Positions 1 through 64,000 of a stretch of 64,000 bases of DNA are shown here, piece by piece. The notes under the pieces were generated by a model that saw nothing but the letters and a program-made list of their open reading frames with translations, ran no database searches and was not told where the DNA came from. The position numbers and the translations under genes are program-made. Every line of letters begins with the position of its first letter. Position 1 is the first letter of the stretch. This DNA is from Myroides oncorhynchi (GTDB lineage Bacteria > Bacteroidota > Bacteroidia > Flavobacteriales > Flavobacteriaceae), in contig NZ_JAJJMP010000001.1 in assembly GCF_020905415.1 (NCBI RefSeq), positions 2,677,501 through 2,741,500 on the forward strand. The letters are read 5' to 3'.

Positions 1-78
1 TATCTAGGAGTAAGAGTTTAAATGTTAAAATATAGGTTAAATAAATTGTTTCTTTTGTTGATATTCTTAACGAAAGAA

Positions 79-109
79 TTGGTTAATCATTGTCTATATC
101 ATATATTTG
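79..109 (+). promoter_or_regulatory. Bacteroidota-type promoter of secDF
   Basis: A TTG at 79-81 is followed after 20 bases by TATATTTG at 102-109, which fits the Bacteroidota sigma-A pattern (TTG, about 19-21 bases, TAnnTTTG). It lies about 40 bases before the secDF start codon. The first 148 bases of the window hold no other gene that I can see. Confidence 0.6.
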
Positions 110-148
110 CTCGTTTTAAAAAAAGTAAATAATTAATTTTTAGTAATA

Positions 149-3148
149 ATGCAAAACAAAGGACTCGTTAAATTTTTTGCAATTATCTTTGCATTGGTAA
201 GTATTTACCAACTGTCATTTACCTTTGTTACCAGTCACTATGAAGATAAAGCAAAAGCTTTTGCTGGTGGTGATTCAACAAAAGAATTACAATACCTTGA
301 TTCAATTGGTAACCAAACGGTATTTCTAGGACAAACATTCAATGAAGTAAGAGCTAAGCAGATCAATAAAGGATTAGACTTAGAAGGAGGTATTAATGTT
401 ACGTTGCAAATATCAATCAAAGACATTTTAAAAGGTTTAGCTAATAACTCAAAAAATGCAACTTTCAATAAAGCTTTAGCAGAAGCAGAATCACAAAGAC
501 AAGGTAATCAAAGTTATCTAGATGCTTTTTTTGTGGCTTTTGACAAAGAAGCAAAAGGAAATGTAAAGTTAGCTTCAGCAGATATTTTTGCAAACAGAAA
601 TCTAAGTGAGATTACTGTTGGTATGTCTGATAGTCAAGTTAAATCTATTTTAGACAAAAAAGTAAAAGAATCTATTGAGAGTGCTTATCGCGTTTTTAGA
701 GAGCGTATAGATAAGTTTGGAGTTTCTCAACCAAATATTCAAATGCTTGGAGATTCAGGACGTATCTTAGTTGAGCTTCCTGGAGCAAAAGATGTTGACC
801 GTATTAAAAATTTATTACAAAGTACAGCTCAGTTAGAGTTTTGGGAGACTTATAAAGTAGATGAAATAGGAAACTATATCATGTCTGCTAATGAGTATTT
901 AAAAACTACAGAAAAGCAATCTACTTCTAAGGATGTAGTAGCTGATAAAACTCAAGATGATAAATCAAAATCTGATGTAGAAGCATTATTAGGAACAGTT
1001 GCTAAAGATTCGATGGGGAATACAGCTAGTAAGGAGTTTAATCCTTTATTAGATTTATTTGCTATGGGAGGACAACAAGGAAGTCCAATTTTAGGATATT
1101 TCCAAACTAAAGATACAGCTAAGGTAAACTCATTTATAAATAGAGCAGATGTGCGTAATTTATTACCTGCAGATCAAAAGTATGCTCGTTTTGCATGGGG
1201 TAAACCTAGTAAGAAAACTCCAGATTTAGTGGAGTTGTACGCTTTAAAAACAAATAGAGAAGGTATTCCTCCATTAAGTGGAAGTGTTATTACTGGTGCT
1301 CAAGATGAGTATGATCAGTTTAGCCGCCCTGTGGTAGGTATGACTATGAGTCCTAAGGGTGCTAAAGTGTGGGAAGAGTTAACTGGAAAAGCCTATACAG
1401 AACATTCAAATATTGCAATTGTATTAGATAATATTGTTTATTCTGCACCAGGAGTTACTAGTGGACCTATTTCAGGTGGTAGATCTTCTATCTCTGGAGA
1501 CTTTACAGTAGCTGATGCAAAAGATTTAGCAAATATCTTACGTGCTGGTAAATTACCTGCAGGTGCAGATATTGTTCAATCTGAAATCGTAGGACCTTCA
1601 TTGGGACAACAAGCTATTGACGCAGGTATGTTATCAGCTGTAGCTGGTTTAATAATTGTAGCTGCATGGATGGCATTCTACTATGGTAGAGCTGGATGGT
1701 ATGCAAACGTAGCTTTATTAGCTAACTTACTGTTCATGTTTGGTATCTTAGCTAGCTTAGGTGCTGTATTGACATTACCTGGTATTGCGGGTATTGTACT
1801 TACTATGGGTACTGCAGTAGATGCTAATATCATTATCTCAGAACGAGCGAAGGAATGTCTTCGTAAGGGGATGAGCTTGGCTGAGACGATTAAAGAATCT
1901 TATTCTTGGCATGGTGCTATGCGTCCTATTGTTGATGCTAACGTTACTCATATCTTGACAGGTGTTATCTTATTTGCATTCGGTTCAGGACCTATTAAAG
2001 GATTTGCTACTACATTATTGATTGGTATCGCTACTTCTTTATTTACTTCTATTTTTATCGCTCGTATCTTTATGGATAGAGATGTTAAAGCAGGTAGATC
2101 ATTAGCTTTCTGTACAAGTGTAACTAAGAATTGGTTTACTAATTTCCATTTTGATTTCCTTAAAGTTAAGAAAGTTACTTATGGTTTATCATTAATAATT
2201 GTAGTTGTTTCTTTTGCTTCTTTCTTTGTCAATGGATTTGACCAAGGAACAGACTTTGTTGGAGGAAGAACATTCCAAGTTAAGTTTGATAAAGAAGTTA
2301 CTGCTAATGAAGTAAGTGATAAGTTAGGAGAAGTATTCGGGGTAAATGTTGAGGCTAAAGTGTTTGGAAACAAACAACAGTTAAAACTTACTACTAAATA
2401 TAAAGTAGAAGAAGAAGGTGCTTCAGTTGACCAAGAGGTTAACGAGAAATTATATGAAGGATTAAAAGGATTTTATTCTTCGCCAATGACTTACGAGCAA
2501 TTCGTAAATGCTACAGAAGGTAAAACATTAGGAGTTATTCAAGCTTCTAAAGTAGGACCAAGTATGGCAAAAGACGTTAAACAAAATGCGTATTGGGCTG
2601 TATTAGGATCTATGTTAGCGATCTTCGTTTACTTAGTGATTTCATTCCGTAAATGGCAATATTCATTAGGAGCTATTGTATCTGTGGCGCATGACGTTAT
2701 CTTCGTATTAGGTATTTACTCTTTAACTTACAAGTTTATGCCATGGCATATGGAGATTGATCAGCACTTTATCGCTGCTATCTTAACTGTTATCGGATAT
2801 TCTATGAATGATACCGTTATTGTATTTGACCGTGTACGTGAGTACATCGCAGGTAAAACAAAAGGTGATTTCAACAAAATCGTTAATGACTCTGTAAATA
2901 CTACATTATCAAGAACTATTAATACCTCACTTACTTTAATCCTTGTATTATTAATCATGTTCGTATTCGGAGGTGATTCTATTAGAGGATTTATCTTCGC
3001 GATGTTAATCGGTATTATCGTAGGTACATACTCTTCATTATTCTTAGCTACTCCAGTATTAGTGGATACGATGCCAAGAAAAGATAAAGAAGAAATTGAA
3101 AGAAGACACAAAGAAGCTCAAGAAGAGCTGTTAGCTGAGAAAGCTTAA
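149..3148 (+). CDS. secDF: SecDF fused protein translocase subunit
   Basis: Accessory subunit of the Sec translocon that uses the proton gradient to pull secreted proteins across the inner membrane. The protein is 999 residues and joins SecD and SecF in one chain, the usual arrangement in Bacteroidota. The SecD half shows LDLEGG near residue 76, the periplasmic P1 region, and TMGTAVDANIIISERAKE in its membrane part. The SecF half starts near residue 665, with GTDFVGG near 700 and VIGYSMNDTVIVFDRVRE near 885. An N-terminal membrane segment (residues 7-27) precedes a periplasmic region. It stands alone, with its own promoter and a strong terminator. Confidence 0.97.
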   Translation: MQNKGLVKFFAIIFALVSIYQLSFTFVTSHYEDKAKAFAGGDSTKELQYLDSIGNQTVFLGQTFNEVRAKQINKGLDLEGGINVTLQISIKDILKGLANNSKNATFNKALAEAESQRQGNQSYLDAFFVAFDKEAKGNVKLASADIFANRNLSEITVGMSDSQVKSILDKKVKESIESAYRVFRERIDKFGVSQPNIQMLGDSGRILVELPGAKDVDRIKNLLQSTAQLEFWETYKVDEIGNYIMSANEYLKTTEKQSTSKDVVADKTQDDKSKSDVEALLGTVAKDSMGNTASKEFNPLLDLFAMGGQQGSPILGYFQTKDTAKVNSFINRADVRNLLPADQKYARFAWGKPSKKTPDLVELYALKTNREGIPPLSGSVITGAQDEYDQFSRPVVGMTMSPKGAKVWEELTGKAYTEHSNIAIVLDNIVYSAPGVTSGPISGGRSSISGDFTVADAKDLANILRAGKLPAGADIVQSEIVGPSLGQQAIDAGMLSAVAGLIIVAAWMAFYYGRAGWYANVALLANLLFMFGILASLGAVLTLPGIAGIVLTMGTAVDANIIISERAKECLRKGMSLAETIKESYSWHGAMRPIVDANVTHILTGVILFAFGSGPIKGFATTLLIGIATSLFTSIFIARIFMDRDVKAGRSLAFCTSVTKNWFTNFHFDFLKVKKVTYGLSLIIVVVSFASFFVNGFDQGTDFVGGRTFQVKFDKEVTANEVSDKLGEVFGVNVEAKVFGNKQQLKLTTKYKVEEEGASVDQEVNEKLYEGLKGFYSSPMTYEQFVNATEGKTLGVIQASKVGPSMAKDVKQNAYWAVLGSMLAIFVYLVISFRKWQYSLGAIVSVAHDVIFVLGIYSLTYKFMPWHMEIDQHFIAAILTVIGYSMNDTVIVFDRVREYIAGKTKGDFNKIVNDSVNTTLSRTINTSLTLILVLLIMFVFGGDSIRGFIFAMLIGIIVGTYSSLFLATPVLVDTMPRKDKEEIERRHKEAQEELLAEKA

Positions 3149-3167
3149 CCTTTGTAGATTAAAATAT

Positions 3168-3204
3168 AAAAGCCACTCTATTTAGTTATAGAGTGGCTTT
3201 TTTT
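3168..3204 (+). terminator. Intrinsic terminator after secDF
   Basis: A hairpin with an AGCCACTCTAT / ATAGAGTGGCT stem is followed by a run of seven T. It lies about 20 bases after the secDF stop codon. Confidence 0.85.
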
Positions 3205-3293
3205 ATGTGCAAAAAAGAGGTTTAAAGGTATTGTCTACTTACTATTTATGCTAGTGAAAAATTGTTGTAGCTTAATCGGCTTATAACTAATTC

Positions 3294-5342
3294 TTATAAT
3301 AATGTAATTTGGTAATCTAGCACTCTTTTCTTCATATAAAAGAAGTGTTTTAAAGTAAGTACTTTAAATGTGTCAAGGCAGTTTATTAATGCTTCGAAAC
3401 TTACTTCATTTAATTTGTTTCCATATAGAAAGGTCTTAGTATCTATAAGGTCATTAAAGTATTTAGCTGTCTCTAATGTGATCTCTTTTTGGTTGGCTTC
3501 TAGTTCTAATAAGAACTGCATTTCTTCTTTAAAAGGCTTTAAAACGATGTTGAGTTGATTGATTATTACCTTTGCTTTATCAAGATCTATGTCACCAGCT
3601 AAGTAAGCAGTTTGTTCCATGACTTGATTGTAGTACTCCATTCTCTTGTCATATCTCACATCCTCATCGAACAGGTCTTGATAGTAAGCTTTTAACTTAG
3701 AGTCTGTTTCTCTATGTTGCTGACCTTCTAGATGTAAGAAATATTGATAAACTTTAATATCATGTGATTTTAATCTATTCTCAATATCTTTTGTGTTTTC
3801 TATTAGATTGTTGTTTAGTTGTTTAAAATGCTTGTGTAGATATTTTTCTTTATTATAGTGTAAATACTCTATACCATTATTATCTTGGATTAGATCATTC
3901 ATGGTTCTGTGGTCATCATATAGACCTGCTAATTGAAGAGAAAGTTCTGTGTTAACCATGTTATAGATCTCTAGATGATCTATTGGTTTTTCTATAAGAG
4001 ATGCCGTTTCTAGGTCAAAAAGCTTAATATTGTTATAGTCGTAATAATGGCTATAGAATTTATTAAATGTGTTTTCTTTAATGTATTGTTGATAGTATTG
4101 CTTAAACTGTTCTAGAGTTGTTAGAGGTAATATTTTGTTTTCTGATACTTCATCAAAGAGTCTATCTGTGAGCATTACTTGTGTTTTAGTAAAGTCTTTA
4201 AATAAATGTCCTGCAGGGGTGAGATTGTCTTCTCTTTCGATTAAGTATAGTGATTTAAGTTTTTCTATACGTTGTAATGTGCTTGGGTGAGAGTTCCAGT
4301 GATCACTAAACTCTATTTTAGAGCGATTAAATCTTTTGGTATCACCTTCTTTTACAAGTGGTAATCCACCATGAAATTCACTGTCATTTTCTTTGCCTAA
4401 TTCGGTTAAAATATAAGACTGTTCTAAAAATATGTTTTCACTTCTTGTGTGTTCTTTGATCTGATTAACGTAAATGTTTAACACAGAATCATATGCTTGA
4501 TCAGCTAGTTCCATGCGATATAGTGAAGTTTCTAGCGATTTATAACCTACTAATGTAGCTGCAACTTCATCTGCATGATATTCCATTTGTTTAGATAATG
4601 CGAGATAACTCTTATTCACTAGACCATATAGTTGTATCAAGACCCATTTTATGCCTAATATAACTAATTGAATAATGAAGACTAGTAGGGTGATAAAACC
4701 GTGTATGTTGGAAGCTTTATTAATAAAGTTGTTATAGCCTTCATTGTCATAAAGCATATTAAAAATGATGTGATTCACATTACTGACATAACTCCCCATC
4801 TTCATACTTCTCTGTGAAAAGTGTCCAAATTCATGTGCTATTATCGCCTTTAGTTCTAGTTCTGTACACGTATTTATTAAGCCTAATCCAAGCATTAAGT
4901 TTTTTCGTACAGGCATAAACATGCTTAAGAAATTCGAATCATAAAATACACAAGCATTAACTTCATTGGTTAGATATATCTTTTTAGGAAAATCGACACC
5001 CACATCTATAACTATCTCGTTAACAAAAGCAAATAGCTTAGGTTCATCTTCTTTAGTTATTTCAACGTATTTTGAACGATTATATTTATTTGATTTAAAG
5101 GCAAACTTGATTAAGAAAAATAAGATTGATACTGTAAATCCTATAATTAAGATTCCTACAAACAGTGATCCAAATGTTGGTTTATTTGTTATAATAGCCA
5201 CGCCAGCTTGTATTGCTAACCATACACCATAGATAGCTGCAGATAAAATAGTGATATAGAAAAGCAAAAATAAAATAATACTTATTATCGCTTTTGTAGC
5301 TGTGTTTTTAAATTCTTTCGATACTTCTATATTTTTATTCAT
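3294..5342 (-). CDS. M48-family membrane zinc metallopeptidase
   Basis: Probable membrane-bound zinc endopeptidase of the M48 (Ste24/HtpX-like) family, 682 residues. Two N-terminal membrane segments (about 17-45 and 55-85) precede the peptidase domain. The zinc motif HEFGH is at about 170-174, with a downstream HADE near residue 257 as a likely third-ligand region, and another hydrophobic stretch near 215-245. The C-terminal 300 residues are charged, probably helical and match nothing I know. M48 enzymes usually act in envelope protein quality control; its substrate is unknown. It is a single gene on the minus strand facing secDF. Confidence 0.85.
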   Translation of the reverse strand: MNKNIEVSKEFKNTATKAIISIILFLLFYITILSAAIYGVWLAIQAGVAIITNKPTFGSLFVGILIIGFTVSILFFLIKFAFKSNKYNRSKYVEITKEDEPKLFAFVNEIVIDVGVDFPKKIYLTNEVNACVFYDSNFLSMFMPVRKNLMLGLGLINTCTELELKAIIAHEFGHFSQRSMKMGSYVSNVNHIIFNMLYDNEGYNNFINKASNIHGFITLLVFIIQLVILGIKWVLIQLYGLVNKSYLALSKQMEYHADEVAATLVGYKSLETSLYRMELADQAYDSVLNIYVNQIKEHTRSENIFLEQSYILTELGKENDSEFHGGLPLVKEGDTKRFNRSKIEFSDHWNSHPSTLQRIEKLKSLYLIEREDNLTPAGHLFKDFTKTQVMLTDRLFDEVSENKILPLTTLEQFKQYYQQYIKENTFNKFYSHYYDYNNIKLFDLETASLIEKPIDHLEIYNMVNTELSLQLAGLYDDHRTMNDLIQDNNGIEYLHYNKEKYLHKHFKQLNNNLIENTKDIENRLKSHDIKVYQYFLHLEGQQHRETDSKLKAYYQDLFDEDVRYDKRMEYYNQVMEQTAYLAGDIDLDKAKVIINQLNIVLKPFKEEMQFLLELEANQKEITLETAKYFNDLIDTKTFLYGNKLNEVSFEALINCLDTFKVLTLKHFFYMKKRVLDYQITLL

Positions 5343-5454
5343 CTTATTAAAGTTAGGCGTTCTATCTAGCTAATTTAACTCTTTTTAAGATTTTAAACTA
5401 TGGTAATTTAAAGGTTTATTGGTGTGTTTTTTAAGGATTAAAGTAGTGGGAAAT

Positions 5455-5480
5455 AAAATAGGGATGATGATCCCTATTTT
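5455..5480 (-). terminator. Terminator of the methyltransferase/Nudix gene
   Basis: Perfect 11-bp inverted repeat AAAATAGGGAT / ATCCCTATTTT with a 4-base loop just past the stop codon of the minus-strand gene, followed on that strand by a T-rich stretch. Confidence 0.7.
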
Positions 5481-5501
5481 CATGCATTGTATAGGTGTCT
5501 T

Positions 5502-7634
5502 TTACGATAAACTATGTTTTAGCCTACATAATGCTATGAGTAAATGAGCATCATCTATGTGGTCTAGATTAGAGGATAATTCGTTAATGTTAACCCAGCA
5601 TAGGTTGTCTGTCGGAGTTTCTAGCGTTACTATAAAAGGATATACTTGTTCTGTTGTAATACCTATGCTAGGGAAGTATTTTTCTCCTAGTTTTGAGTAG
5701 TGTATTATATTGCTTTGTCCTATTTGTATTTGTTTGATAAAGTTTTCTAAGTCATAGAAGTTCTCTATCTCTTTGGGTAAACGAAATGCTGGAACTGTCA
5801 CAATAGCACTATTACCTGAGTATAACTGTGGGATAGGTAGGCTTCTGATTTCTAGTCCGACATATATGTTTTCTTGACATTTATAGACAGGGATGGTTAC
5901 TAATGTATTAGCACTATAGTTACTAGGGTATACAAATTCTAAAATAGCATTACTATGATTAATACCAACTTCACTAAAGTTAGCTCTACTTGTTTTTAGA
6001 AAACTTCCACTCTTATTGGTCTCTTCATAGTCTGTGTACTGTGTTGTAGATAACTCTTCAAATGAAGTCACTGCTATATTTTCTGTATCTTTTATCACTA
6101 TGTTTTGTCCCAACCATTTAGGTAGTGGGATGTTTAGTTTTAAAAATAGATTATAGATGTTAAGTTCTAATCGAGCTTCTACTAACGCTCCTGTCTGAGC
6201 TGTATTTAACAATTGCATTGCATCATAATGCTGTAAATATCCTGAATCTGTGAAGCCAGAAAAACCCTCTCTTAAAGGGATATTTGTCTTGATAGGGTTA
6301 TTTAACTCTAGGTAAATAGAAGTTACTTTCTCGTTTATACCACCTGGTGAAGTATAGTAGCTAAGTGCTGGAGTACTTGCTTTAATCATATTATATGCAA
6401 TGCCAAATCTCTTGTGTAACTCTTCATAGATATCCTTATCTTTAGCAATAGCAATTCCTTCAGGAATGTATCCACTATATTTTTTGCCATCTATTACTGG
6501 GCTATCTGTAGCAATCGTAGTTAATGGACGAGGATAACCGTGTTTTGCTATGACTTTTAAGCCGTTAGTAGTCTTATAATATGGAATGATATCAGTAACA
6601 CTATTTGGGCGAGCTACTACATCATATATTCTATTGTTTTTAGTATTGACATAAGAAGAGTGGATTAAATAAGGTCTTTCATTCTTTGGTAAATGCCTAG
6701 TTAGTTGTAACTCTTTGGCACCTGTTACTTTCTCTCCTGCGATAAGATAATTAGTAGGAGGGAAGCCTATTTCTTGGCCTTGTAGATTATATATTTTGAA
6801 TTGATTCTTATAGCGATTCTCTATGATCCATTGATTGTATATAGGTGTAGATAGAATGATGCGCAATCCTAGTTCTTTAAAGACATTCTCAAATTCTCTT
6901 TGTGTGAAATAGCCGTATTCTTCTTGTAACTCGATATCCCAATTTGCAAAATAGTCCTTTCGACGAATGAACTCTACTACGTCTGTATAAAATGCCTGGA
7001 ATCTTCTGGTATCAGATGTCAGTGTATCTAATTCTTCTATAGGAAAACCACGTTCGGTAGCAAGTGATCTCGCTGTTTTAGCAAATTGTAAAAAAAGGTC
7101 AGCATCACTTGGTCGATTACTTTTCTCCGTGGTTGATAGTTCTAAGATAACTACTTGCTGATCTACTTTGACGAAATCTCTTATGACCAGGACACCTTTT
7201 TCCTTAAGTAGCTCTACTTGTCTACCCAAGGTATTAAGCGCTCTGTTGTTGTCATAATCATTATATGAAGTGATATGATGTATGGCAGAGCAGTTAAAGA
7301 ATCCACTGATAGTATTCTCTTCAAAAGTAGATAGTTTTTCTCCATCATCTTCTCTAAACGATAGATTAGGTAATTTATATAAGTCAGTAGCGATATCTAC
7401 CATCTTAGGGTTGATATCCACACCTACTATTTGAAGCTTAGGAAATAACTGTGCTAATATAGCTGTACTTGTTCCTGATGCCATTCCTACATCCACAAGG
7501 ATATTACCTTCTTTAGATTCAAAGAATACACTAGCAGATGCTACTTTCTCAATAGCAATAGTATCCATGGCCTCTAAGTATTGTTGATAGCTTTGTTTAT
7601 CACCTCTATCTTGGGTGGTATATTTAGTTTGCAT
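5502..7634 (-). CDS. SAM-dependent methyltransferase fused to two degenerate Nudix-like domains
   Basis: A 710-residue cytoplasmic protein with a clear class I methyltransferase domain at its N-terminus: motif I VDVGMASGTSTA near residue 48, the acidic GVDINPKMVDIA near 73, and NCSAIHHI near 114. From about residue 300 onward the sequence looks like two consecutive Nudix-fold domains. The first contains a box-like stretch EELHKRFGI where a working Nudix box would read REUXEEXGU, so the catalytic glutamates are gone. SPGGINEKV and later FPSIGITTEQ resemble the conserved ends of Nudix folds. The methyltransferase assignment is firm, the Nudix reading is inference. The substrate is unknown and no neighbour explains it. 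Confidence 0.7.
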   Translation of the reverse strand: MQTKYTTQDRGDKQSYQQYLEAMDTIAIEKVASASVFFESKEGNILVDVGMASGTSTAILAQLFPKLQIVGVDINPKMVDIATDLYKLPNLSFREDDGEKLSTFEENTISGFFNCSAIHHITSYNDYDNNRALNTLGRQVELLKEKGVLVIRDFVKVDQQVVILELSTTEKSNRPSDADLFLQFAKTARSLATERGFPIEELDTLTSDTRRFQAFYTDVVEFIRRKDYFANWDIELQEEYGYFTQREFENVFKELGLRIILSTPIYNQWIIENRYKNQFKIYNLQGQEIGFPPTNYLIAGEKVTGAKELQLTRHLPKNERPYLIHSSYVNTKNNRIYDVVARPNSVTDIIPYYKTTNGLKVIAKHGYPRPLTTIATDSPVIDGKKYSGYIPEGIAIAKDKDIYEELHKRFGIAYNMIKASTPALSYYTSPGGINEKVTSIYLELNNPIKTNIPLREGFSGFTDSGYLQHYDAMQLLNTAQTGALVEARLELNIYNLFLKLNIPLPKWLGQNIVIKDTENIAVTSFEELSTTQYTDYEETNKSGSFLKTSRANFSEVGINHSNAILEFVYPSNYSANTLVTIPVYKCQENIYVGLEIRSLPIPQLYSGNSAIVTVPAFRLPKEIENFYDLENFIKQIQIGQSNIIHYSKLGEKYFPSIGITTEQVYPFIVTLETPTDNLCWVNINELSSNLDHIDDAHLLIALCRLKHSLS

Positions 7635-7828
7635 AGTGTCATATCAATTGTACCAGAAAAGTAATACATTTATCTGGTAATATATATCATGATTAAACTT
7701 TTGTTTCTTTACAGTCATTATAAGGTGTTAATTCTATAGCAATTAAATACAATCATCTAATTTGATAGAGTAAAGTAATAGTAGAGATTAATTAGCTATA
7801 TTAGGGTATTATAAATAACTGAAATACT

Positions 7829-8020
7829 ATGAAAAGATTTGAATACAAGGCAATACAACTTAAGCCGTCTAGTTTGTGGAGTTTTAATGTAAGTGTAGAA
7901 GAGGTAGAAGATGTTCTAAATGAGTACGGAAAACAAGGCTGGGAATTAGTCACTATGATAGATATAAATTCAACAGGAACAACTACAGGGTATCTCCTGT
8001 CGTTTAAAAGAGAAATCTAA
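7829..8020 (+). CDS. Small DUF4177-family protein
   Basis: A 63-residue soluble protein with the DUF4177 pattern: MKRFEYKAIQL at the start, then LNEYGKQGWELV, then a final strand LLSFKRE. Family function is unknown. The stop is followed by a strong hairpin. It lies between a divergent methyltransferase gene and a convergent lgt, so it is probably transcribed alone. The start is set by the first ATG, and the whole family core lies inside it. Confidence 0.75.
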   Translation: MKRFEYKAIQLKPSSLWSFNVSVEEVEDVLNEYGKQGWELVTMIDINSTGTTTGYLLSFKREI

Positions 8021-8030
8021 GAAGTGTATT

Positions 8031-8074
8031 ATACCAAAAAGAGCTAATCAATATTGACTAGCTCTTTTTGGTAT
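8031..8074. terminator. Bidirectional terminator between the DUF4177 gene and lgt
   Basis: A perfect 16-bp inverted repeat (8031-8046 with 8059-8074) whose arms end in A and T runs, so it can end transcripts from both convergent genes. Confidence 0.8.
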
Positions 8075-8088
8075 AATGTTGAGTATTA

Positions 8089-9018
8089 TTACTCGTATTT
8101 TCTGTTTTTTGCAGTTGCCCATAAGTAGATACCTACTAAGATGAACGGGATACTTAACCACTGTCCTGTCGATAATACATTACCTAGTTGATCCTCAAAA
8201 CCACCTTGACTTTCTTTCATATATTCTACTACGAATCTCACGCTCCATAGTAGTACTAAGAATACACCGAAGATATACCCTAGCTTGTTACGGGCATCTG
8301 TTTTCCAATACATATAGTAAACAACTAAGAAAACTAATATGTATCCGAAAGCCTCGTATAACTGAGTAGGGTGTTTCGCTACTACTAGATTTAAAGCTTC
8401 AGTGAACTGAGGATTAGTCTGTATGGCGTCATACGCTTGATTATAATCATTAAGACCTGTGATCTGCATTGCCTCTCTAGGAGTGAATTTATCTCTGATA
8501 AAGCGTATTGCTAATGCACTAGTAGTCTCATGTCCTATAATCTCTGAGTTAAAGAAGTTTCCTAATCTCACAAACATTCCACCGATAGCAATAGGTAATG
8601 CTATTCTATCTAATGTCCATAATATAGGCTTTTGGACTATCTTCTTGCTATAAAAATACATTACAGTAATCACTGCAATAGCAGCCCCATGACTCGCTAG
8701 TCCACTAAAACCTACTATCTCAAACTTAGGAGTGAAACGAACAGGTGATATAATCTCGAATAAATGATCCTTATAGTATGCCCAATCATAAAAGAATACA
8801 TGGCCTAAACGCGCTCCTACTAATGTAGCTAGTACAGTATATATAAATAATTTGTCTAGTTTCTCGACACTTTCTCCTTCTCGGTCATAGATTTTCTTCA
8901 TTATAAACCATCCTAAACCAAATGCAATAACAAACATAAGACTGTAATATCTCAGTTTTATAAATCCTAAATCAAGTCCCTCTGAAGGGTTCCATACCAT
9001 ATGTAATGAATGTATCAT
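8089..9018 (-). CDS. lgt: Prolipoprotein diacylglyceryl transferase
   Basis: Inner-membrane enzyme that moves diacylglycerol from phosphatidylglycerol to the lipobox Cys of prolipoproteins, the first step of lipoprotein maturation. It is 309 residues with about seven membrane segments. The Lgt signature GGMFVRLGNFFNSEIIG is near residue 146, and HPTQLYEA lies near 215. The gene ends the minus-strand run folE-cysS-yidD-lgt, although gaps of 140 bases and a hairpin between some of them suggest partly separate transcripts. Many predicted lipoproteins in the window would be its substrates. Confidence 0.96.
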   Translation of the reverse strand: MIHSLHMVWNPSEGLDLGFIKLRYYSLMFVIAFGLGWFIMKKIYDREGESVEKLDKLFIYTVLATLVGARLGHVFFYDWAYYKDHLFEIISPVRFTPKFEIVGFSGLASHGAAIAVITVMYFYSKKIVQKPILWTLDRIALPIAIGGMFVRLGNFFNSEIIGHETTSALAIRFIRDKFTPREAMQITGLNDYNQAYDAIQTNPQFTEALNLVVAKHPTQLYEAFGYILVFLVVYYMYWKTDARNKLGYIFGVFLVLLWSVRFVVEYMKESQGGFEDQLGNVLSTGQWLSIPFILVGIYLWATAKNRKYE

Positions 9019-9156
9019 AGTGTTTCTATACTGTTAGATGATAAATGTATGAAATAAACTTTATCTGTGAAAAAGTAATTAGTAATCAGTGAAAAGTAAT
9101 TAGAAGAAAGTGACTAATCTTTTATTTCTTTATTTTCCTTTTTTGTTCGTTGTTCC

Positions 9157-9381
9157 TTATGGGACAGGATCATATCCTTTACCTCCCCAAGGTCCACAAC
9201 TTATAATGCGTTTTATGGCTAGCCATCCTCCTTTAAAAAGACCGTGTTTTCTCAATGCATCTAGTGTGTACTGAGAACATGTAGGGCTATATCTACATGC
9301 TGGTGGAAACAAAGGGGAGATTGCTACTTGATAAAATCGAACAAGTAGGATAAATGGGAAGATTAGTATTTTCTTTATCAT
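9157..9381 (-). CDS. yidD: Membrane protein insertion efficiency factor YidD
   Basis: A 74-residue protein matching YidD along its whole length: an amphipathic N-terminus followed by [18 protein letters not shown] and [12 protein letters not shown]. It carries three cysteines in the characteristic arrangement. In the family it attaches to the inner face of the membrane and helps YidC insert proteins. Elsewhere it usually sits by rnpA and yidC; here it is between cysS and lgt, a placement I recall from other flavobacteria. Confidence 0.95.
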
Positions 9382-9397
9382 AATAGATCAAATGAGA

Positions 9398-9425
9398 AAA
9401 AGCTATAAGAGAACTTATAGCTTTT
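9398..9425 (-). terminator. Terminator downstream of cysS
   Basis: Hairpin AAAAAGCTATAAG / CTTATAGCTTTT with an AGAA loop, followed by T residues on the minus strand. It separates cysS from yidD. Confidence 0.65.
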
Positions 9426-9430
9426 AAGTA

Positions 9431-10906
9431 TTATAGTGAGAAGGAAGTACCTTCTTTACCGTCTTTTAATTGAATACCTATTCTAGATAATTCATCTCTG
9501 ATGTGATCTGACATCGCGAAGTCTTTATTAGCTCTGGCTTCATTACGCATACCGATAAGCATATTCACTACACCTTCTAGTTTTTCGTTATTAGCACTAG
9601 TACCTTCACTATCCTCAAGCCCTAATACATCAAATACAAAGGCGTTTAGACTAGTTGTTAAGTCTTCTAAATCTGATGCTGTTATCGTTTCTTTATCTTC
9701 TTTGATAAGATTGATAAACTTAATTGCTTCAAAGATATTAGCAATCAAGATAGGACTGTTAAAGTCATCATTCATTGCATCATAGCACGATTGTTTCCAC
9801 TTCGCTACATCAACAGAAGAATTGCTAGAAGTTTTTAAGTCTTTTAGCGATTTAATAGCTTCCATTAATCTTTGGTATCCTCTTTCTGAAGCTATTATCG
9901 CGTCGTCAGAGAAGTCTAAGATACTTCTATAATGTGCTTGTAAGATAAAGAAACGAGCTACTGCAGGAGCAAATCCCTTACTAAGAATAGTATTCTCTCC
10001 TGAGAATAATTCTTCAGGTAAAATATTGTTACCTGTTGACTTCGCCATTTTCTTACCATTTAACGTAAGCATATTAGCATGCATCCAGTAGTTTACTGGA
10101 GAGTTACCAGTAGAAGCTTCATTTTGTGCTATTTCGCATTCGTGGTGAGGGAATTTTAAGTCCATTCCTCCTCCGTGTATGTCGAATTGTTTACCTAGAT
10201 ATTTAGTACTCATCGCAGTACACTCTAAGTGCCATCCAGGGAATCCATCACCCCAAGGAGAAGGCCATCTCATGATATGCTGAGGCTCTGCGTTCTTCCA
10301 TAATGCGAAGTCTAATGGACTGCGTTTATCAGACTGACCATCTAACTCACGAGTATTAGAAATCATATCTTCTATCTTACGACCACTTAAAATACCATAT
10401 TGGTGAGACTGATTGTATTTCTCCACATCAAAGTATACAGAACCATTCACTTCATAAGCAAAACCATTGGCAATAATCGATTGAATAATCTCTATCTGCT
10501 CGATAATATGCCCTGTTGCTGTTGGTTCAATGCTAGGAGGTAGGTTATTAAACTGTTTTAGAATATTGTGGAAGTTCAACGTATATTTCTGAACGATTTC
10601 CATTGGTTCTATTTGTTCAATTCGCGCTCTTTTAGCGATTTTATCTTCTCCTTCGTCAGCATCATCCACCATGTGACCTACGTCCGTAATATTACGCACA
10701 TAACGCACTGAATACCCTAAGTGTTTTAAATAGCGATATACCAAGTCAAAAGATATAAAAGTACGGCAGTTCCCAAGGTGTACATAGCTGTAGACAGTAG
10801 GCCCACATACGTACATACCTACTTTACCCTCATGGATAGGGTTGAAAACTTCTTTTTCTCCAGTGATGGAGTTGTACATTTTTAGTTGTTGTTCTTGATA
10901 TAACAT
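9431..10906 (-). CDS. cysS: Cysteinyl-tRNA synthetase
   Basis: Class I aminoacyl-tRNA synthetase that charges tRNA-Cys, 491 residues and full length. It has the HIGH-type motif VHLGN near residue 43, the zinc ligands Cys in VCGPTVY, Cys in WHLECTAMS, and the HHECE pair, and KMAKS near 283 as the KMSKS loop. The DALR-like C-terminus ends in [10 protein letters not shown]. folE lies only 17 bases upstream, so the two genes are probably co-transcribed. This enzyme would have to recognise the unusual tRNA-Cys-like gene at 26.3 kb if that RNA is charged. Confidence 0.97.
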
Positions 10907-10923
10907 AGTTTAATTTATAGTGA

Positions 10924-11595
10924 TTAGAACTTAGTTTCTAATTGGATGTAGTTTAAAAATTCTTTGCGAACATTCTCGTCTTGGAATTTCCCACCGAACT
11001 CAGCAGTTACAGTGCTACTCTCGATATCACGGATACCTCTTGAGTTCACACATAAGTGCTTTGCATCGATGATACATGCTACGTCTTCAGTATTTAATAC
11101 ACGCTTTAACTCATTTACTATCTGGATTGTTAATCGCTCCTGTACTTGAGGTCTTTTTGCATAAAAATCAACGATACGGTTCATTTTAGAAAGGCCTACT
11201 ACAGTACCATTAGAGATATAAGCTACGTGAGCTCTCCCTACGATAGGTAATAAATGGTGTTCACAAGTAGAATAAACAACAATGTTTTTTTCTACTAGCA
11301 TTTCGTTATACTTATATTTATTGTCAAATGTAGAAGCACTAGGTTTCTTAGCAGGATTAAGCCCACCGAACATTTCTTTTACAAACATCTTAGCTACTCG
11401 ATTAGGAGTCCCTTTAAGACTGTCATCTGTAAGGTCTAATCCTAAAGTGTTTAAGATGCTTTCTACATCTTTCTTTATTGATTCTATTTTTTGGTCATCT
11501 GTAAGGTCAAATGCGTCACTTCTAAGTGGAGTAGCATCACTAGATGCGATGTGGTTGTCTCCCATTTCGTCGTGAAACTTTTCGTCTGTATTCAT
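10924..11595 (-). CDS. folE: GTP cyclohydrolase I
   Basis: Converts GTP to dihydroneopterin triphosphate, the first step of folate/pterin synthesis. It is 223 residues. The family motifs are present: CEHHLLPIVGRAHVAYI near residue 108 (zinc and catalytic residues), KRPQVQERLTIQ near 145, and CLCVNSRG-type HLCVNSRGI near 180. The first 35 residues are acidic and variable, as is normal for this family. It heads a probable folE-cysS operon with a -7 box about 40 bases upstream of the start. Confidence 0.97.
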   Translation of the reverse strand: MNTDEKFHDEMGDNHIASSDATPLRSDAFDLTDDQKIESIKKDVESILNTLGLDLTDDSLKGTPNRVAKMFVKEMFGGLNPAKKPSASTFDNKYKYNEMLVEKNIVVYSTCEHHLLPIVGRAHVAYISNGTVVGLSKMNRIVDFYAKRPQVQERLTIQIVNELKRVLNTEDVACIIDAKHLCVNSRGIRDIESSTVTAEFGGKFQDENVRKEFLNYIQLETKF

Positions 11596-11632
11596 TCTAT
11601 TTCTTTTTAATACATATTGTTATAACTCGCTA

Positions 11633-11640
11633 CAAATATA
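11633..11640 (-). promoter_or_regulatory. Promoter -7 box upstream of folE
   Basis: TATATTTG on the minus strand, about 38 bases before the folE start, fits the Bacteroidota TAnnTTTG element. I see no clear TTG at the matching upstream distance. Confidence 0.4.
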
Positions 11641-12495
11641 AATAATTATTATAGATATAACTCCCCGCTTATTTATAAATAATCTACGTCTAAGCCTAGT
11701 GAATAGTTAAAGTTTGGCCACAGTATTAGTTCTAGGGATGTTTCTAACATTTGATACTTGGTTTCTGAATGATGTTATATAGCAGTTGTGATAGTTTATG
11801 AATAGGTGCACCATATTGTGTGCTGTATTAGTTTTTTGCGCTTTACTCCAGACTACCATTAATAAATACTACATATCAATTTTACTTTATAGCCCTTTCA
11901 TTAGCTCTTTTACCATACTATAGTGTACTTGTATCTACTTCAGATCAATCTTGTATAATTACTTTTAATTTATATGTGTATCGCTTGTTGTGAGTTTAGA
12001 ATGAAAAATTTCAATAACTTTTTATTTGAAGTTAATTAGAGTATAACACATTTTAATCTAAACGCTCAGCTGGTGATAAGTTGCCTATCTATATGAGAAG
12101 TCTTCGTAGAATATAGTTTCTCTGCCCACCATTTAGGGCTAATACACGAGTAATTATTGAGCAATTTACCATTAATATTGACTTTTGTTGGGATTGTGAC
12201 GCGACTCTTATAAAGAGAAAAAGTAGAAAAGAAGTGTTAGTGCTTTATTATTAGCTGTTTATGTTGTTTGTTGTTTAAAAAGAACATCTTAAAACTTCAA
12301 ATTTCGGACAATTAGAAAAAAAACAATCTATCAAAGGTTTAAGTGGGAAGTGATTATAGTGGGATTTGGGGAGTTTAAAAAAATAAGTTGTTATTTTTAG
12401 ATCGAAACTTTTTGGATTTTTTGATGAAAGAGTATTTTAAGAATGAAGTTTATGCCAAGATTACATGGTTAGGAGAGAGAGAGTATAATTAAAAT
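11641..12495. other. Long gene-poor stretch with a decayed repeat copy
   Basis: About 850 bases between folE and a secreted-protein gene carry no convincing gene on either strand. The stretch contains a degenerate copy of the MITE-like family (11842-11998). A short open frame near 12424-12486 of about 22 codons has no recognisable product. The rest is AT-rich and shows nothing I can name. Confidence 0.5.
11842..11998 (+). mobile_element. Degenerate MITE-like repeat, copy A
   Basis: Matches copies B and C in order through its length: TTTACTCCAGA at the left end, then TTTCATTAGCTCTTT, then CATACTATAGTGTACTTG, then a right end TTATATGTGTATCGCTTG running to GAGTTTA. It is the most diverged of the plus-oriented copies, so the terminal repeats no longer pair well. 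Confidence 0.5.
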
Positions 12496-12526
12496 AAAAA
12501 AAGTGATGGTAGTCCATCACTTTTTT
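12496..12526 (-). terminator. Terminator of the SIWN-repeat protein gene
   Basis: AAAAAAGTGATGG / CCATCACTTTTTT stem with a TAGT loop, directly after the stop codon of the minus-strand gene. Confidence 0.8.
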
Positions 12527-12527
12527 A

Positions 12528-12995
12528 TTATTTCTTGGTAACTTCTTTTGCTTTTGTTATCTCTTTTGCTTTAACTCCTTCACTACCTTTACTCCATTTA
12601 GAAGGATCTTCTTTAATGTCTAAGTAGTATTCGAACAACATTTTAGTCAATTCTGTTTCTACGCGTTTGCCTACAAAGTGTTTATTCATCGTGAAGTAAC
12701 CATAGAGCACACCATCTTTCTTAACAATAGGAGGATTATCAGCATGTATATTCCATGGAGAGAAACTGCTAGTCTGGTCTCCGTATATACCATATCTATT
12801 CCAGATAGACTTAGGGTTATAAAGATTGCCATAAGTACCATAAGAATTCCAGATGGATTTAGAGTCTTTAGCATCACAAGTTAAACAACCTAGGTATTCT
12901 TCTTTGCCATCATTCGTATATAACTCAAGTTTTTGAGCGAATGTATTCACTGTAAAGAGCACAAAAAATAGTATGTAAGTAAAGTGTAGTTTCAT
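12528..12995 (-). CDS. Secreted protein with SIWNxYGxYG repeats
   Basis: A 155-residue protein with an N-terminal signal peptide (MKLHFTYILFFVLFTVNTFA, likely cut before Q21). The body has three near-repeats: SIWNSYGTYG, SIWNRYGIYG and SPWNIHADNPP, then VKKDGVLYGYFTMN. I recall similar WNxYGxYG repeats in small exported proteins and in tails of some secreted nucleases, but no function is established. The C-terminus is Lys/Glu-rich with a KAKEITKAKEVTKK tail. A single pair of Cys lies in CLTCDA, close to the first repeat. It sits downstream of the TonB-receptor operon, with 178 bases between, so it is probably not part of that transcript. Confidence 0.65.
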   Translation of the reverse strand: MKLHFTYILFFVLFTVNTFAQKLELYTNDGKEEYLGCLTCDAKDSKSIWNSYGTYGNLYNPKSIWNRYGIYGDQTSSFSPWNIHADNPPIVKKDGVLYGYFTMNKHFVGKRVETELTKMLFEYYLDIKEDPSKWSKGSEGVKAKEITKAKEVTKK

Positions 12996-13173
12996 GTTTT
13001 ATAATTTGTCGGCAAAATACGATTTTTTTAAAAAATATGTAAGTCAAATTTCGCCATTATGTTTTAAAAACGGTTAAAAGATAAATTTATTTGATAAATG
13101 GTGTTTATATCACATATTAAAGCTCAATATTACTTAATCAAAGGCAAGGTATATAATTAGTTTATGTGATTTT

Positions 13174-14304
13174 TTATCTAGGTAAAATAGGTTTCTCTAT
13201 AAGCATTGGTTCTGAAGAAAGGGCTTCTAAGAAAGCAATGATTGCGAGTTGTTCTTCTTTAGTTAATCCCAATCTTTTAATAAGGGGAGAAGTTACAGGG
13301 AATAACGAATCATTCTTATATTCTTCTCTTCGATGAGGAATATTCATTCCTGCATTATACATTCCTATAACACTCTGAATATTAGGAAATATTCCTTGGT
13401 GAAACCACGGTGCCGTATGCATCACATTACGCAGTCCTGGAGTTTTCATCTTACCCACATCAGAGGCTTTATGTGTGACGTTATATCTCCCGAGATCTTC
13501 TCTTTTTCGCTTGTAGAAAGTAAAACCTTCATTGTGATACTGTAAGTCAGTGAAGTAAGGTCCACTGTGACAGTTTATACACCTAGCCTTGGTACGAAAC
13601 AAGTGTAAGCCGTGTACTTGCTGATCTGACAACTTGTGATAATCTCCATTTATAAAAGCATCAAATGGAGTAGGATTAGAGACAATCGTCTTTTGGAATA
13701 ACGCTATTGCATCTAGTATTTTATCTTTCGTTATTTGATTGTTTCCATATGCTTTTTTAAAGTGTTTTTTATACCCTTTGATCTGCGTTATTTTAGTAGG
13801 TAGTTCATTTATGTCTTGAAACATCTCTACGTGATTTTCGATAGACATTATTTGTTGTTCCTGTAAGCTATTTGCTCTTCCATCCCAAAATAACTCTTGT
13901 TGTATCCATGTATTCTCTATGCTTGGGGTATTGCGCGTTCCTACTAATCCCTGATGTCCGATGGCTAGTGTCTGTTTATCTGCCCAATGTTCTTTATCAA
14001 TATGACAGGTAGAACAAGAGATTTGATTAGAGGAAGACAACCTTGGATCATAGAACAGTAACTTACCTAATTCTACTTTATATATATCTTCTTTAACTAC
14101 AACAGGAGGAGCGAGTAATACTCCTAGTTCTTTAAAAACAACTGTACTATCTATAGTTGCAGCAGGCCATAGGGTACTGTTGCGCTCATAAGCCTGACGT
14201 AGATCTTCTATAGATTGGTATTCTGAGTAGGTATATGTTAGTTTGTGAAAATTTAGAAATAATAGTGTAAATAGTAATATAGCTAGATAGATAGCCTTGT
14301 TCAT
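13174..14304 (-). CDS. Dihaem cytochrome c peroxidase / MauG-family protein
   Basis: Probable periplasmic dihaem c-type peroxidase, 376 residues with an N-terminal signal or anchor segment. Two haem-binding motifs are visible: CSTCH at residues 97-101 and CINCH near 240-244. TPSLRN-like TPGLRNVMHTAPWFHQG follows the second haem, as expected in the MauG/CcpA family. It is the last gene of a four-gene minus-strand operon. Its start overlaps the stop of the upstream barrel gene as TAATG, so translation is probably coupled. It may reduce peroxide or oxidise a metal or organic substrate linked to the TonB receptor; the substrate is not visible. Confidence 0.85.
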   Translation of the reverse strand: MNKAIYLAILLFTLLFLNFHKLTYTYSEYQSIEDLRQAYERNSTLWPAATIDSTVVFKELGVLLAPPVVVKEDIYKVELGKLLFYDPRLSSSNQISCSTCHIDKEHWADKQTLAIGHQGLVGTRNTPSIENTWIQQELFWDGRANSLQEQQIMSIENHVEMFQDINELPTKITQIKGYKKHFKKAYGNNQITKDKILDAIALFQKTIVSNPTPFDAFINGDYHKLSDQQVHGLHLFRTKARCINCHSGPYFTDLQYHNEGFTFYKRKREDLGRYNVTHKASDVGKMKTPGLRNVMHTAPWFHQGIFPNIQSVIGMYNAGMNIPHRREEYKNDSLFPVTSPLIKRLGLTKEEQLAIIAFLEALSSEPMLIEKPILPR

Positions 14305-15791
14305 TATAAATATAGTTTTAAGCTGAGATTAATACTGCTTCGGTCCAAACCATTTGATTTTAAGAAGTGGCCTGATACAGAGAAATAAAGGCTGTATTGG
14401 TTAAGCCACGTTTTGTTTCCGTATCCTACTTCACCCTGTAGTCCCCATGCATTATTATTGTTGTAATAGTAGTTAGGTATAATTACACTATCTGTAAAAT
14501 TAGTGTGTTGCGTATCAGGTATGGTCAGATCATTTACTAGTTTCAACTTATATAGGGGAGTGGCACTAATTTGATAAAAGTGACTTTCATGTTTAAATAT
14601 CGTGTTGATTATAAGTTTATTTAATAGTTGCTTTTCATCACTGTATACTCCGATAGCATAGTCTTTGCGGATAGTAGAATAAAGTGTGTGATCTAATCCT
14701 ATCTGTATATCTGTATCCTTCCATAGATTAGTAAAAGAAGTTAATAGCTGAGTATTAAAATTGTAGTGATCGACTTTATAATTCAGCCCTTCTATCTCTC
14801 TAAGGTTTTTACCATCATAGTTGTTATACTTTAAGCTTAGTTGATATTGATTAGCATCAGAGGGTGTATAAGTCAACATACTTTGTACTGTGAGTTGCTT
14901 ATTTTTAAACCGATTATACACATCAAAACTCTGCTTATACTTATTTAGTTCAGAGTTTTCGTCATAATGCGTTATCTTAGCAAATGTTGCTACCTCTAAT
15001 TTGTCACCTGTATAAAGGTGCGCTAGCTTATATGAATTCTCTTTTGCCTTTCTATCAAGTAGAAGATTCTGATCACTCAATACAATATCTCCGTATCCTA
15101 AACTAATGTTTAAGAAGCGATCTTTATACTGATTGCTACTCTTGTATTGATTGTTTTTATACATGATGTTATTTTCCTCAGTTACCTTACCATAGGCAAC
15201 ACCTAATCCTATTGCGTGTTTCTGTATCTTCCATGCAATATCTGCTTTATAACGGATAAAGTAATTCACTACATCTGGTCTAGGATCATTATTACCCGTA
15301 GTCCAATTATAATCAAAGTCAAGACCAAAACCGATTGTTAGTTTTTTGTTCACTAACTCATAACTAAACATAGTATTGGCTAGATACTGTTGGTTCTGAA
15401 AGTTGTTAGGGTGATTAGCATAGAAGTAGTAGGGGTTAAACTCATCTTTTTTCCCTCTAAGATCATTTGCTAGTTCGTTCTCAAAAGTCTTTCCATATAC
15501 AAAGTTTCCATACGCCTTAAACTTATATATATCAGTATATCCCTCAGCAGAGAACTTAAAGTCCTTACTGTCATTAGCTTCTTGACTTTTTTTGTAGTCT
15601 CCTTTTGTGTTGTTATAATCCACGGCTAAACGTCCAAACTCACTAGTCTGATTATTTAGAAACAGAATGTGCTCTGGTACATAACTACGTTTATTCTTCT
15701 GTATTAACCAAAGGTCTAAATGCTCAGAATGGTTCTGAGCATTTAGCATTTGAATTAAAAATAGCGTTATGAAGATATATAATTTTCTCAT
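14304..15791 (-). CDS. DUF6850-like outer-membrane beta-barrel protein
   Basis: A 495-residue protein with a short signal peptide (MRKLYIFITLFLIQMLNAQN) and alternating aromatic/polar strands throughout, ending in LSLKLYL with a terminal hydrophobic-aromatic pattern typical of barrel strands. I assign it to the DUF6850 family from its context and sequence style, not from a search. It sits between a DUF4876-like lipoprotein gene (3-base gap) and the dihaem peroxidase gene (TAATG overlap). It may form an outer-membrane pore or a docking partner for the TonB receptor encoded upstream. Function unknown. Confidence 0.6.
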   Translation of the reverse strand: MRKLYIFITLFLIQMLNAQNHSEHLDLWLIQKNKRSYVPEHILFLNNQTSEFGRLAVDYNNTKGDYKKSQEANDSKDFKFSAEGYTDIYKFKAYGNFVYGKTFENELANDLRGKKDEFNPYYFYANHPNNFQNQQYLANTMFSYELVNKKLTIGFGLDFDYNWTTGNNDPRPDVVNYFIRYKADIAWKIQKHAIGLGVAYGKVTEENNIMYKNNQYKSSNQYKDRFLNISLGYGDIVLSDQNLLLDRKAKENSYKLAHLYTGDKLEVATFAKITHYDENSELNKYKQSFDVYNRFKNKQLTVQSMLTYTPSDANQYQLSLKYNNYDGKNLREIEGLNYKVDHYNFNTQLLTSFTNLWKDTDIQIGLDHTLYSTIRKDYAIGVYSDEKQLLNKLIINTIFKHESHFYQISATPLYKLKLVNDLTIPDTQHTNFTDSVIIPNYYYNNNNAWGLQGEVGYGNKTWLNQYSLYFSVSGHFLKSNGLDRSSINLSLKLYL

Positions 15792-15794
15792 GTA

Positions 15795-17186
15795 TTAATT
15801 GGTAAAAGAATCTTCTCCTTTAGATGCTACTGGTTTATTGATTACTACGAAGTCTTCTGTAGAGTTATCTGTATCTTGTAATACACGACGTCCATTGTTT
15901 AATCTATATCTTGTTTTTCTTAATAAAGATTGACTAGAATAAGTTCCATTAGGAGCGAATGAGCTACCTCGGTCTACAGATACAGGTACTTTACGTGGAG
16001 CAACACGACTCTCTGTAGAGTGTCTTACTTGTACTCCATCGATGATGTATTCCACAGGTATTCTTAAGCACTGTGTAGAGTCGTTACTCTTAGGAGCTTT
16101 GATTGTAGGGAATGATTCTACAGCTACATCTTTCGGAAGTTGTATGAGTAATATTCCATCATCTGTAGCGAAGCGCATCGCTAAGTCACTCTGTTGTGCT
16201 GTTATTACTTGCATTTTATAAATACCTAGTGTGTTTAAGCTATAACGGTATTTAGCTTGCGTAATATCAACACCATATTTTTTCTGAAGGTAATCTAAGA
16301 TATAAACGTCAAAGTCTGCATTACTTAAATCAATAGTTTTGGTAGGGTCAACTAATTTAGAAGATTCATTTGTAAGGAAGTTCTTAGTGTGATCAATAGC
16401 CGTAGAGGCTACGATGATACTTTTACCTGCTTCGATAGGGTGTTGTGTACCACTTCCAGGGAAACGCAATACTTTTTTTGCATAGACATAATCGTTGTTT
16501 AGATTACCACTTCCTGAGTTTTCTGGAGCTTTTGACCAGTCATATTGGCGAGAAGGTAAGTAACTGATGTCGTTGGGTCCTGTAGCTTGTCTATTTGTAG
16601 TGTTGTGAAGCATCGCTACAATAATACCATCTAAGTATAGTGTCTCAGAACTGTTGTTATAGATTTCTAGAAACTGATCTCTATATCCTGAACCTTCATT
16701 TATACTTGATCCCGCGTAGAATATTTGTTTAAAGATTAGTCCAGATGTACTCATCTTATTCATCTGTAGTTCGATCTTGATATCCTTAGCGTCATTTACA
16801 GTTAGGTTATCTATGTTAGCCGTAAACGTAATAGAGTCTTCTTCTATCTTTTCTTCCTTGCTATTACTAGCATCGATTAGTTGATTATAAGCTTGTTTAC
16901 TCATTGTCAGTTTAGCGATGATGTTATAGTTACCTACACGTAGATTAGCAGACGCAAGACCTTGTTTATCTAGTGTGACTGTGTTTTTATTTCCATTAGC
17001 TCTATTGGTAAATTCTATTGTAGTTCCCTCTAGTGGAATAGTAAGGTTTGTATTTGTTTGTGAGACTGTAGTAATGAAGTTGACATTAAGTGTATTAGCG
17101 AAGTCGCTAGCATTATCATCTTTACTACAGCTAGTAGTAAAGGCTATACTTACGATAGCAAGTAGTAAAAGTAGTGTATTTCTCAT
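15795..17186 (-). CDS. DUF4876-like lipoprotein
   Basis: A 463-residue lipoprotein. The signal peptide ends in a lipobox AFTTSC with Cys20, followed by SKDDNAS, an acidic stretch that in Bacteroidota favours export to the cell surface. An Ig-like or carboxypeptidase-regulatory-like N-terminal region (about 30-150) is followed by a larger domain holding QIFYAGSSINEGSGYRDQF and EIYNNSSETLYLDG, a lamin-tail-like pattern. The gene lies 6 bases after the TonB receptor, matching a SusC/SusD-like receptor-lipoprotein pair although it is not SusD. It probably captures the ligand for the receptor; the ligand is unknown. Confidence 0.65.
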   Translation of the reverse strand: MRNTLLLLLAIVSIAFTTSCSKDDNASDFANTLNVNFITTVSQTNTNLTIPLEGTTIEFTNRANGNKNTVTLDKQGLASANLRVGNYNIIAKLTMSKQAYNQLIDASNSKEEKIEEDSITFTANIDNLTVNDAKDIKIELQMNKMSTSGLIFKQIFYAGSSINEGSGYRDQFLEIYNNSSETLYLDGIIVAMLHNTTNRQATGPNDISYLPSRQYDWSKAPENSGSGNLNNDYVYAKKVLRFPGSGTQHPIEAGKSIIVASTAIDHTKNFLTNESSKLVDPTKTIDLSNADFDVYILDYLQKKYGVDITQAKYRYSLNTLGIYKMQVITAQQSDLAMRFATDDGILLIQLPKDVAVESFPTIKAPKSNDSTQCLRIPVEYIIDGVQVRHSTESRVAPRKVPVSVDRGSSFAPNGTYSSQSLLRKTRYRLNNGRRVLQDTDNSTEDFVVINKPVASKGEDSFTN

Positions 17187-17192
17187 CTTGTT

Positions 17193-19922
17193 TTAAAATT
17201 TAATTGATATAGAACCTGTTATACTAAATGGAGCATTATAGTTTATAATAGACCTTGTTCCATCAGATAACTCTTTCTCTTTGTTTATTCTGATATTAAA
17301 GAAGTTGTACGTATTTATACCTATACGGATGTTTTTGCGTATTTCCTTAGTTGCATTTAAGTTGATTACGTAGAATGTTGGTTGCTCATAATTACTACCT
17401 GCTGTAGATATCGACTGTTTTATATCTTCAGGCAACTCAACTTTAATTGGTTGCATTGCGATATCTAAGTACTCATTAGCATACTTCTGTTCTGTATTAA
17501 AGCTCTTTCTAAACCAAAATACATCACTGTTCATCGTTAGTATAAATCCTATCTTAGGGATGTGATATGTCAATCTTAACTTACTCATTAGAGAAAGTGA
17601 TTTGGTCTTATTAGGATAGAAGACAGTATAATACACACCGTAGTCTTGCTTGTAGTTTTCTTCTGTTACCTCGTTATAAGTAGGATTATTATCATAATAC
17701 TCGCTGTATGAAAGACTATTCGATAGCGATAAATACATATTTAGAGGTTTAATCTTTTGGGTAGACATAGTCCAGTCAAAACCATATGACTTAGAGCGTA
17801 CACTATTTGTCATACGGCGTATGCTATAATTCGTCAGTGTCTTATAGTTACCTGTATCTTCATATTCTATAGGCTTTCCTTTTTCTAATTCACCTATGAT
17901 CTTATACTCAGGAACATCAATAGGAAAGAATTCTTTCTTGACTCCAAAACCATCTTTATTATCCTTAAAATATCCAAAGAAGCTATTCGATAAAAACTTA
18001 TTCGTGAATGTATATCCGATCTCAAATTGGGTAGATGTAGAAGGCTTTAAGTGATTATTGTCACTTTCTACTTTTACTGTCTTGACAAGGTATAAGCTAT
18101 TGGTAATATTCGAATCATCAAAGTAATTTAACAATGGGAAGTCTAACCAAATAGGAGCAGGGTAGCGGTGTGCTAACGAAGGCGCTTTAGTAGAGATACC
18201 ATATCCTAAGGTTAATCTACTACTAGGAGATACTTGGTAAGCTAAGTTGATTCTTGGCTGGTAGCTGGCCTTATTATTCTGTACATCCATACGGAACCCT
18301 AAGTTACCATCAATGGGCTTATCAAATAGATACCACTTAAAGTTGTCCATAATGTAAGCACCATAGTTAGTCTGCCCTTCATTCTTTCTGAAGTCGTAAG
18401 GACGCTCATTTTGATTGTTGTTTTGAAACCAACGTGGTTGGTCAGCTTTATAGATTGTACCCTTTCCTAGATTGTCGTGGTAGTTTACTGAAAATCCTGC
18501 TGTGATAAGATGTTCTAACTTATTACCGAATGCATCAGAAGAGATACTAAGTGTTGATCCTAAACTTAACGGTCTTCCTTGTATTTCCTCTACAGCGATA
18601 TATCTACCATCTACATAATATCCCTGATAGACGCCTGTAGTATCTCTGTTGGCGATAGGGAAAGGGCCTTTGTTAATCCTTTCTTGATTATAGGTATTGC
18701 TAATACCGTATGCCCCATTTATATTTAAGTTTAATGATTTGATAACCCTTGAGTTCAACTGTACAGTTGTTCTATTAGACCATCTAAAGAATTCGTCTGT
18801 TGCCTTTAGTTTACGGCCTTGCTGATCATCTGGATCTTCCCGTACCCCGTCCATTCTCTTGCTAAAGCTTAAACTTAAGTTGTTTTTAACTCGAGGAGAG
18901 AATGATTTAGTCCACAGTACACTTTGATTTATTCTATTGTATTCTTTGATTTTATCTCTAGGGTCATTGTTACTTTTAGAGTAATTCATTGAGAAGTTAA
19001 GTGCTCCCCATTTATTAGGCAGTCCAAATCCCTTAGATAAACTATATGAGGTAGACCCTCTATTGATATTCGTAGTGAAGCTATACGGTGTCTTTCCTGC
19101 CTGTTTATTAATGATAATAGCACCATCTGTTAGTTCTCCATACTTCGCAGAAGCAACCCCTTGTACCACTTCGATACTTTCAATATTCTCCACAGGTATT
19201 TCACGTAAGTCAACCCCTTGATAGGTAAGGTTAGCTATACTACCTACATTCGCACTAGTAGTGATACCAAACTGATTTAGACTTCGTGCCTGCATATTTG
19301 CATCATTTGATATCGTTACATCATCTACGATGATAGCTACTCCGAAGGAGTTATTCATAGACTGTAACGTACCGCCAGTCATCTTATCAAAGCTAGCTCC
19401 TCTAAGGTTAATCGTCTGGGCTGTATTTAGATTAGGAGCTACAGTAGCGTGACCAGGCAGTGTATTTAAGACATCCTTTAAACTGAAGGCTTGCGCTTCA
19501 CTAATCTTCTCTTTATCGATGACTATCGCAGAGTTAGAGCCAGATTGGGCTTTTAAGATAGGAGCTGTAATATTGATCTCCTCTAAGGTGATTGATAGAT
19601 CTACTAACGTAAAACGATGATTATAAGCGTTAAATGCTTTTAAGTCGGAAATGAAAACAGACTTTTTATTGGCGTAGTTGATGCTAAACGGTTCAAAGTC
19701 TTTCTTAATCGTAAAAGAGAATTCCCCTTTACTGTTAGTATAATACACTTCATTGTTATTCAGTACAATAGAAGCAAATTCTAAGGGAATACTTTGGGAG
19801 TCTATGACTGTTCCTGTAAACTTTTTAGCATTCTGGGCGACACTATTTCCCGCAAGTAGGAATAGAAATATGTAGATTAAGTAATGTGAGAGTAACTTAA
19901 CTACATTTGATAATAATTTCAT
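17193..19922 (-). CDS. TonB-dependent outer-membrane receptor
   Basis: Active transporter of the outer membrane, 909 residues. After a signal peptide (about residues 1-29) comes a carboxypeptidase-regulatory-like domain (about 33-115). The plug follows from about 125, with LKDVLNTLPGHATVAPNLN and the region VENIESIEVVQGVASAKYGE. The rest is a 22-strand-type barrel ending in SITGSISIKF with the terminal Phe. It is the first gene of a four-gene operon. It resembles receptors for metal chelates or other small ligands more than SusC, because no SusD follows, but the ligand cannot be read from sequence. A -7 box and Fur-like repeats lie upstream. Confidence 0.93.
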   Translation of the reverse strand: MKLLSNVVKLLSHYLIYIFLFLLAGNSVAQNAKKFTGTVIDSQSIPLEFASIVLNNNEVYYTNSKGEFSFTIKKDFEPFSINYANKKSVFISDLKAFNAYNHRFTLVDLSITLEEINITAPILKAQSGSNSAIVIDKEKISEAQAFSLKDVLNTLPGHATVAPNLNTAQTINLRGASFDKMTGGTLQSMNNSFGVAIIVDDVTISNDANMQARSLNQFGITTSANVGSIANLTYQGVDLREIPVENIESIEVVQGVASAKYGELTDGAIIINKQAGKTPYSFTTNINRGSTSYSLSKGFGLPNKWGALNFSMNYSKSNNDPRDKIKEYNRINQSVLWTKSFSPRVKNNLSLSFSKRMDGVREDPDDQQGRKLKATDEFFRWSNRTTVQLNSRVIKSLNLNINGAYGISNTYNQERINKGPFPIANRDTTGVYQGYYVDGRYIAVEEIQGRPLSLGSTLSISSDAFGNKLEHLITAGFSVNYHDNLGKGTIYKADQPRWFQNNNQNERPYDFRKNEGQTNYGAYIMDNFKWYLFDKPIDGNLGFRMDVQNNKASYQPRINLAYQVSPSSRLTLGYGISTKAPSLAHRYPAPIWLDFPLLNYFDDSNITNSLYLVKTVKVESDNNHLKPSTSTQFEIGYTFTNKFLSNSFFGYFKDNKDGFGVKKEFFPIDVPEYKIIGELEKGKPIEYEDTGNYKTLTNYSIRRMTNSVRSKSYGFDWTMSTQKIKPLNMYLSLSNSLSYSEYYDNNPTYNEVTEENYKQDYGVYYTVFYPNKTKSLSLMSKLRLTYHIPKIGFILTMNSDVFWFRKSFNTEQKYANEYLDIAMQPIKVELPEDIKQSISTAGSNYEQPTFYVINLNATKEIRKNIRIGINTYNFFNIRINKEKELSDGTRSIINYNAPFSITGSISIKF

Positions 19923-19949
19923 TATTTGGACTTAATTAAAATAGTAGTG

Positions 19950-19957
19950 CAAATGTA
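19950..19957 (-). promoter_or_regulatory. Promoter -7 box of the TonB-receptor operon
   Basis: TACATTTG on the minus strand, about 28 bases before the receptor start, fits TAnnTTTG. A partner TTG at the usual distance is not clear, as expected if an activator or repressor controls it. Confidence 0.4.
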
Positions 19958-20059
19958 GATATTATCCCAATAGTAAAAATTCAGTTAAAATAGCTGTGTT
20001 GTTTATTTTATTTAACTTATTGGTAATTAGGTAAGTGTATTTTATTAATGAAATTGAGA

Positions 20060-20132
20060 GTTTAGAATGATTTGAATTACTAATTAATTATATTAATTCT
20101 AAATAGAGTTATATTATTTAGAATAACTCTAA
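20060..20132. promoter_or_regulatory. Fur-box-like inverted repeats upstream of the TonB-receptor operon
   Basis: TTAGAATAACTCTAA at 20118-20132 is a near-perfect 7-1-7 palindrome of the kind bound by Fur-family repressors. AATTCTAAAT at 20095-20104 is the inverse of ATTTAGAAT at 20115-20123, and TTTAGAATGATTTGAA near 20061 is a weaker copy. They lie 140-210 bases upstream of the receptor start. The binding protein is inferred, not seen. Confidence 0.4.
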
Positions 20133-20560
20133 TATAACAGGTGAAATAAGAAATATTCACAAAAGTGAGATTAAGTGTCTGTTATTGTCATTTTAGTTGA
20201 TTAAATCCAGTATATATAGTCTGTATTATGTCATAATGTAGGTCTTTAATTATAATGAAAGTAAATAGAATAGTAAAATAAAGGAGTTGAGATATCTTAT
20301 GTTAACCTTGATTTAGATAATAACGTATTTTAAAAAATATAACTAGTCAAGTTTCTCTTTTTCGAAAATGTTCATTTTAAATTTGTACTTTTATTTGTCC
20401 TAATGACTCCTATTTCATTAGAAATCAATTGTACTAGTCCAAAAAAGGATTATAGTTTCTATCTTATTACTTATCGCAAGATAAACTTAGTTTTTTACCA
20501 ATTCCTTTTTATGATGTTGCTGCTTTGTTTTGTATGAAAGTATATTGATAGCATAGTAAA

Positions 20561-20608
20561 TCCATAGTGATTCCATTAAAAAGGCTGTTTTAATGGAATC
20601 ACTATGGA
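20561..20608. repeat. Perfect 21-bp inverted repeat without a T-tract
   Basis: The arms 20561-20581 and 20588-20608 are exact reverse complements, with an AGGCTG loop. No T-run follows on either strand, so it is not a normal terminator. The right arm contains the ATG of the possible small gene at 20604. Confidence 0.75.
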
Positions 20609-20756
20609 CTCACTCGAACGGAAACATAAAACACTTGTTTTGGTTCTCTTAATATATGGTATAGTAAGTTTAAATACTGACTTGGAAGATTGGTCTGAAA
20701 AAATGATAAAAAATATTGATATTCAGTACTTTTTAAAGATATATAAAAAACAATAA
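20604..20756 (+). CDS. Possible 50-residue small membrane protein
   Basis: An open frame starting MDSLERKHKT, with a hydrophobic stretch LVLVLLIYGIV (about residues 11-21) that could cross the membrane, followed by a charged C-terminus ending KIYKKQ. I recognise no family. The start codon lies inside the right arm of a 21-bp hairpin, which could hide the start in the RNA. The frame ends 45 bases before the convergent MFS gene. It may be real or chance; the hairpin overlap is the only reason to keep it. Confidence 0.25.
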   Translation: MDSLERKHKTLVLVLLIYGIVSLNTDLEDWSEKMIKNIDIQYFLKIYKKQ

Positions 20757-20800
20757 CATTTTTACTACACCCTTATATTTTATTTTAAAGTAAATATTAG

Positions 20801-21967
20801 CTAGTTATCTTGCAATACCTTTAATCTAATTGCCATAATCACCATAATAATACCAAACATAGCGAATAACGCATATGAGTATCTTAGGTCTAGCCATTGG
20901 GCTATAAATCCGATAGCTGGAGGTCCTATTAAAAAACCTAAGAAAGAGATAGTAGACACTAAGGTTAAGGAGATACTAGCACTAACCTTACTGTGCTTAC
21001 CTGCGATGCCAAATACTGTAGGGACACTACATGAACTTCCTAATCCGACAATCATAAAAGCAAAGGTGCATACCCAAATATTAGGAGTCAGTACAGCGAT
21101 GATAAGTCCTGTGCTCATAAATGTACCACATAGTTGTATGACATGTTTTCTGCCTAATTTAGTGACTAGATAATCCCCTAAGAACTGTCCTATAGCCATC
21201 ATTAATACAAAAGAAGTATAACCGATAATAATCAATTGTTCTGGTGCTTTAACAATATCCTGAAAGTAGACACCACTCCAATCAAACATAGCACCCTCTA
21301 TAGCCATGCTCAGAAAACCAATAAGTCCTAATTGAATAAGTGTTTTATCCAGGTGTTTAAAAATAGAACCTTTGTCTTGTTCTTCCTTGTTAGTAGGGGA
21401 TGTGTGAACTAATAACTTAAAATTAAGTACCCATATTGTGAATATTATAATCATAACTATAGCGAAGTGAATGGAAGTAGTTAGTTTTAGGCTAAACATT
21501 AATAACCCTATCAAAGCACCTACAAAACTGGATATACTCCATACCCCATGGAAGGAAGACATCATGGGTTTATGTGTTAGGGATTCTAATTCGACTCCTT
21601 GTGTATTGATAGAGATATTGCATAGATTACCTGCAACGCCAAATAAGAATAGTCCTATTGCTAATTGGATATAAGTCGTAGATAGCCCTAAGATTAATAA
21701 GATAATTGGGTAAATTAAGAACCCAAATTTGACAATGGTTTTACTACTATATTGATTTATTAATTTGGCTGATAAAGGCATTGTGCTAATCTGTCCGATG
21801 GGCATTAGTAGAAGTAATGTCCCTAATTCAGCTTCTGATATCCCTAAGTATGTTTTTATAGTAGGTATTCTACTTGCCCAAGAAGACAATATTAGCCCAT
21901 GTGAGAAGAAGAAAAGAGATACTGCTAAACGTATTCTGCTGTATTGTTTGTTGTTTGTTTGTGTCAT
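20801..21967 (-). CDS. Major facilitator superfamily transporter
   Basis: A 388-residue inner-membrane permease with about 12 hydrophobic segments and a central cytoplasmic loop (near 185-205, SPTNKEEQDKGS). The sequence SWASRIPTIKTYLGISEAELGTLLL in the first two helices is typical of the sugar/YbjJ-like MFS branch; I quote it only as resemblance. It is divergent from an AraC regulator, which is a common regulator-transporter layout. A MITE-like element starts 16 bases upstream of its start codon and fills most of the space to the regulator. Substrate unknown. Confidence 0.85.
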   Translation of the reverse strand: MTQTNNKQYSRIRLAVSLFFFSHGLILSSWASRIPTIKTYLGISEAELGTLLLLMPIGQISTMPLSAKLINQYSSKTIVKFGFLIYPIILLILGLSTTYIQLAIGLFLFGVAGNLCNISINTQGVELESLTHKPMMSSFHGVWSISSFVGALIGLLMFSLKLTTSIHFAIVMIIIFTIWVLNFKLLVHTSPTNKEEQDKGSIFKHLDKTLIQLGLIGFLSMAIEGAMFDWSGVYFQDIVKAPEQLIIIGYTSFVLMMAIGQFLGDYLVTKLGRKHVIQLCGTFMSTGLIIAVLTPNIWVCTFAFMIVGLGSSCSVPTVFGIAGKHSKVSASISLTLVSTISFLGFLIGPPAIGFIAQWLDLRYSYALFAMFGIIMVIMAIRLKVLQDN

Positions 21968-21982
21968 ATTGATAAGTTGTGT

Positions 21983-22130
21983 TTATCCCAGAATCAGCGT
22001 TAGCCAGATACTACAAAGAAATTCTACTTCATAGCTCTTTCATTAGTTCTAAAACCATACTACAGTATGCTTGTATCACTAATTCAGACCTATCTTGTAG
22101 TTTATATGTCTATCACTTATTCTGGGTTTA
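21983..22130 (+). mobile_element. MITE-like repeat, copy B
   Basis: 148 bases with terminal inverted repeats: TTATCCCAGAATCAGCGTTA at the left and, read on the other strand from the right, TAAACCCAGAATAAGTGATA. The centre holds a palindrome CATACTACAGTATG. It carries no gene. It lies in the divergent promoter region of the MFS and AraC genes. Confidence 0.65.
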
Positions 22131-22274
22131 TTTCGTTGCGAAAGTAGCGTACTGAGTACTTTTAGAGATATTCCATTTTAATGTATTTATGTTCCATTTT
22201 AAGTATTGATACGAATTAACTTAGAGAATGTGTATGGACTGTTGTTACGTTTTATATTTTTACAATAAAAAACA

Positions 22275-23144
22275 ATGAACCTCCTAAAAGTTATTGATCT
22301 TAATGAGATGTACGGTATTGACTATCCTATTTCGATGGATGGCTTGTTTATTATTAATTATAATAAGCAGTGGAATGATTCCTTCTTTAAGTTGAATTAT
22401 CAATTTAGAGGGTTGATTCTATTATTTTGTAAACAGGGAACATTAGCTATTAAGGTTAATAATATAAGCTATCGTGTAGTTAAAGGAGAGGTATTGACGA
22501 TATTACCAGAAATGATTGTATCTCCTGTTAAATGGAGTGAGGATTTGGATGTTGCTGTTTTTGTGATGGCGTATGACTTTATAGAAAAGTATTCGATATT
22601 ACCAGAACTTAGTAGTAATAAAGAGGTATTGAATCAGTTAGCTGTTTCTCCAAATCAACAAGATAGTAGTATGATAGAAGAGTTATCACTACTAATCTGC
22701 AAGTACTATGACATGCCAAAATCACTGATGTTAGAACAGATGATACAGTACCTCGCATTCTCACTAGTGACAGCTGTAGTTAAAAGCTATGTTTCGCTAT
22801 CAGAAAAAGAGAACTTGCAGAAAAATAGAGTCAATGAGATTACAGATCATTTTTTTGAGTTATTAAATGAACATGGGGCAGTACAGCGAAATGTAGCGTT
22901 CTATGCAGACCATCTTCATCTAACACCACAACACCTAAGTACGCTGATAAAGAAGAGAACAGGGAAGTCAGTGAAGTCTTGGATAGGATATGAAGTCATT
23001 AATAAAGCAAAAGAATACCTGAATACAACCCCATTATCAATAAAGCAAATCAGTGATAAACTAGAGTTTGCTGATGCGTCGTTGTTCTGTAGATATTTTA
23101 AGAGATATATAGGGATGACACCTAATGAATATAAGAATCAATAG
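22275..23144 (+). CDS. AraC-family transcriptional regulator
   Basis: A 289-residue DNA-binding regulator. Residues about 190-288 form the double helix-turn-helix: FYADHLHLTPQHLSTLIKKR for the first helix pair and IKQISDKLEFADASLFCRYF followed by GMTPNEYKN for the second. The N-terminal part, with LIINYNKQWN and a beta-rich stretch to about 120, looks like a cupin-type sensing domain. It is divergent from the MFS gene and 92 bases before an arginase-family gene on the same strand, so those two genes are its likely targets. The inducer is unknown. Confidence 0.9.
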   Translation: MNLLKVIDLNEMYGIDYPISMDGLFIINYNKQWNDSFFKLNYQFRGLILLFCKQGTLAIKVNNISYRVVKGEVLTILPEMIVSPVKWSEDLDVAVFVMAYDFIEKYSILPELSSNKEVLNQLAVSPNQQDSSMIEELSLLICKYYDMPKSLMLEQMIQYLAFSLVTAVVKSYVSLSEKENLQKNRVNEITDHFFELLNEHGAVQRNVAFYADHLHLTPQHLSTLIKKRTGKSVKSWIGYEVINKAKEYLNTTPLSIKQISDKLEFADASLFCRYFKRYIGMTPNEYKNQ

Positions 23145-23236
23145 AATAGTTAAGTTGATTGAAATGATGCAACTTCGGGTGAATGAGTATACTCATAAGA
23201 TAGCTTAGCGTGCTAAAATGAAAATGATAAAAACAG

Positions 23237-24139
23237 ATGAAAGAAATAATCATAATGGAATGTCCAACTAGTTTAGGTCTTGCTCAAAGTGAATATGCAC
23301 GTGAACCTGGAGTAAATAAATTACCTGACTGGCTTAGACAATGGGGTTTTCATAAGGCAGTTAGCCCTTCTAAAACACTTCGGTTGGAAGCTCCTAAATA
23401 CGCAATGGAACTAGATGTAGTCACACAGGTGAGAAATGCTGATGCTATTATAAAGTATGCTACTGAGCAGATGGACATGATGGAACAAGAGATTAACGAG
23501 AATACATTTATTGTCTTATTAGGAGGGGACTGTAGTGTATTAATTGGTACGGCATTGGCGCTTAGACGAAAAGGACGCTTCGGTATGTTCTATCTAGATG
23601 GACATACGGATTATATGATCCCTGCGGAGTCTAATACACACGGGGCAGCAGGTATGGATCTAAGTATTGTCTGTGGACATGGACATCAGAACTTGACCAA
23701 TATTATGGACTTAGCCCCTTATGTAGAGCAAGACCATGTATATGCTGTGGGGAATCGTGAATATGATGAAGACTATGAACGACCAATAAAAGAATCTCAA
23801 GTCAATTATTATCCTCTGGATAGATTAAGAGATGTGGGGGTAGATAGTGTAGTTACACATTTTCTATTTATGGTAGAGGTAGAGAATCTAGATGGGTATA
23901 TCGTGCATCTTGATGTAGATGTACTGAATGATGAGGTAATGCCTGCAGTGGATTGTCCACAAGCAGACGGCCTAAGTTATGAGGAATTAAAAAGCGTCTT
24001 ACTGCCATTGCTTATAAACAAGAAGTGTTATGGCATAGAGATTACTATTCTTGATCCTGATTTAGACCCTACAGGTGCGTATACACAGGAGTTTATAGGG
24101 CATATCGTATCAGTGATTAAAACAGTTAAATGTCTATAG
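23237..24139 (+). CDS. Arginase/agmatinase-family ureohydrolase
   Basis: A 300-residue metal-dependent hydrolase of the ureohydrolase fold. The binuclear metal motifs are recognisable: GGDCSVLIG near residue 96, LDGHTDYM near 120, and HLDVDVLNDEVMP near 223. The first motif reads GGDC where arginase and agmatinase have GGDH, replacing a metal ligand by Cys; I recall this variant in some arginase-like subfamilies. The family hydrolyses guanidino groups (arginine, agmatine, formiminoglutamate and others). Which substrate applies here is not clear. It follows the AraC gene in the same direction. Confidence 0.8.
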   Translation: MKEIIIMECPTSLGLAQSEYAREPGVNKLPDWLRQWGFHKAVSPSKTLRLEAPKYAMELDVVTQVRNADAIIKYATEQMDMMEQEINENTFIVLLGGDCSVLIGTALALRRKGRFGMFYLDGHTDYMIPAESNTHGAAGMDLSIVCGHGHQNLTNIMDLAPYVEQDHVYAVGNREYDEDYERPIKESQVNYYPLDRLRDVGVDSVVTHFLFMVEVENLDGYIVHLDVDVLNDEVMPAVDCPQADGLSYEELKSVLLPLLINKKCYGIEITILDPDLDPTGAYTQEFIGHIVSVIKTVKCL

Positions 24140-24158
24140 CTTATTTCAGGGCTAAAGA

Positions 24159-24887
24159 TTATTCAGTCTCTCTATAGCCATCCATAATAGAACGAAATAG
24201 ATCTCCATTAGATGGTGGAGTTAAAATGACAGCATTTATCTTCTTGTCAGTTATACTTTTAAGTGACTGAATAGTCTTTCCTCCCGTTGAAATAATAGGG
24301 AAGTTAGGAAATGTTGCTTTGATGTAATCGACTATCTTTTGTGTTTCTGCTCCACCTGTAACATTAAAACAAGATACACCTGCTTCAATGCGCGCTTTAA
24401 AATCAAAGTTTAAAGTAGAGACACTAGAGATAATAGGGATATTGATATGCTGCTTTACAGCTGCTATATCCTCATTTTTAAAAGGTTGATTTACAATAAC
24501 AGCTGAGGCTCCTAAGCCTTGGGCTTTCTTTGCCATATTTATGGCAAATTCTCCTTGGGTAATTCCTCCACCTATCCCACAGATAACAGGTTTATTACAG
24601 AACTCTATCAAGGTTTTTATGATTCGCTCTGATGGGGCGAAAGGGTAAACAGCAAGTATGGCATCTGCATCATTATTCTCTATTAGTGCTATATCTGTAG
24701 AGAATAGGATAGACTTTATTTTCTGGTTATTTAAGATAAGCCCTTTGCACGAGTTGATGAGGTGTAGCGGGGTAGGGAGTTTTACATTAGGACATGGTCT
24801 TTTTTTCCAAAATAATAGGATATCTATAAGACTTCTTTTATGCCTAGTATTAACCCAAATCGAATTTATATTGTTGGCGATACTCAT
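24159..24887 (-). CDS. TIM-barrel protein of uncertain function
   Basis: A 242-residue soluble protein with repeated beta-alpha units. VICGIGGGITQGEFA (about 97-111), ASAVIVNQP, IISSVSTL, CFNVTGGAE and IISTGGKTIQS follow one another as in phosphate-binding (beta/alpha)8 barrels, where the last two glycine-rich loops hold a phosphate. I cannot assign the enzyme class. It resembles ribulose-phosphate-binding or FMN-type barrels only in overall pattern. It faces the arginase-family gene across 19 bases and is divergent from the aminotransferase gene. Confidence 0.55.
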   Translation of the reverse strand: MSIANNINSIWVNTRHKRSLIDILLFWKKRPCPNVKLPTPLHLINSCKGLILNNQKIKSILFSTDIALIENNDADAILAVYPFAPSERIIKTLIEFCNKPVICGIGGGITQGEFAINMAKKAQGLGASAVIVNQPFKNEDIAAVKQHINIPIISSVSTLNFDFKARIEAGVSCFNVTGGAETQKIVDYIKATFPNFPIISTGGKTIQSLKSITDKKINAVILTPPSNGDLFRSIMDGYRETE

Positions 24888-25113
24888 AGCTACTGATTTA
24901 GAATTAGTAGTACAAAGTTTTGTTTTTTTGTCTGTTGTTGAGAGGACTCTGCTGTTAACTTATGTATAAGTGTAGTCAAATAGGGAATTTGTGTAATGAA
25001 ATGGATATAAGTAGTATTAATCAAGTCTCCTCTATCTGGCTTGTTAGTTAATCTGAAAACTGGACTATGCAGCAGACAAAAACCAGTCCTACATTTGTCT
25101 TTCAAAATAGAGA

Positions 25114-26256
25114 ATGATGAATATACAAATGGTTGACTTGCAACGTCAATATGCAAAGATAAAAAGTGAAATAGATACAGGTATAGAACAGGTTATTAAA
25201 ACAAGTACTTATATCAATGGACCTGCTGTAAAAGAATTTACAGATAATCTAGCTGCGTATACGGGAGTTAAACATGTAATTCCTTGTGCTAATGGAACTG
25301 ACGCATTACAGATAGCACTTATGGCGTTGGGATTAAAGGCTGGTGATGAGGTAATCACACCTTCGTTTACATTTATTGCTACTGTGGAAGTCGTAGCATT
25401 GTTAGGATTGACGCCAGTGTTCGTGGATGTAGATAAAGATACGTTTACCATTAATACAGATAGCTTAGAGCAAGCGATTACTCCTAATACTAAAGCGATT
25501 ATTCCCGTTCATCTATATGGACAATGTTCTAATATGGGAGATATTCTGAAGATTGCGGATGTACATAATATTGCAGTCATAGAAGATAATGCACAGAGTA
25601 TAGGAGGGCACTATATAGCGGATGGTAATAGTCATAAGACAGGAACGATGGGGACTGTTAGTTGTATTTCTTTTTTTCCCTCTAAGAACTTAGGAGCTTA
25701 TGGTGATGGAGGAGTAATGATGACTAATGATGATACACTCGCTGATACGATGCGTAAGATATGTAATCACGGATCAGAAAAGCGGTACTATCATGAAATA
25801 GTAGGAGTAAATAGCAGACTAGACTCTATACAGGCAGCTGTACTAAATGTCAAGTTAAAATACTTAGATGAATACTGTGATAAACGAAGAGAAGTTGCCC
25901 ATTACTACAATCGAGCTTTCGCAAATACACCTGCGATTATAACTCCTTTTGAACCTGAATATAGTTATCATGTATATCATCAATATACGATGATATTAGA
26001 AGGTGTAGATAGAGATGAGGTACATACCGAGTTAGCCAAATTAGGTATCCCAAGTATGATTTATTACCCTATCCCTTGTCATAAACAAGAGATGTTTAAA
26101 CATCTAACCGATAGAGAGTATATATTACCTAATACAGAATATCTGACATCAAGGGTATTATCTCTTCCTATACATACGGAGTTATCAGAAGAGGAGTTTA
26201 TTTTTATAACAGAAGGAGTGCTAAAGGTTGTAGAAGAGTTAAGAGGAAAAAAATAA
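25114..26256 (+). CDS. DegT/DnrJ/EryC1/StrS-family sugar aminotransferase
   Basis: PLP-dependent enzyme that places an amino group on a keto-sugar nucleotide, as in surface polysaccharide synthesis. It is 380 residues. It has the family start MVDLQRQYAKIKSEID, the cofactor region CANGTDALQIAL near 58, and the PLP lysine in FFPSKNLGAYGDGG near residue 191. RLDSIQAAVL and the late IPCHKQEMF fit the fold. Two ATG codons lie together at 25114 and 25117; the second could be the true start. No other polysaccharide genes surround it. A tRNA gene follows 16 bases after the stop. Confidence 0.93.
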   Translation: MMNIQMVDLQRQYAKIKSEIDTGIEQVIKTSTYINGPAVKEFTDNLAAYTGVKHVIPCANGTDALQIALMALGLKAGDEVITPSFTFIATVEVVALLGLTPVFVDVDKDTFTINTDSLEQAITPNTKAIIPVHLYGQCSNMGDILKIADVHNIAVIEDNAQSIGGHYIADGNSHKTGTMGTVSCISFFPSKNLGAYGDGGVMMTNDDTLADTMRKICNHGSEKRYYHEIVGVNSRLDSIQAAVLNVKLKYLDEYCDKRREVAHYYNRAFANTPAIITPFEPEYSYHVYHQYTMILEGVDRDEVHTELAKLGIPSMIYYPIPCHKQEMFKHLTDREYILPNTEYLTSRVLSLPIHTELSEEEFIFITEGVLKVVEELRGKK

Positions 26257-26272
26257 CTCTTATATATGGAAT

Positions 26273-26343
26273 GGTTCTGTGTCTGAGTGGTTAGGTTTGG
26301 CTACGCAATAGCCAATACATTGGTTCGAATCCAATCGGAACCT
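26273..26343 (+). tRNA. tRNA-Cys(GCA)-like gene with C33 and a closed anticodon stem
   Basis: The cloverleaf can be drawn fully. Acceptor GGTTCTG pairs with CGGAACC (one U-G). The T arm is ATTGG-TTCGAAT-CCAAT. The D loop contains GGTT. The anticodon stem TGGCT/AGCCA encloses ACGCAAT, giving anticodon GCA at 26305-26307. Discriminator T at 26343 and the 4-base variable loop match tRNA-Cys identity. Unusual points: base 33, nearly always U, is C; A32 and U38 can pair, leaving a 5-base loop; and the D stem is weak, with one mismatch. CCA is not encoded. It may be a diverged second copy, a decaying gene, or a tRNA with a role outside decoding. Confidence 0.8.
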
Positions 26344-26379
26344 CTATTTTATCAGTATTGAGTTTTAAAATTTAAATAA

Positions 26380-27042
26380 ATGAACATACACAAAGAGGGA
26401 AAAGGTTCTATTCTAGTAGCATTGATTAGTTGTTTTGTATTGAATCTGTTGTCATATATTTTTATTAGTGAACAGTGGGTAATAATACAAGGTATAATCT
26501 TATTACTGACAATAGGGATTACAGGATGGGTGATTTCTTTTTTTAGAATACCCAAAAGAACATTGTTAGAAGGAGATAGTTTAATATTAGCTCCCTGTGA
26601 TGGAAAGGTGGTAGTGATAGAAGAGGTTGAGCCTGACGAATATTTCACCCAAAGGAGATTACAGATTTCAGTCTTTATGAGCGTGTTTAATGTTCATGTC
26701 AATCGCAACCCTATAGAAGGAGAAGTAATGTATAGCCAATACCATAAAGGAAAAAATCTAGTGGCTTGGCATCCTAAGTCGTCAACAGCGAATGAACGAC
26801 ATACTGTAGTCTATCAACATCAAAATGGAGAAGAAGTATTAGCAAAACAAATAGCAGGAGCCTTGGCTAACAGAATAGTTAATTATCTTACTATTGGTAC
26901 TGTAGTGAAGCAGAGTGAAGAAATGGGTTTTATTAAGTTTGGATCTAGAGTGGATTTGTTATTGCCTTTAGATGTAAAGGTTAATGTAAAATTAGGAGAT
27001 AATGTCAAAAGTGGTATAACTACTTTAGCCAAGTGGAAGTGA
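26380..27042 (+). CDS. psd: Phosphatidylserine decarboxylase, short form
   Basis: Makes phosphatidylethanolamine from phosphatidylserine at the inner membrane. It is 220 residues, the compact form found in Bacteroidota and archaea. Two N-terminal membrane segments (about 8-55) precede the conserved core with LAPCDGKVVVIE, FMSVFNVHVNRNPI, and GFIKFGSRVDLLLP near residue 186. The Gly-Ser there is the self-cleavage site that yields the pyruvoyl group. It starts 36 bases after the tRNA gene, in the same direction, and is followed by a hairpin. Confidence 0.95.
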   Translation: MNIHKEGKGSILVALISCFVLNLLSYIFISEQWVIIQGIILLLTIGITGWVISFFRIPKRTLLEGDSLILAPCDGKVVVIEEVEPDEYFTQRRLQISVFMSVFNVHVNRNPIEGEVMYSQYHKGKNLVAWHPKSSTANERHTVVYQHQNGEEVLAKQIAGALANRIVNYLTIGTVVKQSEEMGFIKFGSRVDLLLPLDVKVNVKLGDNVKSGITTLAKWK

Positions 27043-27060
27043 TTAGTTGTCACAAAGAGA

Positions 27061-27093
27061 AAACCACCATTAGAATTACTAGTGGTGGTTTCT
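27061..27093 (+). terminator. Terminator after psd
   Basis: Stem AAACCACCATTAG / CTAGTGGTGGTTT (one wobble) followed by TCTTT, immediately before the MITE-like copy C. Confidence 0.65.
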
Positions 27094-27253
27094 TTAACCC
27101 AGAATCAGCGTTAACCATATATTACAAAGTAATTCTACTTCATAGTTCTTTCATTAGCTCTTTAATCATACTATAGTATGCTGAAATCACTAATTCAGAC
27201 CTATTTTTTACAATTCCTTTTCGCTTATATGTCTAACGCGTATTCCGGGTTTA
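27094..27253 (+). mobile_element. MITE-like repeat, copy C
   Basis: 160 bases between the convergent psd and HMG-CoA synthase genes. The left end TTAACCCAGAATCAGCGTTA pairs with the right end, which read on the other strand is TAAACCCGGAATACGCGTTA. The centre has the exact palindrome CATACTATAGTATG. There is no gene inside. It is the best-preserved copy in the window. Confidence 0.7.
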
Positions 27254-27262
27254 GTTTATAAA

Positions 27263-28621
27263 TTATTTGACGAACTTATAATATCTCGCTCCTAATAGAT
27301 GAGGGATAGATGATTCGATATAATCTAGTACGAACTCATTAGAGGCTGTTCTAATCGCTGTTTTTTGTTCTTTTTTGTGTAGTGCAACATAGGTATTGAA
27401 GTCAATCGCTTCTGATTGTTTCAAAGTTTTGAAGATAGAAGTCTTAGGCAATCCTTCTTGCCAAGTACTTTGAACTTCTGCTTCGAATACTTTAGACTTA
27501 GAACCTGAACCATAAGCAATAAATCCTAATGTACTGTCTATTAAGTTTTCTTTCGTATCTGCGAAGTGTGTAAGAGTAGATAACAACCCTAAGAAGATAG
27601 AGCCTGTATAGATGTTCCCTACATCACCAGATGCTAGTTCTGATGGAGATATCTTGCTATTTACGATTTGCATATACTCCTCTGATTTGGCAAAAGCTTT
27701 GATTTGGTCTTTAGCATTATCAGCAGTTCTGTCTATTAAAGTAGGATTCTCTTGTAATACAATCTCGTGGAATGTTCTACGTCCTTGAAAACAATATGGA
27801 AGGTGCATTAAGATTGCTTTCCAATCTTGATATACTTTTTTGTTTTGTTTACTATTTAGCTTCTTAAAGTGTGTGTAAGCTTCCGTAATTCGGTTGATAT
27901 AACACTCGTTAGAATATTGACCTTCGAATACAGGTTGGTCCTTGTGAATAGAGATTTCTGTTTCTTCTATTCCATGCCAAGCTTCATTTGTAGCGTTACC
28001 TGTGATAGATTGTTTCTCTATAGAATGATATGGTTTAAAGAAGTCAAATACACTATCTGTAGCAACTCCTGTCTGACCTATAAAAGCTAGGACACGAGGG
28101 TTAACAGTGATTAATAAAGCAATAGCACCTGCTCCTTGAGTATATTCTCCTGTAGAGGCAAGGTCATATTTTGCGTAATCAGTAGCAATAACAATCGCTT
28201 TTTTCGTAGGATTTGCTTTGATAAAGTCAATTGCGTTTTGCATGGCATCTACAGCACCAATACAAGCAAAGGTATGATCTACAGCATCACAGTTTCTGAA
28301 AGTCCCTTGACCATAGATTTGCTCTAACAGTCCTAGTGTATAAGAGGCAATAGGTTTAGAGTTGTCTAATCCACTCTCTGTACCTACGTAGATCTTAGCT
28401 ATATCTTGAGGTAATACAGTAGGGTTATCTTGAAGTAAGCTATAAGCAGCATTGGCAGCCATCGTGATGACATCTTGATAAGTATCTAATAGTGCCATCT
28501 TCTGTAATCCTAGTCCTTTAGTCAGTTTTAAAGGTTCGATATTACGTGCTATGGCTAATGTATCTATAGGAAGGTGAATTTTAGGGATAAAGTATGCTAA
28601 ACTATCTATTCCGACTTTCAT
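27263..28621 (-). CDS. Hydroxymethylglutaryl-CoA synthase family protein
   Basis: Condenses acetyl-CoA with acetoacetyl-CoA, a step of the mevalonate isoprenoid route used by Flavobacteriaceae. It is 452 residues with the thiolase fold start MKVGIDSLAYFIPKIHLP. The nucleophile Cys is in HTFACIGAVDA near residue 120, YAKYDLASTGEYTQGAGA follows near 166, and the late GSGSKSKVFEAEV matches the family. It stands as a single minus-strand gene facing psd, with copy C of the repeat just beyond its stop codon. Confidence 0.93.
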   Translation of the reverse strand: MKVGIDSLAYFIPKIHLPIDTLAIARNIEPLKLTKGLGLQKMALLDTYQDVITMAANAAYSLLQDNPTVLPQDIAKIYVGTESGLDNSKPIASYTLGLLEQIYGQGTFRNCDAVDHTFACIGAVDAMQNAIDFIKANPTKKAIVIATDYAKYDLASTGEYTQGAGAIALLITVNPRVLAFIGQTGVATDSVFDFFKPYHSIEKQSITGNATNEAWHGIEETEISIHKDQPVFEGQYSNECYINRITEAYTHFKKLNSKQNKKVYQDWKAILMHLPYCFQGRRTFHEIVLQENPTLIDRTADNAKDQIKAFAKSEEYMQIVNSKISPSELASGDVGNIYTGSIFLGLLSTLTHFADTKENLIDSTLGFIAYGSGSKSKVFEAEVQSTWQEGLPKTSIFKTLKQSEAIDFNTYVALHKKEQKTAIRTASNEFVLDYIESSIPHLLGARYYKFVK

Positions 28622-28768
28622 TTTAATCTGGTATTTAAGTGAACCGTAAAATTACAGGCATTTGGAATAAATAACTAGATAAAATGAATAAAGTTTGTCA
28701 TATAATATGGGATTGTTGGTTGGAAGTTGATGATTTTGTTGAGTGCAATGTTTAAATGGAGAAATAAT

Positions 28769-28812
28769 ATAAACGAGAAATGCCCTCTATATTAGAGAGC
28801 ATTTCTTGTTTA
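28769..28812 (-). terminator. Terminator of the DUF4465 lipoprotein gene
   Basis: Long hairpin with AAACGAGAAATGC / GCATTTCTTGTTT outer arms and a CTCTA / TAGAG inner part, just after the stop codon on the minus strand. Confidence 0.75.
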
Positions 28813-28829
28813 TATTTTTGCTATTGATC

Positions 28830-29642
28830 TTATAAATTAATCGTTAGGTCATCCATACAGAAGTAAGCAGGCGTATTCATCCAGTAACTATCTCCATCTG
28901 AACTAGCCATCTTAAAGTAGACTTTATTAACTTTTCCTAGAGGTTTTAAGTCTGCTTTTACCCATTGTTTTACTATTCCAGGAGCATCAGCTTGTCTAAA
29001 GTCAGAAAGCATAACTTCTACTTCTCCTGTTTGTTTACCATCTTTGTCCATTCCTACAACGATTAGTTTAAACCAATCTTTTCTTTCATAGGTATGTGCC
29101 TTAGCAAAACCATCCCCATTGGTCATAGATAAGACTGCATAGGTATTATTAGTAAAATAAGCATGGTCAAAAGTGTGTTCTGTACCTTCGCTAAAAGACA
29201 TAAAAGCACCAGAGTTATTACTCGTAGATGTAAAGGCTACGGCAAATGTAGAAGAGTTGTTGTTACCTCCATTTTTCTTATCGTGGTCACCATAATATAC
29301 ACTAGATTGGTTAGTATATCCCGCCTCTTCTTTATTGTTCCACTGAGAGATAGCAATTCCTCCAGATGCAAATCCGTAACCAGAAGTCGTCATATTAAAT
29401 GTTAGCCCTGTTACTTTATCTACGTATCCAGTATATTTAGCAGGAGTAGAACCATCATAGTGAGGATATAGATTCTCTCCATAAGAAGTAGGACCTGCTA
29501 AAAAATCTCTTTCTACATCTTCGAAAGTAATTGTATGAGTAGGAGTTACCTTCACATCGTTATCACTACTACATGAGTATGTTAGTCCTGCTATAAGTAA
29601 CAAGCTAAACAAGTGAGTTAGTTTTTGGTTTAAACGTTTCAT
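28830..29642 (-). CDS. DUF4465-family lipoprotein under cobalamin riboswitch
   Basis: A 270-residue lipoprotein. The signal peptide ends in the lipobox GLTYSC with Cys24, followed by SSDNDVK, acidic residues that suggest surface export in Bacteroidota. The DUF4465 domain fills the rest: GIAISQWNN, YAVLSMTNGDGFAKAH, DWFKLIVVGMD, LSDFRQADAPGIVKQW and MNTPAYFCMDDL. Its leader holds a cobalamin riboswitch, so it is probably made when vitamin B12 is scarce. From memory, a DUF4465-like family (BtuH) in gut Bacteroidota binds cobamides at the cell surface, but I am not certain of the link. No BtuB receptor lies beside it. Confidence 0.8.
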   Translation of the reverse strand: MKRLNQKLTHLFSLLLIAGLTYSCSSDNDVKVTPTHTITFEDVERDFLAGPTSYGENLYPHYDGSTPAKYTGYVDKVTGLTFNMTTSGYGFASGGIAISQWNNKEEAGYTNQSSVYYGDHDKKNGGNNNSSTFAVAFTSTSNNSGAFMSFSEGTEHTFDHAYFTNNTYAVLSMTNGDGFAKAHTYERKDWFKLIVVGMDKDGKQTGEVEVMLSDFRQADAPGIVKQWVKADLKPLGKVNKVYFKMASSDGDSYWMNTPAYFCMDDLTINL

Positions 29643-29704
29643 TGTTATTTAAATATGTATAAGGCGAGTATTAGAAGTGTGTAGGATACCTAAAAAGATA
29701 GATA

Positions 29705-29890
29705 AATGACATCACCCCTGATTCCCGCAGGTTATTAGTCTTGTTAACTTTGGTAGGTACTCTGACTTATATTGCTATTTCCATCAAGGAGTATAACTAT
29801 ACTTACAGTAGCGGGTCTGTTTAGGATTTGCACCTAATTCCCCTTTTCATCTCTAAAGGCGAAGGCAATTAGTGAATCCGAAATTAAGAG
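29705..29890 (-). promoter_or_regulatory. Cobalamin (B12) riboswitch
   Basis: On the minus strand, in order: TTAGGTGCAAATCC (about 29837-29824), AGACCCGCTACTGTAAG (about 29818-29801), then the B12 box AAGTCAGAGTACCTACC (29767-29751). A C/G-rich stretch, CCTGCGGGAATCAGGGG near 29733-29715, forms a likely expression platform before the gene. The layout is that of a class I cobalamin riboswitch; the outer boundaries are approximate. It controls the DUF4465 lipoprotein gene that starts about 60 bases downstream. Confidence 0.85.
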
Positions 29891-30061
29891 TGCTAAAGTA
29901 GATAAATAGTTGATTAGATAGTTGGATTGTTGTTAATTTAACTTAATTGTTTTTTAAGTGATTGTATATCAGTTATTGTTTTTACTAGGACTAGGTTCTT
30001 TAAGAATATTATTTGTGGTTAGAAGTTGTATAAAGGATATAGAAATACCGTTTAAATACGC

Positions 30062-30069
30062 TAATTTTG
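30062..30069 (+). promoter_or_regulatory. Promoter -7 box of rlmF
   Basis: TAATTTTG fits TAnnTTTG and lies 17 bases before the ATG at 30087. It falls inside the longer reading frame that would start at 29958, which supports the shorter start. Confidence 0.4.
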
Positions 30070-30086
30070 CACCAAATATCAAGATA

Positions 30087-30995
30087 ATGAAAGACTCTAA
30101 AAAAACGCAGAAGAAATTACATGAACGCAATAAGCATCAACAGTTATATGACTTTGATAAGTTGAAACGTGTGGTGCCAGAGTTAGAGGCTTTCATCATT
30201 AAGAATCCATCAGGAATAGACACTATTGATTTTGCATTGCCAGAAGCAGTTGTATTACTTAATAAGGCTATCTTGATGAAGGATTATAAGATCACGTTTT
30301 GGGATATGCCTAAGACGAATCTATGTCCACCTATCCCAGGTCGTGCTGATTATATACATTATATAGCTGATTTATTAGCAGAAGGTAATAATGGACAAGT
30401 GCCTACAGGGACAGGAGTAAAGGTGTTAGATCTAGGGATAGGAGCTAATGTTATTTATCCTATCATAGGTGTAGCAGAATATGGATGGGAGTTCGTAGGA
30501 TCTGAGATAGATGTAGTCTCTTTAAAAACGGCAAATCATATCATAACAAATAACCCACATCTAAACAGTAATGTAACTATTCGCCAGCAAGTAAGTAAGC
30601 GAAATATTCTAAAGAATATAGTAGGAGAAAGAGAGTACTTTGATTTAGTAATCTGTAACCCTCCTTTCTTTAAATCTAGAGAAGAGGTGTTAGCTAAGAC
30701 TACTCAGAAGCTTAGAAACTTAGGAAAACAGGTTGTAGGAAAACCAGTACAGAACTTCAGTGGGCAGAATAATGAACTATGGTGTGATGGAGGAGAACTC
30801 GCTTTTATAACTAATTATATTTATGAGAGTAAACACTTTAAGAGACAAGCTGTATGGTTCACAACATTGGTCTCTAATAAAGAGCATTTAAAACCGTTAC
30901 AGTCCTTACTTAAGAAGTCAGAAACAAAGGAAGTACGCGTGATAAATATGGAACAAGGAAATAAAGTTAGCCGTATATTGGCTTGGAAATATTAA
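30087..30995 (+). CDS. rlmF: 23S rRNA adenine-N6 methyltransferase RlmF
   Basis: Methylates the N6 of A1618 (E. coli numbering) in 23S rRNA. The chosen start gives 302 residues: MKDSKKTQKKLHERNKHQQ, the family's usual opening with HxRNKHQ. LDLGIGANVIYPIIG is the SAM motif, and DLVICNPPFF the NPPF catalytic motif, as in adenine-N6 enzymes. NELWCDGGELAFI is also conserved. The frame extends 43 codons further upstream (to GTG at 29958) with a hydrophobic stretch that the family lacks, and a promoter box lies inside that extension. Single gene with its own hairpin terminator. Confidence 0.93.
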   Translation: MKDSKKTQKKLHERNKHQQLYDFDKLKRVVPELEAFIIKNPSGIDTIDFALPEAVVLLNKAILMKDYKITFWDMPKTNLCPPIPGRADYIHYIADLLAEGNNGQVPTGTGVKVLDLGIGANVIYPIIGVAEYGWEFVGSEIDVVSLKTANHIITNNPHLNSNVTIRQQVSKRNILKNIVGEREYFDLVICNPPFFKSREEVLAKTTQKLRNLGKQVVGKPVQNFSGQNNELWCDGGELAFITNYIYESKHFKRQAVWFTTLVSNKEHLKPLQSLLKKSETKEVRVINMEQGNKVSRILAWKY

Positions 30996-30998
30996 GAG

Positions 30999-31031
30999 AA
31001 AGGTGTTCGCTATGAGCACCTTTTGTTTTTT
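30999..31031 (+). terminator. Terminator after rlmF
   Basis: Stem AAAGGTGTTC / GAGCACCTTT (one wobble) followed by a T-rich run interrupted by one G. Confidence 0.75.
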
Positions 31032-31152
31032 GGTTAATTACGCGCTAGTGTATGAATATTGATTTCTTGTTTAAAAAGGAGTACATAAATCACAATCGGT
31101 ATAGTTTTTGTAAAATTTGATTACATTTACTTTAATTTTAAGATTGTTTTTT

Positions 31153-32796
31153 ATGCGATTCACCATGCCGAATATTCGCTTTTTTATTTTGTTGATGCTG
31201 GTTTTTACCACTGGTTTTACTTGGGCTAAATCAAAGAAACCTGCTGCTAAAACTCCTGAGCAAGTTGAGGTAATACGCACAGTAGTGGTCGTTATGGAAA
31301 AGACGCCTGTTATTAGTTTTAATGATACGTTGTTTAACGTCTATGGCAATATCGGTTCGTTTACTTCAAAGCAGCGAGCTAAATCAATAGAACGCAAGAT
31401 AGATGCCTTAGCGGAGAATTATCAGTTTGCTGGAGATTCTATTCGATTAGTGGATACAGGTAATTATTTAAATCTAATGTATCAGAACGAGATTCTGATG
31501 AGCGTAGATAGTATACAAGCTGCACAAGAGAGTAAAACGAAAGCACAGGCAGCACAATATTATAAGAATCAGATTATATCTGCGGTAGAATTACAAAAAG
31601 AAAATACAAGTTGGCAACAGATATTGATTCAAGTTGCGGGGACAGTAGGTATTATAATTGTTGAGTTCTTTATTCTTAAAGGAATACGATACTTCTATAG
31701 AAGATGTAAAGTCGCTATCTGGAAACAAAGAGGTAAGAAGATTAAAGGAATATTCGGTATTATCGATGATCATAGAGCGATGCTTACTACTATCTCAATA
31801 GCGAAAGTAATTAAGTTTTTAGTCGTTTTAATCTTCTTGTATTTAGGGTTATTAGCAGTCTTTAAATTATTCCCTTATACAAAACATATCTCGGATCAAC
31901 TTTTAGAATATGTCTTATCACCTCTTCGTTCAGTAGGTAAGAGTGTGAAAGCATATATGCCTAAATTATTCACGATAGCAGTAATAGTATTTATCTTTAA
32001 ATACATCCAAAAGTTCATACGATCTCTAGCAGAGAAGATAGCAACAAATAAAATAACAATTAAAGGGTTTTATCCTGATTGGGCAATGCCGACTTATAAT
32101 CTTATCAGTGGCTTGTTATTTATCTTTATGTTTATATTGATTTTCCCTTATCTACCTAATTCAGATTCACAAATATTTCAGGGAGTATCCGTATTTGCAG
32201 GTATTATGTTATCACTGGGATCAACATCAGTCATTGGAAATTTAGTTGCGGGGTTAGTTATAACGTATATGCGACCTTTTAAGTTAGGCGATCGAATTAA
32301 GTTAGGTGAATTTACAGGAGATGTATTAGAGAAGACAGCATTAGTGACTAGGATAAAGACTCCTAAAAACGAAGTTATCACTATACCTAACTCTAATATT
32401 ATGTCTGCTCAGACGGTAAATTATACGCAGTCAGCTAAAGAACATGGCTTAATATTATACTTAACTATAGGTGCTGGATATCATGTACCTTGGCAAAAGG
32501 TACACGAGATGCTATATGAGATAGCGAATAGAACGGAGCATGTGTTAAAACGTCAAAAGCCATTTATCTTACAGGATCAGTTTAGAGATTTTTATGTAGA
32601 CTATCAATTGAACGTATATATTAAAGAAGCTAAACTTAGTGCAAAGGTTTATTCTGATTTGCGTCAGCATGCCCAAGATGTTTTTGCAGAGAATAATATA
32701 GAAATGGTAGCTCCTCATTTTAGTGTAAATCGCATAGTAGATGGCGAGGATAGTACCGTACCACCTAAATATATAAAAGAACAACCAGAGAAGTAG
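31153..32796 (+). CDS. MscS-family mechanosensitive ion channel
   Basis: Inner-membrane channel that opens under membrane tension or transports small ions. The start at 31153 gives 547 residues with a signal peptide (MRFTMPNIRFFILLMLVFTT, then GFTWA before KSKK). A periplasmic region (to about 155) precedes four or more membrane segments. The pore helix and its MscS domain follow with GVSVFAGIMLSLGSTSVIGNL near 345 and ITYMRPFKLGDRIKLGEF just after it. The beta domain ITIPNSNIMS follows. An ATG 36 bases earlier is in frame but puts charged residues before the signal peptide. Single gene on the plus strand. Confidence 0.92.
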   Translation: MRFTMPNIRFFILLMLVFTTGFTWAKSKKPAAKTPEQVEVIRTVVVVMEKTPVISFNDTLFNVYGNIGSFTSKQRAKSIERKIDALAENYQFAGDSIRLVDTGNYLNLMYQNEILMSVDSIQAAQESKTKAQAAQYYKNQIISAVELQKENTSWQQILIQVAGTVGIIIVEFFILKGIRYFYRRCKVAIWKQRGKKIKGIFGIIDDHRAMLTTISIAKVIKFLVVLIFLYLGLLAVFKLFPYTKHISDQLLEYVLSPLRSVGKSVKAYMPKLFTIAVIVFIFKYIQKFIRSLAEKIATNKITIKGFYPDWAMPTYNLISGLLFIFMFILIFPYLPNSDSQIFQGVSVFAGIMLSLGSTSVIGNLVAGLVITYMRPFKLGDRIKLGEFTGDVLEKTALVTRIKTPKNEVITIPNSNIMSAQTVNYTQSAKEHGLILYLTIGAGYHVPWQKVHEMLYEIANRTEHVLKRQKPFILQDQFRDFYVDYQLNVYIKEAKLSAKVYSDLRQHAQDVFAENNIEMVAPHFSVNRIVDGEDSTVPPKYIKEQPEK

Positions 32797-33356
32797 AAAA
32801 TGACATCCTTCTTTTGTTTAGACATTAAATTCAGAGATAGTACTCTTAGAATTTACATAGTTTAATTCGATATTTTTTTTTAGATATTATTGTGTTTTTC
32901 TTTTTTTTAAAAGATATATCACTGACAAGGGTTGTCTTTGTTTGCTTTAATTGTAATTAAAAACATATTTTTTAACAAATAATATAGTGCATAATTATTT
33001 GTTTTAACATTGAAAGATGAGTCATTATTTAAGATAGTAGTATACATGTTATTAAAAATGCTATATTTGATTAATTATTGTAGTTATTTGTTGTTGCAAA
33101 TATTATTTTAAAAATAATAGTATATTCTTTTAAATCCATTATAAAAAATATACTACTAACAATAAAGAGTATTTTAATTTTCTTACTAGCGCTTTTAATC
33201 CGAGTAACACCTTACTCGGATTTTTTATGCTTATTTTTAACTTATCTATCACAGTGCTGCTGTTTATTTATATTTTACTAAATTTAAAGTGGCTTTGCTT
33301 TGTAATAAGAATTAAGCAAAATGAGTGTTCTATAAATTCTAAATATAAAATGAACT
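32797..33356. other. AT-rich gap ending in an orphan terminator
   Basis: 560 bases without a convincing gene on either strand. Sequence is very AT-rich. It contains one clear plus-strand terminator at 33197-33226, 400 bases past the nearest upstream stop codon, so a small RNA may end there. Nothing else recognisable. Confidence 0.5.
33197..33226 (+). terminator. Orphan intrinsic terminator
   Basis: Perfect stem AATCCGAGTAA / TTACTCGGATT with loop CACC and six T. The nearest plus-strand gene ends 400 bases before it. Confidence 0.8.
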
Positions 33357-34463
33357 ATGAGTGTAATTATTACTGATATAAGAGGGAGTGTAGGTCTAAT
33401 AACGATTAATTCAGAAAGATCACTTAATGCACTATCAATGGAGATAGTAACACAGCTAAAAAATACATTAGTAAAGTGGAAAGATGAAGATGGTGTAAAG
33501 TGTGTGTTTTTACAAGGAGCAGGCGAAAAAGCTTTTTGCGCTGGAGGTGATATACGCGAAGTACGCCAAGCGATGGAAGAACAAAAGAAGATAGACTCGT
33601 CTAAAGTCTCTCCAATGTGTATTGAGTATTTTGTGACGGAATATAGCCTAGATTATTTAATACATACTTATAGTAAACCTATAGTAGTATGGGGAGATGG
33701 CATTGTGATGGGAGGTGGACTAGGATTATTAGCAGGTGCTTCTCACAGAGTGGTAACAGAACGAAGTCTTCTCGCTATGCCTGAAATAAGTATTGGTTTA
33801 TATCCTGATGTTGGTGCATCTTATTTTCTTAATAAAATGCCTTCAGCTTATGGCTTATATTTAGGACTTACAGGAACTAGATTTAATTGTTCGGACGCTT
33901 TATTCTTAGGAATAGCAGATTATTGTATCTCTTCTCTTAAAAAGCAAGAAGTGATAGATGCTTTACTAGGTATGAGTGACAATGGTGATATAAGCGATAA
34001 TATTACCTCAATATTAAATGAAGTACAACTTGAAGATAAAGAAAAGCCAATATCTCAAGCAAGAAATCATCAACCTTTTATTTTAGAATTAGAAAATATA
34101 AATACAGTTGAAGATTTTGTTCAAATTGTAGAACCTCTTTCTAAAACCAATGATTGGATAGCAGGAGGATATTCTTTCTTTGAAAAAGGATCGCCTACCT
34201 CTACTCGTGTTATTTTAAAACAGTTGTTAGATAGTAGAAAATATAGCTTAGAAGAAGTTTTTAAATCAGAATTGAATTTGACTTGCCAATTTACATTACA
34301 TCCGGATTTTTCGGAAGGTGTTCGAGCACTTTTAATAGATAAAGATCAGTCTCCTAAGTGGAGCCCTAGTAGATTACTAGAAGTTACTGAAGACTGGGTA
34401 GAAAGTCACTTTAGTTTACTTTGGGATAGTTCAAAACATCCTTTTAATACATTAAAACAATAA
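33357..34463 (+). CDS. Enoyl-CoA hydratase/isomerase family protein, HIBYL-CoA hydrolase type
   Basis: A 368-residue crotonase-fold protein. The closest type by motif is 3-hydroxyisobutyryl-CoA hydrolase of valine breakdown: FCAGGDIREV near residue 62 and GIVMGGGLGLLAGASHRVVT (about 118-137) form the oxyanion hole. MPEISIGLYPDVGASYFLN near 141 carries the Glu and Asp expected of the hydrolase. The length and the C-terminal LHPDFSEGVRALLIDKDQSP also fit that subfamily. The following DUF6891-like gene starts 6 bases later, so they are probably one operon. The pair is bracketed by AT-rich gaps. Confidence 0.85.
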   Translation: MSVIITDIRGSVGLITINSERSLNALSMEIVTQLKNTLVKWKDEDGVKCVFLQGAGEKAFCAGGDIREVRQAMEEQKKIDSSKVSPMCIEYFVTEYSLDYLIHTYSKPIVVWGDGIVMGGGLGLLAGASHRVVTERSLLAMPEISIGLYPDVGASYFLNKMPSAYGLYLGLTGTRFNCSDALFLGIADYCISSLKKQEVIDALLGMSDNGDISDNITSILNEVQLEDKEKPISQARNHQPFILELENINTVEDFVQIVEPLSKTNDWIAGGYSFFEKGSPTSTRVILKQLLDSRKYSLEEVFKSELNLTCQFTLHPDFSEGVRALLIDKDQSPKWSPSRLLEVTEDWVESHFSLLWDSSKHPFNTLKQ

Positions 34464-34469
34464 TAGATC

Positions 34470-35117
34470 ATGACAAGAGAACAAAAGTTTATATTAGAGT
34501 CAATAAGTTACCTAGTTAAATCGGGATTTTGGGATACTGAAGAAATAGAGGAATTCATTACACATGAGATCCAGGAAAATGAGTTGCAGAAAGAGGTAAG
34601 TGAGAAATGGGTAAAAGAGATTATTCAGAAAGAACAAAGGAATGTACTAAAGGAGAGTAAAAATTGGCATGTACCTACAACTACTCAGAAACTAATGGTA
34701 GCCTTTGATCAATTAATTGATAAAAATATAATTGCTCTTCATCATGCGGGGTATTCCTCAGAGGACGGTTATTATGAAGTAGAACAAATAGAAGATAGGT
34801 TAAGAGAGAATGGCAAAAAATCTAAAGGTATTTGTTTTTATCATGAGCAAGATCTTCAGAGAAGTTTTGATACAAAGGATCCGATATTGACATTAGCATT
34901 TTATGATTTAAACTCTAATCAAGAGCAGGATTCTATAGCAGTAGGTAGAAGTATAGTTGAGGTATTAAATAACAATGGATTTTTGACTGAATGGAATAAT
35001 ACTGTATCTGAGAAAATAACAATAAAGAACTTTGCTTGGCAACAAGTTTATAAGCCTGAGAATACTAGTATTTTAGATTACGATAATGTAACGGAAAGAT
35101 TGTTAGGTATAAAATAG
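34470..35117 (+). CDS. DUF6891-like protein
   Basis: A 215-residue soluble protein. An N-terminal helical and charged region (about 1-70) leads to MVAFDQLIDKNIIALHHAGYSS (shortened here to its core, near 75-95), KGICFYHEQDLQRSF, LTLAFYDLNS and AVGRSIVEVLNNNGFLTEW. I match these by memory to DUF6891, whose role is unknown. It begins 6 bases after the hydrolase gene and is probably translated from the same message. No clear catalytic residues. It has no signal peptide. Confidence 0.6.
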   Translation: MTREQKFILESISYLVKSGFWDTEEIEEFITHEIQENELQKEVSEKWVKEIIQKEQRNVLKESKNWHVPTTTQKLMVAFDQLIDKNIIALHHAGYSSEDGYYEVEQIEDRLRENGKKSKGICFYHEQDLQRSFDTKDPILTLAFYDLNSNQEQDSIAVGRSIVEVLNNNGFLTEWNNTVSEKITIKNFAWQQVYKPENTSILDYDNVTERLLGIK

Positions 35118-35585
35118 GGTACATTTTGTACTTTATTTTACTGCAGTTATATGGTTTGAGAAAAGCTTCTTTATTGTTATATAGCTTCTGATATCAATAA
35201 TTACATGAATATTTAATTCACAGTTAACTAAAATAGCTAAAAACTGTTATTTATCATGTTTACAGTTAATTATAATATCGTATTTTGTACTATAAATAAA
35301 AAGCACAACTTTTTTCTAATAAGATTACATGTATTAGAGATTTTTAAAAGAGATTCTCTACTATAAATATTTAAGTGGAATTTGCTAATACTAGTAAAAG
35401 TATATTGTTTTTTATAAAGTTTAAAAAATAAAGTTGTTAATAAATCAACTAATTTAATGTATCTGTATAAAAGGATTCTATCATGTAACTAATAGAAATA
35501 TTTACAACTGGATAATTGCGCACAATTATTAGGTATACTTTTCTCTAATCTATTATTTTATTGAAGAAATATAGGTACATATATG

Positions 35586-35620
35586 AACTCTCTACATCTC
35601 CCATGTAGAGAGTTTTTTTT
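35586..35620 (+). terminator. Orphan intrinsic terminator
   Basis: Perfect 12-bp stem AACTCTCTACAT / ATGTAGAGAGTT, loop CTCCC, followed by eight T. The nearest plus-strand gene ends 470 bases upstream, so a small RNA or a long 3' end may stop here. Confidence 0.8.
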
Positions 35621-35636
35621 AATGTAAAACCTTTAT

Positions 35637-35682
35637 AACAAAACAAAGGATACTAACTACAGTTAATATCCTTTGTTTTGTT
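35637..35682 (-). terminator. Terminator of the UspA-family gene
   Basis: Perfect 16-bp outer stem (AACAAAACAAAGGATA with its complement) and a partly paired inner stretch, just past the stop codon of the minus-strand gene. Confidence 0.65.
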
Positions 35683-35696
35683 ATACTTAAAGAGTG

Positions 35697-36539
35697 TTAA
35701 TCTTCATGGAAAGCTAATACAGGAACGTAGTTGTGATAGCTTAATTTTTTTGTCATACTACTTGTAAATAATTTCTCAAAGAAACCTCTATTTCTTTTTA
35801 CAGAAACCAGCAGGTCAATATTTTCTTGATCTAAGAAATCAAAGACAGCTTTTTCAACATCATTACTTTCAATAATATTGAATTTTACATTTTCATTTTT
35901 AAAGTTTTCTTTCCAACTATTGATCACAGCAGCATCTACTTTGTCTTTATTAGTTGCAACATGGATACATTTAACAGTAGCATCAAATCCTTTGGCAATT
36001 TGGATTATAGTTTCTAAAGTAGATTTGTCTTGAGAGCTAAATAAGGTAGTAAATGCAATTGATTTAATACCGTCAAATATAGCATCATGAGGTATACTTA
36101 AAACAGGGACTCCTAATGAACCTATTGCATTAGCAGTATTTGAACCAAGTATTTTTTTATCTAATCCTGAATTTCCATTAGTACCCATTACGACAAGGTC
36201 AATGTTTTCTTCTTTTACACGTTTCTTCATTATCGTATTTAAGAAACCTTCTTCTAAGATAAAATGCATAGGGACATGGTCTAAATTATGCTGTTTAGCT
36301 ATATCTCTAATTTGAGGAACTTGGTCTTTAAAATTTTCAAAATTACTAAGCTCAATTGATTTGTATACATCCTGAACCATTACAGGGTTAGCAGTGGCAG
36401 ATATTACGGGCATTTCGTATGCATGCAACACAAAAAGAGTTGCTTTTTGATTGTCTGCCATTCTTAAAGCATATACTAAAGCGTTATTTGCTGTTTCAGA
36501 AAAGTCTGTTGGGAAAAGTATTTTTTTCATGGTGTTCAA
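35697..36539 (-). CDS. Universal stress protein, tandem UspA domains
   Basis: A 280-residue cytoplasmic protein with two Usp folds. The first runs to about residue 150: MKKILFPTDFSETANNAL at its start and VVMGTNGNSGLDKKILGSNT with VPVLSIP at its end, which is the ATP-binding G-x2-G-x9-G type motif. The second is from about 155 to 280 and ends VSVKRNRGFFEKLFTSSMTK and YVPVLAF, with a less complete nucleotide loop. Flavobacteria carry many such tandem Usp proteins, but the trigger of this one is unknown. Confidence 0.9.
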   Translation of the reverse strand: MNTMKKILFPTDFSETANNALVYALRMADNQKATLFVLHAYEMPVISATANPVMVQDVYKSIELSNFENFKDQVPQIRDIAKQHNLDHVPMHFILEEGFLNTIMKKRVKEENIDLVVMGTNGNSGLDKKILGSNTANAIGSLGVPVLSIPHDAIFDGIKSIAFTTLFSSQDKSTLETIIQIAKGFDATVKCIHVATNKDKVDAAVINSWKENFKNENVKFNIIESNDVEKAVFDFLDQENIDLLVSVKRNRGFFEKLFTSSMTKKLSYHNYVPVLAFHED

Positions 36540-36742
36540 TTGTTTTATTTCTATAAAGATAAGAATAAAGTTTATTTTCTTCTAGTATTATATGCTTCAA
36601 AAGTTGTAAAATGGTAATGCACTATCATTAATTTATGATAATATGAATATATTATACCTTTAAGGTATATGTTTAGCGTTCTAAATTAGAGCGTTCATCT
36701 ATAGAGGGTAGGCCAATGTGATTAAAATGGTTGAATAAATAT

Positions 36743-36750
36743 TATCTTTG
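36743..36750 (+). promoter_or_regulatory. Promoter -7 box of mnmE
   Basis: TATCTTTG fits TAnnTTTG, about 20 bases before the mnmE start codon. No clear TTG at the expected upstream distance. Confidence 0.4.
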
Positions 36751-36769
36751 TTGATATTTATAGACAGAT

Positions 36770-38161
36770 ATGATATTACAAGATACCATCGTAGCTTTAG
36801 CTACTCCTTCAGGTGCAGGAGCTATTGCCATTATTAGAGTATCGGGTAAAGAGGCTATTACTTTAGTAAATAGTATCTTTAGATCGATCAAGAATAAAGA
36901 CTTAACCAAACAAAAGACACATACTTTACATTTAGGACATATTATAGATCAGGAACGAGTATTAGATCAGGTATTAGTTTCTCTTTTTAAGGGACCTAAT
37001 TCTTATACAGGTGAAGATACAATAGAGATTTCTTGTCATGGATCTACTTTTATTCAGCAACAAATTATTCAATTGTGTTTGCGAAAAGGGGCAAAAATGG
37101 CACAAGCAGGGGAGTTTACGATGCGTGCTTTTTTGAATGGAAAGTTAGATTTATCACAGGCAGAAGCTGTAGCTGACTTAATCGCGTCAGATAATGAAGC
37201 GAGTCATCAAATCGCAATGCAACAAATGCGCGGTGGTTTCTCTAGTGAGATTGCTTTATTAAGAGAGCAGTTATTAAACTTTGCTTCATTAATTGAGTTA
37301 GAGCTAGACTTCTCAGAGGAGGATGTAGAGTTTGCTGATCGTACACAGTTTAGAGAGTTAATAGAACGTATAGAATTTGTTTTAAAACGCCTGATAGATT
37401 CTTTTGCAGTAGGGAATGTAATTAAAAATGGAATACCTGTAGCTATTGTTGGCGAGCCCAATGTAGGTAAATCAACCCTTTTAAATGCTTTGCTTAATGA
37501 AGAACGTGCTATAGTCTCTGATATAGCTGGTACTACTCGTGATACTATCGAAGATGAATTAGTAATAGATGGTATTGGGTTTAGATTTATTGATACTGCA
37601 GGTATCCGTGAGACTAAAGATGTTGTGGAGAGTATTGGTATTCAAAAGACTTTTGAGAAAATAGAGAGTGCACAGGTAGTAATTTACCTTATCGATGGCG
37701 CGCAACTTAATAGTAGTTCTCTAGATAATATCAAGATAGAATTAGAGAAATTAAAGAACAAGTATCCTTTAAAACCACTATTAGTGGTATGCAATAAAAA
37801 AGACTTGTTATCTGCTGAACAAATAGCATTATATCAATCTGATATTGAGAATCTGATGCTGATGTCTGCAAAACAAAACTTAGGAGTAGAGGAGTTAAAA
37901 CAAGCTTTATTAGGCTTCGTAAATACTGGCGCTTTACGCAATAATGAAACGATAATAACAAATACACGTCACTATGACTCACTGCTAAAAGCATTAGAAG
38001 AAATAGAAAAAGTGAAATGGGGACTTCAAACTAATTTGTCAGCTGACTTAATGGCTATTGATATTCGCCAAGCATTATATTTCTTTGGAGAAATAACAGG
38101 ACAAGTTACAAATGATGAGTTATTAGGTAATATTTTTGCGAACTTTTGTATCGGTAAATAA
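36770..38161 (+). CDS. mnmE: tRNA modification GTPase MnmE
   Basis: With MnmG it puts a carboxymethylaminomethyl-type group on U34 of tRNAs. It is 463 residues and full length. The N-terminal tetrahydrofolate-binding domain opens ATPSGAGAIAIIRVSG. The GTPase domain has GEPNVGKST near residue 228, GTTRD, DTAG and NKKD. The end is the strictly conserved CIGK, where Cys is catalytic. The last bases of this gene resemble the insertion site used by SGI1-type islands, and the scar of a mobile element follows directly. Confidence 0.98.
   Translation: MILQDTIVALATPSGAGAIAIIRVSGKEAITLVNSIFRSIKNKDLTKQKTHTLHLGHIIDQERVLDQVLVSLFKGPNSYTGEDTIEISCHGSTFIQQQIIQLCLRKGAKMAQAGEFTMRAFLNGKLDLSQAEAVADLIASDNEASHQIAMQQMRGGFSSEIALLREQLLNFASLIELELDFSEEDVEFADRTQFRELIERIEFVLKRLIDSFAVGNVIKNGIPVAIVGEPNVGKSTLLNALLNEERAIVSDIAGTTRDTIEDELVIDGIGFRFIDTAGIRETKDVVESIGIQKTFEKIESAQVVIYLIDGAQLNSSSLDNIKIELEKLKNKYPLKPLLVVCNKKDLLSAEQIALYQSDIENLMLMSAKQNLGVEELKQALLGFVNTGALRNNETIITNTRHYDSLLKALEEIEKVKWGLQTNLSADLMAIDIRQALYFFGEITGQVTNDELLGNIFANFCIGK
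38144..38161 (+). other. Possible attachment site at the mnmE 3' end
   Basis: TTTTGTATCGGTAAATAA encodes the last five codons and stop of mnmE. From memory, the core used by Salmonella genomic island 1 is TTCTGTATCGGTAAGTAA or nearly so, at the same place in the same gene. An integrase remnant lies 165 bases downstream. No clean second copy is visible in the window. Confidence 0.4.
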
Positions 38162-38258
38162 TCTATCTTTTTAATGCTTTTGTTTGATTTAGTTTGTATT
38201 GGAAATCAAATAATTAAATGTTATGTTTTTTTATAAGATGTCTTTATTTTCTATATTA

Positions 38259-38311
38259 TGTACCGCAATTGTACCACATAATTGAAAAGTGTGATACAAA
38301 TGTGGTACAAA
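38259..38311. repeat. Four 11-bp iterons in inverted pairs
   Basis: Two tandem units on the minus strand (TGTACCGCAAT and TGTACCACATA, as read on plus, at 38259-38280) face two tandem units on the plus strand (TGTGATACAAA and TGTGGTACAAA at 38290-38311). Spacing within each pair is exactly 11 bases, one helical turn. They lie just before the integrase remnant and could be recombinase arm-type or regulator sites. Confidence 0.6.
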
Positions 38312-38325
38312 AATGGTTTCCCTAA

Positions 38326-38805
38326 CCTAATATAGAAATTATAAACATCACACTTAAACAAAGAAAACTACCTAGTGTTAGAATCAACCTTCAAATAGAA
38401 TACTATAAAGGGTATGAAGTTTCCCTAGAGGGCAAAAAAAGACATATCAGAGAGTTTGAAAAACTCAAACTCTTTCTTCATGGATCTCCTCCTTCAAATG
38501 CGCAAGAGCGAAAAGAGAATAAAGAATCCCTCCAGACGGCTGAAAATATCTTAGCTATTAGACAGAGTGAAAATCTGCGAGGTAAGTATGGAATTAAAAA
38601 CAAACAAAAGGACAACGTTGTTCTAGACTTCTTTCATGAGAAGACAGAAGAAAAATACGATAGTCCTAAAAGTTATGGAAACTGGACAGCGACATTACTT
38701 CATTTGAAACGCTGTATCTCTACAACATTTACTTTAGATGACGTGTTCAGTTTGGACTGGAATACTCAACAGCAAGATGAAAGAAGCTTCAGAGCTTATT
38801 CCTGA
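38326..38805 (+). pseudogene. Truncated tyrosine recombinase (integrase)
   Basis: An open frame without an ATG encodes the N-terminal half of a Bacteroidota-type integrase. ITLKQRKLPSVRINL with a lysine-rich stretch up to ERKENKESLQTAENI is the arm-binding domain, and SPKSYGNWTATLLHLKRC the SAM-like core-binding domain. A TGA stops it near the end of that domain, and the catalytic half with its Arg-His-Arg-Tyr residues is missing. The upstream end runs into a stop and lacks a start codon. In another frame, the last 60 bases continue as LNSKMKEASELIPELNEFGF, perhaps a deletion junction with a different gene. Confidence 0.75.
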
Positions 38806-38881
38806 GCTTAATGAGTTTGGTTTTTAAACTAAGGAGTTGATTACATCCTAGAGAGTAATTCAATAAAACATTTAAAAGAAG

Positions 38882-38912
38882 TTCCCGAATTGGGAAATAA
38901 TTTGTAAATTTG
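38882..38912 (+). promoter_or_regulatory. HigBA promoter with palindromic operator
   Basis: TAAATTTG at 38905-38912 fits the -7 box and lies 15 bases before the toxin start. The near-palindrome TTCCCGAATTGGGAA at 38882-38896 sits just upstream, where a HigA dimer could block the polymerase. Autoregulation of this kind is known for HigBA; here it is inferred. Confidence 0.5.
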
Positions 38913-38927
38913 TATAAACTATTTTAA

Positions 38928-39221
38928 TTGAGAGTAATAGCGATAAAAACGTTACGTGTGTTTTGGACAAAGCATGCAGACAGTGAGCAACAATTAAAGG
39001 CTTGGTATCAAGAGGCAGAAAAAGCAACTTGGAAAAATAGTAATGAAATAAAGGCCGAATATCCAAGCGCAAGTATATTAGATGATAATAGAATATGTTT
39101 TAATATTAAAGGAAATCATTACCGATTAATTGTCAAAATAAACTTTGCGCATCAAATGATGTGGATTCGCTTTATAGGAACCCACGCAGAATATGATAAA
39201 ATCAATGCTAATACCATTTAA
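38928..39221 (+). CDS. higB: HigB-type mRNA interferase toxin
   Basis: A 97-residue RelE-like toxin that cuts mRNA on the ribosome. It starts with TTG; the first residues MRVIAIKTLRVFW match the family start, and there is no nearby ATG. SASILDDNRICFNIKGNHYRLIV and MWIRFIGTHAEYDKI are the core strands with Arg and His residues. The HigA gene begins 3 bases after its stop. It lies inside the mobile-element scar, so the pair may have arrived with the element and persisted as an addiction module. Confidence 0.9.
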   Translation: MRVIAIKTLRVFWTKHADSEQQLKAWYQEAEKATWKNSNEIKAEYPSASILDDNRICFNIKGNHYRLIVKINFAHQMMWIRFIGTHAEYDKINANTI

Positions 39222-39224
39222 ATT

Positions 39225-39581
39225 ATGAAATTGAAACCGATAAAATCAGAACAAGATTACGAAGCAGCTTTAGAAAGACTAGAGTTGATTTTTGATGCAC
39301 TTCCTGGAACGGAAGATAGTGATGAATTAGAGATTTTGGGAATGTTGATTGAAAAATATGAAAAAGAACATTATCCTATAGATTTACCAGATCCAATTGA
39401 AGCGATTAAGTTTAGAATGGAGCAAATGGGCTACACACAAAAGGATTTAGCAGAAATGATCGGATTAAAAAGTAGAGCAAGTGAAATCTTAAATAGAAAG
39501 CGAAAATTATCTTTAGATATGATCCGCACACTAACCAAAAAATTGCATATTCCTTCAGAAGTTTTAATTCAAACATATTAA
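39225..39581 (+). CDS. higA: HigA-type antitoxin with XRE helix-turn-helix
   Basis: A 118-residue antitoxin that binds HigB and represses its own operon. The first 55 residues are acidic and helical (EALERLELIFDALPGTEDSDEL). The DNA-binding domain occupies about 65-115: MEQMGYTQKDLAEMIGLKSRASEILN, with TQKDLAEMIG as the recognition pair. It is co-transcribed with the toxin gene (3-base gap) and followed by a hairpin. The pair looks intact, unlike its neighbours. Confidence 0.92.
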   Translation: MKLKPIKSEQDYEAALERLELIFDALPGTEDSDELEILGMLIEKYEKEHYPIDLPDPIEAIKFRMEQMGYTQKDLAEMIGLKSRASEILNRKRKLSLDMIRTLTKKLHIPSEVLIQTY

Positions 39582-39583
39582 AA

Positions 39584-39607
39584 AAAGCCTCCTTAAGAGG
39601 AGGCTTT
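39584..39607 (+). terminator. Terminator of higBA
   Basis: Perfect 10-bp stem AAAGCCTCCT / AGGAGGCTTT with a TAAG loop, right after the higA stop; the T-tract is short. Confidence 0.7.
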
Positions 39608-39814
39608 ACTACTTAAATCCTTTATACATATCAACTAACTAATAAAAAACCTTCCAAATTAGTTAGCTATCAAGAAAACTCGTAGGGAATAGAGAATCAC
39701 TGAATCAAATCGTTTTTCACTGGTCTTAAATACTCAGCTGTTTACAACAATGAAATAGTTTGTTGGTGTAACAGAGCGGGTATTCACAAACACATTACTT
39801 TTCACAGTTCAAGA

Positions 39815-40045
39815 TTGTATATTCCGGTGAAAGTGCACCAGTCTAGTCTAGATTCGTGGTGCAGTATAGAGTGGAATATCCATTTAGTTCATTATGGTGA
39901 GATTCCATACTCCAAACCTAATGGCAAATACCTATTCTTTCAAAAATCAGAAATGGACCAGTGGCTTTTAAAAAATAAGTCTCTTTCGGAAGATCAGATT
40001 CAAGATAACGCTCGTAAGTACGCTTTGAAAAAAAGAGGTATTTAA
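39815..40045 (+). pseudogene. Remnant of an excisionase-type HTH gene
   Basis: Residues HLVHYGEIPYSKPNGKYLFF and later EMDQWLLKNKSLSEDQIQDN match the second half of the short HTH_17 excisionase/regulator proteins found in Bacteroidota integrative elements. The first helix-turn-helix, normally starting LLNLSKSTIY or similar, is not recognisable; the open frame before it looks unrelated. So the gene is broken at its 5' end. It belongs with the integrase fragment to the same element scar. Confidence 0.6.
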
Positions 40046-40403
40046 GAAGAATGAAGTGTTTTAGAATACTACTTTTAAACTTTGCTCCATCATTTAAAAC
40101 TGCTTTGGATAAGGGTTTCGTAGAAAAATTTAAATTACAAAATCTTAATCAAGGAAAACTAACTTGGTTTAATAGTAACTACTCCCTTGTACAATCATAA
40201 GTTTTTATACAATAGTTCATTGTCAGGGTGATTCGAGGGAGTTTTATCTATTGGTTTCTATTAAATATTCATTTAAGATTTGATTATGAATAATAGTTTT
40301 TAGACTGAGAAATGAAGATGTATAGTATTTAAAAATATTTTTTAGTTTTGAATATTCAACTAGAGATAGAGCTCAATAAAAGATTAATAATAACAATAGG
40401 GTA
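40046..40403. other. End of the element scar, no clear gene
   Basis: A 49-codon open frame (40051-40200, MKCFRILLLNFAPSFK... ending NYSLVQS) has no recognisable product. The rest is AT-rich, with nothing I can name before the Crp-family gene. Confidence 0.35.
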
Positions 40404-41003
40404 ATGGATAACATCGAAATGACTGATATATTTAAAAATTATCTAGTTTCAACAGGGGCATTACAAGTTGAAGAGATTAATATATCCTCACAGTTTTTTG
40501 AATCTGTTTTAGTAAAAAAAGGAGAATTTTTTATTCAGGAGAATGAAGTATGTCGCTTTATCGGTTTTATTGCTAGCGGCGCTGTTAAAGCGTATGGTAG
40601 TGACAAAGAGGATAAGGAGAATGTAACTTGTTTTAAGTTTGAAAATGAATTTGTTACTTCATTTTCAGAGTTTATATCTCAAGGGAATTCTATAAGAAGT
40701 ATTAAAGCTATTGAAGATTGTATAATTTATAGGATAAGTTATTCAGATTACTTGTATCTACTTGATAAGGTTACAGTTTGGAACAAAATTATACAATCAG
40801 TTTTGCAGCAGGAGTATAATCAAAAGCAAAGATATATGCTGAATTATAATAATAAGACTGCTTTAGAGAAATATACTTATATGTTGTTTAACGAACCAAT
40901 GCTAATCAAACGTGTAACAACTCAAGATTTAGCATCGTATTTAGGAATCACACAACGATCACTTACACGAGCTAAAGGACAAATACATAAGAATACTTTA
41001 TAG
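40404..41003 (+). CDS. Crp/Fnr-family transcriptional regulator
   Basis: A 199-residue regulator. The N-terminal cyclic-nucleotide-binding-type beta barrel covers about 25-125 (KKGEFFIQENEVCRFIGFIASG), but the classical cAMP-contact residues are not conserved. A dimer helix follows, then the C-terminal helix-turn-helix with VTTQDLASYLGITQRSLTRAK near 168-188. No Fnr-type cysteine cluster. It is 54 bases before the metallo-hydrolase gene and could regulate it. Confidence 0.88.
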   Translation: MDNIEMTDIFKNYLVSTGALQVEEINISSQFFESVLVKKGEFFIQENEVCRFIGFIASGAVKAYGSDKEDKENVTCFKFENEFVTSFSEFISQGNSIRSIKAIEDCIIYRISYSDYLYLLDKVTVWNKIIQSVLQQEYNQKQRYMLNYNNKTALEKYTYMLFNEPMLIKRVTTQDLASYLGITQRSLTRAKGQIHKNTL

Positions 41004-41056
41004 GACAAATGTCTATGTAATGGCTTAAAAGAGTAATGTAGATTTGAAAAAAAAAT

Positions 41057-41740
41057 ATGTTACATCAAATTGCAAAGGAAGTATTTCAAATACCCTTAAC
41101 GCCAAGAAACAGCATTAACTGTTATATTATCGAAGGAGTATTAGTAGATTCAGGAATACGAAGCTCCTATGGAGCTATAAAAAGAGCTATTCAAGAAATC
41201 CCTGTCAATCAGCATGTACTTACACATGCTCATGCAGATCATCAAGGATGCAGTGATCAAATATGTAAAGAGTTTTCTATACCCTTGCTTTGTCATCCAA
41301 AGGAAGTCTTTAGAACAGAAACAGGTATTGTCACGAATGATTATCCAAATCCTCAAAATTGGGTAGCAAAACTTCAACAAAGGTATTGGGCAGGTCAGGG
41401 ACATATAGTTGAAAGGACAATAGTTGAAAATGATATGATTGGGAATTTTAAAGTAATAGAAACACCAGGACATTCTGATGGTCATATCTCATTATTCCGA
41501 GAAAAAGATGGGGTATTGATAATTGGTGATGCGGCAGTAAATATGAACTTACTTACAACAGTCAGTGGTCTGCGACTTCCACCCAATATTTTTACATCAG
41601 ATCAACAGCAAAATATTCAATCACTTCAAAAGTTAGCAGAATTAAAGCCTACTATTATCTGTTTTGGTCATGGACCAATTATGAAAAATACAAATCAAGA
41701 GTTTGAGGATTTTGTAGCTAAGTATAGTATGGATGTTTAA
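41057..41740 (+). CDS. Metallo-beta-lactamase-fold hydrolase
   Basis: A 227-residue zinc hydrolase of the metallo-beta-lactamase fold. The zinc motif THAHADHQG is near residue 56, TPGHSDGHI near 137 gives the next His, DAAVN near 158 the bridging Asp, and FGHGP near 204 the last His. This is the glyoxalase-II-like type; the substrate is unknown. It follows the Crp-family regulator in the same direction, so the two are probably linked. Confidence 0.85.
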   Translation: MLHQIAKEVFQIPLTPRNSINCYIIEGVLVDSGIRSSYGAIKRAIQEIPVNQHVLTHAHADHQGCSDQICKEFSIPLLCHPKEVFRTETGIVTNDYPNPQNWVAKLQQRYWAGQGHIVERTIVENDMIGNFKVIETPGHSDGHISLFREKDGVLIIGDAAVNMNLLTTVSGLRLPPNIFTSDQQQNIQSLQKLAELKPTIICFGHGPIMKNTNQEFEDFVAKYSMDV

Positions 41741-42087
41741 AGCAATCCTATTGGCTATGTAAAGCATTAAATTCGTAGATATTAAGATTCGATTAGTGCC
41801 GGTGATTTCGGAGTACTTGTGTCTCTAGATATTATGATACAGGTAGCTTTAGATTATAACAAGATAAATAAACTTCACATAAAAAAAAGAGCTACTAATT
41901 AAGATTCTAAGTATAATTAATTAGTAACTCTTAGAATTACTAGAAAGTATCTTGTCTTAGATATTTTTTGTTATAATAGTTAAAAAAAGGGGGTTAAATT
42001 TGATTTTATGAAAAAAAATATAATGAATGTTGGTTGATGTGAAATTTGTTGTAATTTAGTCACTTAAATAATTAAAAAAATAGAGAT
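41741..42087. other. Intergenic region with a minus-strand hairpin
   Basis: 347 bases without a gene. At 41887-41932 is a 15-bp stem with one mismatch, flanked by eight A on its left, so it would work as a terminator on the minus strand, yet no minus-strand gene reads toward it for 860 bases. Otherwise nothing recognised. Confidence 0.45.
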
Positions 42088-42555
42088 ATGAAAGGAAAAA
42101 AAATGTTAGCATTAGCTGTACTAGTTACAGGTATTGTATTTGTAGGATGTAAAGAAGAGAAAAAAGAAGAAGCAGCTCCTGTAACAGAGCAAACTGCTAC
42201 TCCTGAGGTAGAAACTACTCCAACTGCAGATACATCAGAAACATCATTAGATTGGGCTGGTACTTATGAGGGAACTCTTCCAGGAGCTAACAGTGATATC
42301 AAAACGACTATTGTATTAAATCAAGATAAAACGTTCGCAAAAACTTCTATCTATACAGATAAAAAAGCAGATGAGAAGTTTGAAGAAAAAGGAAGTTTTA
42401 CTTGGAATGCAGAAGGTACTATTGTTACTTTAAAAGCTGATGGTGGAGATGCGTTTCAATATAAAGTACAAGAAGGAAGTCTTTTACAGTTAGATCAAGA
42501 AGGTAAAGAAATTACTGGTGATACTGCTAAACTTTATGAATTAAAGAAAAAATAA
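42088..42555 (+). CDS. NlpE-like copper/stress lipoprotein
   Basis: A 155-residue lipoprotein with the lipobox GIVFVGC at Cys21. A low-complexity linker of Glu, Thr and Pro (about 24-54) leads to one NlpE N-terminal-type domain: DWAGTYEGTLPGANSDIKTT, LNQDKTFAKTS, EEKGSFTWNAEGTIVTL and LLQLDQEGKEI. In E. coli NlpE links lipoprotein or copper stress to the Cpx system; Bacteroidota proteins with this domain have unclear roles. The CxxC of E. coli NlpE is absent. Single gene with a strong terminator. Confidence 0.82.
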   Translation: MKGKKMLALAVLVTGIVFVGCKEEKKEEAAPVTEQTATPEVETTPTADTSETSLDWAGTYEGTLPGANSDIKTTIVLNQDKTFAKTSIYTDKKADEKFEEKGSFTWNAEGTIVTLKADGGDAFQYKVQEGSLLQLDQEGKEITGDTAKLYELKKK

Positions 42556-42576
42556 TAGATACACTTTAGTGTCAAT

Positions 42577-42607
42577 AAAAAAACCTTTCGCAAGAAAGGT
42601 TTTTTTT
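42577..42607 (+). terminator. Terminator after the NlpE-like gene
   Basis: Perfect 13-bp stem AAAAAAACCTTTC / GAAAGGTTTTTTT with a GCAA tetraloop. Confidence 0.85.
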
Positions 42608-42634
42608 GTTTTATAGCGTAAGGTGGTCTATTGT

Positions 42635-42786
42635 TAAACCTAAAATACGCAATAGATATATAAATTAAAAATTAATTATACAGGACAACTCTAAATTATC
42701 GATAACAGTAAGCTTATATTGGTAATGAAAAAGCTGTGAAGTAGAATTCCTTTCTAGTATTTGACTAATTGCATATTTTGGGTTAA
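42635..42786 (-). mobile_element. MITE-like repeat, copy D (inverted)
   Basis: 152 bases in reverse orientation to copies A-C. Read on the minus strand it begins TTAACCC, shares GGAATTCTACTTCACAGC and TTTTTCATTA with copies B and C, and ends GCGTATTTTAGGTTTA. Its central palindrome is lost. It sits between the convergent NlpE-like gene and a small membrane-protein gene. Confidence 0.6.
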
Positions 42787-42793
42787 AGAGGAA

Positions 42794-43015
42794 TTAACTT
42801 TCTTCTTTTAATTTAGTTGATCTAAGAAACATAATAGAACCAATTACTAACATAACAATGCTGATAAAGATTTCTTTGTCTAATTCACTTGGATTAAAGC
42901 TATCTAAATGCTTTAGTGTTTCAACATGTGTACTATAACTATAAAGTTGATAAGCTAGTATAAACAAAGAAGCAATGATTATGAAACAGCTTGTAAGTTT
43001 TAGTTTTCTTTTCAT
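42794..43015 (-). CDS. Small two-helix membrane protein
   Basis: A 73-residue protein with two likely membrane segments: FIIIASLFILAYQLYSY (about 11-27) and IFISIVMLVIGSIMFL (about 49-64), joined by a polar loop, with basic residues at both ends. I recognise no family. It has no partner gene nearby. It is a plausible inner-membrane protein, but only the hydrophobic pattern supports it. Confidence 0.45.
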   Translation of the reverse strand: MKRKLKLTSCFIIIASLFILAYQLYSYSTHVETLKHLDSFNPSELDKEIFISIVMLVIGSIMFLRSTKLKEES

Positions 43016-43168
43016 ATTACTCTAGTTTTTATCATTAGTTTAATGTATAAAAAAATAAATGTATAATTTGTTATAAAATATAATTTATTGATTTATTTTA
43101 TTTAAATGGTTTTAGTTTAATGATAGTATTAAACTTTAAATATGACTATGCAAAAGTCAGACCAAAAA

Positions 43169-43190
43169 AAAACTTCCACATGGAAGCTTT
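43169..43190 (-). terminator. Terminator of the lipocalin-like lipoprotein gene
   Basis: Short stem CTTCCA / TGGAAG followed on the minus strand by eight T. It is 20 bases beyond the stop codon of the minus-strand gene. Confidence 0.6.
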
Positions 43191-43212
43191 TTATATTAGT
43201 GCATTTTATAAC

Positions 43213-43653
43213 TTATCTTATTGCTATTAATTCTACAGCTGTTAAATCTTTATGGTTTATAACAGATATAAATACTTCTGTTTGTGTCAGCTTTTCTATT
43301 TTAAATAGAATAGTTTCTCCTGTCTCAGTTGACGTTAGTGTTAATGTGTTTTTATCTAAAAGATATGTTCCTTTATCCTTCTTTTCACTATATCTATCAT
43401 AAATATTGTACTTGCCATTGTTGAGATGTATTTCTACAGAAGAAACTTGATATGCGGTTTTACTAGCTTGACTTATAGCATTAGTAAAGCCATAAAATGT
43501 AGTTAACCATTTTTTATCTAAATTGTTTTGTGTAATTGTTACACTTTGCGATTCTTGGAGTAGGTTGTTCTCTTCTGAAGTAGAACAACTTTGAAGCATT
43601 GAAATCGTTAAAATCGATAACAAGGAAACGGAAAATACGATAAATTTCTTCAT
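43213..43653 (-). CDS. Small lipocalin-like lipoprotein
   Basis: A 146-residue lipoprotein whose signal peptide ends in the lipobox MLQSC with Cys23, followed by STSEENN. The body has short beta-strand patterns (LDKKWLTTFYGFTN, GKYNIYDRYSEKKDKGTYLL, LTLTSTETGETILFKI, VFISVINHKD) typical of small lipocalin-fold lipoproteins in Bacteroidota. No ligand can be assigned. Confidence 0.6.
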   Translation of the reverse strand: MKKFIVFSVSLLSILTISMLQSCSTSEENNLLQESQSVTITQNNLDKKWLTTFYGFTNAISQASKTAYQVSSVEIHLNNGKYNIYDRYSEKKDKGTYLLDKNTLTLTSTETGETILFKIEKLTQTEVFISVINHKDLTAVELIAIR

Positions 43654-43862
43654 AGTTTGTTAAATTTAGCATAATCAAATGTGGTGGTCTTGATTATTAA
43701 TTGTAATTAAAATTATGATAAAATTATAACAATAACAAATTATTTTTTAATAAAATGTAGTTTTAATGTAACGGTGTCTAATCTATATACCTAGTTTTAA
43801 TTTCTAATGCGCTAAATTTAAACCTATTGAAATGTCAAATTATGACGGTTAAAGATACAAAA

Positions 43863-43891
43863 AAAGGTTTTTAGAATTTCTAAAAACCTTT
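43863..43891 (-). terminator. Terminator of the 192-residue exported protein gene
   Basis: Perfect 14-bp stem AAAGGTTTTTAGAA / TTCTAAAAACCTTT, followed on the minus strand by T residues. Confidence 0.75.
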
Positions 43892-43932
43892 ATAAATAGT
43901 GATTATTATTAGTTGTTATATTCTCAATATAG

Positions 43933-44511
43933 CTACTCAATACATGGAATGTTGTCGATAAAGAATTGAGTTGGATTAGTTGTTACATCGACGATAGTAG
44001 ATTTTAATTCATTTTGTATAATAAACAGTTCATTCGATCCAGCAAATCTAATTTGTACCATCGATATAGGTGAGGATTTTAATAGTGCTAGGTGTTCTTT
44101 TTTAATGTAAAAATTAGCATCTAGTATTCTAATGTTTCTTTTTCCTTCACTATCATATGTAAAAGTATCACATTTATCTTCATCGATATAGTGAGCCGAT
44201 ACCGTAGTTCCGTTTACTAGTTTGATAGATACGATACTTTTTCTTGCAACACATGTAATCGGTATAAATTCTGAACTCTTTTGTAAGTATTGAATGTTTA
44301 GGAAGGGATGATCGTTACTCGTAATTAGAGAGAAAAACAAGGAGCTAGTAGTCGAAACTCTATCGAATTCATAGACCAATACATTATCAGTTTTTTTGAA
44401 ATGTATTGAATCCGTTTTTTCTTCATAGTCTATAGAGCAATTTTTTGTTTGTGCTTGACTTAACGTATTAAAGCCTAAAGCGAGTAGTAGTAAGAGTGTA
44501 GCTTTTTTCAT
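43933..44511 (-). CDS. Exported protein of unknown function
   Basis: A 192-residue protein with a clear signal peptide MKKATLLLLLALGFNTLSQA cut before Q21. Four cysteines are present in the mature part (NCSID, VTCVA, DKCDTF and PCIE), so disulfide bonds are likely. The rest is beta-rich with no family I recognise. It is a single gene with its own terminator. It may act in the periplasm or at the surface. Confidence 0.6.
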   Translation of the reverse strand: MKKATLLLLLALGFNTLSQAQTKNCSIDYEEKTDSIHFKKTDNVLVYEFDRVSTTSSLFFSLITSNDHPFLNIQYLQKSSEFIPITCVARKSIVSIKLVNGTTVSAHYIDEDKCDTFTYDSEGKRNIRILDANFYIKKEHLALLKSSPISMVQIRFAGSNELFIIQNELKSTIVDVTTNPTQFFIDNIPCIE

Positions 44512-45077
44512 TTGGTTAAATGGTTTTGAGGCAAATTATAATATTATTTTCAGAATTACAATATTTATAGCCTCAACGCGATTAAAAAATATTTTAAGCA
44601 AATGGAATAAAGGAGTTATGTTGAAATATACAAAATAAGAGTCATTATTCAAAAGTATATGGATTGTCATTCACTCGCATCTTCTTAGCTTTCTAAATTG
44701 AACAAAGAATTTTGACTTCATTACTTATGAGGAATAAAACAATGTTTAGCTAGCACTTCTTTTGGGGGCTCTAAGAGTTTCCTTGAGTATTCCTTGCCTG
44801 AAAGGTGGTTTTCTCTAAGAAAACTGCAAGAGAACCTCAAGAGACCTTCTAGAAGACACACGGCAAACTAATTTTGCTCTATGGATATTTGATGGGAATG
44901 AATCGGGGTGATGATTTGTTATTTTTATCTTTTACGGATAATGAGAGTCTGATTTTTTTTGAAATTTTTTAAGTAAAATTCTTCAAATCGTACTATCTAA
45001 TGATAAATTTTAGAAGAAATAAAAAAGCCAAATTACACTTTGGTATTTTGGCTTTGGTTAGTTTATATTTAACCAGG
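44512..45077. other. Gene-poor gap with a GC-richer block
   Basis: 566 bases without a full gene. 44750-44872 is richer in G and C than its surroundings and holds a hairpin GTTTTCT / AGAAAAC (44808-44824) and a direct repeat CAAGAGAACCT-CAAGAGACCT (44827-44847). One forward frame stays open there (SFLEYSLPERWFSLRK ... RPSRRHTAN, then stop) but lacks a start codon and a known family. It could be a gene remnant or a structured RNA. Confidence 0.4.
45024..45055 (-). terminator. Terminator of the THUMP-like methyltransferase gene
   Basis: Stem AAAGCCAAA / TTTGGCTTT, followed by T residues on the minus strand, just past the stop codon. Confidence 0.65.
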
Positions 45078-46256
45078 TTATAGTTTACTACAGAGGATGA
45101 TGATTCGCTCATCTTTTAGGTTTGTGGTAAAGAATAAATAGACTTCTCCACCATCTTTCATTTTCCATTTCTTTTTAATTTCTTCTACTTTTATAGGAAA
45201 GTTACGTGTGGTAACATTTGCTTTTAGATTAAGTAAGTATTCTTTACCCGTTTGTTTATTATATGGGAGTACTTGCTCTATTTTAAATCTCCTACCAGAG
45301 AAACCTACTAGGGTGTCACTGGTATAAAGATGACTGAGAGGATGTAGTTTAGCTAAGTTAAAATATTGACTAACTGCATCAAATTTGCCTGTTTTTAAGA
45401 TAGCTGCATTAGGCTCATATAGATAGGTTAGTGGTATACTGAACGTAGATATAGCTTCTTGCTCTAATACAGTAGAGAATACATGGGTATCTTCTTTGGT
45501 AATATTAATGGCTACTAATTCAATATTTTCTTTATATCCTTTTTCTAAGATCCATAGAAGCTCTTTGACTTCATTATTTAAAGCAACGATATGAATACTC
45601 TTAACATACTTTAATTCGCCTATACCAGCTTGTAAATCAAGCAAGGGAGAGGTCTTTATAAGTATGTTGCTACTTCTAGAGAAGAGTAAATCTAAATGCT
45701 CTGGGACATTGGGTAAACAATCGCTTAGAAAGAATACCTTTTCTTTAGCATCATTACGTCTATGTGGATCTACATATATATAATCCCAATCTTTATTGTT
45801 AGCGTTTAGGTAGGATAGGCTATCACCAGTGTAATATTCTATATTGTCTACTCCTAATGCTTGGTTATTTAGAGCTACTATTTTACTTAATCCCTCTTGC
45901 ATTTCGCAGTGTAAAACAGTTTTTATTTTTTGACTAAAATAGAAGGAGTCAATACCAAAACCGCCTGTTAAGTCTATTAACGTATTTCCTTGTATTAAGG
46001 ATGCTTTATATGCCGCACAAGGCTCAGAAGAAGTTTGCTCTATAGATAACTTTCGAGGAAATAAAATATTATTTGTCTTAAACCAAGTAGGTAGTTTTGT
46101 TTTAGACTTTTTTTTAGATTCCAACTGAATTAATAATTCACTCATTTCAATGCCTTCAAAAGGACTTTTTTTGAAAGCGAGTTTTGTTAAATCTTTATCT
46201 AAGTTATCTAGTATGTATTGTTGTACTTCTTCAGACAATAATAGTTCCGTTTTCAA
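45078..46256 (-). CDS. THUMP-like class I methyltransferase
   Basis: A 392-residue cytoplasmic protein. The Rossmann fold begins at about residue 88 with NTLIDLTGGFGIDSFYFSQK, then EMQEGLSKIVALNNQ, DSLSYL and the catalytic-type YVDPHRRNDAK. The N-terminal 85 residues are helical. The C-terminal 100 residues resemble the THUMP-like domain described for such proteins. It is probably an RNA-modifying enzyme, but its target is unknown. It overlaps the AI-2E permease gene by 4 bases, so the two are co-translated. Confidence 0.8.
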   Translation of the reverse strand: MKTELLLSEEVQQYILDNLDKDLTKLAFKKSPFEGIEMSELLIQLESKKKSKTKLPTWFKTNNILFPRKLSIEQTSSEPCAAYKASLIQGNTLIDLTGGFGIDSFYFSQKIKTVLHCEMQEGLSKIVALNNQALGVDNIEYYTGDSLSYLNANNKDWDYIYVDPHRRNDAKEKVFFLSDCLPNVPEHLDLLFSRSSNILIKTSPLLDLQAGIGELKYVKSIHIVALNNEVKELLWILEKGYKENIELVAINITKEDTHVFSTVLEQEAISTFSIPLTYLYEPNAAILKTGKFDAVSQYFNLAKLHPLSHLYTSDTLVGFSGRRFKIEQVLPYNKQTGKEYLLNLKANVTTRNFPIKVEEIKKKWKMKDGGEVYLFFTTNLKDERIIILCSKL

Positions 46257-47365
46257 TATAGTTTTTTTGTAAGTAGTTGCACAAATTGGTTATTAGGCAA
46301 AAACTCTTTGCCAATAACTTTTAAGCAAGTGTAAATAGGTATAGCCGCAATCATTCCAAATATTCCTCCAAACATTCCACTTGCTAGTATGACAATGAAT
46401 ATTTCTAATGGATGTGATTTAACACTATTGGAGAAAATAAGTGGTTGATTGAATACATTATCTATTAATTGTATAGCTAAGAATCCGATCATTACTGTTA
46501 TTGCTTTTGGTAGTGTCACTTCACTAAAGTTATCTCCTATAAAACTAAGCATTGTAAATAATACAGACAGCACATTCCCAATTAGGGGGCCGATGTAGGG
46601 AATAATATTCAAAATAGCCACTAAGAAAGCTATCATAAGACTTCCTTTGACTCCTACGACAGCAAGTAATATAAATGATAGTACAAATATAATGGTCATC
46701 TGTGCTACTAGTCCTAAAAAATAACGTGATAAAAGATTATTAATTTTATCAATGGATTTTAATACTTTGTTCTCGTGTTTTAAAGGGAATATTTTCTTAA
46801 ATTGATACTCTAACAATACTTGATCTTTTAGAAAGAAAAAAGTAATAAATAGAATAGCAAATACTCCCATACCAAACTCGCTAAGTAATCCTAATATTGT
46901 GTTGAATAAATTTGGTACGAAATCAAGTTTAATATGAGATTTAAAGTTGGCGTCTTCTAATATTTTGTCTAAACTAAATCCTTTGTTATCTAAGTAGAAA
47001 TCTATTTTTTGGATTAGTCCATTAAAGTCTTCTTGTAGATGTGATGTGTTTAGTACAGAAAGGTTTTGCGCTTGTGTTGTAAACAGTGGTACAAACATAA
47101 AGATAAAGCCTAGAAAAAAAGCTAAGAATATGGTAATCGTAATTGTTACAGATATCACTTTTGACAAGCGTAGTTTTCTCATTAAGAATTCCACTATGGG
47201 TTTTCCTATTAAAGCGAGTACAAAGGCAAAGCCCATGTATACAATAATTGAAGTGATTTTTAGAAGCATGGCTCCTAATATAGTTAGTGCAAACAAAATT
47301 AAAACTGCACGTACTATTCCCTTCGAAATCGTTTTAGCGTCTGTCATATTTTTACTTTTATTCAT
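46253..47365 (-). CDS. AI-2E family transporter (YdiK/PerM-like permease)
   Basis: An inner-membrane permease of the AI-2E/PerM family. The start at 47365 gives 370 residues beginning MNKSKNMTDAKT; a start at 47392 would add nine residues that overlap rsmE by 35 bases. Hydrophobic segments run throughout. LVAILNIIPYIGPLIGNVLS near 255 and the end GGIFGMIAAIPIYTCLKV are the family's conserved parts. Some family members export autoinducer-2, others move ions; the substrate here is unknown. Its stop overlaps the THUMP-like gene by 4 bases and its start overlaps rsmE by 8. Confidence 0.85.
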   Translation of the reverse strand: MNKSKNMTDAKTISKGIVRAVLILFALTILGAMLLKITSIIVYMGFAFVLALIGKPIVEFLMRKLRLSKVISVTITITIFLAFFLGFIFMFVPLFTTQAQNLSVLNTSHLQEDFNGLIQKIDFYLDNKGFSLDKILEDANFKSHIKLDFVPNLFNTILGLLSEFGMGVFAILFITFFFLKDQVLLEYQFKKIFPLKHENKVLKSIDKINNLLSRYFLGLVAQMTIIFVLSFILLAVVGVKGSLMIAFLVAILNIIPYIGPLIGNVLSVLFTMLSFIGDNFSEVTLPKAITVMIGFLAIQLIDNVFNQPLIFSNSVKSHPLEIFIVILASGMFGGIFGMIAAIPIYTCLKVIGKEFLPNNQFVQLLTKKLY

Positions 47366-48062
47366 TAGCAAATACAAAACTATGTACAGCAACTAGTGCA
47401 GCTGTCTCTGTTCTTAATCTAGTGTGTCCTAATGATACAGGGCGATAGCCTTTCTCTAGTGCTAAGTTTATTTCTGAGGTAGAGAAGTCTCCTTCTGGAC
47501 CTACTAAAAGTAAGTAATTTCTATGAGTGTCTATACAGTCTTTTAATAAGATTTTTTCTGTTTCTTCACAGTGAGCTATATATAATTCATCTTTGTGATC
47601 TTGATTTAAAAAATCTTTAAGACTAATTGGCTCATTGAGGATAGGTAAGTGGTATTGAAGAGATTGTTTCATAGCAGATTGTATGATTTTTTCAAAGCGT
47701 TCAGTTTTTACTATCTTTCTTTCAGAATGATCACAAATAATTGGAGTAATCTCGTGAATACCAATCTCTGTAGCTTTTTCTAAAAACCATTCATATCGCT
47801 CATTCATCTTAGTTGGTGCAACAGCTAGGTGCAAACGAAATGGTGTATATGCTTGATCTTCAGAGTTAATAATGTCTGTAACACATTTTCTATCAGAATC
47901 TAAAGTTATTTTAGTGGTAAAAAGAGTTCCTTTTCCATTGGTAACATGTAAAGTATCACCCATCTTGCGTCTAAGTACCTTAATAATGTGTTTACTTTCA
48001 TCTTTGTCAAAAGTGAAAGATGACTGTCCTTTTTCTATTTCAGGAGAATAAAATAATTGCAT
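47358..48062 (-). CDS. rsmE: 16S rRNA m3U1498 methyltransferase
   Basis: SPOUT-fold enzyme that methylates U1498 in 16S rRNA. It is 234 residues. The N-terminal PUA-like part opens MQLFYSPEIEKGQSSFTF with HIIKVLRRKMGDTL. The SPOUT knot carries LLLVGPEGDFSTSEI near residue 185 and VSLGHTRLRTETAAL near 210, which bind SAM. It lies 9 bases after tsaD and is in one minus-strand cluster with the permease and THUMP-like genes. Confidence 0.96.
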   Translation of the reverse strand: MQLFYSPEIEKGQSSFTFDKDESKHIIKVLRRKMGDTLHVTNGKGTLFTTKITLDSDRKCVTDIINSEDQAYTPFRLHLAVAPTKMNERYEWFLEKATEIGIHEITPIICDHSERKIVKTERFEKIIQSAMKQSLQYHLPILNEPISLKDFLNQDHKDELYIAHCEETEKILLKDCIDTHRNYLLLVGPEGDFSTSEINLALEKGYRPVSLGHTRLRTETAALVAVHSFVFANE

Positions 48063-48071
48063 AGCTAAGTT

Positions 48072-49094
48072 TTAAAATTCAATACGCGCTTTAGAAACTA
48101 CAGAAGAATCAGCAAAAAGTGATTCTTTAAATCGGTAATAGCCTACTATACCAATCATAGCAGCATTGTCAGTAGTATATTCAAATTTGGGTACAAAAGC
48201 TTTCCATTTGTATTTTGTCTCACCATCTTTTAGTGCTTGTCTAATACCAGAGTTCGCCGAAACACCACCGCCGATAACGATTTGTTTTATATTAGTTTCT
48301 TTAACTGCTAATTTTAATTTGTCGAGTAAGATTTGAATAATTGTGTATTGTATTGATGCACAGATATCTGCCTTATTCTCTTCTATAAAGTTAGGATTGA
48401 TAGCTACATTTCGTTGTATAAAATACAGAATCTGCGTTTTTAGTCCACTAAAACTAAAATTAAGCCCCTCTACTTTTGGTTTGGTAAAAGCAAATGCTTT
48501 AGGGTTGCCTTCTTTAGCGTATTTGTCGATTAAGGGACCACCTGGATAAGGAAAACCAAGTACTTTGGCTGACTTATCAAATGCTTCTCCAACAGCATCG
48601 TCTGTCGTTTCTCCTAAGATTTCTAAATCAAAAAAACTATTTACTTTGACGATTTGGGTATGCCCACCAGAAATAGTCATGGCTAAAAAAGGGAATTCTG
48701 GCTTGTCATAACCTTCCTCTTCTATAAAATGACACAAAATATGGGCATGCATATGATTAACAGCAACTAATGGAATACCTAAAGCGAGTGATAAGCTCTT
48801 AGCAAAAGATCCACCAACTAAAAGAGATCCCATTAGTCCAGGACCTTGTGTGAATGCTATGGCATTTAAATCTGCCTTAGTAATACCTGCTTTTTTAAGA
48901 GCGATATCTACCACAGGAACGATGTTTTGTTGATGAGCACGTGATGCGAGTTCAGGTACTACACCTCCATATTCTTCGTGTATTTCCTGTCTAGCTACGA
49001 TATTAGATAGTACTTTGTTGTCTGCTAGGATAGCTGCGGAAGTATCATCACACGAACTTTCTATCGCTAAAATATAGATGGGTTTTGAAGACAT
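48072..49094 (-). CDS. tsaD: tRNA N6-threonylcarbamoyladenosine synthase subunit TsaD
   Basis: Transfers the threonylcarbamoyl group to A37 of tRNAs that read ANN codons. It is 340 residues. The ASKHA fold opens LAIESSCDDTSAAIL. HMHAHI near residue 113 holds the iron-binding His pair, and GGVSANSGIR near 265 is the nucleotide loop. DNAAMIGIVGYYRF near 305 is also typical. It starts a cluster with rsmE and is divergent from tamB, with 180 bases between. Confidence 0.98.
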   Translation of the reverse strand: MSSKPIYILAIESSCDDTSAAILADNKVLSNIVARQEIHEEYGGVVPELASRAHQQNIVPVVDIALKKAGITKADLNAIAFTQGPGLMGSLLVGGSFAKSLSLALGIPLVAVNHMHAHILCHFIEEEGYDKPEFPFLAMTISGGHTQIVKVNSFFDLEILGETTDDAVGEAFDKSAKVLGFPYPGGPLIDKYAKEGNPKAFAFTKPKVEGLNFSFSGLKTQILYFIQRNVAINPNFIEENKADICASIQYTIIQILLDKLKLAVKETNIKQIVIGGGVSANSGIRQALKDGETKYKWKAFVPKFEYTTDNAAMIGIVGYYRFKESLFADSSVVSKARIEF

Positions 49095-49273
49095 TATTTT
49101 ATTCTATAATTAGATAATTTATTAGAGCTAAATCTACTCAACCCTATGGAAAATTACTTAAATTTGCTAGTTGTTACGTTTGTTTTGTAAACGTATGAGT
49201 AGATTTAGGCAAATTTAAAACATAAAACGTTATCAAAAAATTTAATAAAATACTTTTTCGCTTAGTTGTATGT

Positions 49274-52200
49274 GTGTTCGCATTGATTATTATCATTATG
49301 GGAGCATTGACTCTACCAGGGGTTCAGACATTCTTAGCTCAGAAAGCAGTAGAAAAAATCAACAATGAATTTGGTACGCAATTAGGTATTGAAAGATTAG
49401 GTGTTACTATTTTTGGACAAATTACATTAAATGAGGTTACTGCAAAGGATAACCACAACACTAATTTTATTGAAATAAAAGCCTTTACTACCAGTATTTT
49501 AGATTTTAATGAACTTATTAACGGACGTTTGTATTTTGGAAAAGCAGATGTAGATGGATTGTACCTTAGAATTCACAAATATAAAGGTGAAGAGTTAACC
49601 ACATTGGATCATTTTATTAATGCTTTTGATGATGGAAAAGAAGGACAAGGAAAGTTTAGATTAAAATCCTCTTCTGTGACTATTAAAGATACTCACCTTA
49701 TTATATCTGATGATGAAGCAGCGACTCCTGTTGCAATAGATTTTAGAGACATTAATGCACAGATAAAAGACTTTTTTATTAAAGGACCTAATATTTATGC
49801 TAATGTGATTAAGTCGAGCTTTAAAGATAATTGGGGGATGGGAGTTACTAATTTATCTGGTAATTTTGAACATACCAAGACAAGTATCACAATGGATAAG
49901 TTAGACCTTCAAACTACAAAATCTGCGATAGAGGGAGATTTGAAGTTTACTTATTCTTTAGGAGATATGAAGTATTTTACGGATAAAGTAAAATGGGATT
50001 TTAAGATTCGAAAAGGGGCACTAAATTCATCTGATTTAAATACTTTTACTGGGATATTCGCTCAGAATAAGATGGTTTATGTGACTGGACATATAGATGG
50101 AGTGATGAATGATTTTTATATGAAGAATGTAAATCTAGTTGATCCTAATATGTCTAATATTATAGGTTTGTTTCATTTTAAGAATGTTTTTGACCAAGAC
50201 AAACCTTTTTGGATGAATGCGGATGTTGATAGATTATATATCACACGTGATAATATCGTCGGATTAATGCCTGACTTGTTAGGAGCACTACTTCCTGTAG
50301 AGTTGTCTAGTCTTGGAACAGTAGATCTTAGTGGAAATATAGAAATGACTAAGCGTACCTTGAAGACTAATGTGGATGTTCTAACATCAATTGGCAAAGG
50401 AAGAGGGTTAATAGAAATAGAGAATTTAGACAACCCTAATTTAGCAGCTTATAAAGGTAATATTGTACTTGATAAATTTGATATTGGCGAACTTATTAAA
50501 GATAATAACTTTGGAGTATCTTCCTTAGATTTAGAAATAGATGGAGTCGGGTTTAACCAAAAATCATTAAATACGACTATAAAAGGAGATGTGTTTTCGT
50601 TTGTTTTTGCTAAGTATAAATATACGAATATCGCTGTAGATGGTCTGATGAAGATGCCATATTACCGAGGATTATTGCACAGTGAAGACCCTAATTTAAA
50701 GCTAGACTTTAACGGAGTAATAGATTTAAGTTCTAAGGTTAAGAATTATGACTTTGTTGCACAAATTGACTATGCGGATTTCTATGCTTTAAACTTAGTG
50801 AATGATACATTATCTAAGTTTAAAGGAGAGTTTGAGTTTAAAGCCACAGGGAATACGTTGGATGATTTAGCAGGGACATTCACTATGCGTAATACAGAGT
50901 ATGTTAATAGTAAAGATACCTATGTATTTACGAACTTTACATTAAATTCTATTTTTAATGAACAGCGAGAACGCCATATATCATTTAGCTCAGAGCAAGC
51001 AATAGATGGATATGTCAAAGGTAAATTCTTATTTAAAGATTTGCGTGCTTTATTTACAAATGCATTAGGTAGCTTGTATACTAATTATTCTCCTTATAAG
51101 ATAAAAGAAGATCAGTATTTAGACTTTGATATTACTGTACACAATAGATTGATAGAAGTTTTTTTACCTCAATTAACAGTCAGTGCATCCACTCATGTGG
51201 AAGGGAATATTGATAATGATAACAATGTTTTTAAACTAAATTTTTCGTCACCTAGTATTGGCATAGAGGATTTTAATTTCTATAATATTCTTTTAGATGT
51301 CAATAATTCTAATCCACTTTATAATGCTTATGTTTCTGTAGATAGTATGAAATCTAAGTTTTATAAAGTATCAGATTTTAACTTGTTAAATGTAACACAT
51401 AATGATACATTATTTGTTCGATCTGAATTTAAAGGAGGAGTAAGTGGTAGGGATAAGTTTAACTTAAACTTGTACCATACTATCAATGACGATAATTTAT
51501 CTGTTGTAGGATTTAAAAAATCAGATGTGTTTTTTAAAGATTTCTTGTGGAGTATAAATGAAAAGGATGATAAAAAGAATAATATCGTCTTTAATAAAAA
51601 ACTTGAAGATTTTACAATTAATGATTTGTCGCTATCTCATAATGGTCAAGAGGTTAATTTAAAAGGAGCTGTTAGAGATTCCACGTATAAGCATTTCGAT
51701 TTAGAATTTAAGCAAGTCGATTTGGCTAAGTTTACTCCTGACTTGAATAATCTAGATTTTGCAGGTAATATAGATGGAGAAGTTCATTTCTCCCAAATAA
51801 AAGATGTGTTTCAGCCTAATGTGAATATTGGTATTCAGGATTTGGCGATTAATAAGGTAAGATTAGGTAATCTTGCTCTTAATGTAGATGGTGATGAGCG
51901 TTTGAGAAAGTTTAATGTTAGATCAAACATTACAGATAATGATATAGAACGATTTTATCTAAATGGAGATTTAGATATCGTCAATAAGCAGATGCAGCTT
52001 AATTTGGAGTCAGGGTTTAAAGATTTTGAAGTTAAGCCAATAGAACCCTTATTAGCTTCTATCGTCTCTAATGTAAGAGGGACAATGTCTGGTAAAATAA
52101 ATATACAAGGTACAGCTAAGAAACCAGAAGTAAATGGAAGATTGCATTTGAATAAAGCAGGTATGAAATCTAAATTTACTGGTGTAGACTATAATTTTGA

Positions 52201-53734
52201 AGAGGATGCTGCTTTAGATTTGACAGAGAGACAATTTATTTTCCGTAAAGTACGCATACTAGATACTAAGTATAAAACTGAAGGAATTATAGATGGAGAT
52301 ATTTCTCATAAGATGTTTAATGATTGGGCGTTAAATTTATCTTTATCATCTGCTAATTTATTAGCATTAGACACTCAGTACGAAGAAGGAAGTATTTATT
52401 ATGGGACAGCGTTTATCAATGGAATGGCTAAGTTAAACGGACCAGTCGAAATGTTGTCTATTAGTATTAACGCGACATCTAATAAAGGTACTGCTATTAA
52501 AATCCCTTTAAAAGAGGCTCAGGGTACTGGAGAGAATAATTTTATTTATTTCTTAACTCCCCTAGAAAAAGCTTTGCGATTAAAAGGAAAAGATTACGAT
52601 GCCTATAAATATAGAAATAGTGGGATAGAATTAGACTTCGAGTTTATTTTGACACCAGATGCTTTGATCGAAATCATTTTAGATAGAGAGTCAGGGCATG
52701 CTATGCGTGGACGTGGCGCAGGATTCATCACTATGGAGATTAATACTTTGGGTAAATTTAATATGTGGGGTGATTTCCAAGCTTATGAAGGGGAGTATAA
52801 TTTTAGATATGGAGGATTGATTGATAAGAAGTTTGTTGTGAAGAAGTATGGAACCATTAGATGGGATGGAGATCCTATGAATGCAATACTAGACTTACAG
52901 GCAATCTATCACACTGATGCTAACCCAAGTGTTATTGTAGATAATTCAATAATAAATAGAAAAGTGCCTACTGATGTTGCCATTGTTTTAAACGGAAGTT
53001 TAAGTAGTCCAGAGGTAGACTTTGAGATAAACTTCCCTACAGTAAGTTCAGTTGTTAAATCAGAGTTAGATTATAAATTAAGTGATAGAGATACTCGTGA
53101 ACGTCAAGCGATGGCTTTATTGGCTACGGGTGCTTTCTTTTCTTCAGATAACTCTTCGTCTACTCTAGCAGGAAGTTTGTTTGAGCGTGCAAGTAGTATT
53201 TTTGATGATTTGTTCTCTGATGAGGATGATAAATTTAAAGTAGGTTTAAACTATGCTCAAGGAGAGCGTAACCCATATACACAAACAGAAGGGCGTGTAG
53301 GAGTAACTTTTTCGACTAAGGTTAATGATCGTATTTCTGTCAATGGTAAACTAGGGGTGCCAGTAGGAGGAGTGGAGCAATCTGTTATTGTTGGTGACGT
53401 AGAAGTTTTACTGCGTTTAAATGAATCAGGTTCTTTAAGTGCCAGAGTATTTAATCGCGAAAATGATATAAATTATATAGGTGAGGGAATTGGATATACA
53501 CAAGGTGTAGGATTGTCATATGAGGTGGATTTTGATACTTTTAAGGAATTACTTTCAAAAATATTAAATAAAGCTGACGATAAACAAGGACAAAAAAACA
53601 ACAAAAAGCAACAAGAAAATAATCGATCAGAAGAGTTGCCAGACTCTGATTTTAATAGGGATTTTATCAAATTTTACGAAACAAGAAGGAAGTCTTCAGG
53701 CCCTTCTACAGACACTTATAATTTAACAAAATAA
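49274..53734 (+). CDS. tamB: TamB-like translocation/assembly protein
   Basis: A large envelope protein of the AsmA/TamB type, thought to bridge inner and outer membranes and move lipids or help insert barrels. From the GTG at 49274 it is 1486 residues with an N-terminal membrane segment, then long beta-helical repeats. The C-terminal DUF490/TamB domain has GHAMRGRGAGFITMEIN, GDFQAYEGEYNFRYGGLIDK and later MALLATGAFFS. In frame, 47 bases of basic sequence (KKFNKILFRL) precede the GTG, up to a TAA at 49223, so the true start may be a rarer codon a little upstream. Single gene. Confidence 0.9.
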   Translation: MFALIIIIMGALTLPGVQTFLAQKAVEKINNEFGTQLGIERLGVTIFGQITLNEVTAKDNHNTNFIEIKAFTTSILDFNELINGRLYFGKADVDGLYLRIHKYKGEELTTLDHFINAFDDGKEGQGKFRLKSSSVTIKDTHLIISDDEAATPVAIDFRDINAQIKDFFIKGPNIYANVIKSSFKDNWGMGVTNLSGNFEHTKTSITMDKLDLQTTKSAIEGDLKFTYSLGDMKYFTDKVKWDFKIRKGALNSSDLNTFTGIFAQNKMVYVTGHIDGVMNDFYMKNVNLVDPNMSNIIGLFHFKNVFDQDKPFWMNADVDRLYITRDNIVGLMPDLLGALLPVELSSLGTVDLSGNIEMTKRTLKTNVDVLTSIGKGRGLIEIENLDNPNLAAYKGNIVLDKFDIGELIKDNNFGVSSLDLEIDGVGFNQKSLNTTIKGDVFSFVFAKYKYTNIAVDGLMKMPYYRGLLHSEDPNLKLDFNGVIDLSSKVKNYDFVAQIDYADFYALNLVNDTLSKFKGEFEFKATGNTLDDLAGTFTMRNTEYVNSKDTYVFTNFTLNSIFNEQRERHISFSSEQAIDGYVKGKFLFKDLRALFTNALGSLYTNYSPYKIKEDQYLDFDITVHNRLIEVFLPQLTVSASTHVEGNIDNDNNVFKLNFSSPSIGIEDFNFYNILLDVNNSNPLYNAYVSVDSMKSKFYKVSDFNLLNVTHNDTLFVRSEFKGGVSGRDKFNLNLYHTINDDNLSVVGFKKSDVFFKDFLWSINEKDDKKNNIVFNKKLEDFTINDLSLSHNGQEVNLKGAVRDSTYKHFDLEFKQVDLAKFTPDLNNLDFAGNIDGEVHFSQIKDVFQPNVNIGIQDLAINKVRLGNLALNVDGDERLRKFNVRSNITDNDIERFYLNGDLDIVNKQMQLNLESGFKDFEVKPIEPLLASIVSNVRGTMSGKINIQGTAKKPEVNGRLHLNKAGMKSKFTGVDYNFEEDAALDLTERQFIFRKVRILDTKYKTEGIIDGDISHKMFNDWALNLSLSSANLLALDTQYEEGSIYYGTAFINGMAKLNGPVEMLSISINATSNKGTAIKIPLKEAQGTGENNFIYFLTPLEKALRLKGKDYDAYKYRNSGIELDFEFILTPDALIEIILDRESGHAMRGRGAGFITMEINTLGKFNMWGDFQAYEGEYNFRYGGLIDKKFVVKKYGTIRWDGDPMNAILDLQAIYHTDANPSVIVDNSIINRKVPTDVAIVLNGSLSSPEVDFEINFPTVSSVVKSELDYKLSDRDTRERQAMALLATGAFFSSDNSSSTLAGSLFERASSIFDDLFSDEDDKFKVGLNYAQGERNPYTQTEGRVGVTFSTKVNDRISVNGKLGVPVGGVEQSVIVGDVEVLLRLNESGSLSARVFNRENDINYIGEGIGYTQGVGLSYEVDFDTFKELLSKILNKADDKQGQKNNKKQQENNRSEELPDSDFNRDFIKFYETRRKSSGPSTDTYNLTK

Positions 53735-53755
53735 GAACAATAATTAGAGAGTCTA

Positions 53756-53789
53756 TTTTTGTTAAAATGGTCTAATATTCGTAAATTTA
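53756..53789 (+). promoter_or_regulatory. Promoter of pfkA
   Basis: TTTTTG at 53756-53761 is followed after 20 bases by TAAATTTA at 53782-53789, close to the TAnnTTTG consensus. It lies 16 bases before the pfkA start and is likely to drive the pfkA-gap-kinase-mgsA run. Confidence 0.5.
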
Positions 53790-53805
53790 CTCAAAACGAT
53801 AAAAT

Positions 53806-54792
53806 ATGAGTAAGGCGATTAAAAAAATCGGTGTCTTGACTTCTGGAGGAGATGCTCCAGGGATGAATGCAGCAATTAGAGCAATTGTTCGTACTTGTTC
53901 TTACCACAATGTAATGTGTGTTGGTATATTTAGGGGATTTCAAGGGTTGGTAGAAGGAGATTTTGAAGTACTAGGTCCTCGTGATGTAAACTATATCATT
54001 AACAAGGGAGGTACTATCCTAAAAACTGCACGTTGTGTTGCTTTTCGAACAGAGGAAGGCCGTAGAACATCTTATGAAAACTTAAAGAAAGCAGAGATAG
54101 ATGCACTTATAGTAATAGGTGGTGATGGTAGTTTCACAGGTGCAATGGTTCTAAGTAAAGAATATGATATTCCTGTAATGGGGATTCCAGGTACCATAGA
54201 TAATGATATTCACGGGACAAGCCATACTATTGGATTTGATACAGCGCTAAATACAGTTGTAGATGCTGTGGATAAGATAAGAGATACTGCAAGTTCTCAT
54301 AAACGACTATTCTTTGTAGAAGTAATGGGGAGAGATGCTGGACATATCGCTTTAAATGCTGGTATAGGTGCTGGTGCAGAAGAAATTCTTATCCCTGAAG
54401 AAAATATGGGGATGGAACGATTATTAGAATCCCTTAAGAAAAGTAAAAAATCAGGAAAATCATCAAGTATTGTCATCGTTGCTGAAGGAGAAAAATTAGG
54501 TAAGAATGTATTCGAAATAGGAGAGTATGTAGAGACTAATTTACCTGAATATGAAGTACGTGTATCTGTCTTAGGACATATGCAAAGAGGAGGAGCTCCT
54601 TCTTGTTTTGACAGGGTATTAGCTAGCCGACTTAGTGTTAAGGCTGTTGAGACTCTCCTAGAAGGTGGAAGTAATTATATGGTAGGGTTAATTAATGACC
54701 AAGTAGCTTTAACTCCATTAGAACAAGCTGTAAAAGGGCATTCTCCTATTGATCAGGATCTTTTAAGAGTTTCTGATATCATAACAATTTAA
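53806..54792 (+). CDS. pfkA: ATP-dependent 6-phosphofructokinase
   Basis: Commits glucose to glycolysis by phosphorylating fructose 6-phosphate. It is 328 residues and full length. It shows VLTSGGDAPGMNAAIR, GGDGSFTGA near residue 104, PGTIDNDIHGT near 133 and VEVMGRDAGHIAL near 173. It is the first of four plus-strand genes with short gaps: pfkA, gap (23 bases), a kinase-like ATPase and mgsA. Gly at the GGDGS second position is typical of ATP-using forms. Confidence 0.97.
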   Translation: MSKAIKKIGVLTSGGDAPGMNAAIRAIVRTCSYHNVMCVGIFRGFQGLVEGDFEVLGPRDVNYIINKGGTILKTARCVAFRTEEGRRTSYENLKKAEIDALIVIGGDGSFTGAMVLSKEYDIPVMGIPGTIDNDIHGTSHTIGFDTALNTVVDAVDKIRDTASSHKRLFFVEVMGRDAGHIALNAGIGAGAEEILIPEENMGMERLLESLKKSKKSGKSSSIVIVAEGEKLGKNVFEIGEYVETNLPEYEVRVSVLGHMQRGGAPSCFDRVLASRLSVKAVETLLEGGSNYMVGLINDQVALTPLEQAVKGHSPIDQDLLRVSDIITI

Positions 54793-54803
54793 AGAAATAA
54801 TAA

Positions 54804-55817
<1,014 letters not shown>

Positions 55818-55830
55818 TAAAAAGGTTTGA

Positions 55831-56676
55831 ATGAAAATAATTGTCGATAGTGGTTCAACTAAGGCAGATTGGATTTTCTTTGACCAAAATAATAATGTTA
55901 TAACTTCGGTGACTAGCCTTGGGCTAAATCCCGAAGTTATTACTTTAGAAGAGTTCTTTACCCGTGTTAATACAGTGCCAGATATCTGTAAGAATAAAGA
56001 CGAGGTTAAAGAACTTTATTTTTATGGCTCAGGATGCGGATCTGATCGCACAAAGAATATCGTAAAAAAATTCGCAGAAGAATATTTTACCAATTGTCTT
56101 AATATTAATGTTCACGAAGATACGTATGCAGCCGTTTATGCTACAGTAGGTAGGGGCGAATCAGGTATTGTTTGTATAAATGGTACAGGGTCTAATGTTT
56201 CTTATTTTGATGGTGTCAAAGTGCACCAGCGTGTACAGTCTCTCGGTTTTATGGCTATGGATGACTGTAGTGGTAGTGCATTAGGAAGAATAATGCTTAA
56301 GAGTTTGTTTTTAAATATGATGCCTGTAGACTTAGCTACTTCGTTTAAGAGTAAATATGACTTGGATGCAGATGTGGTAAAGTATAATTTTTATAAAAAA
56401 GAAAATCCTAATGCGTATATGGCATCATTTCTTCCTTTTTTAATAGAACATAAAGACAAACCTTTTTTTAAACAAATGATAAGAGAGCAAATAGCTTTCT
56501 TTGCTGATTATTATATTAAGAATCACCCAGAGTATAAAGAAGTTCTTGTTCACTTTGTGGGTTCTGTAGCTTATTTTTTACAAGACGATTTTAGAGAAGT
56601 GATGAGTGAGCATAATATTCAAGTTGGTAAAATAATACAAAAACCACTAGATGGTTTAATCGAATATCATAAATAA
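55831..56676 (+). CDS. BadF/BadG/BcrA-family ATPase, N-acetylglucosamine kinase-like
   Basis: A 281-residue ASKHA-fold protein. MKIIVDSGSTKADWIFFD is the phosphate-1 loop, GSGCGSDRTK follows near residue 66, and GIVCINGTGSNVSYFDG near 110 is the phosphate-2 loop. It is close to the N-acetylglucosamine kinases described in Bacteroidota and mammals, so it probably phosphorylates an amino sugar from peptidoglycan or chitin turnover. It lies in the glycolytic cluster, 13 bases after gap and 8 before mgsA, where its product could feed into fructose 6-phosphate. Confidence 0.82.
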   Translation: MKIIVDSGSTKADWIFFDQNNNVITSVTSLGLNPEVITLEEFFTRVNTVPDICKNKDEVKELYFYGSGCGSDRTKNIVKKFAEEYFTNCLNINVHEDTYAAVYATVGRGESGIVCINGTGSNVSYFDGVKVHQRVQSLGFMAMDDCSGSALGRIMLKSLFLNMMPVDLATSFKSKYDLDADVVKYNFYKKENPNAYMASFLPFLIEHKDKPFFKQMIREQIAFFADYYIKNHPEYKEVLVHFVGSVAYFLQDDFREVMSEHNIQVGKIIQKPLDGLIEYHK

Positions 56677-56684
56677 GATAAATT

Positions 56685-57071
56685 ATGGAAATAGCTATTG
56701 TAGCACATGATGCTAAGAAGAAAGAAATGCTGGAGTTTATCAAAAAAAATAGAACGATCTTGTCAGCAGATGGAATCCAATTAATTGCAACTGGTACAAC
56801 AGGGAGTATGGCTCAAGATGTGGGGTTTGAAGTTAGGAGAATGCTTTCAGGGCCTTTGGGAGGAGATGCTCAGATAGCTGGTCGTGTAGCAGAAGGAAAA
56901 ACAGAAATGGTTTTGTTTTTTAAAGATCCGTTAGGTAAGCATGCTCATGAACCAGATATTAATATGTTACTTCGTGTATGTGACGTTCATAATGTTCCTT
57001 TAGCTACAAATGAAGCATCTGCTCAATTGTTGTTAAACGCAATAAGTATTAAAGAAGTAGTAAAAGAATAA
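56685..57071 (+). CDS. mgsA: Methylglyoxal synthase
   Basis: Turns dihydroxyacetone phosphate into methylglyoxal, a phosphate-releasing bypass of lower glycolysis. It is 128 residues, shorter than the 152-residue E. coli form at the C-terminus. Conserved parts include ATGTTGSMAQ near 36, the active-site region GPLGGDAQIAGRVAEGK near 59, and DPLGKHAHEPDINMLLRVC. Placement after gap and pfkA fits a role in balancing phosphate and triose phosphates. A hairpin follows it. Confidence 0.95.
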   Translation: MEIAIVAHDAKKKEMLEFIKKNRTILSADGIQLIATGTTGSMAQDVGFEVRRMLSGPLGGDAQIAGRVAEGKTEMVLFFKDPLGKHAHEPDINMLLRVCDVHNVPLATNEASAQLLLNAISIKEVVKE

Positions 57072-57093
57072 AATTTTATTCTCAGATATAGAT

Positions 57094-57121
57094 AAGGTGC
57101 ATATTATTGCGCCTTTTTTTA
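57094..57121 (+). terminator. Terminator after mgsA
   Basis: Stem AAGGTGCA / TGCGCCTT (one wobble) followed by seven T, ending the glycolytic cluster. Confidence 0.75.
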
Positions 57122-57199
57122 TTGGTATTGTTTTTGATTTGTTAATGTGAGAGTTAGAATAAAAAGATTTAAATTAGTAGAAACAAAACTTGGTAAATT

Positions 57200-58255
57200 A
57201 TGAAAAAAATAAAAAGAGTCTTGACAGGAGCTGTAGTTTTAGGAGCATTTGTGTTGGGGACAGCTGACGCTGACGCATGTACTCGCGTTGTTTATAAAGG
57301 ACCTAATAATACTGTTATTACAGGTCGTTCTATGGACTGGAAAGAAGAAATCATGCCTAATATATGGGTGTTCCCTAGAGGAATGGAAAGAACAGGGGAA
57401 GTAGGTAAGGCATCTGTCAAATGGAAGTCAAAATATGGTAGTGTGACTACTTCAGCTTTTGATATTGCTACTACTGATGGAATGAACGAAAAAGGGTTGG
57501 TAGCCAATATTCTTTGGTTAGTAGAGTCTCAATATCCAGAATATAATCCTGATGGAACAGATAAAGGAATAAGTCTAGCAGCTTGGGCTCAGTATGTATT
57601 AGATAATTATGCTGATGTAAATGAAGCTGTGCTTGATTTGCAGAAAAATCCTTTAATAGTTGTAACTGCTAATACTCCTGGTCGTACTACGTTAGCTACA
57701 GTTCACTTGACTATTTCTGATGCTAAAGGGGATAATGCTATTTTTGAGTTTATAGATGGCAAACTTAAGATATATCACGATTCATCTTATACAGTAGTTA
57801 CTAACTCTCCTACGTATGATAAGCAATTGGCGATTAGAGATTATTGGAATTATTTGCCAGGAAATAAGGTGTTACCTGGTACAGGAAGATCAGAAGATCG
57901 TTTTGCTAGAGCTTCATATTATGCTACTGCAGTAGAGCAGAGTGCTGATGAACGTGTATCTGTAGGTGCGGTATTTAGTATTGTACGTAATGTATCTGTA
58001 CCTTATGGAGTACACATAGATGGCGAACCTAACTTATCTTCTACTAAGTGGAGAACCGTTTCTGATCAAAAGAACTTAGTTTATTATTACGAAGATCCGA
58101 TAGCTTTAACGCCAATGTGGTTAGATTTGAAAGCAATAGATTTTAGTGCTAATGCAGGTGTTAGAAAATTAGATGTATCTAAGAAACAACAACATGCTGG
58201 GCTAGTTAATAACAAACTAGAGAAAGCTAAAGCATTTCAGTTTTTAGGAATTTAG
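57200..58255 (+). CDS. Exported linear amide C-N hydrolase (choloylglycine hydrolase family)
   Basis: An Ntn hydrolase that cuts non-peptide amide bonds, 351 residues. The signal peptide ends TADADA, and Cys27 right after it is the likely N-terminal nucleophile, freed by signal cleavage. TRVVYKGPNNTVITGRSMDW follows, with Arg and Asp of the family site. MNEKGLVANILWL and later TNSPTYDKQL complete the fold. Substrates in the family include bile salts, penicillin V and N-acyl amides; the one here is unknown. It is a single periplasmic or secreted enzyme, 128 bases after mgsA. Confidence 0.88.
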   Translation: MKKIKRVLTGAVVLGAFVLGTADADACTRVVYKGPNNTVITGRSMDWKEEIMPNIWVFPRGMERTGEVGKASVKWKSKYGSVTTSAFDIATTDGMNEKGLVANILWLVESQYPEYNPDGTDKGISLAAWAQYVLDNYADVNEAVLDLQKNPLIVVTANTPGRTTLATVHLTISDAKGDNAIFEFIDGKLKIYHDSSYTVVTNSPTYDKQLAIRDYWNYLPGNKVLPGTGRSEDRFARASYYATAVEQSADERVSVGAVFSIVRNVSVPYGVHIDGEPNLSSTKWRTVSDQKNLVYYYEDPIALTPMWLDLKAIDFSANAGVRKLDVSKKQQHAGLVNNKLEKAKAFQFLGI

Positions 58256-58274
58256 TTGTATAATATATATAAAA

Positions 58275-58311
58275 GAGGCGTGATTATCTTTATGGTGATC
58301 ACGCCTTTTTT
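58275..58311. terminator. Bidirectional terminator between the amide hydrolase gene and ridA
   Basis: Stem AGGCGTGAT / ATCACGCCT with A- and T-rich flanks, between convergent genes. Confidence 0.75.
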
Positions 58312-58326
58312 ATTGTCATTCTATGT

Positions 58327-58707
58327 TTATTTAGAAGCAATCATTGAGATTTCAACGTTTACATTTCTAGGTAGTTTTACCACTTGAATACATTCTCTTG
58401 CTGGTGCAGTTTCTGCTGTAAAGAAATTTCCATAGACTTCATTTACTTTAGCAAAATCATTCATGTCTGTCAAGAATATAGTAGCTTTTACTACATTTTC
58501 AAAAGTCATATTAGCAGCTTCTAAAATAACTTTTAGGTTAGTCATTACTTGCTTTGCTTCATCTTCAATACCTGTTGTTACAAGTGTTTCTGTAGCTTGA
58601 TTAAAAGGGATTTGTCCTGAGATGAATAGTAAGTCTCCCGTCATAACAGAATGATTATATGGTCCAATAGGACTAGGTGCTTTGTCAGAGTTGATTATTT
58701 TTTTCAT
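58327..58707 (-). CDS. ridA: RidA-family reactive intermediate deaminase
   Basis: Hydrolyses 2-aminoacrylate and related enamines released by PLP enzymes, protecting the cell. It is 126 residues, the standard length. It has SDKAPSPIGPYNHSV near the start, FISGQIPFN near 29, and the C-terminal ARECIQVVKLPRNVNVEISMIA with the conserved Arg and Glu. It lies downstream of lptD, separated by 63 bases and a hairpin. Confidence 0.95.
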   Translation of the reverse strand: MKKIINSDKAPSPIGPYNHSVMTGDLLFISGQIPFNQATETLVTTGIEDEAKQVMTNLKVILEAANMTFENVVKATIFLTDMNDFAKVNEVYGNFFTAETAPARECIQVVKLPRNVNVEISMIASK

Positions 58708-58726
58708 GGTTTATGGTTTTAAATAA

Positions 58727-58757
58727 AAAGGAGGGGGTAAAATAATACTCCCTCCTC
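58727..58757 (-). terminator. Terminator of lptD
   Basis: GGAGGG / CCCTCC-type hairpin in a G/C-rich block, followed by five T on the minus strand. It separates lptD from ridA. Confidence 0.65.
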
Positions 58758-58770
58758 TGATATATAAATA

Positions 58771-61467
58771 TTATCTGTATAATTTGTCTGGAGCTTTTCG
58801 TTTTTCCCATTTAATATCGCTTAGCATTGAAGAGCGAATACCAATAAAGAATCCCCAGCTTGTATAGGTACCGATTGGAACCCAAGAGAAGTCCATTCGC
58901 CAGCTTTTAAGATCCCGTTCAAACCTCAATTGAGTAAAGGTAATTCCTTTTTGAACAAAGTCATATCCTGTAGAAAATCCAACTTTCCAGTTAGGTGTAA
59001 CTTCTATATTTCCAGACATCATGACAGAGTTATTGACTATTTCATTTTGCCTAGAGGAGTTGTTATATGTCATGGAGTAAGCAAAGGTTAAATCCCATGG
59101 GAGTTTTGCATTAAAGAAGCCACCAAAAGGTTTGTCTTCATCTTCATCTCCTAGTGTACTTTTTCTTTGATTACCTAAATCTACAGCTCTACCAAACAGG
59201 TCATCTGCACGACCACCATTATCTAAAGAGTTCTGGTTTTTCTTATCCTCAGTACCACCGAATAAAGCATCTTTACTAGACATTGACCAGTTTACCGTTA
59301 AGTTTGCACTTGTAAGACGGAATAGACTTCCACCATTGTTTATATTATAAGTATCTATTCGACGATTATTATTATCTAAGGCATAAGGGTCAAGTGTAGC
59401 TCCTAGGTTAATTTGCATCTTATCCTTAAATATAGCAGTACCTGCACTAACTCGAACTGGAGACCATTTTAATGAATCCGCAGACATATTATAGCTAGAA
59501 GAGAAGTTCAAACTATTTAATAGCATTAGTTTCTTAGGGTCACCTTTTTCATTTTCATCATCTCTGACTTTAGCTTCAAATGTATTACTTAAGTTAAACG
59601 ACATCATGTTAGAGTTATATCTGCCTGGGGCACCAAAGATACCATTTTGGAATCGAGTATAGTCCTGCATCGTTTGTCCTGTAGCATCTATTGCGTAAGT
59701 ATCGTAATACTGTTCAAAACTAGGAGTATAAGAGTAACCAACACTAGGACGCATTACGTGGCGTATAGCTTGTAATTTCTTATCTTCTCCAAAATTGAAA
59801 GTACCATATATAGTTGTACCAACACTTGCATTCGCGCTATAGGTTCTAAAGCTATCAAAGCCATTTACTCTTATATCATCTACTTTATTTGTTTGTGCAT
59901 TGTATTTTTTCTCTATTGTATTAAAGTACCATACTTCATTATAAGAAGCTCCTGCTGTAACTGAGAAGTGTTTAAATACTTTAAAGTTAGTAGCAATAGG
60001 AATACTATGTTGAAAAGCAGTGTTCAGACTATCGAACATTTCTCTTTTAAAGAAATAATCTTCATGAGTCTTAACGCGATTTTCACCACGTACAGAGTAA
60101 GATAGGTTTAAGTTCTTTATGATACCTTTTTTTGATCCATATTTAGGGGCAAAAGGGAATATACGGTCTACATTCACTTGTAGTGTAGGTAGAGTCATAT
60201 TGATCTCTTTTGTATTTGTAGACTGAGAGTGTGTTGCTGTAAGGGACATATTGACCTGTGGTACAGACTCAAACGTTCTTTGGTAACTAACAGACGAACT
60301 CATCGTATTATTTAGAGAAGAACCTACGTTGTAGGTATTATTTGTTTGTCTAAAATATTGGCTACTACCTAAGTTCACAGAAGCCGAAAACCTTGAGTTA
60401 GGATTTGCTTTTCCGTCTTGGCTGTGATTCCATTGGATATTATATAGTTTACTAGATGAATAGTCAGGTAATCCTTTTTCAGAAAAAATATTATTTTCAT
60501 AGCGAAGTAATACTCTACCATTGTATTTGTATCTTTCTGCATAAGAGCTGCTTAATCGAAGTCCCCAACTTCCATTAGTATAGTAATCACCTAATAGATT
60601 TAAATCCATTTTATCACTAATGGCAAAGTAGTATCCACCATTTTGGATATAGTAACCTTGTTGGTTAGTATCTCCAAAGCTAGGAATGATAAATCCTGAT
60701 TCAGCTTTCTCTGACATGGGGAAAAATGCAAATGGCAAACCAAGAGGAGTCGGTACATCTGCTATAACCATATTAGTTACTCCTGTAACTACCTTTTTAC
60801 CAGGAACTAGTTTTACTTTATTAGTTTTGAAGTAGTATTCGGGATCATCTAAGTCTTTCGCAGTAGTAAAGATTACATCCTTCATAAAGTAAACAGAGTC
60901 ATTTTCTTTTTTACTTACTTGAGCTTTGATTCTAAATTCTCCTTGAGAAGTACGAGATTTAAATACAAGTGCTTTCTTGGTTTTAGTATTAAATCGAATA
61001 GAATCAGGTTCTACTATTTGGCTACCTTGTTTAAAAACGGGATATTGTGACATGTTTCCAACACTATCTTTAATCCCACCAGCATAGATTTCATTCTTTT
61101 CATAATTAAAAATTATTTTACCAGCTTTAAGTTCATAATCTTGGTAACGTATTTCAGCTTCATTATATAAGGTTATCTCTTTTTTGGCTAAGTTTAAAGA
61201 CTCGTAATCTGTTGCTTTTCTGTAAACCATGTCCTCTAACAAAGGTTTTGGTTTTAAAGCTAGTGTGTCTTTAGGTTTTTTTAAAGAGTCTGTTTGAGGC
61301 ATAGAAGACTTCTCTATAGTATCTTTTGTTGATAATATGGAGTCTTTTTTTTGTGTAGTATTTACAGCAGTAAATTTTTTATCGTAGTCTTGTGCTATAC
61401 TTTTTTGTGTTAAAGTAGCTCCAAGAACAGATAAAATGAAAACGATATTAAAAATATTTGTTCGCAA
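58771..61467 (-). CDS. lptD: LptD-like lipopolysaccharide assembly protein
   Basis: Outer-membrane protein that places lipopolysaccharide in the outer leaflet. It is 898 residues with a signal peptide (about 1-25) and a linker of Lys and Asp. The periplasmic jellyroll spans about 80-250, with YRKATDYESLNLAKKEITLY and later TNMVIADVPTPLGLPFAFFP. The barrel follows, with the SGFIIPSFGDT turn near 260. The end WGFFIGIRSSMLSDIKWEKR is unlike that of E. coli LptD, which is usual in Bacteroidota. It is divergent from the amidase gene. Confidence 0.9.
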   Translation of the reverse strand: MRTNIFNIVFILSVLGATLTQKSIAQDYDKKFTAVNTTQKKDSILSTKDTIEKSSMPQTDSLKKPKDTLALKPKPLLEDMVYRKATDYESLNLAKKEITLYNEAEIRYQDYELKAGKIIFNYEKNEIYAGGIKDSVGNMSQYPVFKQGSQIVEPDSIRFNTKTKKALVFKSRTSQGEFRIKAQVSKKENDSVYFMKDVIFTTAKDLDDPEYYFKTNKVKLVPGKKVVTGVTNMVIADVPTPLGLPFAFFPMSEKAESGFIIPSFGDTNQQGYYIQNGGYYFAISDKMDLNLLGDYYTNGSWGLRLSSSYAERYKYNGRVLLRYENNIFSEKGLPDYSSSKLYNIQWNHSQDGKANPNSRFSASVNLGSSQYFRQTNNTYNVGSSLNNTMSSSVSYQRTFESVPQVNMSLTATHSQSTNTKEINMTLPTLQVNVDRIFPFAPKYGSKKGIIKNLNLSYSVRGENRVKTHEDYFFKREMFDSLNTAFQHSIPIATNFKVFKHFSVTAGASYNEVWYFNTIEKKYNAQTNKVDDIRVNGFDSFRTYSANASVGTTIYGTFNFGEDKKLQAIRHVMRPSVGYSYTPSFEQYYDTYAIDATGQTMQDYTRFQNGIFGAPGRYNSNMMSFNLSNTFEAKVRDDENEKGDPKKLMLLNSLNFSSSYNMSADSLKWSPVRVSAGTAIFKDKMQINLGATLDPYALDNNNRRIDTYNINNGGSLFRLTSANLTVNWSMSSKDALFGGTEDKKNQNSLDNGGRADDLFGRAVDLGNQRKSTLGDEDEDKPFGGFFNAKLPWDLTFAYSMTYNNSSRQNEIVNNSVMMSGNIEVTPNWKVGFSTGYDFVQKGITFTQLRFERDLKSWRMDFSWVPIGTYTSWGFFIGIRSSMLSDIKWEKRKAPDKLYR

Positions 61468-61589
61468 ACCTATATATATGCTATTTTTGTAAAATTAAGC
61501 GCGTTGTTTTTAACGTGTCAAACTTACATATATTTTTTCTGAAAAATGTATTTTTATTTAAATTATAAAACATTATAAACATCTTTTTT

Positions 61590-62747
61590 ATGAATTGCAG
61601 TCGTTCTAAACTGTTTGCTTTATTAGCCATTTTATTATTGAGTTTTTCTGTAAGTGCGCAGAATGGTAAGAAGTTCAAAGTTGTATTGGATCCAGGTCAC
61701 GGTGGAAAAGATACAGGAACTAATCACAAAAGAAATGTTGAGAAAGACATTGTACTTGCCGTTGCATTAGAAGTAGGGAAGATTTTAGAGAAGCAGTCTG
61801 ATATAGAAGTTTTTTATACCCGTAAAACGGATGTCTTTGTTGCTGTAAAAGAAAGATCTGTTCTGGCTAACAACAATAATGGAAATGTATTTGTGTCTAT
61901 CCACTGTAATGGTGTGAATACTGAGTCGGCTTCAGGAACTGAAACTTATGTGATGGGGCTTAGTAAGAATAAATCAAACTTAGATGTAGCAAAAACAGAA
62001 AACTCCGTAATTATGATGGAGGATGATTATAAGACTAAGTATGCTGGGTTTGATCCTAAGTCACCTGAGTCTATTATTGGTCTAACTCTTATACAAGAGG
62101 ACTATATTCATCAAAGTATTGATTTAGCAAGTAGAGTGCAAGATGGTTTTACCAATGATTTGAAAAGAAAAAACAGAGGTGTTAAACAAGGACCGTTTTG
62201 GGTACTTCATGGAGCGTTTATGCCTAGTATTTTAATTGAACTTGGGTTTGTATCTAACACAGAAGAGGGAAGTTACTTAAGTTCTAGCCGCGGGCAAAAG
62301 GAATTAGCAAGTTCAATCGCTCAAGGAATTATTAATTACAAGGCAGCTTATTATGGTGGAAGCAAGAACTTAGTTGTAAGTTCTAGTGATAAAACTGTAG
62401 CGAAAGACTCTAGTAGTTCTAAGAATAGTAGTAAAGAAACAACAGAGACTAAAAACACAATTAAAGAGACTTCATCAGCCTCTTCTAATGCTAAAGGAAT
62501 TGTATTTAAGGTACAAATAGCTGCGGGTTCATCTATTCTGACTTTAAAACCTCAGAATTTTAAAGGACTAAGAGGTGTTACTACCATTCGTACTAATGGT
62601 ACTAGTAGATACTATTATGGAGAGACAAGTGATTATGATACAGTTAAAGAGCACTTGAAAGTAGCTAAAAATAGCGGGCATAGTTCAGCTTTTATAGTTG
62701 CTTTTAAAGATGGTACTGTAATCAATGTAGATGAAGCATTAAAATAA
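61590..62747 (+). CDS. N-acetylmuramoyl-L-alanine amidase
   Basis: Zinc enzyme of the Amidase_3 family that cuts the peptide off peptidoglycan during growth or division, 385 residues. The signal peptide is about residues 1-24 (ending SVSAQ). The domain shows LDPGHGGKDTG with zinc His36, EKDIVLAVALEVGKIL with the zinc Glu nearby, SIHCNG near 106 and IELGFVSNTEEG near 208 with the catalytic Glu. A Ser/Thr linker (about 260-300) leads to a C-terminal SPOR-like region (KVQIAAGSS...) that may bind septal glycan. Confidence 0.94.
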   Translation: MNCSRSKLFALLAILLLSFSVSAQNGKKFKVVLDPGHGGKDTGTNHKRNVEKDIVLAVALEVGKILEKQSDIEVFYTRKTDVFVAVKERSVLANNNNGNVFVSIHCNGVNTESASGTETYVMGLSKNKSNLDVAKTENSVIMMEDDYKTKYAGFDPKSPESIIGLTLIQEDYIHQSIDLASRVQDGFTNDLKRKNRGVKQGPFWVLHGAFMPSILIELGFVSNTEEGSYLSSSRGQKELASSIAQGIINYKAAYYGGSKNLVVSSSDKTVAKDSSSSKNSSKETTETKNTIKETSSASSNAKGIVFKVQIAAGSSILTLKPQNFKGLRGVTTIRTNGTSRYYYGETSDYDTVKEHLKVAKNSGHSSAFIVAFKDGTVINVDEALK

Positions 62748-62803
62748 TATCAAGCGCTTTAGAAATAAAAGTTTATTTTTGCGTGTTATAAAAATGAAAA
62801 GTT

Positions 62804-63766
62804 TTGAAAATATCAAGAGAAATTAAAACAGCGATTTTAGTATTAGGGGCTATAGCTTTGTTCATTTGGGGATACTCATTTTTAAAGGGAAGAAACCTAT
62901 TTGATAACAGTACTAGATATTATGTAGAGTATGATAACGTCGAAGGACTGACTATGTCTTCAACTGTTACTATTAATGGTTTAGTTGTAGGGAAAGTATC
63001 GAAAATAGAGTTAGATAATACAAGCGGTAAATTAAAAGTGGAGCTTTTAATGACGCAAAAAGTAAATATATCTAAGAATAGTATCGCTAAAATTTATTCT
63101 CCTGGTCTATTAGGGGGTAAGGGGATTATGATTGATCCTTTGTTTGGAGAGACGGTTTATGCAGAGTCTGGACAAACTTTAAAAGGTGAGGTGGTACAAG
63201 ATATGACTGAAAAACTAGCTAGTCAAATCGCACCATTACAACAAAAGATAGAAGAGGCATTAGTAAACTTAAATACGATGTTAGCGTCTGTAAATAATAT
63301 AATGGATGAGAATACTCAAGCTACTCTTAAAAGTGCCGTAAATCAGTTAGACGGGACATTAGCTGGAGCTAATACCTTAATGTCTACTACTAATAAATTA
63401 GTGGCGTCTACTCAACCAAAGTTAGATGGTACACTAACCAACTTAAATACAATGAGTAGTAATTTTGCTTCTCTTTCAGCAGATTTAAAAACTTTGGATA
63501 TCAAGTCTACTTTTAGTAACTTAGATAACGCTACAGCAAATATGGATAAAATCATGGGTGATATCCAGAATGGAAAAGGGTCTGTAGGAAAATTACTTAA
63601 AGATGAACAACTTTATAGTAATCTAGAAGGAGCAAGTAAAGAACTAGAAGGTTTATTACGTGATTTAAAAGAAAACCCTAAGCGTTATGTTCATTTCTCT
63701 TTGTTTGGTAAAAAGGCGACACCTTATCAAGAATCTAAAGAAGAATTAAAAGAACAAGAAAAATAA
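62804..63766 (+). CDS. MCE/MlaD-family lipid transport protein
   Basis: Part of an envelope phospholipid-transport system, 320 residues. The frame starts with TTG: MKISREIKTAILVLGAIALF gives a basic head and one membrane segment. The MCE domain is about 38-115: YYVEYDNVEGLTMSSTVTIN and GLVVGKVSKIEL. A long helical region (about 140-290) with LNTM repeats follows and ends KNPKRYVHFSLFGKK, as is usual in Bacteroidota MlaD proteins. No ATPase or permease partner is beside it. It comes 56 bases after the amidase gene. Confidence 0.9.
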   Translation: MKISREIKTAILVLGAIALFIWGYSFLKGRNLFDNSTRYYVEYDNVEGLTMSSTVTINGLVVGKVSKIELDNTSGKLKVELLMTQKVNISKNSIAKIYSPGLLGGKGIMIDPLFGETVYAESGQTLKGEVVQDMTEKLASQIAPLQQKIEEALVNLNTMLASVNNIMDENTQATLKSAVNQLDGTLAGANTLMSTTNKLVASTQPKLDGTLTNLNTMSSNFASLSADLKTLDIKSTFSNLDNATANMDKIMGDIQNGKGSVGKLLKDEQLYSNLEGASKELEGLLRDLKENPKRYVHFSLFGKKATPYQESKEELKEQEK

Positions 63767-63829
63767 TGTTCAAACAAATCTAACCAACTAACAAAAAACT
63801 AACAATTTACTGAAACAATTATTACAACT

Positions 63830-64000
63830 ATGGAGTATTTAGGCCAAGTATTATTTTTACTTCTTTTAGTTGTTGGGTTCGGTTTCTTTATTAAAAATTT
63901 GAAGAAACTTGTACGCAACATCAAATTAGGAAGGAATATTGATAGAACTGATAATTCTTCTGCTAGATGGAAAAATATGATCCGCGTAGCACTAGGACAG
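63830..64000 (+). CDS. N-terminal part of an (Fe-S)-binding oxidoreductase (cut by window edge)
   Basis: The frame starts MEYLGQVLFLLLLVVGFGFF, then basic FIKNLKKLVRNIKLGRNID and RWKNMIRVALGQ, and leaves the window open. This one membrane helix followed by basic sequence matches the start of the flavobacterial heterodisulfide-reductase-like Fe-S proteins that I recall beside MCE genes. No cysteine motif is inside the visible part. The identification rests on this short stretch, so it is tentative. Confidence 0.6.
   Translation, partial: MEYLGQVLFLLLLVVGFGFFIKNLKKLVRNIKLGRNIDRTDNSSARWKNMIRVALGQ

Follow-up and report, generated by a model that had tools for sequence, protein, structure and literature searches.

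The window, the whole stretch of 64,000 nucleotides from Myroides oncorhynchi that was analyzed, contains a tRNA-Cys(GCA) gene with a C instead of a U at position 33. As the original prediction had placed it, this gene is situated between a gene for a sugar aminotransferase of the DegT type and a phosphatidylserine decarboxylase (PSD) gene, all on the same strand (Table 1). The latter, psd2, proved to be a second psd of the genome, which, like the MocR-type regulon described below, the letters alone could not reveal. The tRNA gene begins 16 bases after the end of the DegT-type gene, and psd2 starts 36 bases after the tRNA; the other psd copy of the genome is at G000:C1:326866-327498. Since the gaps are short, the three genes are likely cotranscribed. 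A scan of low power, in which shuffled sequences gave 0.7 sites, found no terminator-like site between 24900 and 27200.

Table 1. Features of the window at and around the C33 tRNA-Cys gene
Feature	Position	Strand	Basis or score
CysRS gene, only one found in the genome	9431-10906	-	
Candidate tandem MocR-type operator CTGGCTTG-N16-CTGGACTA	25036..25067	+	matrix score 17.3-17.4
DegT-type PLP-dependent sugar aminotransferase	25114..26256	+	best NCBIfam match PseC, below its cut-off
tRNA-Cys(GCA), C33, U73, no encoded CCA	26273..26343	+	ARAGORN, RF00005
psd2, second phosphatidylserine decarboxylase gene, 220 aa	26380..27042	+	NCBIfam NF003678, above cut-off
Cobalamin riboswitch aptamer	29735-29897	-	54.9 bits

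ARAGORN assigned positions 26273-26344 to tRNA-Cys(gca), and in a search of the whole genome the gene reached 41 bits against RF00005, with a cut-off of 29; it was absent from the gathering-threshold Rfam scan of the window. The cloverleaf with Cys identity read from the letters alone was thereby confirmed. It has 7/5 acceptor and T stems and a four-base variable loop, with no mismatch in the acceptor, anticodon and T stems and one U-U mismatch, 10-25, in the D stem. The GCA anticodon (26305-26307) and U73 (26343) provide the Cys identity. CysRS determinants include, in the cited part of PMC9976931, a minor C3-G70 pair; position 3-70 is U-A here, as in many normal Bacteroidota tRNA-Cys.

The anticodon arm is unusual. 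To our knowledge, U33 and an arm with five pairs and a seven-base loop are near-universal in tRNAs. The window tRNA possesses A32 (26303), C33 (26304), A37 (26308) and U38 (26309), and the pairs 26-44 (U-A) and 32-38 (A-U) may both form. This would extend the stem to seven pairs, as had been predicted, and departs from the elongator pattern of U33 with a seven-base anticodon loop. Folded in isolation with RNAfold, the arm formed six pairs with the loop CGCAA, those of the C33 tRNAs of two relatives formed all seven pairs, and two normal arms formed five pairs with a seven-base loop. The tRNA is probably impaired in general decoding, in agreement with the hampered decoding proposed at first.

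In the genome, 99 RF00005 matches were found at E <=10, 97 of them above the cut-off, and ARAGORN called 97 tRNAs in the tRNA regions, two of them tRNA-Cys. The second tRNA-Cys is a U33 copy at G000:C1:1210825-1210895 with the loop C32-U33-GCA-A37-A38. The C33 gene is consequently an additional copy, one of the possibilities considered originally, and the other case, that it is the sole tRNA-Cys and therefore the normal decoder, was ruled out. A second CysRS as an orthogonal partner was also ruled out, because each of 24 genomes possesses a single CysRS gene. That of the window's genome is located about 15 kb from the C33 tRNA, a distance that is about 17-35 kb in G146 and in M. marinus (G424).

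A tRNA-Cys with the loop C33-GCA-A37 occurs at 37 loci in GTDB r220, 34 assigned by title to Bacteroidota and 3 to Actinomycetota. A BLAST search of the window stretch against 60 relatives yielded two more C33 copies, in G020 and G024; five matches at E <=1e-5, from other families, proved to be ordinary tRNA-Cys with U33. When 398 genomes of the same genus were searched without demanding C33 or GCA, 20 matches at E <=1e-5 were obtained in 11 genomes, the window's included. All 20 keep ACGCAAT, and their stems vary with compensation, so that random decay at this locus among relatives, which would have marked a pseudogene, was not found. Genome G146 carries four C33 copies in tandem, G099 and G290 carry two plus one, and G319 is a near-twin of the window (99%) with a tRNA that differs by one T-stem change, G53-U61. 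The C33 tRNAs are thus almost certainly a real and distinct family of extra tRNA-Cys genes, as judged from sequence comparison, and no description of it was found among the papers listed by searches of an open-access library.

The trait appears to be rare and patchy, because in a phylum sample of 395 Bacteroidota genomes the search pattern was found only in the window's genome (1/395), a lower estimate, as the pattern misses other D loops (several Myroides-like copies and one in L146). The latter, at L146 1319-1391 in Flagellimonas pelagia (G429), is a further C33 tRNA-Cys located beside the normal copy. By pattern, a U33 tRNA-Cys was also seen in 29 of the 34 C33 genomes; three of the five without a match are Actinobacteria, and these five may reflect limits of the pattern. 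At five loci in four genera (Flagellimonas, Zunongwangia, Sinomicrobium, Flavobacterium), the tRNA lies in blocks of 1.3-7.7 kb with about 97-99% identity, indicating recent transfer or shared contamination. Two IMG/VR viral contigs (L168, L169) contain C33 tRNA-Cys genes, and with only these two matched, a phage-borne trait was discarded. The genes of the three Actinobacteria (L107, L110, L129) are apparently of separate origin. Olivibacter jilunii (L119, L127, L131) and Olivibacter sp. XZL3 (L133, L135) have several dispersed C33 copies per genome, which share a conserved mismatch, 29-41, in the anticodon stem. In Maribacter (L103, L113), the normal tRNA-Cys is followed on the same strand, after about 70 bases, by the C33 copy, and this vicinity together with a mostly common acceptor stem suggests duplication in place.

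Among 39 distinct C33 sequences, the pair 32-38 forms in 32, the pair 26-44 in 35 and both in 29, and U73 is kept in 34, the copies without it being from Terrimonas, Mucilaginibacter, Rufibacter and Sabulibacter. Neither pair is formed in any of 32 distinct U33 sequences. In a chosen set of 19 distinct sequences, the Myroides-like plus the GGTCGGA lineages, both pairs are present in all 19, with covariation: position 26-44 is A-U in 9, C-G in 8, G-U in 1 and U-A in 1, and position 32-38 is A-U in 17, C-G in 1 and G-U in 1. In the alignment of these sequences, 98.8% of the cells are paired and both sides have changed in 13 of the 22 pairs; as the rows are related to each other, counts from shuffling cannot be read as probabilities. 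C32 is lost in 18 of the 19, whereas A37 is kept in every one. The pair 51-63, C-G in 32/32 U33 sequences, is U-A in 17/19 and C-G in 0/19 of this set. Canonical Bacteroidota tRNA-Cys(GCA) agrees with the C33 form in GCA, U73, the 7/5 acceptor and T stems and the TTC loop, but the latter has the 32-38 and 26-44 pairs, U51-A63 instead of C51-G63, and is an extra copy.

The acceptor GGTCGGA of one C33 group is identical to that of normal Sphingobacteriaceae tRNA-Cys (L162-L166), which suggests these as the source of that branch. The other 20 C33 sequences, from Maribacter, Rufibacter, Sabulibacter, Olivibacter, Terrimonas, Mucilaginibacter, Pedobacter, Actinobacteria and others, have both pairs in 10 of 20 cases and may have separate origins. 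A lone pseudogene was ruled out for the lineage by the kept loop, the tandem copies and the covarying pairs. Of the decay considered in the original prediction, what remains is the D-stem mismatch of the window copy; for the lineage it does not hold, since C33, A37, GCA and both additional pairs persist and the stems compensate.

The genes around the C33 tRNAs recur among relatives in shuffled order; many of their names were read by eye, and 17 distinct proteins were tested against families. Three Myroides-like orders were found: thioredoxin-like, tRNA, psd and MocR (L189, L192, L196, L198); serine hydroxymethyltransferase (SHMT), DegT, pdxY and tRNA (L190, L193, L197, L203); and DegT, tRNA and psd (window, L191, L234). 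In Dysgonomonas mossii (L235), about 6.3 kb contain pdxY, the tRNA, a 76-aa thioredoxin-like gene, SHMT, YggS, a HAD hydrolase, psd and MocR. In Sphingobacterium psychroaquaticum and in strain DW12, the block reaches a CcoN-like oxidase and aminotransferases of classes III and V, which read as HemL-, ArgD- and SerC-like; SerC- and ArgD-type genes are present in L205. Flavohaemoglobin-like and Rrf2-like genes, read by eye, occur near pdxY and the tRNA in L194 and L203. The thioredoxin-like protein of the islands had no family match. Thirteen island proteins had no match in 30 normal tRNA-Cys loci (L138-L167, flanks of 1.5 kb).

An extra psd was present in 13 of 17 C33 genomes, an extra close SHMT in 8 and an extra CcoN-like gene in 8 (the window's genome included), each compared with 0 of 7 genomes without C33, a comparison confounded by kinship because all seven were chosen Flavobacterium-type relatives. 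The window's genome has no second SHMT and no thioredoxin-like gene; its CcoN-like gene and a MocR gene are located at C1:3041-3046 kb. The MocR gene adjoins CcoN-like and CcoO-like genes in G000 (L232) and G146 (L201), with the CcoN-like protein below the ccoN cut-off, and the MocR protein of the window's genome exceeds the NCBIfam cut-off for PdxR. In G353, psd2 and the C33 tRNA are on different contigs. The tRNA seems to be optional to the island, because the thioredoxin-like gene was found in 15 of 395 Bacteroidota and none of these 15 loci (8.5-14 kb) has a tRNA-Cys. A similar module that lacks the tRNA (L277-L291), read by eye, has a 77-aa thioredoxin-like gene beside an 87-aa gene, a MarR-like gene, a truncated haemoglobin, or MocR plus DapA-like genes. 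In the stretches seen around the C33 copies of Maribacter, Rufibacter, Olivibacter, Terrimonas and Mucilaginibacter, an island of this kind was missing; these copies may be independent cases or products of decay.

By eye, no enzyme that uses Cys-tRNA was recognized in the islands, and no nitrilase in the stretches read. The idea that Cys-poor island enzymes might indicate a shortage of Cys was dropped, since five SHMT and six PSD pairs, some PSD frames being over-long at the start, displayed no clear difference.

Comparison of upstream regions revealed a tandem box, CTGGACYA plus CTGNACCA at a distance of 23-25 bases, upstream of the C33 gene or its operon at several loci. It matches the direct repeats CTGGACYTAA, which are described in the cited part of PMC5320631 as the operator of the MocR protein TauR. 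The box matrix was derived from 17 sites, none of them upstream of the C33 tRNA, picked after a first scan with a matrix that came from its own sites. Scores of >=20.9 were obtained within 300 bases of 8 of the 42 C33 genes (L234, L199, L195, L189, L192, L196, L121, L112), which represent about four lineages, and of <=9.4 within 300 bases upstream of the other 34, the window's gene included; 40 tRNA-Cys genes in comparison loci (35 U33, 5 C33) had scores of <=11.5. The site of L112 may serve MocR or the tRNA because it is located between the divergent MocR gene and the tRNA. Other C33 tRNAs are members of operons headed by a box: GNAT-tRNA-YggS (L101, L120), pdxY-tRNA (L194), DegT-pdxY-tRNA (L190, L193, L197, L203) and thioredoxin-like-tRNA-pdxY (L235). 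No box was found for the G146 array or for the block shared by L109 and L123.

The strict form of the box had 12 matches among the 24 genomes; 8 of the 17 C33 genomes and none of the 7 others contained it, 9 of the 17 lacked it, and its reversed control gave 0. Ten of the 12 were at island genes, and G146:C1:2242566 and G281:C4:11182 were next to other genes. In the window, the candidate operator precedes the DegT start by 46 bases, and a score of 17.6 was obtained for its G319 counterpart; from the window alone it may have arisen by chance, because another window site reaches a higher score of 19.7. These data make it very likely that C33 tRNA-Cys is a member of a MocR-type regulon.

Similar arrangements have been described in Pseudomonas. 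In the cited parts of these reports, the response to cyanide includes expression of the oxidase gene ccoN4, driven by the MocR protein MpaR; the authors propose that cyanide is sensed through PLP, with which it reacts (PMC10790758; see also PMC12688703). The cio cluster of P. pseudoalcaligenes comprises MocR, CioABC, SerC3, HisC3, ArgD3, DapA1, MetF3, CysM3, MaeB3 and Nit4 (PMC10138600), and most of its detected members were strongly up-regulated with cyanide in the table of that report, in which CioB3 and CysM3 were not detected. As far as these parts go, MpaR-ccoN4 of P. aeruginosa and the cio cluster both combine, as do the islands, a MocR regulator with an alternative terminal oxidase, and the cio cluster also has extra PLP enzymes such as SerC and ArgD. 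The islands contain MocR, an isoform of a terminal oxidase and extra PLP-dependent enzymes, psd2 being a pyruvoyl enzyme. In contrast to the Pseudomonas clusters, they hold psd2, SHMT2, pdxY, YggS and the C33 tRNA, and no tRNA is mentioned in the cited parts of the Pseudomonas texts. By this analogy, the Bacteroidota island resembles the cyanide-induced MocR clusters in its logic.

Extra tRNAs of similar character are also known. The selC* tRNA-Cys of anaerobic bacteria is, in the cited part of PMC7609411, likewise extra, structurally odd, of Cys identity and linked to special genes, but its body is 8/4 and its variable arm longer, its anticodon is sometimes UCA, and some groups possess a second CysRS. 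The C33 tRNA, with its 7/5 body, short variable loop and a single CysRS, is not of this type. Staphylococcal cell-wall synthesis uses a non-proteinogenic tRNA-Gly, a spare tRNA that can be charged but should, by its features, be used less by the ribosome. It differs in the amino acid, and here no wall ligase was seen and the linkage is to a stress island.

PLP and pyruvoyl enzymes have a reactive carbonyl in common, which cyanide can trap, for PSD at its pyruvoyl cofactor, and haem oxidases are the classic target of cyanide. The natural signal of the regulon may well be cyanide or a like poison, by analogy with Pseudomonas. We tentatively interpret the C33 tRNA as a specialized tRNA of a regulon for cyanide or carbonyl poisons, by which cysteine would be used. 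Cyanide, or a similar poison of carbonyls and haem, would trap PLP, and the MocR protein would then switch on the spare enzymes together with the C33 tRNA, which CysRS would charge. C33, the rigid arm and the altered T stem would keep most of this tRNA out of general decoding, and it might supply or hold cysteine for a separate use during stress. A chargeable tRNA that is held back is favored because position 33, the loop size and the T stem have all changed without loss of the identity bases; that it is indeed held back is about as uncertain as it is plausible. A more far-reaching and rather unlikely proposal is that these genes represent a tRNA-Cys class withdrawn from decoding but chargeable, under the control of a PLP-sensing MocR, for a non-ribosomal step of cyanide tolerance.

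The C33 tRNA could instead be a spare decoder, which replaces a normal tRNA-Cys disabled by the poison and decodes without modification. The normal tRNA-Cys with C32, U33, A37 and A38 may need a sulfur-dependent loop modification, which cyanide would block by trapping persulfides. With C33, a U33-A37 pair, possible in the normal tRNA, can no longer form, and with A32 the thiolation site at C32 is gone, so that the C33 tRNA could do without modification when decoding. This agrees with the island logic of spares (extra SHMT, PSD and CcoN-like proteins), with the dosage suggested by the four tandem copies of G146, and with the loss of C32 and conservation of A37 in the 19-sequence set. C33, the Watson-Crick pair 32-38 and the changed T stem should however weaken decoding, the loop chemistry is known from other tRNAs, and the island SHMT and PSD have no special Cys use, which leaves a spare decoder unlikely.

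Ordinary vitamin B6 balance under a PdxR-like regulator, with cyanide not being the natural signal, would explain the PdxR assignment of the MocR protein and the presence of pdxY and YggS in the islands of relatives. PSD, on the other hand, depends on pyruvoyl and not on PLP, the CcoN-like oxidase has no link to B6 balance, and both fit a carbonyl and haem poison; moreover, the Pseudomonas clusters of the same logic are cyanide-induced in the cited parts of their descriptions; B6 balance is accordingly rated improbable. As a cis element, a tRNA-shaped structure cut by RNase P and RNase Z might set the ends or the stability of the operon mRNA, since the tRNA is often on the same strand as psd2, YggS, pdxY or a thioredoxin-like gene at a distance of about 16-310 bases. 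The CysRS identity bases and the C33/A37 loop would then be needless, and some copies have no co-directional gene directly downstream (an opposed tRNA-Tyr array in L190 and L194), making this role very unlikely. A decaying duplicate, to which the U10-U25 mismatch of the window copy, G53-U61 of its G319 twin and the four genera with copies lacking U73 would point, is the least probable explanation and already contradicted for the lineage by the two-sided changes in almost completely paired stems and by the tandem copies and operators in relatives.

Judged by its sequence context, the C33 tRNA seems to belong to a bacterial kit for poison tolerance rather than to be a broken gene. The family abandons U33 and the standard arm in a coordinated way while keeping Cys identity, and its genomic links offer an explanation open to testing, namely a stress regulon of the MocR type with spare enzymes that use carbonyl cofactors. 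If this is true, a tRNA would join the known parts of cyanide tolerance as a regulated piece of a poison-resistance island. The C33 family also provides a natural system for the effects of C33 and an extended anticodon arm on the ribosome.
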